A stretch of 54,026 bases of DNA from positions 1 to 54,026 of the forward strand of contig JAITJZ010000088.1 of assembly GCA_031278655.1 (NCBI GenBank), given 5' to 3'. Source of the stretch: Bifidobacteriaceae bacterium. Its GTDB lineage: Bacteria; Actinomycetota; Actinomycetes; Actinomycetales; WQXJ01. Positions 1 to 54,026 of the stretch are shown piece by piece. Within the stretch, counting starts at the first letter, position 1. Each line of letters begins with the position of its first letter. The notes beneath the pieces are model-generated. The model was not told the origin of the DNA. It ran no database searches and saw only the letters and a program-made list of their open reading frames with translations. The translations under genes were made by a program, and so were the position numbers.

Positions 1-70
1 AGGCGGCGCATAAGCCCTGGTCGCGCGCGGGGGGCCGACACGGGCGCGGCGCCGGCGGCCTGCGCCAGGG

Positions 71-120
71 CATGTAAGTCCGGTCAAGTTGCGCGGCGGC
101 GAAAGTGACCGGGGTTAGCC
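71..120. repeat. Degenerate copy of the CCGGTCAAGTT...TGACCGGGGTT hairpin repeat (family B)
   Basis: aagtCCGGTCAAGTTgcgcggcggcgaaagTGACCGGGGTTagcc; same pattern as the copies at 25255 and 25423. Confidence 0.55.
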
Positions 121-523
121 ACAGGGCCGGGGCGCGCCGCGCCCGCCGCAGCCTCCATTGCCCAGGTGCCGAGCGCCTTGCCCGACTCGTCCGCTTCGAG
201 CCCGGGCGGCCGTCCGGGGTCAACTCCGCGGCGCGGGCCGCCGGCCCGTCAGGGGCCGCCAGAAATGATCGGCCTGTGGATGACGCCCCGGCATGTCGGC
301 CCACCCGGTGCCAGGCCGGCCGCCGCCGGGCGCCGCGTGCGGTAGACTGCCATCCGGCTGTCCAAAAGGGCGGCCAAATTCGCGTGCTCCCAAGCCTGGC
401 CCTGGCGCCAGGTGTGGGCGGACTCGGTCCGGGCACCCGCCCGGCTTCCTTCCCGCGGCAGCACCAGGCGCTTGACCAGCCAACACGGGCTGCGAAGGCG
501 AATAACCGAGAGGACAACCAGAC

Positions 524-1687
524 ATGGCCATTGTCACCATGCGCCAGCTGCTCGACAGCGGCGTGCATTTTGGGCACCAGACCCGGCGCTGGAACCCCAA
601 GATGAAGCGTTTCATCCTGACCGAGCGCAACGGCATCTACATCATCGATTTGGGCCAGACGCTGGCGCACATCGACAACGCCTACCAGTTCATCAAGCAG
701 ACCGTGGCCCGGGGCGGGTCGCTGCTGTTCATCGGCACCAAGAAGCAGGCCCAGGAAGCGGTCCAGGAGCAGGCCACGCGTGTCGGCATGCCCTATGTCA
801 ACGAGCGCTGGCTGGGCGGCATGCTGACCAACTTCCAGACCATCTCCAAGCGCCTGTCGCGTCTGAAGGAACTCGAGGACATGAACCTCGAGGACTCGGC
901 CGGCAGCGCTTACACCAAGAAGGAGCGGCTGATGATGAGCCGCGAGCGGGACAAGCTCGCGCGCACGCTCGGCGGCATCCGCACCATGCACAAGCTGCCC
1001 TCCGCGGTCTGGGTGGTGGACACCAAGAAGGAGCACCTGGCGATCGACGAGGCCCGCAAACTCGGCCTGCCGATCGTGGCTGTCCTCGACACCAACGCCG
1101 ACCCGGATGAGGTCGACTACGCCATCCCCGGCAACGATGACGCCATCCGGGCTGTTGGGTTGCTCACCCGTGTGATGGCGGACGCAGTGGCCGAAGGCCT
1201 GGTCGAGCGGCATGCCGCCAAGGAGAAGGCGGGCGAGGACTCGCAGCCGCCGGCCGAGCCGCTGGCCGAATGGGAGCAGGAGTTGTTGAACGCGCCGTCG
1301 TTCGACGCCACGGCGCCGCTGAGCGAGGAGGCGGCGGCGGTGGTGGCCGCCGCGCGCCCGGAGACCAGCGCCGTCGCCAAGGCTGAGGCGACCATCGACG
1401 GCCGCGAGGCGCCGCCGGTCAAGGAGGTCGACGCCCCCGCCAAGCCGGCCCCGGCGACTGACGGCACGCCCGCCGATGTCGTCGCCGCCGCCGAGGGCCA
1501 AGTGCCCGGCGCCGAGGTCACCGACGAGGCCGCCGAGGAGCCGTTGGCGCAGCCGGTGTCCGATGCCGTGGCGCAGGCCAACGCCGATGAGGCCGACCCA
1601 GCGCCGCCGGTGACGGCCAGCACCATCGAAGCTGAGATCACTGACACGGCAACCGCCGAAGCAGTCCCAACCGAAGCGAGGAAGTAG
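524..1687 (+). CDS. rpsB: 30S ribosomal protein S2 with long acidic Ala/Glu/Pro-rich C-terminal tail
   Basis: [31 protein letters not shown]...[11 protein letters not shown]; followed by tsf. Confidence 0.98.
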
Positions 1688-1695
1688 CAAAACCG

Positions 1696-2541
1696 ATGGC
1701 AAACTACACCACTGCCGACATCAAGGCGCTCAGGGAGAAGACCGGCGCGGGCATGCTCGACGTCAAGAAGGCGCTGGACGAGGCTGACGGCGACCAAGCC
1801 AAAGCCTTGGAGATCATCCGGGTCAAGGGACTCAAGGGCTTGGCCAAACGCGAGGGCCGGTCGACATCGGACGGCTTGGTCGCGGCGGAGGTCGTCAAGA
1901 CCGAAGACGGCCAGACCGGCGTGTTGATCGAACTCAACTCGGAGACGGACTTCGTCGCCAAGTCGGAGCCGTTCATCGAGCTGGCGAATCAGGTTCTGGG
2001 CGCCGCCGCCGCGCTGGCCAGCGAGGACACCGCCTTGGTGCTGGGTTCGCCGTTGACCTCGGCCAAGGGCACTGTCCAGGACCAGATCGACCAGGTGTCG
2101 GCGGCGCTGGGCGAGCGCATCCAGCTGCGCCGCGTCGGCGTGGTCAGCGGCGAGCATGTCGAGGTCTACCTGCACCGGACCAACAAGGATCTGCCGCCGC
2201 AGGTCGGCGTGCTGGTCGCGACCGACGCCAAGGGCGCCAAGGTGGCCCACGACATCGCCATGCACATCGCCGCCTATTCGCCGACTTATTTGAACCGCGA
2301 GGCGGTGCCGCCTGAGACGGTCGCGGCCGAACGGCGCATCGCCGAGGAGACGGCTGTGGCCGAGGGTAAGAATGAGAAGGCCATCCCGAAGATCGTCGAG
2401 GGCCGCCTGAATGGGTTCTTCAAGGAGAATGTGCTGCTGGACCAGGCTTTCGCCAAGGACCCGAAGACCACGGTCGGCAAGGTGGCGGCCGAGGCGGGGG
2501 GCGTGGTCGACGGTTTTGTCCGCTTCCGGGTCGGGGCCTGA
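1696..2541 (+). CDS. tsf: Elongation factor Ts
   Basis: [27 protein letters not shown]; adjacent to rpsB. Confidence 0.98.
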
Positions 2542-2567
2542 CGAGCCGGGCCGGCGAGGGAGCCGAC

Positions 2568-3302
2568 ATGGGAGCCGCCGATTTGCGCCGACCCGAGGGG
2601 CGCCGGGTGATGTTGAAACTGTCTGGCGAGGCCTTCGGCGGCGGCGCGCTCGGGGTCGACCCGGACGTGGTGACCTCGATCGCCCGGCAGATCGCCAAGG
2701 CCGTGGGGAACGGCATCCAAGTCGCCATAGTGGTGGGTGGTGGTAATTTCTTCCGCGGCGCGGAGCTGGCCGAACGCGGCATGGACCGGGCGCGGGCGGA
2801 TTACATGGGCATGCTTGGGACGGTCATGAACTGCCTGGCGCTGCAGGATTTCTGCGAGCAGGCGGGCGTGCCGACGCGGGTCCAGACCGCCATCTCGATG
2901 GGTCAGGTGGCGGAGAGCTACATCCCGTTGCGGGCCGTCCGCCACCTTGAGAAGGGCCGGGTGGTGATCTTCGGCGCGGGGGCGGGCCTGCCTTACTTCT
3001 CGACCGACACGGTCGCCGCCCAACGGGCGCTGGAGACCCGTTGCCAGGTCTTGTTGATGGCCAAGAACGGGGTCGACGGTGTTTACACGGCCGATCCCAA
3101 CCAGGACCCGTCCGCCACCAAGTTGAGCCGCATCACCTATGAGGACGCCTTGGCCATGAACTTGAAGGTGGTCGACGCGGCGGCTTTCTCGTTGTGCATG
3201 GAGAACCGCCTGCCGATGGTCGTGTTCCGTCTGGACGGACCGGATCAGGTGGCGCGCGCGCTTGAGGGCGAACGGCTCGGTACCCTGGTAACGGCCGCGT
3301 AA
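2568..3302 (+). CDS. pyrH: UMP kinase
   Basis: [14 protein letters not shown]...[10 protein letters not shown]...[14 protein letters not shown]. Confidence 0.97.
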
Positions 3303-3354
3303 GAAGGGTTCGCGGCGCGCCGTCGCGCCGCCGAGGACGTAAGGGAGCAAGTAC

Positions 3355-3912
3355 ATGATCGCTGATGTGTTGAAGGACGCCGGGCGTCGGATGGATCGGT
3401 CGGTTGAGAACGCCGCCGGTGAGTTCCAGGCGATTCGCACCGGCCGCGCCAACAAGGCGCTGTTCGACCGGATCGAAGTCGACTATTACGGGACGCCCAC
3501 GCCGCTGCAATCGCTGGCTTCGATCGCGGTGCGCGAGGCCCGCACGGTCGCCATCACGCCCTACGACCGCACCGCCATGGCCACCATCGAGAAGGCCATC
3601 CGCAACTCTGATCTGGGCGTCAACCCATCGGATGACGGCGATGTGATCATGATCAACCTGCCGGAGCTGACCGCTGAGCGGCGCAAGGAGTACGTCAAGC
3701 TGGCGCGCACACGCGCTGAGGAGGGCCGCGTCAGCGTCCGCCAGGCGCGCCACAAGGCCAAAGAGGCGTTGGCGCGGATCCTCAAGGACGGCGAGGCCGG
3801 CGAGGACGATGTCCGCCACGCCGAGAAGGAACTCGACACCTTGACCAAGTCTCACATCGCCAAGGTCGACGCCTTGTTGTCGCACAAGGAAGCCGAACTG
3901 CTTGAGGTCTGA
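3355..3912 (+). CDS. frr: Ribosome recycling factor
   Basis: Length 185 aa; FQAIRTGRANKALFDRIEVDYYGTPTPLQSLASI; synteny. Confidence 0.98.
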   Translation: MIADVLKDAGRRMDRSVENAAGEFQAIRTGRANKALFDRIEVDYYGTPTPLQSLASIAVREARTVAITPYDRTAMATIEKAIRNSDLGVNPSDDGDVIMINLPELTAERRKEYVKLARTRAEEGRVSVRQARHKAKEALARILKDGEAGEDDVRHAEKELDTLTKSHIAKVDALLSHKEAELLEV

Positions 3913-4814
3913 TGGCGGCGCTCACACCTGAGTCTCCGGCGCCGCCCGCCAAGGCGCCTGGCAGCGGCCGCGATTTGGCGGTGGCGGTGCCGACCGCGCT
4001 CGGTTTGATCGTCTTGCTCCTGGCCAGCGTCATTTTTGGGCCGTGGCCGCTGGTCGGCTTGGTGGTGGTGGCCTTGGCTTTGGCTCTGCGCGAGTTGACT
4101 CAGGCGCTGGCCCGCGTCGGCCTGCGCGTGCCCTATCTGCCGCTGGTGGTGGGCGCCGTGTTCACGCAGTTGGCGGCCGCGTGGTCGGGTCCGCCAGGCG
4201 TGGTGGTGGGGATTTTCTTGACGCTGGCGGCGGGTTTGGCTTGGCGAGTTTTGGAGGGCGAAAGCCGCCCCGCGCCCGATGCCGCCGGCCCGGTTAGCGC
4301 TAACACGGGGGGTTTGGTGCAGGACCTCTACGCCACCGCCTTCACCACCGTTTATCTGCCGACCTTGGCGGCGCTGGTGGTTCTGCTCGGCTTCCTGCCG
4401 GACGGGCGGTGGCTGGTGCTGCTGTTGGTGGCGGTGCCGGTGGCCTCTGACACCGGCGGCTACTTCGCCGGCTCCGCCTTCGGCAAACACAAACTGGCCC
4501 CCAGGATCAGCCCCAAGAAGACCTGGGAGGGACTGGCCGGGTCGGTCCTGCTGGCGCTGGTGGCCGGGGTTGGCGGCATGGCGCTGATGGGCCGGCCGTA
4601 GTACTTCGGCGCCGCCCTGGCGGTCTTGGGCGCGCTCGCGGCGACCCTCGGCGACCTGGCGGAGTCATTGCTCAAACGGGCCATCGGCATCAAGGACATG
4701 GGCAATCTGCTGCCGGGCCACGGCGGTGTGCTCGACCGCGTGGACTCGATCCTGATGACGGCCCCGTTCTTCTACGCGGTCATAACGCTGTTCGGGAACG
4801 AGGTCTTCGGATGA
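3912..4814 (+). pseudogene. cdsA: Phosphatidate cytidylyltransferase, interrupted by an in-frame TAG at 4599-4601 (possible sequencing error, mutation or readthrough)
   Basis: ORFs 3912-4601 and 4626-4814 are in the same frame; the signature SPKKTWEGLAGS lies before the stop and [38 protein letters not shown] after it; ATGA overlap with rlmN. Confidence 0.9.
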
Positions 4815-5935
4815 CGCCCGCCGCTCCCGCGGAGGCGACCGCGCGGCATCGGGCAACCAAACCGCCCCGGCACCTGGCCGACCTGACGCCGGACGAGCGC
4901 GACGCCTGGGCCGGCGAGCTGGGGCTGGCGCGAATGCGTGTCCGCCAGGTGGCGCGGCACTACTTCGCGCGGCTGGAGCGGCGGGCGGAGGCGATGACCG
5001 ACCTGCCCAAGGGCGGGCGCGGCGAGTTGGTGGCCGGGCTGCTGCCCGAACTGCTGACGAGGGCCGGGCGGCGGACGGCTGACGGGGGCGCCACGGTCAA
5101 GACCGTCTACCGCTTGTTCGACGGCGCGCCGGTCGAAACTGTGCTCATGGGTTATCCGGGGCGGGCCACTGTCTGTGTTTCCAGCCAGGCCGGCTGCGGC
5201 ATGGCTTGCCCGTTCTGCGCCACCGGCAAACTCGGGCTGCGGCGGAATCTGTCGGCCGGGGAGATCGCCGAGCAGGTCCGCCTGGCGGCGGCGGAGGTGG
5301 CGGCCGGAAGCCTGGGGCCTGGCTCGGCGCGGCGGCTCAGCAACGTTGTCTTCATGGGCATGGGCGAGCCGCTGGCCAATTACCGGGCCGTGGTGACGGC
5401 GGTCCGCGCCATCGTCGCCGCCCCGCCGGCCGGTTTCGGCATTTCGGCGCGCGGCCTGACGATCTCCACCTGCGGGCTGATTCCGGGCATGGAACGCCTC
5501 GCGGGCGAGGGCCTGCCCCTGCGCCTGGCCGTCTCCCTGCACGCCCCGGACGACGAAGCCCGCGACCGGCTGGTCCCGATCAACCGGCGTTACGGCGTCG
5601 AGCCCACCGTGGCGGCCGCTCATCGCTATTTCCAGGCCACCGGACGGCGAGTCTCGATCGAATACGCGCTCATCCGCGATATTAATGACCAAGGGTGGCG
5701 GGCGTCCGCCCTCGCGCGGCTGCTTGGGCGCCACGGGACCGGTTGGGCGCATGTCAACCCGATCCCGTTGAATCCGGTGGCCGGCTCGATCTGGACGGCC
5801 AGCCGCCCGGCGGCGCAGGCTGAGTTTGTGCGCCGGCTCGAGGATGCGGGATTGACGGTGACTTTGCGAGACACTAGAGGGCAGGACATCGAGGGCGCCT
5901 GCGGACAGTTGGCGGCCAAGGAGGTTATGAACTGA
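4811..5935 (+). CDS. rlmN: 23S rRNA (adenine-C2)-methyltransferase, radical SAM
   Basis: CPFCATG radical SAM motif, [11 protein letters not shown]. Confidence 0.95.
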
Positions 5936-6483
5936 TGGCAGACCTATTTCGCCGGGCCAAGAGCGGGCGGGGCTACGACACCCATGAGGTCGACGACTTC
6001 TTCGCCCGCGCCCAAGCCGTCTACGAGGGCCGTTCGGCCGAGCGGATGGGGCCGGAGACGGTCCGCACCGCGGCTTTCAGCCAGGTCAGAGGCGGTTATG
6101 ACGAGCCGCAGGTGGACGGCGCGCTGGACCGCCTGGACAACGCCTTCACCCGCAAACAGCGGGCGGAGTTCATCGCCGAACACGGCCAGCAAGCCTGGTT
6201 GGACAAGATCATCGAGCGCGCCACGACCCTCTATGACCGCCTTGGGCGCCCGGACGGCCAGAAGTTCGCCCCGGCCGAACGCGGCCAACCGGGCTACGAC
6301 CGCGCCCAGGTGGACGCTCTCCTGCGCCGGCTGGCGGATTATTTCAACAGCGGCGCGCCCTTGGCCTCGGCCGATGTGCGCCACGCCGTTTTCACCCCGG
6401 TCAGGGGCAAGCGCGGCTACGCCATGGGCCCGGTCGACGCCTTCCTGGACCGCGCCCTGGAAGTGATCCTGGCCGCCGAATAG
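5935..6483 (+). CDS. DivIVA-domain-repeat protein
   Basis: Repeated GYDxxxVDxFLxR units; downstream of rlmN. Confidence 0.75.
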   Translation: MADLFRRAKSGRGYDTHEVDDFFARAQAVYEGRSAERMGPETVRTAAFSQVRGGYDEPQVDGALDRLDNAFTRKQRAEFIAEHGQQAWLDKIIERATTLYDRLGRPDGQKFAPAERGQPGYDRAQVDALLRRLADYFNSGAPLASADVRHAVFTPVRGKRGYAMGPVDAFLDRALEVILAAE

Positions 6484-6672
6484 CGCCCGGCGCCGGACCT
6501 GCCAGCCCGCCAGCCCGGCGGCTTCGGCCAACGGTCCCTGGTCTGGCCTTTTTCGTTTCGTACACTGCCTAAGGCTGCCCATGGCCGCCTGAGGCCGCCT
6601 CAGGCTGCCTCAGCGCTCGCAGCCGTGCTAGCGAAACACCACAGCAGCGTTCCAGAGTTGGAGGAGCCCCGA

Positions 6673-8205
6673 ATGGCATCAGGTTCGCCGGTCCGCGATT
6701 CTCATCGTCTTCATCTTCTGCCTGAGGCCCGGTCGCGGGTTTTCACCCGGCGGCGCATCGGCTTGGTGCTTGGCCCGGCTTTGTTCTTGGTCTGTTGTTT
6801 CGCCATGCCCGCTGTCGAGCCGGAAGGGACCGTGGGCTTGGCGGGCAACCGCTCGGCCGGGGTTGTCGCCGGGGTGCTCTGCCTGATGGCGGTCTGGTGG
6901 ATGACCGAGGTCCTGCCGTTGTACGTGACGGCGTTCGTGCCGCTGGTGGCCTTCCCGCTTCTGCAAGTCACCACCATCGACCTGGCGGCGGCGCCGTACG
7001 CCAACAAGACGATCTTTCTTTTCCTGGGCGGATTCGTGCTGGCCATGGCGATGGAGCGGTGGAACCTGCACCGCCGGGTGGCGATCTGGGTGATCCTGGC
7101 GGTGGGATCGAAGCCCCGGGCCGTCCTGTTCGGCTTCATGCTGGCGACATCGTTCCTGTCGTTGTGGGTCTCCAACACCGCCACGGCGGTGATGATGCTG
7201 CCCATCGCCACATCGGTGCTGAAACTGGTCGAATCCGTGACCAAGCGGCAGGACAAGGGCTTCCGGATCGCCATGGTGCTGTCGATCGCCTACGGCGCCT
7301 CGATCGGCTCTTTCGGCACCCCGATCGCCTCGCCGCCCAACGCCATCGCCATCGGCTACCTGGCGGAGCAGGGCATCAACATCACCTTCTTCGACTGGAT
7401 GAAGGTCGGCATGCCGCTGTGGGCGGTCTTCCTGATCATCGGCTGGTTCCTGCTGACCTTTGTGACCAGCCCGCCGGCCGCCAAGGGCGCCATCCCCGGC
7501 CACAAGGAGATCATGCGGGCCGAGTTGGCCAAATTGGGCCAGTTCCACGGGCCTGAGCGCCGCGTCGGCGTCATCTTCCTGCTCTGCGCCTTGACCTGGA
7601 TCACGCACGGCTGGATCGAAGATCTGCTCAAGATTGAGAACTCGGGTCTGACCGACGAGTTGATCGCCGTGGCCGTGATCTTCGTGCTGTTCTTCACGCC
7701 GGTGTCCTTCCGGCGTCCCGGCCGCGCCCTGATGAACTGGGGCGACCTCAAGAACCTGCCCTGGGGCATCCTCTATCTGTTCGGCGGCGGCCTGTCGGTG
7801 GCGGCGCAGGTCGGCACCTCCGGGCTGGCTGTCTGGATCGGGGAGCGGGCCTCCAGCCTGGGCGGGTTGCCGCTGTTCTGGCTGCTGGTCGCCTGCTGCG
7901 CCCTGACCTGGATCATCACCGAGTTCATGTCAAACACGGCGGCGGCGGCCACCCTCATCCCGATCTTCGGCGCCGTGGCCATGGCCCTGGGGTTCTCGCC
8001 CGAGATGCTGGCGATACCGGTCGCCATGGCCGCCTCCTGCGCCTTCATGATGCCCGCCGGCACCCCGCCCAACGCCGTCGCCTACTCGTCCGGGATGATC
8101 CGCATCGGCGACATGAACCGCGCGGGCGCGCTCATCGCCATCGCCGGTGTCGTCATGGTCAGCGTCAACATGTTCATCTGGGGCCGGGTCGCCCTGGGCC
8201 TGTAG
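6673..8205 (+). CDS. SLC13/DASS family anion or dicarboxylate transporter
   Basis: Multi-TM; SNTATAVMMLPIATSVL, MPAGTPPNAVAYSSG motifs; start chosen at ATG 6673 after GGAGG. Confidence 0.85.
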   Translation: MASGSPVRDSHRLHLLPEARSRVFTRRRIGLVLGPALFLVCCFAMPAVEPEGTVGLAGNRSAGVVAGVLCLMAVWWMTEVLPLYVTAFVPLVAFPLLQVTTIDLAAAPYANKTIFLFLGGFVLAMAMERWNLHRRVAIWVILAVGSKPRAVLFGFMLATSFLSLWVSNTATAVMMLPIATSVLKLVESVTKRQDKGFRIAMVLSIAYGASIGSFGTPIASPPNAIAIGYLAEQGINITFFDWMKVGMPLWAVFLIIGWFLLTFVTSPPAAKGAIPGHKEIMRAELAKLGQFHGPERRVGVIFLLCALTWITHGWIEDLLKIENSGLTDELIAVAVIFVLFFTPVSFRRPGRALMNWGDLKNLPWGILYLFGGGLSVAAQVGTSGLAVWIGERASSLGGLPLFWLLVACCALTWIITEFMSNTAAAATLIPIFGAVAMALGFSPEMLAIPVAMAASCAFMMPAGTPPNAVAYSSGMIRIGDMNRAGALIAIAGVVMVSVNMFIWGRVALGL

Positions 8206-8286
8206 CCCCCGGCCTCGTGGGCTGGGACGGCCCCGCGGAAGCGCGGACTCAGGCGGATGGGGCCCAGGGGCTGTCAGCGTTGGCCG

Positions 8287-8406
8287 GTGACCGGCGGTCC
8301 CTTGGAGTTCTTCGAGCCCGGGTTGGGCTATTGGAACGAGGAAAGGGAGCGCCGCCGCCATGAGACCCACCAGTGCCATGTGGACGCGCCGCCCTGCGTG
8401 GCATAG
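8287..8406 (+). CDS. Small ORF (39 aa), possibly DUF6191-like
   Basis: GTG start: MTGGPLEFFEPGLGYWNEERERRRHETHQCHVDAPPCVA; below the size cutoff of the ORF track. Confidence 0.35.
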   Translation: MTGGPLEFFEPGLGYWNEERERRRHETHQCHVDAPPCVA

Positions 8407-8667
8407 AATAACAATCCAGTCACGAAACTGTTTAGTGCGGCGCTCTTAGCCGCCTTCATCCGCTCTGACCTGCTAGTTTGTAACGAGGCAGCGCGCTGCC
8501 CGGGCCAAGGGCCGCAGAAAGAAGTTTCGCAAGGACAAAGGTCATGGTTGATTATTTTCGCCCGAGTAGACTCAACAAATCGAAGTCTTAAGCTAAATGC
8601 CTTTCGCGTGAGGCTTCACCAGTTGGCGTCGAGGATGACGTCCCAGAACCTAGAAAGGAAAGCAAAG

Positions 8668-9987
8668 ATGCTGACTAAAAAGCGCGCGGTGCTGACCTTC
8701 ACCGCAGTCGCGGCGATGACACTCTCAATGGCGGCGTGCGGGACCGGCGGCACAGGCGGTGATGGAGGCGGCTCGAATGACAGCGCTTCCGTCTGGTATG
8801 TCTCCGGCGCCCCGAAGGAGACCCTGTGGAAGGACCAGTTCGCCGCCTGGAACCAAGCCAATCCGGACCAGCAGATCAAGGCTGAGGTGTACGCCAACGA
8901 CGCCTACAAGGAGAAGATCCGCACGGCCATCGGCGCTGGCAACGCCCCCACTCTTGTTTTTAGCTGGGGCGCCTACGGCCCCGTGGCCGAATACGTTTCC
9001 GCCAACCAGATCATCTCCCTCGAGGGCAAGGTTGACGAGGCCCTCAGCCGCACTCTTGACTCGGTCGATGCCGCCGGCGTGCTGGATGGCGTGCAGTACG
9101 CGGTGCCGAACGGCGACACCCAGCCTGTGATGCTGTTCTACAACAAGGACCTATTCGACCAAGCCGGCGTGGTCGCCCCCATCACCACCTGGGAAGACCT
9201 GCTCGCCTCCATACCGAAGTTCAAGGCGATCGGCGTGGCGCCCTTCGCGCTGGCCGGCCAGTCCAAGTGGCCGGATTTGATGTGGCTGGAGTACCTGGCT
9301 GACCGGGTGGGCGGGCCTCAGACGTTCAACGATGTCGTGGCGGGCAAGGAAGGCGCTTGGTCCTCGCCAGAGATGATCCAGGCCCTGACCTATATCCAAG
9401 ACCTCGTGAAGGCTGACGGCTTCCAAGAGTCGTTCGGTTCGACCACGGCTGACTCCAACGCCGATGTCGCGTTGGTCCACACCGGCAAGGCCGCCATGAT
9501 CCTGCAGGGCTCGTGGGCTTACGGCTCCTTCAAGAATGACGCGCCGGAGTTCGTGTCGGCCGGCAAGCTGGGCTCCTTCCCGTTCCCCTCGGTGCCCGGC
9601 GGCAAGGGTGACCAGGCGGACATCGCCGGCAATCCGTCGAACTATTGGTCGATCTCGTCCACGGCCAGCGCCGCGGCCCAGGAGATCGCCCTGAAGTGGC
9701 TGAACGAAGAAAACTTGGACGCCGAATACGTTGACGGCCTGATCGCCGGCGGCGCCATTCCGCCGGTCGAAGGCATCCGCGACAAGCTGGCCGCCTCAGA
9801 TGACGGCGAGTTCCTGACCGCCGCCTACGACTTGGTGCTCAACGCTCCGAACTTCCAAAGCTCCTGGGACCAGGTGCTCAGTTCTGTGGCCGCTCAAGAG
9901 ATGCTGACCAACCTGGACAAGATCTTCAACGGTCAGATCACGCCACAAGAGTTCGCCGCGAACATGGACAAGACGATCAACCAGTAG
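8668..9987 (+). CDS. Sugar ABC transporter substrate-binding lipoprotein
   Basis: Signal/lipobox MTLSMAACG; family 1 SBP pattern; SD agaaagga; followed by two permeases. Confidence 0.92.
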   Translation: MLTKKRAVLTFTAVAAMTLSMAACGTGGTGGDGGGSNDSASVWYVSGAPKETLWKDQFAAWNQANPDQQIKAEVYANDAYKEKIRTAIGAGNAPTLVFSWGAYGPVAEYVSANQIISLEGKVDEALSRTLDSVDAAGVLDGVQYAVPNGDTQPVMLFYNKDLFDQAGVVAPITTWEDLLASIPKFKAIGVAPFALAGQSKWPDLMWLEYLADRVGGPQTFNDVVAGKEGAWSSPEMIQALTYIQDLVKADGFQESFGSTTADSNADVALVHTGKAAMILQGSWAYGSFKNDAPEFVSAGKLGSFPFPSVPGGKGDQADIAGNPSNYWSISSTASAAAQEIALKWLNEENLDAEYVDGLIAGGAIPPVEGIRDKLAASDDGEFLTAAYDLVLNAPNFQSSWDQVLSSVAAQEMLTNLDKIFNGQITPQEFAANMDKTINQ

Positions 9988-10899
9988 ATGCCTGACAAAG
10001 CGCACGCGCCCGGGGCGGCCACCAGCCGCGGCCGCTCCGGGCCGAGCCCCTGGTTGGCGGCTCCGGCCATGGCCTTCTTCGGGATCTTCGCGGTCATCCC
10101 GCTGTTGGGCGTGGTCTATTTCAGCTTCATGCGTTGGGACGGCATGAGTGACATGACCTTCGCGGGTTTGGACAACTGGAAGGCTGTGTTCACGGACTCG
10201 ACCTCGCTGAACGCCATGAAACTGTCCCTGGTGGTGATGATCATCAGCTGGGCCACCCAGACGCCGGTCTCGCTGTTGCTGGGTGTTTTCATGGCTGGCA
10301 AACAGAAGTACCGCGCCGTCCTGTCGGTGTTGTACTTCCTGCCGCTGCTGTTCAGCTCGGCGGCCATCGGGATTGGCTTCAAGGCGATGGTGGACCCGGC
10401 CTTCGGCTTGGCCTCGCAACTGCGCCTGGGCTTCCTGCAACGTGACTGGTTGGGCAACCCGTCCCTGGCCATTGGCACGGTGCTGTTTGTGATTGGTTGG
10501 GCATTCGTGCCCTTCCACTCGCTGCTCTACCAAGCGGGTGTGCGCCAGATCCCCGCCTCGATGTACGAGGCGGCCATGATCGACGGCGCCGGGGCTTGGA
10601 AACAGTTCTGGTCCATCACGTTGCCGCAGCTCAAATACACAATTGCGACCAGCTCGACCTTGATGGTTGTGGGCGCCTTGACCTACTTCGACCTGTTCTA
10701 CGTGATGACGCAGGGCGGCCCCGGCGACGCGACGCGGATCCTGCCGCTGGACATGTACCTGACCGGGTTCAGATCCTTCCAGATGGGCAAGGCGTCCACC
10801 ATCGCTGTGATTCTGGTGGTGGTTGGCCTGTCCCTGTCGCTGGGTCTGAACCGGCTGTCCGGGTCGAGCCGCATGGAGTCGCAGATGGAGGGTCTGTGA
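9988..10899 (+). CDS. Sugar ABC transporter permease (MalF-like)
   Basis: YEAAMIDGAGAWKQFWSITLPQL EAA loop. Confidence 0.92.
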   Translation: MPDKAHAPGAATSRGRSGPSPWLAAPAMAFFGIFAVIPLLGVVYFSFMRWDGMSDMTFAGLDNWKAVFTDSTSLNAMKLSLVVMIISWATQTPVSLLLGVFMAGKQKYRAVLSVLYFLPLLFSSAAIGIGFKAMVDPAFGLASQLRLGFLQRDWLGNPSLAIGTVLFVIGWAFVPFHSLLYQAGVRQIPASMYEAAMIDGAGAWKQFWSITLPQLKYTIATSSTLMVVGALTYFDLFYVMTQGGPGDATRILPLDMYLTGFRSFQMGKASTIAVILVVVGLSLSLGLNRLSGSSRMESQMEGL

Positions 10900-11735
10900 T
10901 GGCCAAGATCCTGGGCGGCCGGCGCCGCCCTAACATCATCGGCGGTTTGTTCGGCTGGATCTGGCTGGTGATCATCCTGACGCCCATCTATTACATGGTG
11001 CTGGCTTCGCTCAGGACCCAGGGCGATTACTACAAGGACAATCCCCTGGTCCCGCCGCTCAAACCATCCATGCGCGCCTACCGGCTGGTCTTCGAGAACG
11101 ACTTTGGCCGCTATCTGCTGAATAGCGCCATCGTCACCTTGGGAGCGGTCGCCATCTTGTTGATCGTGACCCTCATGGCCAGCTATGTGATTGTGCGCAA
11201 CCGGGGCCAGGTGGCGCAGCGCTTGTTCAGGGTCTTCCTGCTGGGCCTGGCCATTCCCGCCCAGGCGACGATCGTGCCGCTGTATTACATGATCACCAAG
11301 ATGGGCTTGTATGACACCTTGATCGCCCTGGTGTTGCCGTCGGTCGGGTTCGGCATTCCAATCACCGTTCTGATCCTGGTGAACTTCGTCAGGGACATCC
11401 CGGGCGAGCTGTTCGAGTCCATGACCATCGACGGCGCCGGCAACTGGCGCACCTTGTGGAACTTGGTGCTGCCGCTGTCCAAACCAGCCGTGGTCACTGT
11501 TGGCATCTACGACGCGCTTCAGGTTTGGAACGGCTTCCTGTTCCCATTGGTGTTGACCGGCAAGCCTGAGGTTCGCGTGCTGCCTTACTCGTTGTTCACT
11601 TACCAAGGCGAGCATGGCGCTGACACCCCGGCCATCCTGGCGGCCGTTGTGCTTTCCGCCCTGCCCATCCTGGCCGCCTACATCATTGGGCGTCGCCAAC
11701 TCGTCGCCGGCCTGACGGCCGGTTTCGGCAAGTAG
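10899..11735 (+). CDS. Sugar ABC transporter permease (MalG-like)
   Basis: ESMTIDGAGNWRTLWNLVLPLSKPA EAA loop; TGATG overlap with the previous permease. Confidence 0.92.
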   Translation: MAKILGGRRRPNIIGGLFGWIWLVIILTPIYYMVLASLRTQGDYYKDNPLVPPLKPSMRAYRLVFENDFGRYLLNSAIVTLGAVAILLIVTLMASYVIVRNRGQVAQRLFRVFLLGLAIPAQATIVPLYYMITKMGLYDTLIALVLPSVGFGIPITVLILVNFVRDIPGELFESMTIDGAGNWRTLWNLVLPLSKPAVVTVGIYDALQVWNGFLFPLVLTGKPEVRVLPYSLFTYQGEHGADTPAILAAVVLSALPILAAYIIGRRQLVAGLTAGFGK

Positions 11736-11802
11736 CCCGGTGACCCCAAGCCGACCCCCGCAGGGCCTGACGGCCCGCACCTGTCGAAGGAGATAGCAGT
11801 CC

Positions 11803-14160
11803 ATGGTTGACAACACCCGGATGCCGTTGCCCGACTCGCAAGCGCCTTGGCGCGATGCCGCCAAGCCGATCAGCGAGCGGGTGGAACTGCTACTGGCGGC
11901 CATGACCTTGGCTGAGAAGCTGGCCCAACTTGGCAGCTACTGGCCGCGCTCGCCCGATGACGTGGAGGGCGAGGTGGCGCCGATGGAAGACGCCATGTCC
12001 GCCGCGCCAAGCACCTTCGAGGCCGCCGCCGAGTTCGGCTTGGGCCATCTGACCAGGGTGTTTGGCGCGTCACCGGTCAGCCCGGCCGAGGGCGTGGCCA
12101 AACACCGGGCTTTCCAGGCGTTCCTGACCAGCAAGACGCGACTGGGAATCGGCGCCATAGCCCACGAGGAATGCCTGACCGGCGTGACCACGCTGGGCGC
12201 GACCGTTTACCCCGCGTCGATCGCTTGGGGGGCGACGTTCGACCCGGCGCTGATCGAGCAGATGGCCGCCGCGATCGGCGCGGACATGTCCAAGATGGGC
12301 GTCCACCAGGGGCTCTCGCCGCTGTTGGACGTGGTCCGGGACTATCGTTGGGGCCGGGTCGAGGAAACCGCCGGCGAGGACCCCTACCTGGTGGGCTGCG
12401 TCGGCGCGGCTTACGTGCGCGGCCTGCAGTCCCAGGGCGTCCTGGCCACGGTCAAACACTTCGCCGGGTATTCGGCATCGCGGGCTGGGCGCAACCACGC
12501 GCCCGTCTCCATGGGGCCGCGCGAATTCGCGGACGTCATCCTGCCGCCGTTCGAGATGGCGGTGCGGGAGGGCCAAGCCCGTTCCGTGATGAACTCCTAT
12601 TCCGATGTCGACGGCCAGCCCGCCGCCACGAATCACTGGCTGCTGACCGAGGTCCTGCGCGAAAACTGGGGCTTCACCGGCACGGTTGTGTCCGACTACT
12701 GGTCCGTGCCGTTTGTCCAGACCATGCACCGCACCGCGGCGGACCTGGCCCAAGCGGGCGCCCAGGCGCTAGCCGCCGGCCTGGACATCGAACTGCCGGA
12801 GACGGCCGCCTATGGTCGGCTGGCCGAACTGGTCGCCTCAGGCGAACTGCCCATGGATGTGATCGACACAGCCGCGCGCCGCGTGCTGACCCAAAAAGCC
12901 CAGTTGGGCCTGCTCGATGCCGGGTGGGAACCAACCGGCGCCGAACCTGACTCGATCGACCTTGATTCTCCCGCCAACCGGGCGTTGGCCGCCCAGGTCG
13001 CCGAGGCGTCGATCATCTTGCTGGCCAATGGCGCCGGCCTGCTGCCACTGGCGCCGACCCCCGGCAAGGTGGCCGTGATTGGACCGGTCGCGGCCGAGCC
13101 GCGCTCAATGTTTGGCTGCTATTCCTATCCCAACCACGTCATGTCGCGTTATGGCGACGGTTCCATGGGCATCACCGCGCCGTCCCTGCTAGAGGCGTTG
13201 ACCAGTCAATACGGTCAGGACGCAGTGGTTTACCGGCAGGGTTGCCCAATCTTGGACGAGGACCGCGGCGGCATCGCGACGGCGGTCGATGCCGCGCGCG
13301 CGGCGGACGTTGTGGTGCTGGCGGTCGGGGACCTGGCCGGGTTGTTCGGCCGAGGCACGTCCGGCGAAGGCTGTGACGCCGAAACCTTGGCGCTGCCGGG
13401 CGTCCAGGCCGAGTTGGTCAGCGCCGTGATGGCCGCCGGGACGCCGGTGGTGTTGGTGGCCATCACCGGCCGCCCGTACTGCCTGGGTGACGGTGTCCGG
13501 GCGGACGCGATAATCCAAGCTTTCATGCCCGGCGCGGAGGGCGCTGGCGCCATCGCGCGCGTGCTGGCGGGCCAGGTCAATCCCTCTGGCAAGCTGCCCG
13601 TGGGCATTCCGGCCGGGCTGGGCGGCCAGCCGTCCACCTATCTCGCCCCCCCGCTGGGCCTGGCCTCTGAGGGGATCTCGAACCTGGACCCGACCCCGGC
13701 CTATCCGTTTGGCCACGGGCTCAGCTACACCGAGTTCGCGCTGAGCGACCTGGAACTGGACGCGGCCGTGATCCCGCCGGACGGCATGGTGACGGTCAGG
13801 GTGACTGTGCGCAACACCGGGACCAGGGCCGGCGCCGAGGTGGTGCAACTCTACCTCGGCGACCCGGTGGCCCAGGTGACCCGGCCGACCAAGCAGTTGG
13901 TTGGCTTCGCCAAAGTGGCGCTCGAAGTCGGCGCAAGCGTTCGGCTCGCATTCCAGTTGCACGCCGACAGGACGGCCTTCACGGGGCTGGACCCCGGCCG
14001 GCGGATCATCGAGCCGGGCGAGTTCCGCCTGTGGGTGGGCGCCTCAAGCGCCGACCTGCCGCTGGAGGCCAGGTTCGCCATTGGCGGCGATGTGCGGGAC
14101 GTCAGCCGGGGCCGGGTGCTGACGACTCCCTGGCAGGTGGAGGCGGTGGGTTCGTCATGA
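11803..14160 (+). CDS. Glycoside hydrolase family 3 (beta-glucosidase/beta-xylosidase)
   Basis: RWGRVEETAGEDPYLVG, VVSDYWSV, C-terminal fibronectin-III-like domain. Confidence 0.9.
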   Translation: MVDNTRMPLPDSQAPWRDAAKPISERVELLLAAMTLAEKLAQLGSYWPRSPDDVEGEVAPMEDAMSAAPSTFEAAAEFGLGHLTRVFGASPVSPAEGVAKHRAFQAFLTSKTRLGIGAIAHEECLTGVTTLGATVYPASIAWGATFDPALIEQMAAAIGADMSKMGVHQGLSPLLDVVRDYRWGRVEETAGEDPYLVGCVGAAYVRGLQSQGVLATVKHFAGYSASRAGRNHAPVSMGPREFADVILPPFEMAVREGQARSVMNSYSDVDGQPAATNHWLLTEVLRENWGFTGTVVSDYWSVPFVQTMHRTAADLAQAGAQALAAGLDIELPETAAYGRLAELVASGELPMDVIDTAARRVLTQKAQLGLLDAGWEPTGAEPDSIDLDSPANRALAAQVAEASIILLANGAGLLPLAPTPGKVAVIGPVAAEPRSMFGCYSYPNHVMSRYGDGSMGITAPSLLEALTSQYGQDAVVYRQGCPILDEDRGGIATAVDAARAADVVVLAVGDLAGLFGRGTSGEGCDAETLALPGVQAELVSAVMAAGTPVVLVAITGRPYCLGDGVRADAIIQAFMPGAEGAGAIARVLAGQVNPSGKLPVGIPAGLGGQPSTYLAPPLGLASEGISNLDPTPAYPFGHGLSYTEFALSDLELDAAVIPPDGMVTVRVTVRNTGTRAGAEVVQLYLGDPVAQVTRPTKQLVGFAKVALEVGASVRLAFQLHADRTAFTGLDPGRRIIEPGEFRLWVGASSADLPLEARFAIGGDVRDVSRGRVLTTPWQVEAVGSS

Positions 14161-14285
14161 GGCGGCCAGACGGCATCGGATTGATAGTTTTCGTGTGTGA
14201 TCTGCCCGCCGGACTGGCCTTTTGCCGAGTGCTTGAACGGCGCGTGCGATAGACTTTCGTCGGCGATTTTAAGAGATGAGGCATC

Positions 14286-15329
14286 GTGCCGAGACCGGGA
14301 ACCAAGGCAACGCTGGTCACTGTGGCGCGGCAGGCGAATGTTTCGGTCGCCACCGCGTCCAAGGTGCTGAACGGGCGCAGCGGCGTTGGCCCGGCCACAC
14401 GTGACCGTGTTCAACAGGTGATGACGGACCTGGGCTACCGGCCGACCACGGCCCGCGTCACCTTGCCGGGCCTCCAAACCAAACGCATCGCCGTGGCCTT
14501 CTCCGGGTTTGACCAAGCGATGTATTCCGGTCAGATGCTTCACTCGATCTTGGCGAACGCCCGGGACGACCAACTTCAGATCATGGTCTCGATGGAGGAT
14601 CCGTCCGAACCCTTGCCGGACAACCGCGCGAACGCTTGGGCCCGGGCACTCCTGGGCGGCGGCTGCCAGGGCGCCGTGTTCATCACCTGCGAACTCACCC
14701 GGGCGCAACTCGACGCCATCAACCGGATCGACTTGCCGGTGGTGGCGGTTGACTCGTATTCGCTGTTGACCGTCGGCACGGTGACGGTGGGCGCCGCCAA
14801 CTTCACCGGCGGCATGGCCGTGGCTCAGCATCTGATTGAGCTGGGGCACACGCGCATCGGTGTCATCTCCGGCGAAATGAGGTCCACCTTTGCGGCCGAA
14901 CGCGCCCACGGATCGTTGGCCGCCATGCTTGACGCCGCCCTGCCCAACCCCCAGGAATTGATGCGCGAGGGCCACTTCAGCTACGAATCGGGGCTTGACC
15001 TTGGCGGCGAACTGCTGGACCTGCCCCAACCGCCAACCGCGATCATCGCCAACTGCGATGTGTGCGCCTGGGGCGTGATGCAGGCGGCCCGCCGTCGCGG
15101 CCTGAGGGTGCCTGAGGACCTGTCCGTGACCGGCTTCGACGGCACGCGCCTGGCGGGCTGGTCGACCCCGCCTCTGACCACGGTGGTCCAGCCGCTGCCG
15201 GAGATCGCGCGCATGGCCCTGCGCGTCATCACCAACATGATTGACGGCCACCCGCCGGATTCGCCCCGGATCCAACTGGCCACCCGCCTAGTGGTGGGCG
15301 GCACAACGGCGCCGCCCGCGAAGCGCTAG
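14286..15329 (+). CDS. LacI-family transcriptional regulator
   Basis: TLVTVARQANVSVATASKVLNGRSGVGPATRDRV HTH; adjacent to the ABC/GH3 cluster. Confidence 0.93.
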   Translation: MPRPGTKATLVTVARQANVSVATASKVLNGRSGVGPATRDRVQQVMTDLGYRPTTARVTLPGLQTKRIAVAFSGFDQAMYSGQMLHSILANARDDQLQIMVSMEDPSEPLPDNRANAWARALLGGGCQGAVFITCELTRAQLDAINRIDLPVVAVDSYSLLTVGTVTVGAANFTGGMAVAQHLIELGHTRIGVISGEMRSTFAAERAHGSLAAMLDAALPNPQELMREGHFSYESGLDLGGELLDLPQPPTAIIANCDVCAWGVMQAARRRGLRVPEDLSVTGFDGTRLAGWSTPPLTTVVQPLPEIARMALRVITNMIDGHPPDSPRIQLATRLVVGGTTAPPAKR

Positions 15330-15468
15330 CCTCGCGCACGGTTCGGGCGGGGGTGGTTGATGCGCTAAGGTGGGGAGTTGCCGTGTGACGGCCGCGGTTC
15401 CGAGTGCCCGGGTGGATCGGCCCCGGTGCTCCGCGCAACGACCAACAACTAAGGAGTGAACTAGAGCC

Positions 15469-15738
15469 ATGCCGCTCGACTCTGCCACCAAGGCAAAGAT
15501 CATCGCCGAGTACGGCGCCCGTGAGGGCGACACCGGCTCGCCGGAAGTCCAGATCGCGCTGCTGACGCAACGCATCAAAGACTTGACCGAGCATTTCAAG
15601 GTCCACGCGCACGATCACCACTCGCGCCGGGGGCTGCTGTTGTTGGTGGGCCAACGCCGCCGCCTGCTGGGCTACCTGGAGTCGATCGACGTGGAGCGCT
15701 ACCGCTCCGTCGTCAAGCGGCTCGGTTTGCGCCGCTAG
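15469..15738 (+). CDS. rpsO: 30S ribosomal protein S15
   Basis: [57 protein letters not shown] sequence. Confidence 0.98.
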
Positions 15739-15780
15739 CGGACACAACTGAAGACAGACAACTGAAAAGTGACACCAGCC

Positions 15781-15810
15781 AGGACTGATTCCCGCATGAA
15801 TCGCGGTCCT
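15781..15810 (+). promoter_or_regulatory. Imperfect hairpin in the rpsO-pnp intergenic region
   Basis: AGGACtgATTCccgcatGAATcgcGGTCCT. Confidence 0.4.
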
Positions 15811-15979
15811 CGGTAGTGGCTTCCGTAAGCGCGGCGCGAGGCGCCCTGTTCTGGCCGACCGGGCCAGACGGCATCGGGCATAAACGGCCCCGGCGACCCG
15901 GCGTTTACGTGAGCCTCGATCGAAGACCGCCCGGGAACGCCTGGCTCTGACGAACACAGAGCGATAAAGGAGGGCACCC

Positions 15980-18292
15980 ATGGAGGGTCCTGAAATCACA
16001 TACTCCGAGGCCACCATCGACAACGGGCCGTTCGGCCGTCGGCTGGTCAGATTCGAGACCGGGCGGTTGGCCCGGCAGGCGGGCGGGGCGGTCGCCGCCT
16101 ACCTAGACGGCGAAACAATGGTCCTGTCGACCACGACGGCGGGCAAACACCCCCGCGAAGGCTTCGACTTCTTCCCGCTGACCGTAGACGTGGAAGAACG
16201 CATGTACGCTGCCGGGCGCATCCCCGGCAGCTTCTTCAGGCGCGAGGGGCGGCCAACAACTGACGCCATCCTGGCCTGCCGCCTGATCGACCGGCCGCTG
16301 CGGCCCCTGTTTGTCAAGGGCCTGCGCAACGAGGTCCAGGTGGTCGAGACCATCCTGGCGATCAACCCCGAGGACTCCTACGACGTGCTGGCGATCAACG
16401 CCGCGTCGCTGTCCACGCAAATCGCGGGACTGCCGTTCTCGGGACCGGTCGCAGGCACCCGCCTGGCGCTGGTCGACGGCCGCTGGGTGGCCTTCCCGCG
16501 CTGGTCGGAACGCGAACGGGCGGCCTTCGAGATGGTCGTGGCCGGGCGGATCGTCGGCGATGACGTGGCCATCGCCATGATCGAGGCTGAGGCCGGCGAA
16601 CGCGCCTGGGACCTCATCAAGCACCAGGGCGTCGCCGCGCCGACCGAAGACGTGGTGGCCCAGGGCCTTGAGGCCGCCAAGCCGTTCCTGCGCGAACTCT
16701 GCCTCGCCCAGCAGCGCCTGGCCGACCAGGTCTCGAAGCCGACCCGCGAGTTCCCGCTGTTCCCGGATTACCAGGAGGACGCCTACCAGGCGACCGCGCA
16801 ACTGGTAACCGACAAACTCAGCCAGGCCATCCAGATCGCGGACAAGCAAGCCCGCGAGACCAGGCTGGATGAGATCAAGAACGAGGCGCTGGGCGCGTTG
16901 GAGGCCAATTTCCCGGAGCGCGACAAGGAAATCGCGGCGGCCGTGCGGGCCATCACCAAGCGACTGGTCCGCGAGCGCGTCCTCAAAGACGGCCTCCGGA
17001 TCGACGGGCGGACGCTGCGCGACATCCGCACCCTCTCGGCTGAGGTCGAGGTCCTGCCGAGGGTCCACGGCTCGGCCCTGTTCGAGCGCGGCGAGACGCA
17101 GATCCTGGGCGTCACCACCCTCAACATGCTGCGCATGGAGCAGCAGATCGATTCGCTCAGCCCGGTCACGCACAAGCGTTACATGCACAACTACAACTTC
17201 CCGCCCTATTCGACCGGCGAGACCGGCCGGGTCGGCAGCCCCAAGCGGCGCGAGATCGGGCACGGGGCGCTGGCGGAACGAGCCCTGATCCCGGTGCTGC
17301 CCAGCCGCGAGGAGTTCCCCTACGCCATCCGCCAGGTCTCAGAGGCGCTCGGCTCGAACGGCTCGACCTCGATGGGCTCGGTCTGCGCCTCGACGTTGTC
17401 GCTGCTGAACGCCGGCGTGCCGCTGAAGGCGCCGGTCGCGGGCATCGCCATGGGCCTGATGAGCGACACCGTTGACGGCGAGGTCCGCTACGCCGCCCTG
17501 ACCGACATCCTGGGCGCCGAAGACGCCTTCGGCGACATGGACTTCAAGGTCGCGGGCACTTCTGAGTTCGTCACCGCCATCCAGTTGGACACCAAATTGG
17601 ACGGGATTCCGGCCTCGGTGCTGGCGGCGGCGCTGACCCAGGCCCGCGAGGCCCGGTTGCACATCCTGTCGGTCATGAACCAGGCGATCGACGGCCCGGA
17701 CGAGCTGAACCCGCTGGCCCCGCGCGTCATCACCGTCAAGGTGCCGGTGGACAAGATCGGCGAGGTGATCGGGCCGAAGGGCAAGATGATCAACCAGATT
17801 CAGGACGAGACCGGCGCCGACATCTCGATCGAGGACGACGGCACCGTCTACATCGGCGCGACCGACGGCCCCTCGGCCGAGGCGGCGCGGGCGCAGATCA
17901 ACGCCATCGCCAACCCGCAAATGCCGCAGATCGGCGAGCGGTTCGTCGGGACCGTCGTCAAGACCACCACTTTTGGCGCCTTCGTCTCGCTGACGCCGGG
18001 CAAAGATGGGCTCTTGCACATCTCGCAGATCAGGCGCCTGGTTGGCGGCCGCCGGGTCGAGAACGTCGAAGACGTCCTGCAGGTGGGCCAGAAGGTCCAG
18101 GTTGAGATCGCGGAGATCGACCCGCGCGACAAGTTGTCGCTGCACGCAGTGGTGGACGATGCCGTCGAGGCGGCGGCCGCTGGCGGCGGCGCTGGCGCTG
18201 AGGGCGGGTCGGGCGACGAGCGCCGGGAGCGCTCGCGGCGCCGGCGCGAGCGCCACACCCACATCCACAGCGAGGACCGGGACGAGAGTTGA
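15980..18292 (+). CDS. pnp: Polyribonucleotide nucleotidyltransferase
   Basis: RNase PH repeats, KH ([26 protein letters not shown]) and S1 domains. Confidence 0.98.
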
Positions 18293-18302
18293 CGCTGGGC
18301 CG

Positions 18303-19619
18303 GTGGCGGGTCTGCCAGGGGGCTTGGCGGCGCCGGCCGAGTTGACGGCGCTGCCAAGCGGGGCGCGCGTGCTGACCGAGCGCGTGCCCGCCGCCCGTTC
18401 CTTCACGGTCGGGTTCTGGATGCAGGTCGGCTCGCGGGATGAGGCGTCCGGCCAGTACGGCTCGACGCATTTCCTGGAGCACCTGCTGTTCAAGGGCACC
18501 CGCAAGCGCGGCGCCCAGGACATAGCGACGGCTTTCGACGCTGTCGGCGGCGAGTTCAACGCCGCCACCGCCAAGGAGTCGACCTGCTATTACGCCCGCG
18601 TGCTGGGGAAGGACGCCGCCTTGGCGGTCAAGGTCCTGGCCGACATGCTGACATCTTCGGTGCTGGACCGCCTCGATTTTGAGAACGAGCGCGGCGTCAT
18701 CTTGGAAGAACTGGCCATGAACCAGGACGACCCGGCCGATGTCGCCCATGAGGCTTTCGCCGCCGCCGTCTATGGCGATCACCCGCTGGCGCGCCCGATC
18801 GGCGGGCGCCCCAGCGACATCCAGGCTGTTGGCCGCGATTCGGTCTGGGACCACTATCAGCGTCATTACCGCCCCTGGAACTTGGTGGTGACCGCCTCCG
18901 GCGACCTCGCCCACGCGGAGGTCGTGGCCCTGGTCGAAGCCGGGCTGGAGCTTGGCGGTTGGGGGGCGCCGGCCCTGGGCGCCCACGCGCCGAGGCCGCT
19001 GCGGCCGACAGGCCCGGCGACGGCGTTGCCGGTCAAAGGACAGGTGGTGGGATTGGCGCGGCCCACGGAACAGGTTCAGGCGCTGATCGGATGCGAGGGT
19101 CTGACCGCCACCGACGAGCGCCGTCACGCGCTGGCCGTGCTCAGCGCAGCACTGGGCGGCGGCATGTCCTCGCGCCTGTTCCAAGAGATCCGGGAGAAGC
19201 GCGGCCTGGCCTATTCGACCTATTGCTTCAGCGCCTCGCATTCTGACGCCGGCTCGTTCGGCGTTTACGCCGGTTGCACCCCTGGCGCCGTCGGCGAGGT
19301 GACGGCGCTGATGGAGGCGCAGTGGGAGCGCCTGGGGCGCGAAGGTCTGGCTGACGGCGAGTTGGAGCGGGTCAAGGGCCAGCTGACCGGCGGCACATTG
19401 TTGGCCTTGGACGAGCCCTACGCCCTGATGAACCGCCTCGGCCGGGCGGCCACCCTGACCGGCGAACTGCCGCCGGTCGAAGAACTCATCGCCAGGGTCA
19501 ACGCCGTCACGGCCGATCAGGTTTCCGACTTGGCGGCGGACCTGGCCGCCCGCCCCCGTTCCCGCGTCATCGTCGGCCCGTCGAAGGACCCTCAGACGCA
19601 GTCGCAATACTCGACGTAG
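18303..19619 (+). CDS. M16-family zinc metallopeptidase (processing-peptidase-like)
   Basis: HFLEHLLFKGT (HxxEH motif); downstream of pnp; GTG start inferred. Confidence 0.93.
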   Translation: MAGLPGGLAAPAELTALPSGARVLTERVPAARSFTVGFWMQVGSRDEASGQYGSTHFLEHLLFKGTRKRGAQDIATAFDAVGGEFNAATAKESTCYYARVLGKDAALAVKVLADMLTSSVLDRLDFENERGVILEELAMNQDDPADVAHEAFAAAVYGDHPLARPIGGRPSDIQAVGRDSVWDHYQRHYRPWNLVVTASGDLAHAEVVALVEAGLELGGWGAPALGAHAPRPLRPTGPATALPVKGQVVGLARPTEQVQALIGCEGLTATDERRHALAVLSAALGGGMSSRLFQEIREKRGLAYSTYCFSASHSDAGSFGVYAGCTPGAVGEVTALMEAQWERLGREGLADGELERVKGQLTGGTLLALDEPYALMNRLGRAATLTGELPPVEELIARVNAVTADQVSDLAADLAARPRSRVIVGPSKDPQTQSQYST

Positions 19620-21409
19620 CCCCAGGCGCAAGAGGCGCCGGCTTTCACCAGTTCGGCCGAGGAGAGCGGTTCGTCGAACGGGCAGGTGCGCGTGACGGTG
19701 GCAGATGTCGGCGAGGGAGTGGGTGTGGGCGTCTGGATGACCGTGTTGGCGCCGCTGCCTTGCCCCGTGGCCAAGGCGTCGAAGGCCGCCCCAGCGGATT
19801 CCAGGTCGGTCAGCCTCGGGGTGGCCTTGACCGAGCACAGTTCCAGATCGTAAAGGGCCCCGGCCACGGCGTTGGCGCGGTCCTCGAACCACGGCCGGAG
19901 CTGACTGCCGCCCTTGACGTATTGGCTGTACTTGATGCCGGCCTCGTCCCAGACCAGCCCGAAGCGAAGCATCAACACGTAGGCGTAGTAGAAGGCGTTG
20001 AGCGTTTCTTGGTTGTGCAGATTCTCCTCGACCAGTCGCTCGCCGAGCCCGCTCCAGACTTCCCAGGCTTGGTTGTAATAGACATTGGCCAGGATGGCCA
20101 TCCGGCTGGCCTCGGACTTGGGGATCTCGGCGAAAGGAGTGTACTTGCCGACCGGCGAGATGGCCACGAGGTTGGCGATGACCCCGCCCAGTTCGTAGGC
20201 GATCAAACCGGAACCGCCGGCCAGTTTCGCAATGACGGCCTCGGCGGCTTTGTCGGAGAAGAAGGCGGCGGACTTGTCCGCGGCCGTCATGACGTAGGTG
20301 TTGCCTGGCGCCGCCAAGGTGTTGGCGACTTGGCGGAGGTCGCTCAAGGCTGTTTGGTCCAGGAACGGGCGGCCCGCCCGGGACAGGGTCTTGTCGGAGA
20401 ACACGTTTTGCGCCGCTTTGACGGCTGTGGTGTCGGCGTTGAGTCGCTCGTAAATCGTGTTCGCGATGTCCCACATCAGCAACCCGGCGTCAACCGCCGT
20501 CCCGGCTTTCTGGGCCGCCTCAGCCAGCTTCGCGCGGAACGGCTCGTTGTCGAAGAAACTGATGTAGCTAGCCATCCGGTCGAGCGGGTCGTCCATCCAG
20601 GCGATCGCGAGCAGGCGGTCGTCCTGGAGGAGGTTCGCGATCTCGAGTCCCGCCCCGGCGGCATCTTTGGTGGTCTTGATCGTCTCGACGACCTCGTTGA
20701 TCGATTCGGTCCTGGCGGCGGCCTTGGTCTTGACCGCGTTGTATGTCATGGTGTTGGCGTCCATGGCGGCGTAGATCGCGTCCTTCCGCCACCCGCCGGA
20801 GATCAAGTCATAGATGCTCTTGCCGCCGGGGTTGATGAAATCGACCAGGTTGTCGAAGAACAGTCTGACTCCGGATTCGGCGATCGCCTGGGGCGCGAGC
20901 TTCTGGTCAAAGACGAAGGCGAAGGCTTCCCAGAAGGTCACTTCGGGCATGTCCACCCAGACCGTCTGCGTCGGGATGTCGAAGGTGACAGTGGCGCCCA
21001 GATAGGTGAACGCCAGGTAGACCGGCGCCAACAGCTTCCCACCTTGTTCGATCAGGCGGATTGGATAGGTTTCGCTGGTGTCGCCGTTGTCGACCGACTC
21101 GCTGAGCGTTTGGGCGTCGGGGTCCAGGGTGACAACCCTGAGGCGGCCCGCGTGCCGCAGGACCCGCTGCCCGTCTTCGCTGGATGATGAGAAACGGGTG
21201 ATGCCTGCGATCCAGCCGATGTCGGCGAACAACTGGCCGTCGCTCAGCCAGAAGACTCTGTCCTGGCTGGGGCCGCCGTTGAGGCTGACAGACAGGTGGT
21301 GTTCGACGGCCTCTCCGGCCGCGCGCGACGGCGCCGGGCCGAGGGCCGCGATCCCGGCCAGCGCGAGCGTCGCGGCCAGGGCCAACCGCAAGGGCCTATG
21401 GGTTCGCAT
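19592..21409 (-). CDS. Secreted protein of unknown function, copper-amine-oxidase-N-like N-terminal region and large helical C-terminal region
   Basis: Signal peptide MRTHRPLRLALAATLALAGIAALGPAPSRA; start ATG at 21409-21407. Confidence 0.75.
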   Translation of the reverse strand: MRTHRPLRLALAATLALAGIAALGPAPSRAAGEAVEHHLSVSLNGGPSQDRVFWLSDGQLFADIGWIAGITRFSSSSEDGQRVLRHAGRLRVVTLDPDAQTLSESVDNGDTSETYPIRLIEQGGKLLAPVYLAFTYLGATVTFDIPTQTVWVDMPEVTFWEAFAFVFDQKLAPQAIAESGVRLFFDNLVDFINPGGKSIYDLISGGWRKDAIYAAMDANTMTYNAVKTKAAARTESINEVVETIKTTKDAAGAGLEIANLLQDDRLLAIAWMDDPLDRMASYISFFDNEPFRAKLAEAAQKAGTAVDAGLLMWDIANTIYERLNADTTAVKAAQNVFSDKTLSRAGRPFLDQTALSDLRQVANTLAAPGNTYVMTAADKSAAFFSDKAAEAVIAKLAGGSGLIAYELGGVIANLVAISPVGKYTPFAEIPKSEASRMAILANVYYNQAWEVWSGLGERLVEENLHNQETLNAFYYAYVLMLRFGLVWDEAGIKYSQYVKGGSQLRPWFEDRANAVAGALYDLELCSVKATPRLTDLESAGAAFDALATGQGSGANTVIQTPTPTPSPTSATVTRTCPFDEPLSSAELVKAGASCAWGYVEYCDCV

Positions 21410-22061
21410 CGACGTAGTCCTCCACAAACTGCTCGTAATACTCGACATAAAGGCCGGCCAGGTCGCAAGTGACGGCTTTGTCGTAATCGTCGTTGGGGAT
21501 GATCTTGGTTTTTCCGGCGTCTTCGGCGGTCTGGACGGGAACACGGGAGGTCACGGTCTCAGGGTGGTCCGCGAGCGCCTTGATGAATTCCGATTGGAAC
21601 TTCTGGGCGTAATCGTCCGGCTCGAGGTCGAGATCGGCGTCCATGGCCGCGTGGACGTCAGCCAACACCACTCGCAGATCGGGCGTCGTGACCACGGCGA
21701 CGGCCTCCGCCGTGGAGCCGGCTTCTTGAGGGACTTCGAGTTCGACGAACACTCTGTCGTAATAGGCGCGCTCGAAGTCGCGCATGGCGACGTCTCCGAC
21801 GCCGTAAACCAGGTCTTCGTAGGATTCGGACAAGGGGGCGCTTGGTGTGTCCGCCTGGGGCGGCTGGGCCTGGGAGCGGCTTCGCCAGGTCAAGAACGCC
21901 AGGGTGGCACCGCCAGCGACCGCCAGGACAACCAAACCAGCGACGATGGCGATAAGCCAGCGTCGTTTCCGCTTCGGCTTGCCGCCGCGCGGCGGGGATT
22001 CCGGCGCTTTGCGAGGTGGGGCTGCGATGGCCGGAAGCCTAGCACAGCGCCAGAGCAGCAT
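21396..22061 (-). CDS. Membrane-anchored protein of unknown function
   Basis: Basic stretch KPKRKRRW then TM helix LIAIVAGLVVLAVAGGATLAFLTW; 14-bp overlap with the downstream secreted protein gene. Confidence 0.7.
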   Translation of the reverse strand: MLLWRCARLPAIAAPPRKAPESPPRGGKPKRKRRWLIAIVAGLVVLAVAGGATLAFLTWRSRSQAQPPQADTPSAPLSESYEDLVYGVGDVAMRDFERAYYDRVFVELEVPQEAGSTAEAVAVVTTPDLRVVLADVHAAMDADLDLEPDDYAQKFQSEFIKALADHPETVTSRVPVQTAEDAGKTKIIPNDDYDKAVTCDLAGLYVEYYEQFVEDYVDANP

Positions 22062-22113
22062 GGCCGCCGCCGGGCAGCCCGCCGCCGGTCGGCGGCGGGC
22101 GAGGCCGGTTCCG

Positions 22114-22173
22114 GAGTGGTCAAATTGACCACTCAACGCGGTTTTGGCCCTCGAGTGGTCAATTTGACCACTC
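22114..22173. repeat. 60-bp unit copy 1: two 21-bp palindromes GAGTGGTCAAWTTGACCACTC
   Basis: Palindromes at 22114-22134 and 22153-22173; the whole unit is repeated at 22273. Confidence 0.95.
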
Positions 22174-22272
22174 GCCCCAGGGCCGCCCCGGACGGCCCGA
22201 AACCCAGCCACTTGTCTGACCTGCGGAAACGCTGAGGCCTGGCCGGGCGGCATCGGGCAATGGCTGGCTGGG

Positions 22273-22332
22273 GAGTGGTCAAATTGACCACTCAACGCGG
22301 TTTTGGCCCTCGAGTGGTCAATTTGACCACTC
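22273..22332. repeat. 60-bp unit copy 2 (identical)
   Basis: Palindromes at 22273-22293 and 22312-22332; same 60 bp as copy 1. Confidence 0.95.
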
Positions 22333-22452
22333 GCGCCGGGGGCGCGCCTGGTCCCCCGCGAGGGCGAGGACCGAGTTCTGGTTTGGCGGCGGATCGGGCG
22401 GCGCCGGATTCACAAGCCGCCGTGATGATCGGCCAGTATTGGGGCCGGTAGG

Positions 22453-23223
22453 GTGGTGGCCGTGACTGAGGCTATGGGCGTGGCTGTGATCGGCGCCAAG
22501 GGGCGGATGGGTTCGACGGTCGCCGAGGCGGTCACGGCCGCCCCTGACTTGCGGCTGGCGGCCGCCCTGGACCTGGGCGACTCGTTGACTGCGCTCAGGA
22601 CCAGCGCCGTCAGGGTGGCGGTCGACTTCACCGTGCCGGCGGCCACAGAAAGCAATGTCCACGAGTTGATCGACCTGGGCGTCAACGCCGTTGTCGGAAC
22701 GACCGGCTGGGACGCGGCGGCGCTGGAACGGGTGCGGGAGCATTTGGGGAGCGCCAGCGGCGTCGGCGTGGTGGTGGCGGCGAACTTCGCCCTCGGGGCG
22801 GTGCTGGCGATGCGCTTCGCGGCGCTGGCGGCGCCGTTCTTCGAATCGGCCGAGATCGTGGAGCTGCATCACCCGGACAAAGTCGACGCGCCCTCGGGAA
22901 CCGCCCGGCACACCGCTGAGGCGATCGCGGCGGCGCGGGCGCAGGCCGCCCTCGGGGCGGCCCCGGACGCGACCGAGCCGGGGCGCTCATTGGCGGGGGC
23001 GCGCGGCGCGGCGGTCGCGGGCGTGCCGGTCCACTCGGTGCGCCTGCGCGGGCTGGTGGCTCACGAAGAAATCCTGTTCGGCAACGCCGGGGAGTACTTG
23101 ACCATCCGCCACGACTCGCTCGATCGGGTCAGCTTCATGCCGGGCGTGCTGCTGGCCGTGCGCCAGGTGGTCAACCGCCCGGGCTTGACGGTTGGCTTGG
23201 AGCCGCTGCTCGGCCTGGGCTGA
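22453..23223 (+). CDS. dapB: 4-hydroxy-tetrahydrodipicolinate reductase
   Basis: VAVIGAKGRMGSTV, ELHHPDKVDAPSGTA. Confidence 0.96.
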   Translation: MVAVTEAMGVAVIGAKGRMGSTVAEAVTAAPDLRLAAALDLGDSLTALRTSAVRVAVDFTVPAATESNVHELIDLGVNAVVGTTGWDAAALERVREHLGSASGVGVVVAANFALGAVLAMRFAALAAPFFESAEIVELHHPDKVDAPSGTARHTAEAIAAARAQAALGAAPDATEPGRSLAGARGAAVAGVPVHSVRLRGLVAHEEILFGNAGEYLTIRHDSLDRVSFMPGVLLAVRQVVNRPGLTVGLEPLLGLG

Positions 23224-23226
23224 ATC

Positions 23227-25209
23227 ATGAAGCAGCCGCCCGACGTCGCCAAACTGCTGGCGACGGCGGTCGAAAAACTGGGCGGACGGCATCGGGCAGG
23301 CCAAACCGAAATGGCCGAGGCGGTCTGGTCGGCTTGCGAGCGCGGCCGTCACCTGCTGGTGCAGGCGGGCACCGGCACCGGCAAATCGCTGGCCTACCTG
23401 GTCCCGGCCCTGGCCTACGCGGCCCAAGCCGGGCAGCCGGTGGTGGTGGCGACGGCGACGCTGGCGTTGCAGCGTCAGATCGTGGATCACGACCTGCCGC
23501 TGGCGCGGGCGGCCGTCGAGCCCGCCGCGGGCCGCGAACTGGCCGGGGCGGTGGCCAAGGGGCGCCACAACTATGTCTGCCGGCACAAACTGGCGGGCGG
23601 CTACGGCGACGAGGACAGCGACCTGTTCGACCTGGTGGATGGCGCGGGCGCGGCGGCGGCCTGGCCGGCGGCGGTCAGCCTGACGGGCTCGCCGCTGGCC
23701 GAGGAGGTCGGGCGCCTCAACCGCTGGGCGCGCCGAACCGCCACCGGCGACCGCGACGACTTCCCCGGGGGCGTCTCAGCGGCGGCCTGGCGGCAGGTGT
23801 CGGTGCGCTCGGCCCAGTGCCTCGGCGGCAAATGCCCCCTGGTGGGGGACTGCTTCGCGGAGGCGGCGCGGGCGGCGGCAGGCCGGGCGGACCTGGTGGT
23901 CACCAACCACGCCATGCTGGCGATCGACGCCGCCGGGCGGTCGGTGCTGCCGGAATGGGGCGCACTGGTCATCGACGAGGCGCACAACCTGGTCCAATCC
24001 CTGACCTCGACGCTGACCGCGAGCCTCGGCGCCGAACAGGTGGCGGCGGCGGCCGCGCGCGCGGGGCGGGTCGGCTGCGAGGCCGCGGACCTGGTGGCGG
24101 CCGGGTCGGCGCTTGAGTCGGCGCTGGCCGGGGCCCCGGTGGGACGCCAGGCCCCCGGCATGGGCGAGGCCCTGACGGCGGCGGTCGGCCAGGTCAGGGC
24201 GGCGGCGCGGGCCGCGCTCAGCCAGGTGATGACGGCCGGGGCGGAAGGCGGCGAGCAGTTGGGCGGCGCCGACGCGGCGGCCAGGCAGCTGGCCTCGGCG
24301 GCGCTGGAGGAGGTGGCCGAGACGGCTCGGCGGCTGGAGGATGAGGCGGGCGGCGACGTCCGCTGGATCGGCCCCTCGGCCTTGGGCCCGGTCAGCCTCC
24401 AGGCGGCCCCGCTGGACGTGGCCGAGCGCCTGCGCGCCACCGTCTTGGAGCCGGCCCCGGCGGTGATGACCAGCGCCACCTTGGCTTTGGGGGGCAGCCT
24501 GGAGCGGGCGGCCCGGAGCTTCGGGTTGTCCGATGACGAGTGGGACGGCATCGACGTCGGCTCGCCTTTCGATTACGGCCGCCAGGCGATCTTGTACCTG
24601 CCCCGGGACTTGCCGGCCCCGGGCCAGGGCGACGCCCATTGGGCGGCTCAGCACGCCCGCCTGCGGGAACTGATCGAGGCGTCGCGGGGAGGGGCCTTGG
24701 GGTTGTTCACCTCGCGCCGGGCGGCCGAGGCCGCCGCCGAGGCGCTGCGCCCCGAACTCGACTTCGCCATCGGCGTGCAGGGCGAGAAGTCCCTGCCGGC
24801 GCTGATCGAAGACTTCACCGCCGAGCCGGAGGCGTGCCTGTTCGGGACCATCTCCCTGTGGCAGGGGGTCGACGCCCCCGGCGTCACCTGCCGCCTGGTG
24901 ACGATCGACCGGCTGGCCTTCCCGCGCCCGGACGATCCGGTCATGTCGGCTCGCGCCGAAGCCGCCGACAAGGCCGGCGACAGCGGCTTCATGGCGGTCT
25001 CGGCCGCGCACGCGGCCTTGATGTTGGCCCAGGGGGCCGGCCGGCTGATCCGCTCCGCGGAGGACCGCGGCGTGGTGGCGATCCTCGACCCGCGCATCGC
25101 CACCCGGCGCTACGGCGAGTTCCTGGCGCGCTCGCTGCCGCCGATGTGGCGCACCAGCGACCTGGCCGTGGTCCTTGGCGCGCTCGCGCGCCTGGCCGCC
25201 CAAGCCTGA
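23227..25209 (+). CDS. dinG: ATP-dependent helicase, DinG/YoaA (XPD-like)
   Basis: QAGTGTGKSLAYLVPAL Walker A; VIDEAHNL DEAH box; four Cys Fe-S region CLGGKCPLVGDCF. Confidence 0.9.
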   Translation: MKQPPDVAKLLATAVEKLGGRHRAGQTEMAEAVWSACERGRHLLVQAGTGTGKSLAYLVPALAYAAQAGQPVVVATATLALQRQIVDHDLPLARAAVEPAAGRELAGAVAKGRHNYVCRHKLAGGYGDEDSDLFDLVDGAGAAAAWPAAVSLTGSPLAEEVGRLNRWARRTATGDRDDFPGGVSAAAWRQVSVRSAQCLGGKCPLVGDCFAEAARAAAGRADLVVTNHAMLAIDAAGRSVLPEWGALVIDEAHNLVQSLTSTLTASLGAEQVAAAAARAGRVGCEAADLVAAGSALESALAGAPVGRQAPGMGEALTAAVGQVRAAARAALSQVMTAGAEGGEQLGGADAAARQLASAALEEVAETARRLEDEAGGDVRWIGPSALGPVSLQAAPLDVAERLRATVLEPAPAVMTSATLALGGSLERAARSFGLSDDEWDGIDVGSPFDYGRQAILYLPRDLPAPGQGDAHWAAQHARLRELIEASRGGALGLFTSRRAAEAAAEALRPELDFAIGVQGEKSLPALIEDFTAEPEACLFGTISLWQGVDAPGVTCRLVTIDRLAFPRPDDPVMSARAEAADKAGDSGFMAVSAAHAALMLAQGAGRLIRSAEDRGVVAILDPRIATRRYGEFLARSLPPMWRTSDLAVVLGALARLAAQA

Positions 25210-25254
25210 CGCCCCCCGTCGCTCCGGGCCGCGTTCTGGAACCGAACCGCGCAC

Positions 25255-25303
25255 GCAAGCCCGGTCAAGTTCGCCTCGGGGCAACTTGACCGGGGTTGAC
25301 TGC
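25255..25303. repeat. Hairpin repeat family B, copy 2
   Basis: aagCCCGGTCAAGTTcgcctcggggcAACTTGACCGGGgttgactgc; 12-bp stem. Confidence 0.9.
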
Positions 25304-25422
25304 CTGGCGTGGGCCGGTAACCGCTCGCCGCGCCTTGAACGGCCCCGGCCGCGGGGCTCTGACCAGCGCGAACGCCGTTGGCTTCGCCCCTGTGGAGCGG
25401 CGCGGCCCCCGGGGGCGCGCAC

Positions 25423-25471
25423 ATAAGCCCGGTCAAGTTTGCCTGGCCGCGACTTGACCGGGGTTAACTGC
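25423..25471. repeat. Hairpin repeat family B, copy 3
   Basis: ataagCCCGGTCAAGTttgcctggccgcgACTTGACCGGGgttaactgc; 11-bp stem. Confidence 0.9.
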
Positions 25472-25481
25472 GGGGGTCGGT

Positions 25482-26450
25482 TCAGCCGAGGCCGCCTTGG
25501 GACTGCCAGAAGGCGCGATTGGCCGCGGTGATCTCGTCCCAGAGGGCGGCCAGCTGGGCGGTCCATTCTGGCGAGCCTGGCTCGGGGATCACGCCGTCGC
25601 GCCAGCCGGGGGCGTCGACGTAGATTTCCGGATCGACCACCGCCTGAGACGGGTCGTGGTCCTCCTGGCGTTGGGCGGCGGCATCGGCGGTGTGCGCTTC
25701 GGTGTCGAAGTTGGGGCACACAGCCAGGGTCGCGCGCAACTCCGCCGCCGATGCCGCCGGGTCGATCAGGGCCGCCGGTCGCGTTTGCCAGGAGTCGGCC
25801 ACCGGCGGTTCGGGGTCTCGCACGCTCAGGCCCTGCTCGCGGGCGCAGCGCGTCCATGTCAGCGTGGCTTCGACGATGGCCTCCTTCTGCCTGAGTTCCT
25901 CGTCGCGTTCAAACAGCCAGACGGGCGGGCGGTAGCCGGTCTCAGCGGCGCAGGCGGCGAAGGCCTCGGAGTGATCGACGCCGCCAACGACCAGCCAATC
26001 GCCGCTCTCCTTGCCGGCCGGGGGGTTGGGCAGACCGGCGCTCTTGGTGTCCTCGCTGACGCTGGCGAGGCAGGCGCCGCCGTCCGCGAAGCAACCGACG
26101 TAGGACTCGTCGGTGTCCATGCGGACCTCGAGTTGGCCGTCCTCGCGCGTCACCGCGACGGCGGGCGCGCCGCCCTCGCTGAGGCAGGCGGCCATCGCCT
26201 CAGCGGGTTGGATTTCGGTTGGCGCGGGCTCGGCCGGCGGCGCGCTGGCGCCGGCCCCAGGCGGGCTCGGGCTTGGCAGCGACGCCACGTCCTCGCCATC
26301 CGACTGGTCGCAGCCCGCCAGCCCGGCCAGCGCCATCGCCGCCGCGCCAGCGGCGATCGAGCGCCAAACCCTTCGCACCGCCAGCCGACTCGCTTCCAAC
26401 GACCGGCCCGCGCCGACCGGCCCAGTCCGCTCACCCGCCATCTGACGCAT
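25482..26450 (-). CDS. Putative lipoprotein of unknown function
   Basis: AAGAAAMALAGLAGCDQS lipobox; ATG at 26450-26448. Confidence 0.7.
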   Translation of the reverse strand: MRQMAGERTGPVGAGRSLEASRLAVRRVWRSIAAGAAAMALAGLAGCDQSDGEDVASLPSPSPPGAGASAPPAEPAPTEIQPAEAMAACLSEGGAPAVAVTREDGQLEVRMDTDESYVGCFADGGACLASVSEDTKSAGLPNPPAGKESGDWLVVGGVDHSEAFAACAAETGYRPPVWLFERDEELRQKEAIVEATLTWTRCAREQGLSVRDPEPPVADSWQTRPAALIDPAASAAELRATLAVCPNFDTEAHTADAAAQRQEDHDPSQAVVDPEIYVDAPGWRDGVIPEPGSPEWTAQLAALWDEITAANRAFWQSQGGLG

Positions 26451-26651
26451 TATATCAGGCGGAATCGTCGAAGTTGGGCCCCCGGCTTCGCCGCCGCGGG
26501 GGCGGTGATCGGGGTCTTGGTCGAACGTCACCGCGGGTAGACGGCATCGGGCGCGGGGAAAGGCCAAAGCGGCCAGGCGGGAGGCAGCCCAAGGTGATAT
26601 GTTGCCAAGCGGACAAGCAAAGCCGCTACCCACCAGAAAGGGCTACATCAC

Positions 26652-28823
26652 ATGGCCGTAGACAACTCAACCTCCGCCCAGTCCAAATCAGCCACGCCGG
26701 TGGGAGATCCGGGCAAGATCCGCAACGTGGTCTTCGTCGGCTCCAGCGGCACGGGCAAGACCACCGTGGTCGAGGGCCTGCTGGCCGCCACCGGTGAGAT
26801 CGGCCGGGCTGGCTCTGTGGCGGAGGGAACAACAGTCACCGACTACGAGGACATCGAACACAAGACCAACCGCTCGGTCGGCTTGGCGCTGGCGCCGCTG
26901 AGCTTCGGCGGGGTCAAGATCAACGTCATCGACGCCCCCGGCTACGCGGACTACCTCGGCGACCTGCGGGCGGCCATCCGGGGCGCGGACGCGGCCGTCT
27001 TCGTCATCAGCGCGGTGGACGGCATCTCCGGGGCCACCAGGCTGCTGTGGGACGAACTGGCCCGCGAACGGATGCCGCGCGCCATCCTGATCACCAAACT
27101 CGACAACCCCCGGGCAGACTACGACGAGGTGGTCGAAGCCTGCCGCCAGTCATTCGGGGAGTCCGTCCTGCCGATGATGGTCCCGATCTACAAATCAGAG
27201 GCCGAGGTCGGCAAACTGCTCGACATCCTGACCGGCAAGGTGGTCGATTTCACCACCGGCCAGCGCCAAGTCCGGGCCGCGGAGGGCGACGAGGTCGGCA
27301 AGATGGAGCGCAACCGCGAAGCCTTCATCGAGGCGCTGATCACCGAATCCGGTGACGAAGACCTCATGGAAGCCTATTTGGAAGGCGATGAGCTGGACGG
27401 CGAGGCCCTCAAGGCGGATCTGCAGAAGGCGATGGCGGCGGCCTCCTTCTTCCCCATCATGCCGATGGCCGCGGCCGGCGGGATCGGCACCGACGAACTG
27501 CTCTACCTCATCCGCGACGGCTTCCCCAGCCCGGTGGTGGCCGAACTGCCGGAGGTCCTTGACCCGGCCGGCAAAGAGGTCGCGGTCAGCTGCGACCCCA
27601 AGGGACCGCTGGTGGCGGAGGTCATCAAGACCACCCAAGACCCCTATGTGGGTCGGATTTCGATTGTGCGCGTCTTCTCCGGGACGCTGCGGGCCGAGTC
27701 GACGGTGCATGTCGAAGGCCACGGCTCGAGCGCGGACGCCGCCGTCGGCCTGGGCGGGCACGCCGGCAATGAGCGGGTCGGCACCTTGACCTCGCCCCTG
27801 GGCGCCAAGCAACGCCCGGTGCCTTACGCCGTGGCCGGCGACCTGGCCGCTGTCGCGCGCCTGACCTCGGCCGAGACCGGCGACACGGTCTCCGACCCGA
27901 ACAAGCCGCTGGTGGCCCAACCGTGGATGTCGCCGGAGGCGATGCTGCCGGTGGCCATCAAGGCCGCCAATTCCTCCGACGAGGACAAACTCGGCACCGG
28001 CCTGAACCGCCTGGTCAGCGAGGACCCGACGCTGCGCGTCGAGCACAACCCGGAAACCGGCCAGACGGTCCTGTGGACCATGGGCGACGCCCATGTCGAC
28101 GTCACCTTTCAGCGCCTGGCGGACAAGTTCGGCGTCAAAGTGGAACGCATCCCTTACCGGGTGGCGCTGCGCGAGACCTTCAACCAGAAGCTGACGGCCG
28201 AAGGCCGCCACGTCAAGCAGTCCGGCGGCCACGGCCAGTACGCCAAGTGCCAGGTCGAGGTCGAGCCGCTGGCGCCGGGCGCCGGCTTCGAGTTCGTGGA
28301 CAAGGTTGTGGGCGGCGCGGTCCCGCGCCAGTTCATCCCCTCGGTCGAGAAGGGCGTCAAGGCCCAGATGGCGAAGGGTGTGCTGGCGGGGTATCCGGTG
28401 GTCGACATTCGGGTGACATTGTTCGACGGCAAGGCCCACTCGGTCGACTCGTCTGACGCCGCCTTCCAGATGGCCGGCGCCGTCGCCTTGCGCGAGGCGG
28501 CCAAGAAGGCCGGGGTCATCAACTTGCTGGAGCCGGTGGTCACCATGTCGATCTTGGTCGATGACGAGCATGTCGGCGCCATCATGTCTGACTTGTCCTC
28601 GCGGCGCGGCCGGTTGACGGGCACCGAGTCGGTGGCCGGCGGGCGCACCATGGTCAAGGCCGAGGTGCCGCAGTTCGAGGTCACCAATTACGCCACCGAC
28701 CTGCGCTCGATGTCGCGCGGCACGGGCTCGTTCACCAGCGACTATTTGGGCCATGAGCCGATGCCGCCGCACCGAGTCGAGGCCGTCATCGCCGAGGCCG
28801 CCAAGGCCAAAGCCGGAAGCTGA
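26652..28823 (+). CDS. Elongation factor G-like protein (EF-G2 type)
   Basis: GSSGTGKTTVVEGLL P-loop, NVIDAPGYADY, EF-G domain IV/V pattern. Confidence 0.9.
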   Translation: MAVDNSTSAQSKSATPVGDPGKIRNVVFVGSSGTGKTTVVEGLLAATGEIGRAGSVAEGTTVTDYEDIEHKTNRSVGLALAPLSFGGVKINVIDAPGYADYLGDLRAAIRGADAAVFVISAVDGISGATRLLWDELARERMPRAILITKLDNPRADYDEVVEACRQSFGESVLPMMVPIYKSEAEVGKLLDILTGKVVDFTTGQRQVRAAEGDEVGKMERNREAFIEALITESGDEDLMEAYLEGDELDGEALKADLQKAMAAASFFPIMPMAAAGGIGTDELLYLIRDGFPSPVVAELPEVLDPAGKEVAVSCDPKGPLVAEVIKTTQDPYVGRISIVRVFSGTLRAESTVHVEGHGSSADAAVGLGGHAGNERVGTLTSPLGAKQRPVPYAVAGDLAAVARLTSAETGDTVSDPNKPLVAQPWMSPEAMLPVAIKAANSSDEDKLGTGLNRLVSEDPTLRVEHNPETGQTVLWTMGDAHVDVTFQRLADKFGVKVERIPYRVALRETFNQKLTAEGRHVKQSGGHGQYAKCQVEVEPLAPGAGFEFVDKVVGGAVPRQFIPSVEKGVKAQMAKGVLAGYPVVDIRVTLFDGKAHSVDSSDAAFQMAGAVALREAAKKAGVINLLEPVVTMSILVDDEHVGAIMSDLSSRRGRLTGTESVAGGRTMVKAEVPQFEVTNYATDLRSMSRGTGSFTSDYLGHEPMPPHRVEAVIAEAAKAKAGS

Positions 28824-28992
28824 CGCCAGCGCCGGGCGGCGGCATTTGGGCTTGGCTCGGCGCCGCCGCCATGGCGGTGGAGTTGGACGATGCCGCCGCC
28901 TTCCGCCACCCGGATTGGTCCCGTTTCGGTTTCGCCGTCGATCCGGCCGGCGGCTCACCAGTAAGGCTGGCCTAATCCCGGGGGGCTGAACC

Positions 28993-30645
28993 TTGGGTAG
29001 GCTTACGGCCGTGGGAACACGGTTGGCGGTGATCGGGCTCGGGTGGGTTCAGGGTTTGGCCCTGGCCGGGCTGTACATCGCCGTGGGGCGGGCGGTCGAC
29101 GCCGCCCTCGGCCGCGCCGGCGCCGCCTTGGCCCCCATCTTCGCCTTGTTGATCGTGTTGGCGCTGGTGGCGGCCTTGGCCGCGGGGCTGGCGCCCTATT
29201 TGGCGGCCCGCGACCAAGCCGCCGACGAAGCGCGTGAGCGCCTCCGGGTGGTTGCCCACGTCTTCGAGTTGGGGGCGGCCCAGCGTTCGCGCGCCCGGGC
29301 GGGGGCGATCGTCTCGACAGCGACCGATGGCGTCGAACGGGCGGCGGCCTACAGGGGCGCCTTCCTCGGCCCGATGATCGCCTCCATGACCGCCCCGGCG
29401 TTGGTCCTGATCATGATGGGCGCGCTGGTCGATTGGCCGGTGGCGGGCATCACCGCGATCGCCCTGCCGGTCATCCCGCTGGCGATGGGGGGATTCCAGG
29501 CCGCCTTCGCGGGCGTCTCGCGGCGCTACCGCGAGAACGGGCGCGTCTTCGCCGCCAAGTTCCTCGACGCCATCCAGGGCTTGCCGACCCTGCGCCTGAT
29601 GAACGCCGACCGCGCCCACGGCCGCGCCCTCGCGGCCGCCGCCGAGGAATTGCGCCGCCACGTCATGCGCCTGCTGGCAGGCAACCAGTTGATGCTGTTC
29701 GTGGTCGACTCGCTGTTCTCGCTGGCGTTCATCGCCGGCCTGGCGGCGCTGGCGCTGTGGCGCCTCGGCCAGGGCGCGATCAGCCCCGGCGGCGCGCTGG
29801 CGCTGGTGCTCTGCGGCACCTTGCTGCTTGACCCGCTGGACCGGATCGGCCAGTTCTTCTACGTCGGCATGGGCGGGATCGCCTCGGCCAAGGAGATCAA
29901 GGCTTTCCTGGCCGAGGCGCCGGCGGTGCCGGATCCCGCCACCACGTCAGACGGCCAGTCGTCCGATGCCGCGCGCCCGGCCCCCAGCCCCGGCTCGCCC
30001 CCCAGCCCGGCGGTCGAGTTGGCGGCGGTCGACTTCGCCTACCCGGACGCCCCGCCCGTCCTGACCGGCTTCCAACTGAGCGTCCAAACCGGCGAACACG
30101 TCGCCATCGTCGGCCCGTCGGGTGTCGGCAAAACCACCATCGCCGAATTGATCCAAGGCAATCTCCGCCCCCAAGGCGGCCAAGTCCGGCTCTTCGGCGC
30201 CGATGCCGCGCGGGCGCCCCTGGCCTGGCAGCGCGCCCAAATGGCGGTTGTGGCCCAACACACCTACCTGTTCACGGGCAGTTTGCGGGACAACCTGCGG
30301 GTGGCGGACGCCGGCGCCTCGGACGAGCGGCTGATGGAGGCGTTGGCCCAGGCCGGCCTGGCCGAGTTCGCCGCCGACCTGCCTGAGGGCTTGGACAGCG
30401 CCGTCGGCGAGCGCGGCCTGGCGTTGTCCGGCGGGCAGGTCCAGCGCCTCGGCATCGCCCGCGCGTTCCTCAAGGACGCGCCGATCCTGCTTCTGGACGA
30501 GCCGACCGCGCACGTCGACCTGGGCGCCGAGCGGGCCATCCTGGCCGCCCTCGAACGCCTCGGGCGCGACAAGACGGTCATCGCCATCTCGCACCGGCGG
30601 GCGACCATCGGCCACGCCGACCGGGTCGTGGAGGTGGGTCGATGA
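28993..30645 (+). CDS. cydD: ABC exporter permease/ATPase, CydD-like
   Basis: TTG start; GPSGVGKTTI, LSGGQVQRLGIARAFL; paired with a second half-transporter. Confidence 0.7.
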   Translation: MGRLTAVGTRLAVIGLGWVQGLALAGLYIAVGRAVDAALGRAGAALAPIFALLIVLALVAALAAGLAPYLAARDQAADEARERLRVVAHVFELGAAQRSRARAGAIVSTATDGVERAAAYRGAFLGPMIASMTAPALVLIMMGALVDWPVAGITAIALPVIPLAMGGFQAAFAGVSRRYRENGRVFAAKFLDAIQGLPTLRLMNADRAHGRALAAAAEELRRHVMRLLAGNQLMLFVVDSLFSLAFIAGLAALALWRLGQGAISPGGALALVLCGTLLLDPLDRIGQFFYVGMGGIASAKEIKAFLAEAPAVPDPATTSDGQSSDAARPAPSPGSPPSPAVELAAVDFAYPDAPPVLTGFQLSVQTGEHVAIVGPSGVGKTTIAELIQGNLRPQGGQVRLFGADAARAPLAWQRAQMAVVAQHTYLFTGSLRDNLRVADAGASDERLMEALAQAGLAEFAADLPEGLDSAVGERGLALSGGQVQRLGIARAFLKDAPILLLDEPTAHVDLGAERAILAALERLGRDKTVIAISHRRATIGHADRVVEVGR

Positions 30646-32435
30646 GCGCCGCCGAGGAGCTGACGCCCCGCCAATTGCGCCGCCGGCTGCTGGCGCTGGC
30701 CCGCCCCATCATGGCGCCGCTGGGGATGTCGATCCTGTTCCGCACGGCGGCGCTGAGCGCTGGCATCGCGTTGGTGGCGTTGGCCGGCTGGGCGGTGCTC
30801 GCCGCCCGCGCGGATGCCGGCGCCGGCGAGTTGGCCGCCCGCCCGGTGATCCTCACACTGGTGGCGTTGGCGCTGGTCAAAGGCCTGGCGCGGTATCTGG
30901 AACAGTACTGCGGGCACTATGTGGCCTTCCGCGTGCTGGCCCGCCTGCGCCTCTACTTCTATGACCGGCTGGCGCCGCAAGCCCCGGCCGGGGTCGAGGG
31001 CTGCGACACCGGCGACCTGCTCGCCCGCGTCACCAAGGATGTCGACCGGGTGGAGGTGTTCTTCGCGCACACCATCGCCCCGGCCGTGACAGCGGTGATT
31101 GTGCCGCTGGCGAGCGTCGGCTTCGCCGCCGCCGCGCTCGGCCCCGGCCCGGCCGCGCCCCTGGCGGTGGGACTGGCGCTGGTCGGCTTGGCCACGCCCG
31201 CCCTCGGCCGGCGCGGCGCCGCCTTGGGCGCGGCCCAGGTCCGCGCCGCCCGCGGGCAGTTGGCCGGTCACGTCCGCGACTCCGTTCAGGGCGTGCGCGA
31301 GGTCCTGGCCTTCGCCTACCAGGACCGCCGTCTGGCCGAGCTGTCCTCGCCGGAGCGGACCCTGGCCGCCGGCCTGGCGGCCACCGGCCGCGCCAACGCC
31401 GAGCGCCGGGGCGCCAACGCCGCCATCATCGCCCTGACCGCCGTGGCCGAGTTGGCCGTCGGCCTGGCGGCGGGGCTGAGCCCGGCTGACCTCGGATTGG
31501 CCCTCGGCCTGGCGGCGGGCGCCTTCGCCCCGGTCCTCGGGGTCGAGGATTTCGCCGCCGGCCTGCAACAGGCCTACGCCTCGGCCCGCCGCGTCTTCGC
31601 CGTGACCGATGCCGCGCCCCTGGTTCAAGACCTGGTTCAGGACCGGGTCGAGGACCGGGTCCAGGACCCGGCGCCGGCCGCGCCCGTCCCGCTCGCCCGT
31701 CCCCCTGAACTGCGCTTCGAGTCCGTCACCTTCGCCTATCCGGGCGCCGGGCGCGACGCGCCGGCCGTGGTCGAGGTCTCGCTGACGGCCGCCGCCGGCC
31801 GGGTGACAGCCATTGTCGGGGCCTCCGGGTCCGGCAAGTCGACGCTGGCGGCGCTGGCGACACGTTCTTGGGACCCGGACGCCGGCGCCGTCCTCCTGGA
31901 CGGGCGCCCGCTGGCGGACTACCCGTTGGACCAATTGCGGGACGAGATCGCGGTCGCGGCCCAACGGCCGCACCTGTTCAACATGTCGATCGAGGACAAC
32001 CTGCGGTTGGCGCGGCCGGGCGCGACGGCGGGCGAACTGGACCGGGCGGCATCGGCGGCCCAACTGAGCGCCGTGGTGGACGAGCGCGAGGACGGCTGGC
32101 GGGCGCCGGTCGGGGAGCTGGGCGAATTGCTGTCCGGCGGCCAGCGTCAACGCCTGGCCCTGGCGCGGGCGCTGCTGCGCGAGCCGTCGCTGCTGATCCT
32201 GGACGAGGCCACGTCGCAACTCGACGCCGGCGTCGAGGCCCAGGTGCTGCGCGGCCTGGAGCGGGCCTGGCGCGGCAAGACGGTGATCGTCATCGCGCAC
32301 CGGCTGGCCAGCGTCAAGAACGCCGATGTCATCTACGTCATGGACGCCGGCCGGGTGGTCCAGCGCGGCGGCTACGCCGAACTGGCGTCCCGGCCGGGAC
32401 CTTTCGCTGACTTGCTGGCGCGGGAGGACCAATAG
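30642..32435 (+). CDS. cydC: ABC exporter permease/ATPase, CydC-like
   Basis: 4-bp overlap with cydD; GASGSGKSTL, LSGGQRQRLALARALL. Confidence 0.7.
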   Translation: MSAAEELTPRQLRRRLLALARPIMAPLGMSILFRTAALSAGIALVALAGWAVLAARADAGAGELAARPVILTLVALALVKGLARYLEQYCGHYVAFRVLARLRLYFYDRLAPQAPAGVEGCDTGDLLARVTKDVDRVEVFFAHTIAPAVTAVIVPLASVGFAAAALGPGPAAPLAVGLALVGLATPALGRRGAALGAAQVRAARGQLAGHVRDSVQGVREVLAFAYQDRRLAELSSPERTLAAGLAATGRANAERRGANAAIIALTAVAELAVGLAAGLSPADLGLALGLAAGAFAPVLGVEDFAAGLQQAYASARRVFAVTDAAPLVQDLVQDRVEDRVQDPAPAAPVPLARPPELRFESVTFAYPGAGRDAPAVVEVSLTAAAGRVTAIVGASGSGKSTLAALATRSWDPDAGAVLLDGRPLADYPLDQLRDEIAVAAQRPHLFNMSIEDNLRLARPGATAGELDRAASAAQLSAVVDEREDGWRAPVGELGELLSGGQRQRLALARALLREPSLLILDEATSQLDAGVEAQVLRGLERAWRGKTVIVIAHRLASVKNADVIYVMDAGRVVQRGGYAELASRPGPFADLLAREDQ

Positions 32436-32466
32436 CGGCGGACGGCCTGGCAACATTGATGGGACC

Positions 32467-33627
32467 ATGAGCCAAACCAGCGCCGTCTCCCCGGCCACGC
32501 GCCCCGCCCCGCGCGCCATGGCGCCGACCGTGGCCGGGCTGCTGGTCGGCGTTCAGGCGGCGTTGCTCAGTTGGATCGTGGTGGTGGCGCCGGTGGTGGC
32601 CGCCTTCACAGCGACCTCCGGGCAGGCCTTCAACGCTGGCGTGTCCTGGGCGGACGCCGCCCGCTTCGGCGCCGACCTGTGGGTGTTGGGGCATTTCGGC
32701 TGGACCGCGATTGGCCAGGACGCCCTCAGGGCGGTGGTGACGCTCAGCCCGCTGGGGTTGCCGCTGGTGTCGGTGCTCGCCTGCGTGGCGTTGACGCATG
32801 TGACCTCGGCCCGCGGTTGGCCGTTGATCGGCGGGGGAGCGGTTGGTTTCGTGGCGGTGGCCGCTTTTGTCGGCTATGTTGTGGCCGATGACGCCCGGCC
32901 GTCCGCCTGGGTGGCGCTGATCGGCGGCGGCGCGGCGGCGGTGGTGGGTTTGAGCTGGGGGGGCGGGCCTGCGCCGATGCCGTCGTCCTGGGTTTTGCCG
33001 GAGGCGGTGACGGCTGGGGCCAAGGCGGCCGCCGTCGCTGCCGGTTTGGTCTTGGCGGGGGCGTTGGCGCTGGTGGCGCCGTTGGCCGTGGGCGGTTGGG
33101 GACGCTTGCGGGAACTGTTCGGGTCGCTGGCGCCGGGCGTGGTTGGCGGGATCGCCTTGAGCGCGCTGTGCCTGGCCCTGGCCCCGAATCTGGTGGCTTG
33201 GCTGGTGGCGTATGTGGCGGGGCCGGGTTTCGCCTTCGGCGCCGGGACGGAGTTCTCGCCCTTCGCCACGGTGGGCGGGGTCGAGCCGGCTTTGCCGTTG
33301 CTGGCGTTGCTGCCGACCACCGACCCTCCGGCCGCCGCCCCGGCGGTGCTGGCCCTGCCGGTGGCGGCCGGGCTGGTGGCGGGTTGGCGGTTTCAGCGCC
33401 GGATCGGCGCCGCCTGGTGGCGCGGGCTGATCGGCGCCCAGTTGATCGGGCTGGTGGCGGCGGCGGGCCTGGCCGGGTTGGTGGCCTTGGCCGGGGGCGC
33501 GGCCGGGCCGGGCAGGCTGTCGCAGACCGGCGCCGGGTTCTGGCCGCTGATGGGCTGGCTTTGGCTGGAGCTGGCTGTTGGCGCCAGTATTGGCGCTTGT
33601 GTTCTACCCCGGCCGTGGCGGCGCTAA
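32467..33627 (+). CDS. DUF6350-like multi-TM membrane protein
   Basis: Actinobacterial polytopic membrane protein near purN. Confidence 0.65.
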   Translation: MSQTSAVSPATRPAPRAMAPTVAGLLVGVQAALLSWIVVVAPVVAAFTATSGQAFNAGVSWADAARFGADLWVLGHFGWTAIGQDALRAVVTLSPLGLPLVSVLACVALTHVTSARGWPLIGGGAVGFVAVAAFVGYVVADDARPSAWVALIGGGAAAVVGLSWGGGPAPMPSSWVLPEAVTAGAKAAAVAAGLVLAGALALVAPLAVGGWGRLRELFGSLAPGVVGGIALSALCLALAPNLVAWLVAYVAGPGFAFGAGTEFSPFATVGGVEPALPLLALLPTTDPPAAAPAVLALPVAAGLVAGWRFQRRIGAAWWRGLIGAQLIGLVAAAGLAGLVALAGGAAGPGRLSQTGAGFWPLMGWLWLELAVGASIGACVLPRPWRR

Positions 33628-33699
33628 GGTGAACCTAAGCGCTGGTGGCGGCCAGACGGCATCGGGCGCGGGCCGGCGGCTGGCTTGCTGGCGGGCACA

Positions 33700-33733
33700 C
33701 TGGGAACTAACCGGGAACTAACCGGGAACTAGA
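33700..33733. repeat. Three tandem 11-bp repeats (c[c/t]gggaactaa)
   Basis: ctgggaactaa ccgggaactaa ccgggaactag directly upstream of hemH. Confidence 0.9.
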
Positions 33734-33749
33734 CGGTGAGGGAGGGCGG

Positions 33750-34751
33750 ATGATTCTGCCGGGCGCGAAGACGGCGGTGCTGCTGGTCAACTTGGGCACC
33801 CCGGACACGCCGAGCCCCCGCGACGTGCGGCGTTACCTGCGGCAATTCCTGTCCGACAAGCGCGTGGTCAATCTCCACGCCTTTGTCTGGCGGGGCATTC
33901 TGGAGGGTTTCGTGCTGCCGTTCAGGGCGAGGCGGTCGGCGGAGAAATACCGTTCGATCTGGTTGGAGGAGGGCTCGCCGCTGGCCGTGTACACGGCCGC
34001 GCAAGCCGAGGGGGTGGGGCGGCGGTTGGCGGAGCGCCTGGATGAGCCGGTCCGGGTCGAGGCGGCCATGCGTTACGGCTCGCCGGGCGTGCGCACCAAA
34101 CTCGAGGCCTTGCGCGCGGGCGGGGTTGGGCGCGTGCTGGTGGTGCCGCTGTACCCGCAGTATTCGGTGCCGACGGTGGCCTCGATCATCGATGAGGTCG
34201 CGCGCTACGCGCTGCGGTCGATTCACCAACTCGAATACTCATTGGTGCATTCTTATCCCACGCTGCCTGGTTATATCGAGGCTTTGGCGCTGCGCGCCGA
34301 GGAGGCGTGGGAACGCCACGGCCGACCGGACTTCGCCGGCGGCGACAAGATGCTGCTGTCTTTCCACGGCATCCCGGTCTCGCTCGACCGCGCCGGCGAT
34401 CCCTATCGCGGCCAATGCCAGGAAACGGCCGTCGCGCTGCGCCGACGCCTGGCTTTGAGCGAGGAGGATTGCCTGGTCACCTTCCAGTCGAAGTTCGGCC
34501 CGATGCCGTGGCTCACCCCGGCCACGATTGACACGGTCGCGCGGTTGGGCTCGCAGGGCGTCAAGCGGATCGATGTGGCCTGCCCCGGCTTCGCCGCCGA
34601 TTGCCTGGAGACGCTCGAGGAGATCGACCTGCTGAACAAGGGCACCTACTTGGCCGCGCAGCCCGATGGCACGTTTGTGCGCCACCGCTGCCTGAACGAC
34701 CATCCGGCCTGGCTGGACGCCCTGGCCGACCTGGTCGAATCGCGTCTGTGA
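33750..34751 (+). CDS. hemH: Ferrochelatase, proteobacterial-type HemH
   Basis: VLLVNLGTPDTPSPRDVRRYLRQFLSDKRVV, LSFHGIPVS, CPGFAADCLETLEEI. Confidence 0.93.
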   Translation: MILPGAKTAVLLVNLGTPDTPSPRDVRRYLRQFLSDKRVVNLHAFVWRGILEGFVLPFRARRSAEKYRSIWLEEGSPLAVYTAAQAEGVGRRLAERLDEPVRVEAAMRYGSPGVRTKLEALRAGGVGRVLVVPLYPQYSVPTVASIIDEVARYALRSIHQLEYSLVHSYPTLPGYIEALALRAEEAWERHGRPDFAGGDKMLLSFHGIPVSLDRAGDPYRGQCQETAVALRRRLALSEEDCLVTFQSKFGPMPWLTPATIDTVARLGSQGVKRIDVACPGFAADCLETLEEIDLLNKGTYLAAQPDGTFVRHRCLNDHPAWLDALADLVESRL

Positions 34752-34767
34752 GGGCTGGGCGGCCGCC

Positions 34768-35475
34768 TCAGCCGCGCAGTTGGCGCAGAATCCTGGCCCA
34801 GTCCGATTTGGTGGCCTGCTCGAGCTGCGCCAGGCAGTCGTCCTGCCCCTCGATGGTCAGGGTCTGGCTCATGCATTGCTGGTACTCCCACTGATCGCCC
34901 CAGGTGACGAGCAGCGGGATGGAGTAAACGGCGAACATTCCGAGCAGTCCCAGGCCCATGGCCAGGTAGACCAGCACGCCTTTGGCCAGCGGCGTCCGCC
35001 GCGCCAGCGCGATCCCCCGGATGGCCACGACCAATGAGACGACCATGGCCGCCAGGCCCAGCGCGGGCCAGGGCAGCGGCAGCGTCAGCCCGATCATTGT
35101 CACCAGCGCGCCTCCGCCGAAGCCGATGACGTAGCGATTGACCCGGGTCAGTTGCTTCTTCTGCTCCGGGGTGAGGGCTTGGAGTTCGCGCTGGATGCGG
35201 GCGCGGCGGGCGGCGCGGTCGCTCTCGGGGCGGCCGGCGGGACCTGGATCGGCCCCGGGCGCGGATCGGGCGGGATGGCGGGGAAGCGGCGGCTGGGCCG
35301 GCGATGCCGTCGGGTCGGTTGGCGGCTGGGTTGGCGGCTGGGTTGGCGGCTGGGCCGGCGATGCCGTCGGTTCGGTTGGCGGGTCGGTCAGCGACGCCGC
35401 CGGGTTGGTTGGCGGCTGGGCTGGCGGTTCGACTGGCGGCGCTGGGTCGGAAGGTGTTTTGGCGCTGGGCACCCG
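34768..35475 (-). CDS. Membrane protein with Pro-rich repeat N-terminus
   Basis: QPPTQPPTQPPTDPTASPAQPP repeats followed by TM segments; exact start uncertain. Confidence 0.6.
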   Translation of the reverse strand, partial: RVPSAKTPSDPAPPVEPPAQPPTNPAASLTDPPTEPTASPAQPPTQPPTQPPTDPTASPAQPPLPRHPARSAPGADPGPAGRPESDRAARRARIQRELQALTPEQKKQLTRVNRYVIGFGGGALVTMIGLTLPLPWPALGLAAMVVSLVVAIRGIALARRTPLAKGVLVYLAMGLGLLGMFAVYSIPLLVTWGDQWEYQQCMSQTLTIEGQDDCLAQLEQATKSDWARILRQLRG

Positions 35476-35537
35476 GCCATTGTCTCGCGCCAACCGCGTC
35501 CGAGCCAACTGCGCCGCGCGCCCGGTATGGTGACGGG

Positions 35538-36125
35538 GTGGGTTTTCGAGTGGTCGTCCTCGCCTCCGGGGTCGGCAGCCTGGCCGAGGCCCTGATCCGG
35601 GCCGCTGGCGAGCCCGATTACCCGGCCAGGGTGGCGGCTGTGGGCGCCGACCGCCCGGCGCCCGCCTTGGCGATGGCCCGTTCGCACGGCCTGGCGGTTT
35701 TCAGGGTCTTCCCCGGCGACTTCGGCACGCGCGCCGAATGGGACCGGGCTTTGGCCGTGGCGGTCGCGGCCTTCCGGCCCGAACTGGTGGTCTCGGCCGG
35801 TTTCATGCGCGTCTTGGGGCCAGATTTCCTGGCCCGCTTCGGCGACCGCACCATCAACACCCATCCGGCCTTGCTGCCAGCCTTCGCCGGGGCGCACGCC
35901 GTGCGGGACGCCCTGGCCGCCGGGGCGGGGTTCACCGGGTGCACCATTCACCAAGTCGACGCCGGGGTCGACACCGGCCCGGTCTTGGCGCAGCGCCGGG
36001 TCCCCATCATGCCGGGTGACACCGAGGCGGTCTTGCACGCGCGCGTCAAGGTCCAAGAGCGCGAGCTGCTGGTCGAAGTCGTGGCGGCGCTGGCGCGCGG
36101 CGCCATCAAGCTCGCCCGTCCCTGA
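35538..36125 (+). CDS. purN: Phosphoribosylglycinamide formyltransferase
   Basis: FRVVVLASGVGSLAEALI, INTHPALLPAFAGAHAVRDAL, GCTIHQVDAGVDTGPVL; GTG start. Confidence 0.93.
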   Translation: MGFRVVVLASGVGSLAEALIRAAGEPDYPARVAAVGADRPAPALAMARSHGLAVFRVFPGDFGTRAEWDRALAVAVAAFRPELVVSAGFMRVLGPDFLARFGDRTINTHPALLPAFAGAHAVRDALAAGAGFTGCTIHQVDAGVDTGPVLAQRRVPIMPGDTEAVLHARVKVQERELLVEVVAALARGAIKLARP

Positions 36126-36300
36126 CCCCGCCCGGCCCGTCCCTGATCCCGCCCGGCCGTGCCTCCGCCCGGCCGTGCCTCCGCCCGGCCGTGCCTCCGC
36201 CCGGCCCGGACCCGCCCGGCCCGGACCCGCCCGGCCCCGCTTCGCCCTGACCCCGCCCGTCCCTGACCCCGCCCGACCCGGCCCCTGCCCGGCCCCCACG
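36120..36300. repeat. C-rich low-complexity tandem repeat tract
   Basis: cgtgcctccgcccggc repeated; cccggcccggacccg repeated. Confidence 0.85.
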
Positions 36301-36325
36301 GCGCCGCGCCACACTCCCCGCAAAA

Positions 36326-36340
36326 TGAAAACGGTTATCA
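36326..36340. promoter_or_regulatory. Putative Zur box TGAAAACGGTTATCA
   Basis: 15-bp near-perfect inverted repeat (TGAAAAC-G-GTTATCA) upstream of the AztD-like gene. Confidence 0.65.
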
Positions 36341-36433
36341 CTTGGCATGTTATGCTGGGCGCCCAGGCATAACGACAAGCCGTTCAAACCCAAACTCGAA
36401 AGGAGACGCGAGCCAGCGCTCGCGCAACAGACC

Positions 36434-37786
36434 ATGCATCTTTTAGAGCCCCTTTCAGCCTCCACGCCCGAGCGGCCCCGCCGCCGCGGGACCGCCGCCA
36501 CAGCGGCGCTGGCCGCGCTCGCCGCCGCCGCCCTGTCGCTGAGCGCCTGCGGCCAGGACGCCGACAGCGCCCAGAAATCGCCGTCCTCCACGCCACCGGC
36601 CAGCCCCGAAGAACAGGTCGAATCGGACGCCGGCGAAGTCGCCGCCCCGGCGCCGCGCCTGGCGCTGACCTACGACGGCGGCATCCAAGTGCTCGACGCC
36701 CTGACCCTGGAATTGGTGGCCGACCTGCCCCTCGACGGCTTCAACCGGCTCAACCCGGCGGGCGACCAGCGCCATGTCTTCGTGTCCACGGCCGGCGGCT
36801 TCAAACTCCTGGACACAGGCGTCTACGCCGTCGCCCACGGCGACCACGCGCACTACTACGCCGCCGCCCCGGTCCTGGAAGACGGCATCGTCGTGGCGGC
36901 CGAAACTCCCGGCCATGTGGTCGCCCACGACGACCTGACCAGCCTGTTCGATGACGCCACCGGGCACGTCACCATCCTCGAGGCGGACGACCTGGACGTG
37001 GTGACGCGCGAATACGACTCCCCGGCCGCGCATCACGGCGTGGCCGTGGCCCTGCCTGACGGCCAGCTCGTCGTCACCCAGGGGACCTCCGAGGAGCGGA
37101 CCGGGATCGTGGTGCTGGACGCCTCCGGCGCCCAAGTCGCGGAATCGGCCGACTGCCCCAATGTCCATGGCGAAGCCGTCGCGGCCGAAGAGGCCGTCGC
37201 CTTCGGCTGCCAGGGCGGCGCCCTGATCTACGCCGAAGGCGCCGTCGCCTTCGCGTCGGCCCCGGCGCCGGAGGGCCGCATCAGCACCATCGCGGCCAAC
37301 GAATCGAGCCCGGTGGCGCTCGCCAACTACTCGCTGACCGGCTCGGAGGCGCCCGCGACCAGCGTGGCCTTGATCGACACCGCCGCCAAGGCCGTGCGCA
37401 CCCTCGACCTCGGCACGCCCTATACCAACTTCACCGTCACCGACGAGGGCGTCGGCTTGGTCCTTGGCGCCGATGGCAAGCTCCATGTGATCGACTTGGC
37501 GGCGGCGGCGGAGACGGCGTCGTACCAGGTCATCGACCCGTTCGAGGTCCCGGCCGAGTGGCAGCAGCCGCGCCCGCGCGTCCTCATGGTGGCCGGCATG
37601 GCCTACGTCACCGACACCGCCGGGCAGGCGATCCACATCGTCGACCCGGCCACCGGCGAGATCTGGAAGTCCGGCGCCGTCTCGGTGGTGCCGAACGAGG
37701 TCGTCGGCGTCAGCGGCGAGGGGGCCGGCGAGCATGACCACGCCGAGGGCGAAGACCACGAGGACGAAGACCACGAGGACGAATAG
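36434..37786 (+). CDS. AztD-like zinc metallochaperone lipoprotein
   Basis: Lipobox LSLSACGQ; beta-propeller-like sequence with HGDHAHYY; His/Asp/Glu-rich C-terminus EHDHAEGEDHEDEDHEDE. Confidence 0.75.
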   Translation: MHLLEPLSASTPERPRRRGTAATAALAALAAAALSLSACGQDADSAQKSPSSTPPASPEEQVESDAGEVAAPAPRLALTYDGGIQVLDALTLELVADLPLDGFNRLNPAGDQRHVFVSTAGGFKLLDTGVYAVAHGDHAHYYAAAPVLEDGIVVAAETPGHVVAHDDLTSLFDDATGHVTILEADDLDVVTREYDSPAAHHGVAVALPDGQLVVTQGTSEERTGIVVLDASGAQVAESADCPNVHGEAVAAEEAVAFGCQGGALIYAEGAVAFASAPAPEGRISTIAANESSPVALANYSLTGSEAPATSVALIDTAAKAVRTLDLGTPYTNFTVTDEGVGLVLGADGKLHVIDLAAAAETASYQVIDPFEVPAEWQQPRPRVLMVAGMAYVTDTAGQAIHIVDPATGEIWKSGAVSVVPNEVVGVSGEGAGEHDHAEGEDHEDEDHEDE

Positions 37787-37815
37787 GCCTCCGGCGCCCG
37801 ATGCCGCTCGGCCGG

Positions 37816-40800
37816 TCAGGCGCTGAGGGCGGCTTCCAGCTCGGCTCGGCGGGCGGCCATCCGCGCCGCGCGCTTGGCCTCGCGGCGGTCGTGGGCGCGG
37901 GCCTCGGCGCGGTAGAGGACCGGGACCACGATCAAGGTCAGGACGGTCGATGAGACCAGTCCACCGATCACCACCAGGGCCAGCGGCTTGGACAAGAACC
38001 CGCCCTGTCCGGTGATCCCGAGCGCCATCGGGGTCAGGGCGCAGACCGTGGCCAGCGCGGTCATGACGATGGGCCGCAGGCGCTTGCGGGCGCCCTCGAC
38101 GATTGCCTCGTCGAGGGCGCGCCCACGCCGGCGGTACTGGTTGATGAGGTCGATCAAAACGATCGCGTTCGAGACCACGATCCCGACCAGCATCAACAGG
38201 CCGATCAGCGAGGCCACGCCCAGGGGCGTGCCGCTGATGAGCAGGGCGGCGAGCGCGCCGGTGGCGGCGAACGGGATCGAGATCAGCAGGATGAACGGCT
38301 GCAGCAAGGACCCGAAGGTCGCCACCATGACGATGAAGACGATGGCGATGGCCAGGACCAGGGCCAAGCCGAGGTCGGCGAAGGCTTGGCTCTGCTGGGC
38401 GGCGACGCCGCCAACTGCGACGCTCACCCCCGGCGGCAGGTCCAGCTCCTCGACCGCCTCGGTCAGGCGCCCGGAGAGGCCGCCTAGGTCCTGACTCTCC
38501 GGCGTCACCGAGACGGTGGCGCTGCGCCGGCCATCGACCCTGGTCAGCGCGGCCGGGACGGAGACTTCTTCGACCTTGGCGATCTGCTCCAGCGTCAGCA
38601 CGCCGGTGGGGCTCGCCCCCAGGGGCAGGGCCCTCAACTCGGCCACCGAGGTCGCGCCCGGCCCCAGCGACAGTTTGACCTGGACCTCGGCGGCGTCGAT
38701 CTCGAGGCTGCCAATGGTGCTGGGAGTCATCAGCCCGGCGACCATGCCTTCGACCGCCGTCTCGGTCATGCCCAGGGCGGCGGCCGCGTCGCGGTCGACG
38801 GCGATCTCGATGGCGGGGCTGGCCTCTGTCAGGGTGTTGGTGACCTCGATGGCGCCGGGCACTTCGCGCACGCGCGCGTCGACCAGGCGCGTGGCCGAGT
38901 CGATCGCGTCCGCGTCGGTGCCCTGGACAATCAGGTCGACGGTGGTCGAACCCATCATCGCCTCGGCGCCGCCAACGGAGATGCCGGTGGACGCCTCGCC
39001 GCCCAGGTCGGCAACGGTGGCGCGGACCGCCGCCTCGGCGGCGGCCGAATCGGCCCCGTCCGCCAGCGTGACGGCGAAGGTCGCCTGCGGCGAACTGGAG
39101 ACCATGCCCATCATCGAGCCGCCGCCGACTGTGGTCTGGACCCCGGCCACGTCTGTTAGCGCTAACAGGGCGTCTTCGATGCGGCGGGCGTCGGCGTCTT
39201 GGACGTCGAGGGCGGTGGCCGCCTCGAAGGTCTCGGTCACGGTCAGCGTGTCCCGGCCCATGTCGCCAAGGAAGTTGGTCTCCAGCCTGAGGGCCAGCGC
39301 CGAGGTCCCGCCCAGCAGCGCCACCGCCGCCACCAGCGTAATGACTGGGTGGGCCAGGGCGCCCCGGAGGGTCGGCAGGTAGGCGCGCTGCCACAGGCCG
39401 CGGCGCTCCTTGGCCTCGGCCCGGGCGCGCACCTCCTCGCGGAAGTCCTCGCCCACGGCCACCGGCGTCTTGACGAACCAGTAAGCCAGCACGGGCACGA
39501 TTGTTAGCGCTACCAGGAGCGAGGCCATCAGGGAGATGGTGATGGTCAGGGCGAACGGACGGAACAATTCGCCGACCATCCCGCCGACGAACGCCATCGG
39601 CAAGAAGACCGCCACCGTGCAGACGGTCGAGGAGGCGATGGCGCCCGCCACCTCGCGGACAGCCCCGATGATCGCCGGAGCCTTGGCCTCGCCATAGGTC
39701 AGGTGCCGCTTGATGTTTTCGATGACGACGATCGAGTCGTCCACCACCCGGCCGATCGAGATGGTCAGAGCCCCCAGGGTGAGCATGTTCAGGGTCTCGC
39801 CGGTGGCGCGCATGGTGATGAAGGCGACCAGCAGGGACAGCGGGATGGAGACGGCGCTGACCAGGGTCGAGCGCACCGACACCAGGAAGACCAGGATCAC
39901 CACCACGGCGAAGGCCAGCCCCAACAGCCCTTCCTCGGCCAGGCTGTTGACCGATTCCTCGATGAACGGCGCCTGGTCGAAGGACACCGCCACGCTCAGC
40001 CCGGCCGCCTCCAGGGCCTCGCCCAAGGCCTCGACCTCGTCGGTGACCGCGTGCGAGATTTCAACCGTGTTGGCGTCGGGGGTTTTGGTGACGGCGATGG
40101 ACACAGCGTCGCGGCCGTCCATCCGCGCGTACGATGACGCCGCCGCCGGCCCCAGCGTCAACGTCGCCACATCGCCCAACCGGACGGGCGCTGGGACGGG
40201 CGCGACGGCATCGGCGGCGCCGGTGGGGGCCCGGTCGGTGGGGGCCCGGTCGGTGGCGGCCTGACCGGCGCCCGCTTGGGCGGTGGCTGACGCGCCCGCG
40301 GCGGCCTGACCGGCGCCCGCCTGGCTGGGTGAGGCGGTGACGAGCGGCAGCCCGGCCAGTTCCTCGACGGAGGTCAAGCGCGAGCCGATTTGGGCCGTCA
40401 GGGTGCGTCCCGACTCGGTGATGGTGCCGGCCGGGAAAGCCAGACCGTTGTTCGTCAGGACCGCGGACACGGTCTGGGCGGTGACCCCGGCGGCGGCCAT
40501 GGCCGGCGTGTCGAGGGCGATCTCGATGACATCGGGCTCGTAGCCGGAGACGTCGACGGAGCGGACGCCCTGGAGTTGCGAGATTTTGGGGACCAGCGCC
40601 TGATCGACGGCGGCGGCCAGTTCGGACGAGTCGGCCGGGCCGCTGCCGCTGCCTGACACGGCCAGTTGGATGACCGGGAAATCGTCTAACGAACCGGTGA
40701 TGACCTGGGTTTCGACATCTTCTGGGAGACTCGGCGCCAGCCGCGTGACGGCGGTCGAGAGTTTCTGGCTGGACACGTCCATGTCGGTGCCGTAGCGGAA

Positions 40801-41100
40801 GGAGACCAACGTGAAGGTGACCGAGTTCATGGAGGTCGTCTCGATCTCATCGACGCCGGCGACCGACCGGATGGCGGCCTCGACCTGGGTCGCCACCTGG
40901 TCCTCGAGGATGACGGCGCTCGCCCCCGGGTAGGTGGCGACAACGGCGGCCATCGGGATCTCGAGCGACGGGATCAGCTCCTGCTTGAGCGACCCGAGGC
41001 TGAAGATCCCGCCGATGGTGATGGCGATCGTGGCCAGCGCCACCACGGCGCGATTGCGCAAGGACAGGCGGGCGAGTCGAAACACGGGGGAACCTCCCAT
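37816..41100 (-). CDS. RND-superfamily efflux permease (AcrB/HAE-like)
   Basis: 1094 aa; RNRAVVALATIAITIGGIFSL, GRVVDDSIVVIENIKRHL. Confidence 0.93.
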   Translation of the reverse strand: MGGSPVFRLARLSLRNRAVVALATIAITIGGIFSLGSLKQELIPSLEIPMAAVVATYPGASAVILEDQVATQVEAAIRSVAGVDEIETTSMNSVTFTLVSFRYGTDMDVSSQKLSTAVTRLAPSLPEDVETQVITGSLDDFPVIQLAVSGSGSGPADSSELAAAVDQALVPKISQLQGVRSVDVSGYEPDVIEIALDTPAMAAAGVTAQTVSAVLTNNGLAFPAGTITESGRTLTAQIGSRLTSVEELAGLPLVTASPSQAGAGQAAAGASATAQAGAGQAATDRAPTDRAPTGAADAVAPVPAPVRLGDVATLTLGPAAASSYARMDGRDAVSIAVTKTPDANTVEISHAVTDEVEALGEALEAAGLSVAVSFDQAPFIEESVNSLAEEGLLGLAFAVVVILVFLVSVRSTLVSAVSIPLSLLVAFITMRATGETLNMLTLGALTISIGRVVDDSIVVIENIKRHLTYGEAKAPAIIGAVREVAGAIASSTVCTVAVFLPMAFVGGMVGELFRPFALTITISLMASLLVALTIVPVLAYWFVKTPVAVGEDFREEVRARAEAKERRGLWQRAYLPTLRGALAHPVITLVAAVALLGGTSALALRLETNFLGDMGRDTLTVTETFEAATALDVQDADARRIEDALLALTDVAGVQTTVGGGSMMGMVSSSPQATFAVTLADGADSAAAEAAVRATVADLGGEASTGISVGGAEAMMGSTTVDLIVQGTDADAIDSATRLVDARVREVPGAIEVTNTLTEASPAIEIAVDRDAAAALGMTETAVEGMVAGLMTPSTIGSLEIDAAEVQVKLSLGPGATSVAELRALPLGASPTGVLTLEQIAKVEEVSVPAALTRVDGRRSATVSVTPESQDLGGLSGRLTEAVEELDLPPGVSVAVGGVAAQQSQAFADLGLALVLAIAIVFIVMVATFGSLLQPFILLISIPFAATGALAALLISGTPLGVASLIGLLMLVGIVVSNAIVLIDLINQYRRRGRALDEAIVEGARKRLRPIVMTALATVCALTPMALGITGQGGFLSKPLALVVIGGLVSSTVLTLIVVPVLYRAEARAHDRREAKRAARMAARRAELEAALSA

Positions 41101-41147
41101 AGGATAAGAGCCATCGCCAAGTGGTTAGTCAGCACCAAATCATATCG

Positions 41148-41164
41148 GTTCGCATGAGGCGAAC
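41148..41164. promoter_or_regulatory. Candidate MarR operator (inverted repeat GTTCGC-N5-GCGAAC)
   Basis: gGTTCGCatgagGCGAACt in the divergent intergenic region. Confidence 0.55.
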
Positions 41165-41209
41165 TAATTGCGCGTGTGCGGGAACGGTGATGATTCAGGG
41201 GAGGTGTTC

Positions 41210-41680
41210 GTGAGCGAGGAAGCCCGGCGGGCGGAACTCCTGCGTGAACTCGAGTCGGTCTACGACAGCTTGCGCGGCGCCGAGCTGCGATCGCAACTCG
41301 CCGCCAGGGCGGATTCGATCTTGACCCCGCAACAAATCAGGGTGGTCGGATTGTTAGCGCTAAACGGCCCAATGCGTTCGAGCCAGGTCGCCGCCGCCCT
41401 CGGCGTCAGCCGCTCGACCATGACCGGGCTGCTGGACCGCCTGGAAAACGGCGGCCTGGTTGTGCGCGCGGTTGATCCCGCGGACGCTCGCGGCCGCACG
41501 GCCGAGGCCACCGAGCGTGGGCGCCAGGCCTTGAGCGAGCTGCTCCGCACCAAGATGGTGGCCCCGGACCGGGTGGTCCGGCGTTTGAACGTGGAGGAGT
41601 TGGAGGGCCTGCTGACCGGTTTTCGGGCGGTCTTGCGCGAGGTGCGGGCGCTGGCCGAGTCAGGCGCCGACGCCGTCTGA
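41210..41680 (+). CDS. MarR-family transcriptional regulator
   Basis: SSQVAAALGVSRSTMTGLLDRLENGGLVVRAVDPADARGR winged HTH; GTG start. Confidence 0.9.
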   Translation: MSEEARRAELLRELESVYDSLRGAELRSQLAARADSILTPQQIRVVGLLALNGPMRSSQVAAALGVSRSTMTGLLDRLENGGLVVRAVDPADARGRTAEATERGRQALSELLRTKMVAPDRVVRRLNVEELEGLLTGFRAVLREVRALAESGADAV

Positions 41681-41698
41681 GCGGAGGGCTCGCGCGAG

Positions 41699-41729
41699 GT
41701 GCAGTTTTGCACAATGTGCAGTATTGCAC
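41699..41729. promoter_or_regulatory. Two tandem operator-like elements upstream of tetR
   Basis: GTGCAGTTTTGCAC aat GTGCAGTATTGCAC; 17-bp spacing. Confidence 0.7.
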
Positions 41730-41742
41730 TTAGTGTAAGCGC

Positions 41743-42615
41743 ATGCGTATTGAGCCGGAGGCCGGCGGCGGGCGCGAGGCCGCCGCCAAAGAACGGCGCC
41801 GGGCGCGGATCGTCCAAGTGGCGACAGAATTGCTGGACGAGCGCGGCGGGTCCGGTTTCACCGTCGATGAGGTGGCGGCGCGAGCCGAGGTCTCGCGCCG
41901 GACAGTCTTCAACTACTTCGCCTCCGTCGATGACCTGTCCGTGGCGGCCGCGGCTGAGATGCTCGGCGGATTGATCGACAGCCTGCGGCTGCCGGGAGCG
42001 GCGGCGGGAGACTCGGACGCGGCCAGCCAGGCGTCATCGGCGGACGGCGAGGGCGGCGACCCGGGACTGCTGGCGGCGCGGGCGGCCTTCTCCGACCTCA
42101 CCCAAGTGCTTCGGACGGTCGACCTTGTTGGCCCAATGATCCGCCTGACCAGGGCTTTCAGCCCAGTGGGCCCCGAGGACCCGCGCGTGGCCACAGCCGT
42201 GCAGGAGGCCCTGTTCCTCATCACCGGCCAACTGTCGCGCGAGCTGAGAGCCCGTCACCCCGGCGCTGACCCGCTGGCGGTCGACCTGCTGGTGTCGATG
42301 TTCATCGGCGGAGTGGTGGTGCTCTACGACTATTGGGCCGAACGTTCGGGCATGGTCGAATCCGAGGCCTCGCGCCTGATCTGGCGAGACCTGATTGACC
42401 GCCTGGTCGACCGGATCGGGACCGGTTACCTGGCGACCGAGGCCGTCAAGGAGACCCCGGCCTCGCGGGCGCCGCGCTCGCGGGCGGGCAAGGTGGCGAT
42501 CACGGCGCTGGCTGGCCGGTCCGGCCGGAGCGCCCCGACCGCCGGCGCGCCGAGTGCCCGCGCCCCAATTGCCGGCGCCCCGACCGCCGCCGCCCCGACC
42601 GCCGCCAACCCCTGA
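41743..42615 (+). CDS. TetR-family transcriptional regulator
   Basis: RRARIVQVATELLDERGGSGFTVDEVAARAEVSRRTVFNYF. Confidence 0.93.
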   Translation: MRIEPEAGGGREAAAKERRRARIVQVATELLDERGGSGFTVDEVAARAEVSRRTVFNYFASVDDLSVAAAAEMLGGLIDSLRLPGAAAGDSDAASQASSADGEGGDPGLLAARAAFSDLTQVLRTVDLVGPMIRLTRAFSPVGPEDPRVATAVQEALFLITGQLSRELRARHPGADPLAVDLLVSMFIGGVVVLYDYWAERSGMVESEASRLIWRDLIDRLVDRIGTGYLATEAVKETPASRAPRSRAGKVAITALAGRSGRSAPTAGAPSARAPIAGAPTAAAPTAANP

Positions 42616-42664
42616 GCCCCTGTCCAAACCACCCCTGACCGGCCGAGCGAAAGAAGACCCCATC

Positions 42665-45352
42665 ATGGCGCAAGCCCTCTATAGGATTGGGCGCTTCAGC
42701 GCCCGCCGTCGGCTGACGGTGATCGCGTTCTGGCTGGTGGCCCTGGCCGCCGCCGTTTTGGCGCTGGCGCTCGGCGGCGGGACGCTGGCCTCGACCTTCA
42801 CCATCCCCGGCACGGTCACTGCCGAAGTCAGCGCCGAACTGTCGCGCCAGGCGCCCGAGTTGGCGGGCATGACCGGGACCGTCGTCTTCAGCGACGAGGA
42901 CGGCGAGGCCTTCACGGCCGAGCAGCGCGAACAGATCAGCGCCGCCCTCGCGGACGTCGCCGATGTCACCAAGGTCCGCGCCGTGGTGGACCCCTTCGCG
43001 GCCGAGGCCGAGCGCCAGGCCACCGAACTCGAACTCGACCAGGGCCAACAACTGTTGGATCAGGCCCGCGTCCAGTTGGACCAGGGCCGCGCCCAGTTGG
43101 AGGCCGGCGTCAGCCAGTGGCAGGCGGCCTTCGACGCGGCCACAGCGGCGGGCGGCGCGGGCGCGGGCGCGGGCGCGGCGGGCGGCGCGGGCGGCGCTGA
43201 CGGCGGGGCGGGCGCGGGTGGCGGGGACGGCGCCCAGGCGCCGACCGCCGAACAGGCGGCTCAGATTCTGGCCCAATTGGAGGCGCAGAAGGCCGAACTC
43301 GACGCCCAGACCAAGGCCCTGGACGAGGCCGAGGCCGAACTGGACGCGCAGGACGCCAACTTGGCGCTGGGGCGCCAACTGCTCGACTTCGCCAAGGAGG
43401 TCCGCACGGTCTCAACCGACGGCGGCTGCGCCGTGGCGGCGATCATGTACGAGGACGACCAATTCGCCCTCCCGCAGGAGTCGAAGACCGAGGTCATGGA
43501 GCTGTTGGAGGCGGCCCCGCTGGATGGCGTCGAGGTCGACTTCTCGGCCGAGATCGCTCAGACCACCGAAGGACTGCTCGGCCTGGGAGAGGTCATAGGC
43601 CTGGGCGTGGCCGCGATTGTGCTGCTGGTGGCGTTGCGGGTGGCGTTCGCCGCCGCCCTGCCGGTGGTCACATCGCTGATCGGCGCCGGGACTGGCGTGG
43701 CCGGCACGCTGGCGCTGTCCGGGGTGGTCGACATGTCATCGATCACGCCGGTGCTCGGGATCATGCTGGGGCTGGCGGTCGGGATCGACTACGCCCTTTT
43801 CATCATGCTGCGCCACCGCCGCGAACTGCGCTCCGGCCGGGCGCTGGCCGACTCGATCGCGCTGGCCACCGGCACGGCTGGCAACGCCGTCGTCTTCGCC
43901 GGCGCCACCGTTGTGATCGCGCTGGCGGCGCTGAACGTTTGCGGCATCCCTTTCCTGGGCGTCATGGGTTGGGTCGGCGCGGCCAGCGTGGCGCTGGCCG
44001 TGCTCGTCGCCATCACCCTGGTGCCCGCGCTGTTGTCGCTGTTGGGACGCCGTTTGCTGCCAAAGGCTGAACGCACGCCCGCGCCCGATGCCGTGGTCCC
44101 CGACTCGGGCCCGGGGGTCCGCTCGGCCGCCGGGACAGCCGGAGGGGTGGGCGATGGCACGGTTGACGGGACCGCCGCGGCCACGGCCGCTGAGACAACC
44201 GGCGGGGCCGTTTCGGAACTTCGCCCGATGTCGACTGGCCGGGCCGCGCTCAGCGTCGTCCTCGCCATCGGCGGCCTTTTGGCGGTCGCCATACCGGTCG
44301 GGTCGATGCGTCTGGGCCTGCCGGACGGGTCGGCCGAGCCGACCGACTCGACCTCCTACCGCGCCTTCATGGCTGTGGCCAGCGAGTTCGGGCCGGGGAT
44401 GAATGGGCCGCTGGTGGTGGCGGCCCGGCTGCCCGCCCCGCTGGCGGACGAAGCCCAGTTGGAGACACAGGTGGCCGTCGCGACCGAGCTGATGGGTCAG
44501 GCGGACGTGGTGGCGGTGGTGCCGGCGGCCGTCGGCCCCGCCGGTGACTTCTTGGCTTTCCAGGTGATTCCGTCCCAGGGCCCCGCCTCCGAGTCGACAG
44601 AGGACCTGGTGCGCCGGTTGCGCGCGCTGACGCCTTTGGAGGGCGGGATCGAGCTTGGTGTGGCCGGGCAGGCCAGCGGGAACATCGACATCTCGGAGAT
44701 TCTGGAGGACGCGCTGGCGCCCTATTTGGCTGTGGTGGTGGGGTTGTCCCTGCTGATCATGATGACGGTTTTCCGCTCGGTGCTGGTCCCGGTCATCGCC
44801 ATGGCTGGGTTTGTGCTCTCGTTCTTGGCGGCGCTGGGCGCGGTCGTGGCCGTCTACCAATGGGGTTGGTTGGACTTCATGTTCGACGTGCACGATCCAG
44901 GTCCGGTCTTGAACTTCGTTCCCCTGCTGCTGGTGGGGGTGATCTTCGGCTTGGCGATGGACTACCAGCTGTTCATCGGCTCCGGCATGCGCGAGGCCTT
45001 CGCGCACGGCGAGCCGGCGCGGATTGCCGTCATCCATGGGCTGCGTGGCGGCCGGGCGGCGGTCAGCGCGGCGGCCCTGATCATGATGGCCGTCTTCGGC
45101 GGGTTCATCTTCTCGGACCTGGCGATGGTCCGGCCGCTTGGGTTCGGGTTGGCGGCGGGCGTCATGTTCGACGCCTTCGTGGTCCGCCTGGTGCTGGTCC
45201 CGGCGCTGACGCATCTGGCCGGTCCGGCGGCGTGGTGGTTGCCGCGCTGGCTCGACCGCGTCCTGCCCCGGGTCGACCTTGAGGGCGCAGCCCTCGAACG
45301 CGGCCCCTTCAACCCGGCCCGGGCCGCCGACGGCCCTGTGACGGTCCAGTGA
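42665..45352 (+). CDS. MMPL-family transporter
   Basis: RRRLTVIAFWLVALAAAVLAL, GIDYALFIMLRHR, AMDYQLFIGSGMREAF. Confidence 0.92.
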   Translation: MAQALYRIGRFSARRRLTVIAFWLVALAAAVLALALGGGTLASTFTIPGTVTAEVSAELSRQAPELAGMTGTVVFSDEDGEAFTAEQREQISAALADVADVTKVRAVVDPFAAEAERQATELELDQGQQLLDQARVQLDQGRAQLEAGVSQWQAAFDAATAAGGAGAGAGAAGGAGGADGGAGAGGGDGAQAPTAEQAAQILAQLEAQKAELDAQTKALDEAEAELDAQDANLALGRQLLDFAKEVRTVSTDGGCAVAAIMYEDDQFALPQESKTEVMELLEAAPLDGVEVDFSAEIAQTTEGLLGLGEVIGLGVAAIVLLVALRVAFAAALPVVTSLIGAGTGVAGTLALSGVVDMSSITPVLGIMLGLAVGIDYALFIMLRHRRELRSGRALADSIALATGTAGNAVVFAGATVVIALAALNVCGIPFLGVMGWVGAASVALAVLVAITLVPALLSLLGRRLLPKAERTPAPDAVVPDSGPGVRSAAGTAGGVGDGTVDGTAAATAAETTGGAVSELRPMSTGRAALSVVLAIGGLLAVAIPVGSMRLGLPDGSAEPTDSTSYRAFMAVASEFGPGMNGPLVVAARLPAPLADEAQLETQVAVATELMGQADVVAVVPAAVGPAGDFLAFQVIPSQGPASESTEDLVRRLRALTPLEGGIELGVAGQASGNIDISEILEDALAPYLAVVVGLSLLIMMTVFRSVLVPVIAMAGFVLSFLAALGAVVAVYQWGWLDFMFDVHDPGPVLNFVPLLLVGVIFGLAMDYQLFIGSGMREAFAHGEPARIAVIHGLRGGRAAVSAAALIMMAVFGGFIFSDLAMVRPLGFGLAAGVMFDAFVVRLVLVPALTHLAGPAAWWLPRWLDRVLPRVDLEGAALERGPFNPARAADGPVTVQ

Positions 45353-45407
45353 CGGGCGGCCGCTGTTGGGCGGCCGCCGGGCGGCCGCTGTTGGCGGCCT
45401 TGAGAAA

Positions 45408-45442
45408 CGGCGCTGGCCAGCCCCCGACTCTGGCCAGCGCCG
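45408..45442 (+). terminator. Strong hairpin (13-bp perfect stem) after the MMPL gene
   Basis: CGGCGCTGGCCAG cccccgact CTGGCCAGCGCCG; no U-tract. Confidence 0.6.
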
Positions 45443-45640
45443 GGTGGTGTCCCGGGCCTGCGGCCGGGACGAGCGGCGGCGCCAGACGCCGGGCCTGCCC
45501 CCGGCGCCGGCGTTCTGGCTAGTCACGCGACATCGCCTCGGTTGAGTGAGGGTTCTGCCGTCTCCCACCACAGTACCTCGCGGTTGGGACCAAAGCCCCC
45601 TCCGCGGCCCGTGACGTTGGTCACATTTCGCCTGCGGCGC

Positions 45641-45774
45641 CAGCGCCCGGACTGCCGCCCCGAGCCCGGCGCCAGCGCTCGGCCAGCGCCCGGACTGCCG
45701 CGCCCGAGCCCGGCGCCAGCGCCCGGACTGCCGCGCCCGAGCCGGGCGCAGCGCCCGGCCAGCGCCCGGACTGC
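45641..45774. repeat. Four copies of cagcgcccggactgc in a GC-rich tract
   Basis: Copies start at 45641, 45684, 45717, 45760 (spacing 43/33/43). Confidence 0.85.
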
Positions 45775-45811
45775 GCCGGAGGCGCCTCAGTGTTAGCCCT
45801 AAACTAGGGGT

Positions 45812-46855
45812 GTGACCAGTCAAGACGCTCCGGCCCGGCGGCCGTCAATGTTCGATGTCGCCAAGCTCGCCGGTGTTTCACATCAGACCGTCTCACGGGT
45901 GCTCAATCAGAGCCCGGCCGTGGCTGAGCCCACCCGCCGCCGGGTCCTGGACGCGATCGCCGCCAGCGGCTACCGCCGCAACCAAGCGGCCCGCCAACTG
46001 GCGACCGCCCGCAGCGCGGTGATCGGCGTCATCACCCCCAGGACTGAGCTTTACGGGCCGTCGCGTTCCGTCCTAGCCATCGAGGCGGCCGCGCGCGAGC
46101 GCGGCTACTGGGTCTCATTGGCGTCGTTGCCGCAGGTCACGGCCGAAGCCATGACCGCGGCGCTGGATCATTTCATGGACCAGTCGGTCGCCGCCGTGGC
46201 CGTGGTGGCGCCCAACCCGCAAGCCTTGCGGGCGCTCGAAGAAGCCACCGACCTGCCCCCGGCCGTCGCCGTCACCAGCGGCCCGGCCGCGCCCGGCCTG
46301 GCGGTGGCGGATGTGGACCAGTTGGCCGGATCGGAGTTGGCCACCGAATACCTGATCGGACTGGGACGCAAGCGGATCGCGCACATCGCCGGCCCGGCCG
46401 ACTTCTACCATTCGCGCCTGCGGGCGCAAGTCTGGGCTGAGACCCTGCGCCGCCACGGGCTCGAAGCCGATCTGACCGTCAGCGGCGACTGGTCCGGCCC
46501 CTCCGGCGTGGTCGCCGCCACCCGTCTGCTGGCGGCCGGGCCGCCGGACGCCATCTTCGCCGGGAACGATCTGATGGCGATGGGCGCCATGGTGGCGCTG
46601 CGGCGGGCCGGTTTGAGCGTTCCCGGGGACGTCGCCATCGTCGGCTTTGACAACGTGCCCGGCAGCGACGTGACCGAGCCGTCCCTGACGACCATCGACC
46701 AAGACCATGAGGCGCTTGGCCGCGCCGTCGTCGATCTGCTCCACGCGCGCCTGAGCCGCCCCGCGCGGGCCGCCGCCCCCGAGCCCCAACCGGACGCGGT
46801 CCAGCAACCAACCGTGCTGGTGGCGCCGCGCCTGGTGGTCCGGGAATCGGCCTGA
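45812..46855 (+). CDS. LacI-family regulator, likely of the arabinose locus
   Basis: MFDVAKLAGVSHQTVSRVLNQSPAVAEPTRRRV; adjacent to araA. Confidence 0.9.
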   Translation: MTSQDAPARRPSMFDVAKLAGVSHQTVSRVLNQSPAVAEPTRRRVLDAIAASGYRRNQAARQLATARSAVIGVITPRTELYGPSRSVLAIEAAARERGYWVSLASLPQVTAEAMTAALDHFMDQSVAAVAVVAPNPQALRALEEATDLPPAVAVTSGPAAPGLAVADVDQLAGSELATEYLIGLGRKRIAHIAGPADFYHSRLRAQVWAETLRRHGLEADLTVSGDWSGPSGVVAATRLLAAGPPDAIFAGNDLMAMGAMVALRRAGLSVPGDVAIVGFDNVPGSDVTEPSLTTIDQDHEALGRAVVDLLHARLSRPARAAAPEPQPDAVQQPTVLVAPRLVVRESA

Positions 46856-46868
46856 CCGCCGCCAGCCC

Positions 46869-48350
46869 TCAAAGACCGCGTGCCAGCCGGTAATAGGCCT
46901 GGTTCCAACGCAACCGGTCCCGGAAGGCCGGGTAGGTGGTGGCGGAGTCGATCAGCGCCAACTCCGTCCCCGCCATCTCCGCGAACTCGCCCCATTCGGC
47001 CGCGCCGATCGCGGTCGAGATGGCTGTGTGGTGCGGGCCGCCGGCTGTGATCCAGCATTCGGCGCTGGTCGCCAGGTCGGGTTGCGGCGCCCAGACCGCG
47101 CGCGCCACCGGCAGGCGCGGCATCGGCGGATGCGTCGCCACCACCTCGGCGCTGTTCCCGACCAGGCGGAAACGGTCGCGCATGTCCGCCAACCCCACCA
47201 GAATGGCTGGCCCTGGGTCGGTGTCGAACACCAGCCGAACCGGGTCGGAGCGCCCGCCGATGCCGAGTGGGTGGATTTCGAGGCGCGGCCGGCTGGTCGT
47301 CAGCGACGGGCAGACCTCGAGCATGTGCGCGCCGAGGATGCACTCGGCGCCCGGCACCAGGTTGTAGGTGTAGTCCTCCATCAGGCTGGCGCCGCCCGGC
47401 AGGCCGGCGCCCATCACCTTGGCGGCTCGCACCAGCAGCGCGGTCTTCCAGTCGCCCTCGGCGCCGAACCCGTAGCCGGCCGCCATCAGCCGCTGCACCG
47501 CCAGGCCCGGCAGTTGCCGGAGCCCGCCCAGGTCCTCGAAATTGGTGGTGAAGGCGGTCGCGCCGGCGGCCTCCAGCAGCGTCTTCAGGGCCGCCTCCTG
47601 GCGGGCGGCGTCGCGCAGCGACTCGTGGCGTTCCCCGCCCGGCAGCAGTTCCGGCGCCGCGTCGTAGAGGTCCAGGCACTCTTGGACAATGCTCTCGGTT
47701 TGGCTTTCCGGCGCCGCCGCCACCGCCGCCACCAGGTCGTTGACCGCGGTTGTGTTCACATCTGAGCCGAACACCAGCTCGGCTTCAACCTTGTCGCCCT
47801 CGGTCACGGCCACGTTTCTCATGTTGTCCCCGAAGCGCATGACCGACCCGGCGCGGGTGGCCTGCCAGCCGCAGGCGGCCCGCGCCCAGGCCACGAGGCG
47901 CGCCAGCACCTTCGGGTTGTCGACGTGCCCGGCGATGACGCTGCGCCGCACCCCCAGCCGGGCGGTGGCGTAGCCGAACTCGCGGTCGCCGTGGGCGGCC
48001 TGGTGGAGGTTCATGAAGTCCATGTCGATGGTTTCCCAGGGCAACTGCGCCTCGGCCTGGGTGTGCAGGTGGGCGAGCGGCTTGGTCAGGGCGTCCAGGC
48101 CCGTGAGCCACATCTTTGCCGGGCTGAAGGTGTGCATCCAGGCGATCACGCCCACGCAATCAGCTTCGACATTGGCCTGGGCGAGCTGCCGGGCGATGGC
48201 GGACTTGCTGGTCAGCACGGGTTTCCAGGTGACTGTCAGGGGCAGGTCGCGGTCCAGCGCGGCGGCGATCCGCCGCGAGTTCGCCTCCACCTGCGCCAGC
48301 GTCTCCGGCCCGTAGAGGCCCTGCGAGCCGGTCACGAACCAAACCTCCAT
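46869..48350 (-). CDS. araA: L-arabinose isomerase
   Basis: [38 protein letters not shown]. Confidence 0.97.
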
Positions 48351-48381
48351 TGGTCTTTCCTTTCTGTTCAGGGGCCGGCCG

Positions 48382-49059
48382 TCACTGGCCGTAAATGTTC
48401 TGGTAGCGCTCGTAGAGCTGGTCGATCTCGGCTTGGGTCAGGGGGGCCAGCGCCCCCGCCTGGCGGGCGATGTGAACGGTGCGCGCGACTTCCTCTGCCA
48501 TGACGGCGGCTTTGACGGCCGCCTTGGCGTCTTTGCCGATGGTGAAGACGCCGTGGTTGGCCATCAGCACGGCCGGCGAGCGTGAGCCAGCCAGGGTCTC
48601 GACAATGCCTCGGCCGATCGAGTCGTCGCCGATCATCGCCAGCGGTCCCACCGGTATTGGGCCGCCGAACTCGTCCGCCATCATGGTCAGCACGCAGGGT
48701 ATTGGTTCGCGCCGGGCCGCCCAGGCGGTCGCGTAGGTGGAATGGGTGTGGACCACGCCGCCGACGTGCGCCAGGCGCCGGTAGACGTAGGCGTGGGAGG
48801 CGGTGTCCGATGACGCCTTGGCCGTTCCCGCCACCACCTCGCCTTGGAGGTCGGTCACCACCATGGCCTGTGGGGTCAGTTCCTCATAGGTGACGCCGGA
48901 GGGTTTGATGACCATCAGGTCCTCGCCCGGGACGCGGGCGGAGACGTTCCCGGCCGTCCAGGCCACCAGCCCCCAGCGTGGCAGTTCGGCGTGCAGGCGC
49001 GCCACTTCGGCGCGCAACTCCTCGACGCGGGCGCGAGCTGAGCTGGGGATGGTGTTCAC
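48382..49059 (-). CDS. araD: L-ribulose-5-phosphate 4-epimerase
   Basis: [41 protein letters not shown] start. Confidence 0.95.
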
Positions 49060-49118
49060 TGTTGGACCCCTTTCAGCGGTCTGTTCCCGGCAGCGCCTTT
49101 GACCTGCCGCCTCATCGA

Positions 49119-49132
49119 TGTTAGCGCTAACG
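49119..49132. promoter_or_regulatory. LacI-family operator in the araD/araB divergent region
   Basis: TGTTAGCGCTAACG. Confidence 0.75.
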
Positions 49133-49197
49133 CGGGCAGACCTCAAGCCGTATAATCAGCTATGCGCCCGGACGCCACCCGTCAAGGAGGATTGGAA

Positions 49198-50874
49198 ATG
49201 GCCACATCCCAGCACGCCGCCCCCGGATCGAACAACGCTGGCAGCCCAAGCCGACCGGACGCCCCGGTGGGCGAGCGGATCGCGGCTGGCGAGGGCTGTC
49301 TCGGCGTTGAACTGGGCTCGACACGGATCAAGGCCTGCCTGATCGGCCCCGGCGGCGAGGTCTGGGCGACCGGCTCGCACGAATGGGAGAACCACTATCG
49401 CGGCGGGCTGTGGACCTACGGGCTGGACGAGGTCTGGGACGGGCTGGCCGCCAGCCACGAGGCTCTGGTCGCGGACGCGCGCCGGCGCCACGGCGTTGAG
49501 ATCCGGTCCTACCGGGCGATCGGCGTCAGCGCCATGATGCACGGCTACCTGGCGTTCGACCGCGCTGGCGAATTGCTGACTCCGTTCCGGACTTGGCGCA
49601 ACACCAACACCGGCCCGGCGGCGGCGGCGCTGAGCGAATTGTTAGCGTTCAACATCCCGCTGCGCTGGTCGGCGGCGCACCTTTATCAAGCCGTCCTGGA
49701 CGGCGAGCCGCATGTGGGCGAGGTCGATTTCATCACCACCCTCGCGGGCTACGTCCACTGGCAGTTGACCGGCCGCAAGGTGCTGGGAGTCGGCGACGCC
49801 TCCGGCATGTTCCCCATCGACTCGGCGGCGGGCGACTGGGACGCGCCCATGCTGGCCGCCTTCGACGCGCTGATCGCCGAGGGCGGGCGGACCGCGCCCC
49901 GAGGGTCGCTGCGCGACCTCCTGCCCCAGGTCAAACTGGCTGGTCAGGAAGCCGGGCGGTTGACCGAGGCGGGCGCCGCGCGACTCGACCGCTCGGGCCG
50001 GTTGGCGGCGGGCATCCCCCTCTGCCCGCCCGAAGGCGACGCCGGCACCGGCATGGTCGCCACCAATGCCGTCGCCCCCGGGACCGGCAACGTCTCGGTC
50101 GGCACGTCGATTTTCGCCATGGTGGTGCTGGACGGGCCGCTGGCGCGGCCGCACCCGGAGCTGGACCTGGTCACCACCCCTTCAGGCGACCCGGTCGCCA
50201 TGGTCCACTGCAACAACGGGGCCAGCGAACTGGGCGCTTGGGCGGGCGTCTTCGGCGAGTTCGCCTCGGCGCTGGGCGCCGGTCCGGCCGGGGCCGGCCT
50301 GATCGACCCGGACCGCGTCTTCGAAGTCCTGTTCCGGGCGGCCTTGGAGGGCGAGCCTGACGGCGGCGGCCTGCTGGCGTACAACCTGCTCTCCGGCGAG
50401 CCGGTTGTCGGCCTGACCGAGGGGCGGCCGCTGATCCTGCGCACCCCGGACAGCCGCCTGACCCTGGCGAACCTCATGCGCGCCCAGTTGTACGCCGCCT
50501 TCGCCGCGCTGGCGCTCGGCATGAGGGTGCTGGCCAGCGAGGACGTGCGCATCGACGCCATCTACGGCCATGGCGGCATCTTCAAGACCGAGGCCGTGGC
50601 GGCGCGTCTGCTGGCGGCGGCCATCGGTGCCCCGGTCGGCGTGGCGGCATCGGCCGGCGAGGGCGGGGCCTGGGGGATCGCGCTGCTGGCGCGTTACTTG
50701 GAGGCCGCCCAGGCCGGGCTGTCCTTGGCGGACTTCCTCACCCAAAACGTCTTTTCCGATGCCGCCGCCCAGGTCACAGCCCCGCAACCGGAAGACGTGG
50801 CCGGCTTTGCGGCCTTCCTGAAGCGTTACGAGGCCGGGTTGGCGATCGAGCGCGCCGCCGTCGAAGCGACCTGA
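49198..50874 (+). CDS. araB: FGGY-family carbohydrate kinase (probable ribulokinase)
   Basis: GVELGSTRIKACLIG, divergent from araD-araA; SD AAGGAGG. Confidence 0.82.
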   Translation: MATSQHAAPGSNNAGSPSRPDAPVGERIAAGEGCLGVELGSTRIKACLIGPGGEVWATGSHEWENHYRGGLWTYGLDEVWDGLAASHEALVADARRRHGVEIRSYRAIGVSAMMHGYLAFDRAGELLTPFRTWRNTNTGPAAAALSELLAFNIPLRWSAAHLYQAVLDGEPHVGEVDFITTLAGYVHWQLTGRKVLGVGDASGMFPIDSAAGDWDAPMLAAFDALIAEGGRTAPRGSLRDLLPQVKLAGQEAGRLTEAGAARLDRSGRLAAGIPLCPPEGDAGTGMVATNAVAPGTGNVSVGTSIFAMVVLDGPLARPHPELDLVTTPSGDPVAMVHCNNGASELGAWAGVFGEFASALGAGPAGAGLIDPDRVFEVLFRAALEGEPDGGGLLAYNLLSGEPVVGLTEGRPLILRTPDSRLTLANLMRAQLYAAFAALALGMRVLASEDVRIDAIYGHGGIFKTEAVAARLLAAAIGAPVGVAASAGEGGAWGIALLARYLEAAQAGLSLADFLTQNVFSDAAAQVTAPQPEDVAGFAAFLKRYEAGLAIERAAVEAT

Positions 50875-50904
50875 CCCGGGCGCGCGGGCCGCGCCCGGGG
50901 GCTG

Positions 50905-52098
50905 TCAGGTTTCCTGGGTGGGCGGGTCGGGAATCGGGCCCGTCTGGTCCGGCTGGGCGAGCCAGTCGGCGGCCGCGCCCGAGGCGGGCTGGTCCGGCTG
51001 GGCGGTCAGGCCCAAGTCTGGCGCTGGTTGGGCCGGCGCCTGCTGGGCTGAGTCCGGCGCGGCCGCCTGCGGCGGATAGCTCGGCGCGGGCACGGCGGCT
51101 GGCGGGTAGGCGCCGCCCCCGGGCGGCGCCCCGGGCGGCGGGGAGTCTCCGAGTCCAACCCAGGCCTGCAGGCTGCGCTCCCCGGGCGGCGCCCCGGGCG
51201 GCGGCCCCATCGGTCGGCCCGGCTCGGGCCGGTTGCGCAAGCTCTTGATGCTGGCAGCCGCGGCCACCATGGCCGCCGTCTCGCAGACCAGGCCCAGCAG
51301 GTCGACCAGACTTACGAGGTTGCCGTACCGAACTGTCTGCCAGATGGTCATCAGGATGGACAGCCCGCCGATGATGGCGGCGATGGCCAGCGCCGGGGCC
51401 GCGCCCTTGCTGGCCCTTCTGGCGCCCAGGCACCACAGAATAATGAGCAACGCCCACAGCAGGGGATAGACGAACAGTAGGAGCACGACCTGGACGCGGC
51501 TGAACAGCGGCCAATCCGCGAAGTACTCGAGGTTCGCGTTCAGGGACGCCAAGTACCATCCCGTGATGATCCAGTGGGACAGCGCCACGAAGCCGATGGG
51601 CAGCGCCAGCAGCGCTGCCGCCTGCCGGTTGGACGTGGCGAAAGCCAGGATGGCGAACAGCACCATGCCGAGCACGGCCACCAGCTCGGACAGCATGAAC
51701 GGCCAGTTTTCCGCGAAGCTCCAGAGTCCGCTGAGCCCGTACCAGTAGCCCCCGATGGCGTTGTCGATGATTGATATCAGCACGGCCACCGCCATGATGC
51801 TCCCGGCGGCGATCATGCCGCCGCGGCCGCCGCCGCCCGCCGGTGGTGGGACAGGCGCCCGCCGCGCCGGCGGATAACCAGGCGGCGGGTAACCGGGCGG
51901 CGGGTAACCAGGCGGTGGATAGCCGGGAGGGGCGCCGTATTGGGGCCGGGGCGGCGCGTAGACCGGGCGCGAATAGGGGGCGGGCGGCGCTGGTGCGGGC
52001 GGCGCCGGGGCGGGCGGCGCGGGCGCCAGGTCCGCGCCGCAGTTGGCGCAGAAGCGCGCGCCTTGGCGCACAGCGGCTCCACATCGTTGACAGAACAT
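50905..52098 (-). CDS. Zinc-ribbon membrane protein with Pro-rich repeats
   Basis: MFCQRCGAAVRQGARFCANCGADL; GYPPPGYPPPGYPPPGYPP; multiple TM. Confidence 0.8.
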   Translation of the reverse strand: MFCQRCGAAVRQGARFCANCGADLAPAPPAPAPPAPAPPAPYSRPVYAPPRPQYGAPPGYPPPGYPPPGYPPPGYPPARRAPVPPPAGGGGRGGMIAAGSIMAVAVLISIIDNAIGGYWYGLSGLWSFAENWPFMLSELVAVLGMVLFAILAFATSNRQAAALLALPIGFVALSHWIITGWYLASLNANLEYFADWPLFSRVQVVLLLFVYPLLWALLIILWCLGARRASKGAAPALAIAAIIGGLSILMTIWQTVRYGNLVSLVDLLGLVCETAAMVAAAASIKSLRNRPEPGRPMGPPPGAPPGERSLQAWVGLGDSPPPGAPPGGGAYPPAAVPAPSYPPQAAAPDSAQQAPAQPAPDLGLTAQPDQPASGAAADWLAQPDQTGPIPDPPTQET

Positions 52099-52628
52099 GG
52101 CTGACCTCCTATTGGATGCGGCCCGGTCGAGTTGGTGCGCCGCTGCCGCGTCTGAACCTACCGAACACCCCAGCGCTGGTCAATGGGCGCCAGCAGAGAC
52201 GTCGGGACGCGGGCGCCTGGCCCCTGTTGCGCTGGGACGGGGAAGCGCGCCGCTCCGAATCGAAATGTCAAGTAAAAAAATGTTTCACGGGCCGCTCGGC
52301 CTGCGCGCACTGGGGTAGCGCCACGTCGGCCGCGCGTCCAGGGACCAATGGACGGGCGGGCCCGCCCCCGCCGCCGGACGGCGAATCCAGACGGGCGCGG
52401 TCAGCGCCGACGGACCGTCCGGCCCATGGTAGAAGGGGAAAGATTGGGGCAGTTGGCGCCGCCCGGCGGCGTTCTGGCGCTGGCGCAAAGGGCGGGCGCC
52501 AGCCGGAGGCGGCCAGGAGGCGCCGGACCCGAAGGGCGGGCGCGGGCGGAACTCGCCAAGCGCGGGCCGGGCGGCCGTTAGGCCCTGGGCAGGGCCCAAT
52601 CAGATGCCTAAAGGGCGCCTGAGCGGCA

Positions 52629-52655
52629 CCCCGGCGGCGCCTGCTGCCGCCGGGG
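52629..52655. terminator. Hairpin CCCCGGCGGC-N7-GCCGCCGGGG
   Basis: Perfect 10-bp stem, 7-nt loop. Confidence 0.4.
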
Positions 52656-52850
52656 ATTCAAGGGTCCTCTGGCGCCGTTCGGCGCCGGGCGAGCGCGATC
52701 AGAGTCAGAGCTGAGTAGTTCCACTGACATGACTTGGACAGATCCTTCCTGGCCCGCAGGCGTGTCGGCAGAGTAAAAAGCCGTTGGCCACTCGCCCCTT
52801 TGACCGGGCGGTCGGGCCCTCTCCGGAGGAGTCAAGCGAAGGAGCTGCTC

Positions 52851-53933
52851 ATGAAATTGAAGAACGGATTGCGGGTGCTGTGGCGCAACCAGCATGAAAT
52901 CCAAATCGGCTCAGATCCAAGACTCGCCCGAACCTTCTGGATCGAACACCCACGCGAGTTCGATGTCATCCAGTTGCTCGAGACCGACCGCACGGCCGCG
53001 CAACTCCGTCGCCAATTGGCCGCCGCCGGCGGCCGCAGGGAGCGGATCGACCAGCTCCTGCGCGAAATCCGCGACGCCGGGCTGATGAACACCACCAATC
53101 ACGTCACCACCGCTGAGATGCAGGTGCCACCGACCCGCCGCGACCTGCTCGCGGCCGAGGCCGAGACCCGCTCCCTGATCGAGGACGACGGCTGGCAGAC
53201 CCTGGCTCAGAGGGTCAACCAGCGCGTCAGCATCTACGGCTTGGGGCGCACCGGCGCCCACACCGCCGTCGCGCTGGCCACATCCGGCGTCGGCCTGCTC
53301 CAACTGATCGACTCGCGCCCGGTGCGCCAGCGCGACCGGGGCCCAATCTACAGCCGCGAGAGCATCGGCCAGCCGCGGGCCGAGGCGCTGGCCGAGTTCA
53401 TCCAACGTCAGGACTTGGACTGCGAGACTCGCACGCATGGCCGTTTGTCCAGGCCAGACGTGGCTGTGATGGTCGGGGAGGAAGTCGCCGACCCGGCCCG
53501 GGCGGCATTCTTGTCCTCGCACTCGATCAAGCATTTGTCGGTGGTCACGGCCGAGTTGTCGATCACTTGCGGGCCGTGGGTGCCGGAGAGGTCCGGGCCC
53601 TGCCTGAGATGCCAACGCCTCTGGGCGGTTGAGAATGACCCCTGTTGGCCCGGCCTCGCCACCCAACGTTTCACCAGGTCAGCGGTGGCCGCCCGGGGCG
53701 AGGACCCGAATCTGGCGGCGATGGCCGGCCACTTGGCCGCCACCCAGGTGTTGGAGGGGCTGGCGGGGCGCCGCCCGCCCACGCTGGCGCACACCGTCAC
53801 CGTCTCCCTGCCCGCCTACGAGCTGGAATGGGAGGAGATCGCCACCCACCCGAAATGCAAGTCGCACGATCCGCGCCCGTCGCGCACTGTCTGCTGGAAG
53901 CCGCCGCCGAATCTCCCCCTGCCGCCGACCTGA
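52851..53933 (+). CDS. ThiF/E1-like protein (TOMM leader-binding / Rv3196-like family)
   Basis: RVSIYGLGRTGAHTAVALATSGVGLLQLIDSRPV Rossmann; Cys-rich CLRCQRLWAVENDPCW; SD aaggag before ATG 52851. Confidence 0.75.
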   Translation: MKLKNGLRVLWRNQHEIQIGSDPRLARTFWIEHPREFDVIQLLETDRTAAQLRRQLAAAGGRRERIDQLLREIRDAGLMNTTNHVTTAEMQVPPTRRDLLAAEAETRSLIEDDGWQTLAQRVNQRVSIYGLGRTGAHTAVALATSGVGLLQLIDSRPVRQRDRGPIYSRESIGQPRAEALAEFIQRQDLDCETRTHGRLSRPDVAVMVGEEVADPARAAFLSSHSIKHLSVVTAELSITCGPWVPERSGPCLRCQRLWAVENDPCWPGLATQRFTRSAVAARGEDPNLAAMAGHLAATQVLEGLAGRRPPTLAHTVTVSLPAYELEWEEIATHPKCKSHDPRPSRTVCWKPPPNLPLPPT

Positions 53934-53973
53934 AAGCCAGCCGCGGTGGGGCAAACTGGGTCTATCCGTACCA

Positions 53974-54026
53974 GTGACCGATGCCGTCGCCCCGGAGGCG
54001 AGGGCTTGGGAGGTCAAGCAGGCGGG
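53974..54026 (+). CDS. Start of a truncated CDS at the window edge (possibly a YgjP/M48-like metallohydrolase)
   Basis: GTG start: MTDAVAPEARAWEVKQAG... Confidence 0.3.
   Translation, partial: MTDAVAPEARAWEVKQA

Follow-up and report, generated by a model that had tools for sequence, protein, structure and literature searches.

Rows of hairpins with a midway box, a form of composite intergenic repeats, downstream of dinG and at other sites in Bifidobacteriaceae genomes

Two similar hairpins in the same orientation follow the dinG-like gene of a Bifidobacteriaceae MAG, and the question that they raise is what kind of sequence such a pair represents and what placed it there. The locus was studied in a window of 54,026 nucleotides, i.e., the whole stretch of DNA analysed here, which belongs to an assembly (G000) of 2.73 Mb in 167 contigs, 92.65% complete. 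On the left of the hairpins stands the dinG-like gene (23227–25209, with Pfam helicase domains) and on the right a minus-strand ORF (25482–26633), without Pfam match, followed by EF-G. By dinG, the closest named relatives are MAGs of the Bifidobacteriaceae (isolates Nc350_bin167 and Cd354_bin95); judging from the way in which isolates are named and from a published study of Bifidobacteriaceae in termite guts (PMC11707648), the host and its relatives probably come from the termite gut.

The features of the window are collected in Table 1. An earlier note, made from the letters alone, had proposed paired hairpins after dinG, 168 bp apart, and this was confirmed with both cores far above chance (in the whole window 0.03 matches are expected for the left arm and 0.00 for the right arm). 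The stems of 11–12 bp that it had assigned to them proved too short, as the hairpins of the dinG row and the one on the rpsB side have imperfect arms of about 21 bp in a full palindrome of 53 bp; the loop is variable in sequence, as had been claimed, but its length is nearly always 11 nt. Folded as single-strand DNA, the two dinG-row hairpins and the rpsB-side copy gave z values of −6.7, −4.4 and −3.1, respectively. The latter copy is indeed present at the window start, but it is not simply degenerate, since it belongs to type B, a separate and well-populated subfamily in which the second arm is AAAGTGACC and the unit measures 147 bp. The palindromes at 22114 (PAL) are as they had been described, doublets of GAGTGGTCAAATTGACCACTC in units 159 bp apart, and their kinship with the dinG-row hairpins holds in build: two directly oriented hairpins on either side of a near-constant spacer, and a box close to the middle of the unit. 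This box and the constancy of the unit length, both left out of the earlier note, are in our judgement the more informative features. In the dinG row, the box lies 85 bp from the centre of the left hairpin and 83 bp from that of the right one, and the spacer shows a pairwise identity of 73–94% with the type-A spacers at C86, C88 and C135, the core-to-core spacers being 134–135 bp long.

Table 1. Hairpins, spacer and boxes in the window
Feature	Position	Strand	Description
Type-B hairpin	70–122	+	core 80–112; upstream of rpsB; part of a type-B unit precedes at 1–69
PAL hairpin 1	22114–22173		two self-complementary 21-mers; 60 bp; z −6.9
Midway box of PAL	22217–22231	+	TGACCTGCGGAAACG, exact; within PAL spacer
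PAL hairpin 2	22273–22332		159 bp from PAL hairpin 1
Type-A hairpin 1	25251–25303		53 bp; core CCGGTCAAGTT-N11-AACTTGACCGG at 25261–25293
Spacer between the type-A hairpins	25304–25418		homologous to the 167-bp type-A spacers at C86, C88 and C135
Midway box of type A	25360–25374	+	TGACCAGCGCGAACG; 2 mismatches to TGACCAGCGGAAACG
Type-A hairpin 2	25419–25471		core 25429–25461; orientation as hairpin 1, 168 bp away

Searched genome-wide, the hairpins form a dispersed, intergenic, high-copy and paired family. Copy counts rest on pattern searches and sampled stretches: the core CCGGTCA-N19-TGACCGG (14 fixed bases, with a length of 33 bp fixed among the copies) occurs 38 times in G000 and 0 times in the backwards control, and a fuller pattern, with 3 mismatches allowed, gave 29 forward matches against 0. 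Type A (AAGTT/AACTT) forms pairs 167–168 bp apart, type B (AAGTT/AAAGT) pairs 146–148 bp apart, and at two further loci CCGGTCA-core pairs are found at 157 bp. Another hairpin, H1 (GTGACATAACCCCGC...GCGGGGTTATGTCAC), which follows the build common to PAL and the dinG row, often precedes type B and repeats up to four times at 135–137 bp (once 146), and the PAL family shows two to three repeats at 158–159 bp. With one 621-bp row as query, 70 local matches were obtained. All the copies examined in this genome are intergenic, mostly as tandem pairs. The earlier note had held that few copies elsewhere and no compensatory stem changes would speak against its reading; the copies are many, and compensatory changes within the family did not rise above shuffles, so that half of this objection stands. 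Between species, instead, the stems differ in sequence while the palindrome and the geometry are kept. An exact search of GTDB r220 contigs, from which the genome itself may be absent, and of viral contigs gave no matches.

The contig of the window begins inside a type-B unit, and rows of this kind explain the breaks of these MAGs at repeats. In the congener G005, the one type-B copy lies at a contig end (C181), with the same flanking module as at the window start and a different adjacent gene; the contigs of the two genomes break at the identical base of the type-B unit (window position 1 and L112 5409), a sign of repeat-caused assembly breaks. Two other observations concern the rows of G000. 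An IS-like insertion, with ends beginning TGTCA[AT]GTCTC, splits the loop of a PAL hairpin in L262 (C125, ~3810–5440) and L258 (C62, ~3230), leaving half-palindromes on both sides; and an ORF of 375 aa between two type-A arrays of C88 (L042 4698–5825, minus strand) has a weak restriction-endonuclease-like Pfam match (MTES_1575), below cut-off.

The midway box, close to the centre of the unit, is a brief sequence that reads CCGCAGGTCA or its complement; in congeners its consensus extends to TGACC[TA]GCGGAAACG. Allowing at most one mismatch to TGACCTGCGGAAACG, we counted 120 matches in G005 (2 in the backwards control), 50 in G004, 47 in G003 and 53 in G013, which is another genus of the family (0 in each of these three controls); G000 has 11 matches. 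By match score alone, the box in types A and B of G000 is not above shuffles, and its position in them is consistent, though the copies are related to each other. The distances from the private hairpin to the box are fixed, at 44, 64–65, 75 and 85–86 bp on the left and 41, 51.5, 71–72, 82–84 and 94 bp on the right; the 64/72 layout is found in three species, each with a stem unrelated to the other two, and several stems have the 75/83 layout. These distances lie near 10.5-bp steps, with P ~0.06 per side at the level of classes, and one family of G009 (60/68) is off phase. A strict helical phasing of all unit lengths was rejected, as 123, 128 and 182 bp are not multiples of 10.5; phasing is therefore claimed only for the hairpin-box distances, where a step of about one helical turn is suggestive, a lead rather than a result. 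The 15-mer of the box, exact or with one mismatch, was also seen in terminator-like hairpins of other Actinomycetales (L348, L356 and L361), which sit just downstream of apparent tRNA ends; the origin of the box may thus predate the rows.

As a search pattern, the arms GGTCAA...TTGACC were too unspecific outside G000 and G002. De novo inspection of congener samples revealed in G002 the palindrome GACCCCAGTGG-N12-CCACTGGGGTC, with 31 copies there and 0 in nine further congeners; all its adjacent like pairs are 159 bp apart. A second hairpin of the same genome, GGTCAAAGT...ACTTTGACC, at 157–158 bp, alternates with the first inside shared rows, in which the unlike hairpins are 157.5–158.5 bp apart. 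Hairpins of different kinds can, in fact, follow one another within a row while the spacing stays the same. In G005, rows of CTACACTTCTC hairpins at 157–158 bp carry up to six successive boxes; these hairpins (158 bp) are found in both G005 and G003, and G005 also has a 180-bp family. At 136 bp, we found the CTCCCCGAAGC family in G009 and the AACTGCGGG family in G003. Within families, spacer lengths are 125 (7/7), 113–115, 134–135 and 98–99 bp, although spacer identity is 66–98%. A form of 123 bp with CTAG-like ends occurs in G003 and G004, and a similar one in G017, another genus: the first hairpins are equal in size and the distance is 44 bp in both, with stems GGAGCGTGGT and GGACGCCGGT, respectively. 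The unit is an imperfect hairpin of ~53–60 bp plus a near-constant spacer with the box near its midpoint, present in head-to-tail runs of one to six; box and geometry are common to species (and to two genera in one related form), whereas the stems are species-specific.

Positions are not shared in the same way. An array after dinG was found in none of the eight congeners with readable sequence there (two of them for only about 200–260 bp), and EF-G directly follows dinG in G002, G004 and G008; this presence/absence comparison at the orthologous site, which the earlier note had proposed, is one between species. The 383-aa ORF on the right of the row is also missing at the dinG/EF-G position in these three genomes, and G001 has near dinG a stretch 69% identical to it. 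Other tandem repeats, of ~52–57 bp, lie downstream of dinG in G005 (L209/L313) and in G003 (L207). Among the neighbours of the G000 rows and of 67 box/array loci of five congeners, no convincing common gene was found. A link to gene function was discarded, as the row neighbours are unrelated to each other and mostly housekeeping genes. Rows are intergenic, in all orientations, and at different places in different species.

On balance, we favour with moderate confidence the reading that the dinG row belongs to a superfamily of mobile composite intergenic repeats with rapid turnover in Bifidobacteriaceae, probably of the termite gut. Since the units are dispersed, with stems private to a species, a shared geometry and no shared positions, a non-autonomous mobile repeat fits best, and we infer that the rows are non-autonomous mobile DNA; of the earlier note's interpretation, what holds is a dispersed family of hairpins that are intergenic, high-copy, paired and missing from the dinG site of the congeners. 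A putative DNA-processing enzyme, supplied in trans, would read the box on duplex DNA along with the shape of the hairpin, the latter as a cruciform or a single-strand hairpin, and would copy units into new intergenic sites. Rows would lengthen through tandem copying or unequal recombination, stems would drift along with the enzyme of each species, and the length could stay constant because hairpin and box have to be kept together, possibly on one favoured face of the helix. Our searches found no mobilising enzyme, and neither fixed element ends nor target-site duplications were seen for types A and B; moreover, strict length constancy is also expected of a working binding site, which counts against the mobile reading. 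The stronger proposal, that the rows form a distinct class of mobile or recombining unit defined by geometry rather than sequence, in which each species has its own hairpin at helical-turn steps from the conserved box and a putative enzyme reads hairpin shape and box on duplex DNA, is tentative and rather doubtful.

The alternative that survives best, although we regard it as unlikely, is that the arrays are used by the host: a nucleoid, supercoiling or looping protein would bind the hairpin dyads and the box on duplex DNA, and recombination would spread the useful rows. This would account for unit lengths that are kept while sequence diverges, for a box conserved between species and for distances (left 44, 64, 75, 85; right 41, 51.5, 72, 83) near 10.5-bp steps. 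However, the P value of ~0.06 per side and the off-phase family weaken the last point, row positions differ between species, stems are private to species, and box matches swing from ~11 to 120 among genomes of similar size.

It is still less probable that the rows are transcribed structures, i.e., terminators, mRNA stabilisers or non-coding RNAs with repeated hairpins. The hairpins are strong, and the box sequence recurs in the tRNA-downstream terminator-like hairpins of other Actinomycetales, but no bias towards gene ends was seen among the 23 rows whose neighbouring genes could be called on either side, of which 13 are tandem, 6 convergent and 4 divergent, and on this ground the terminator reading by orientation was rejected. 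No Rfam match fell on the rows, the only one in the window at the gathering score of Rfam 15 being an Actino-pnp RNA at 15802–15931 (RF01688, 54.3 bits). Apart from the main hairpin, RNAalifold detected no structure in common, so that a conserved RNA structure of whole units was discarded as well; covariation not above chance, together with no extra conserved RNA structure, speaks against an RNA function.

The earlier note had suggested a REP-like hairpin with a REP-associated tyrosine transposase (RAYT), and classical REP/BIME sequences spread by a resident RAYT would indeed be hairpins with internal mismatches, intergenic and in high copy. The only Y1 transposase found in G000, RAYT-like, lies at C135:35196–35519 (L101 1384..2094), 4 kb from one hairpin pair. 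Nevertheless, the repeats that border this gene, GGGGACGGTCCC, are different ones, and a search for PF01797 gave no match in G005, G003, G006 and G007, though G005 (with its 120 box matches) and G003 are rich in boxes and rows; RAYT was accordingly rejected as the cognate enzyme. In G000, at its completeness of 92.65%, which means that a second gene could be missed, no RAYT gene was found between inverted copies of the CCGGTCA hairpin. The REP/BIME literature describes a tag, inverted pairing and RAYT features (PMC2817692, PMC3733652). In the aligned copies, no GTAG (GT[AG]G) or CGTC tag was found at the palindrome foot, where GCAYGYAAG/GTAACC and GGTTAGCTGC stand instead, and no BIME-like alternating palindromes were seen, as the pairs are direct and evenly spaced, in units running head to tail with homologous spacers. 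We therefore consider this explanation very improbable. As a separate observation, AAATGGGGACGGTCCCATTT repeats flank the C135 transposase, and long palindromes with GGGGACGGTACC are abundant in the G009 sample. A purely passive origin, in which an old repeat is duplicated in tandem and drifts with neither enzyme nor use, agrees with the relatedness of copies within families and with arrays of 2–6 units, but hardly deserves credence given the dispersal to dozens of sites, the near-constant lengths at 66–80% identity, the equal spacing of unlike hairpins and the unrelated stems in identical geometry.

Among known systems, integron attC sites were excluded, as the R boxes RYYYAAC/GTTRRRY were not found at the base of the hairpins; type A is a near miss (GTTAGCT, GTTACGT), and stem ends are CACAG/CTGTG in G002 and TGTCCG/CGGACA in G009. 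As at the ends of IS200/IS605 elements, a short non-coding stretch lies between two directly oriented hairpins, and in this respect MITEs and non-autonomous IS200/IS605 elements resemble the rows; here, however, no ends in common with a transposon were found (none common to types A and B were seen on inspection of their flanks), and neither fixed ends nor a target duplication was seen. The neisserial intergenic mosaic elements (dRS3/RS) are units bounded by short palindromes in mosaic rows; as usually described, they are like our rows in having palindrome-delimited units, and to our knowledge they have neither a midway box nor a constant unit length. The BOX elements of Streptococcus pneumoniae, compared by description and not by sequence, are likewise modular intergenic rows, with an inner module tandemly repeated between different end modules (PMC3049150), whereas here it is a unit of hairpin and box that repeats, with hairpin types that can replace one another while the spacing stays fixed. 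Nearest in kind are REP/BIME/REPIN sequences, which share short, imperfect palindromes that are intergenic, in high copy, clustered and species-specific in sequence. They differ in that the rows described here have no GTAG/CGTC tag, direct pairs, a near-constant spacer and a midway box, and that no cognate RAYT was found for them; the BIMEs studied in PMC2817692, by contrast, have inter-REP segments that differ substantially in length and are not homologous to each other. A search of the open-access literature found no paper describing this hairpin-box superfamily. Hairpin-box rows are a form of composite intergenic repeats absent from the family libraries searched.

Sequence is what identifies most families of intergenic repeats. 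In the rows described here the constraint looks geometric, as unit length, layout and box persist although the hairpin sequence changes between species, and this gives a starting point for finding what moves or reads them. The prediction is that these Bifidobacteriaceae would possess a protein that reads both the hairpin and the box.
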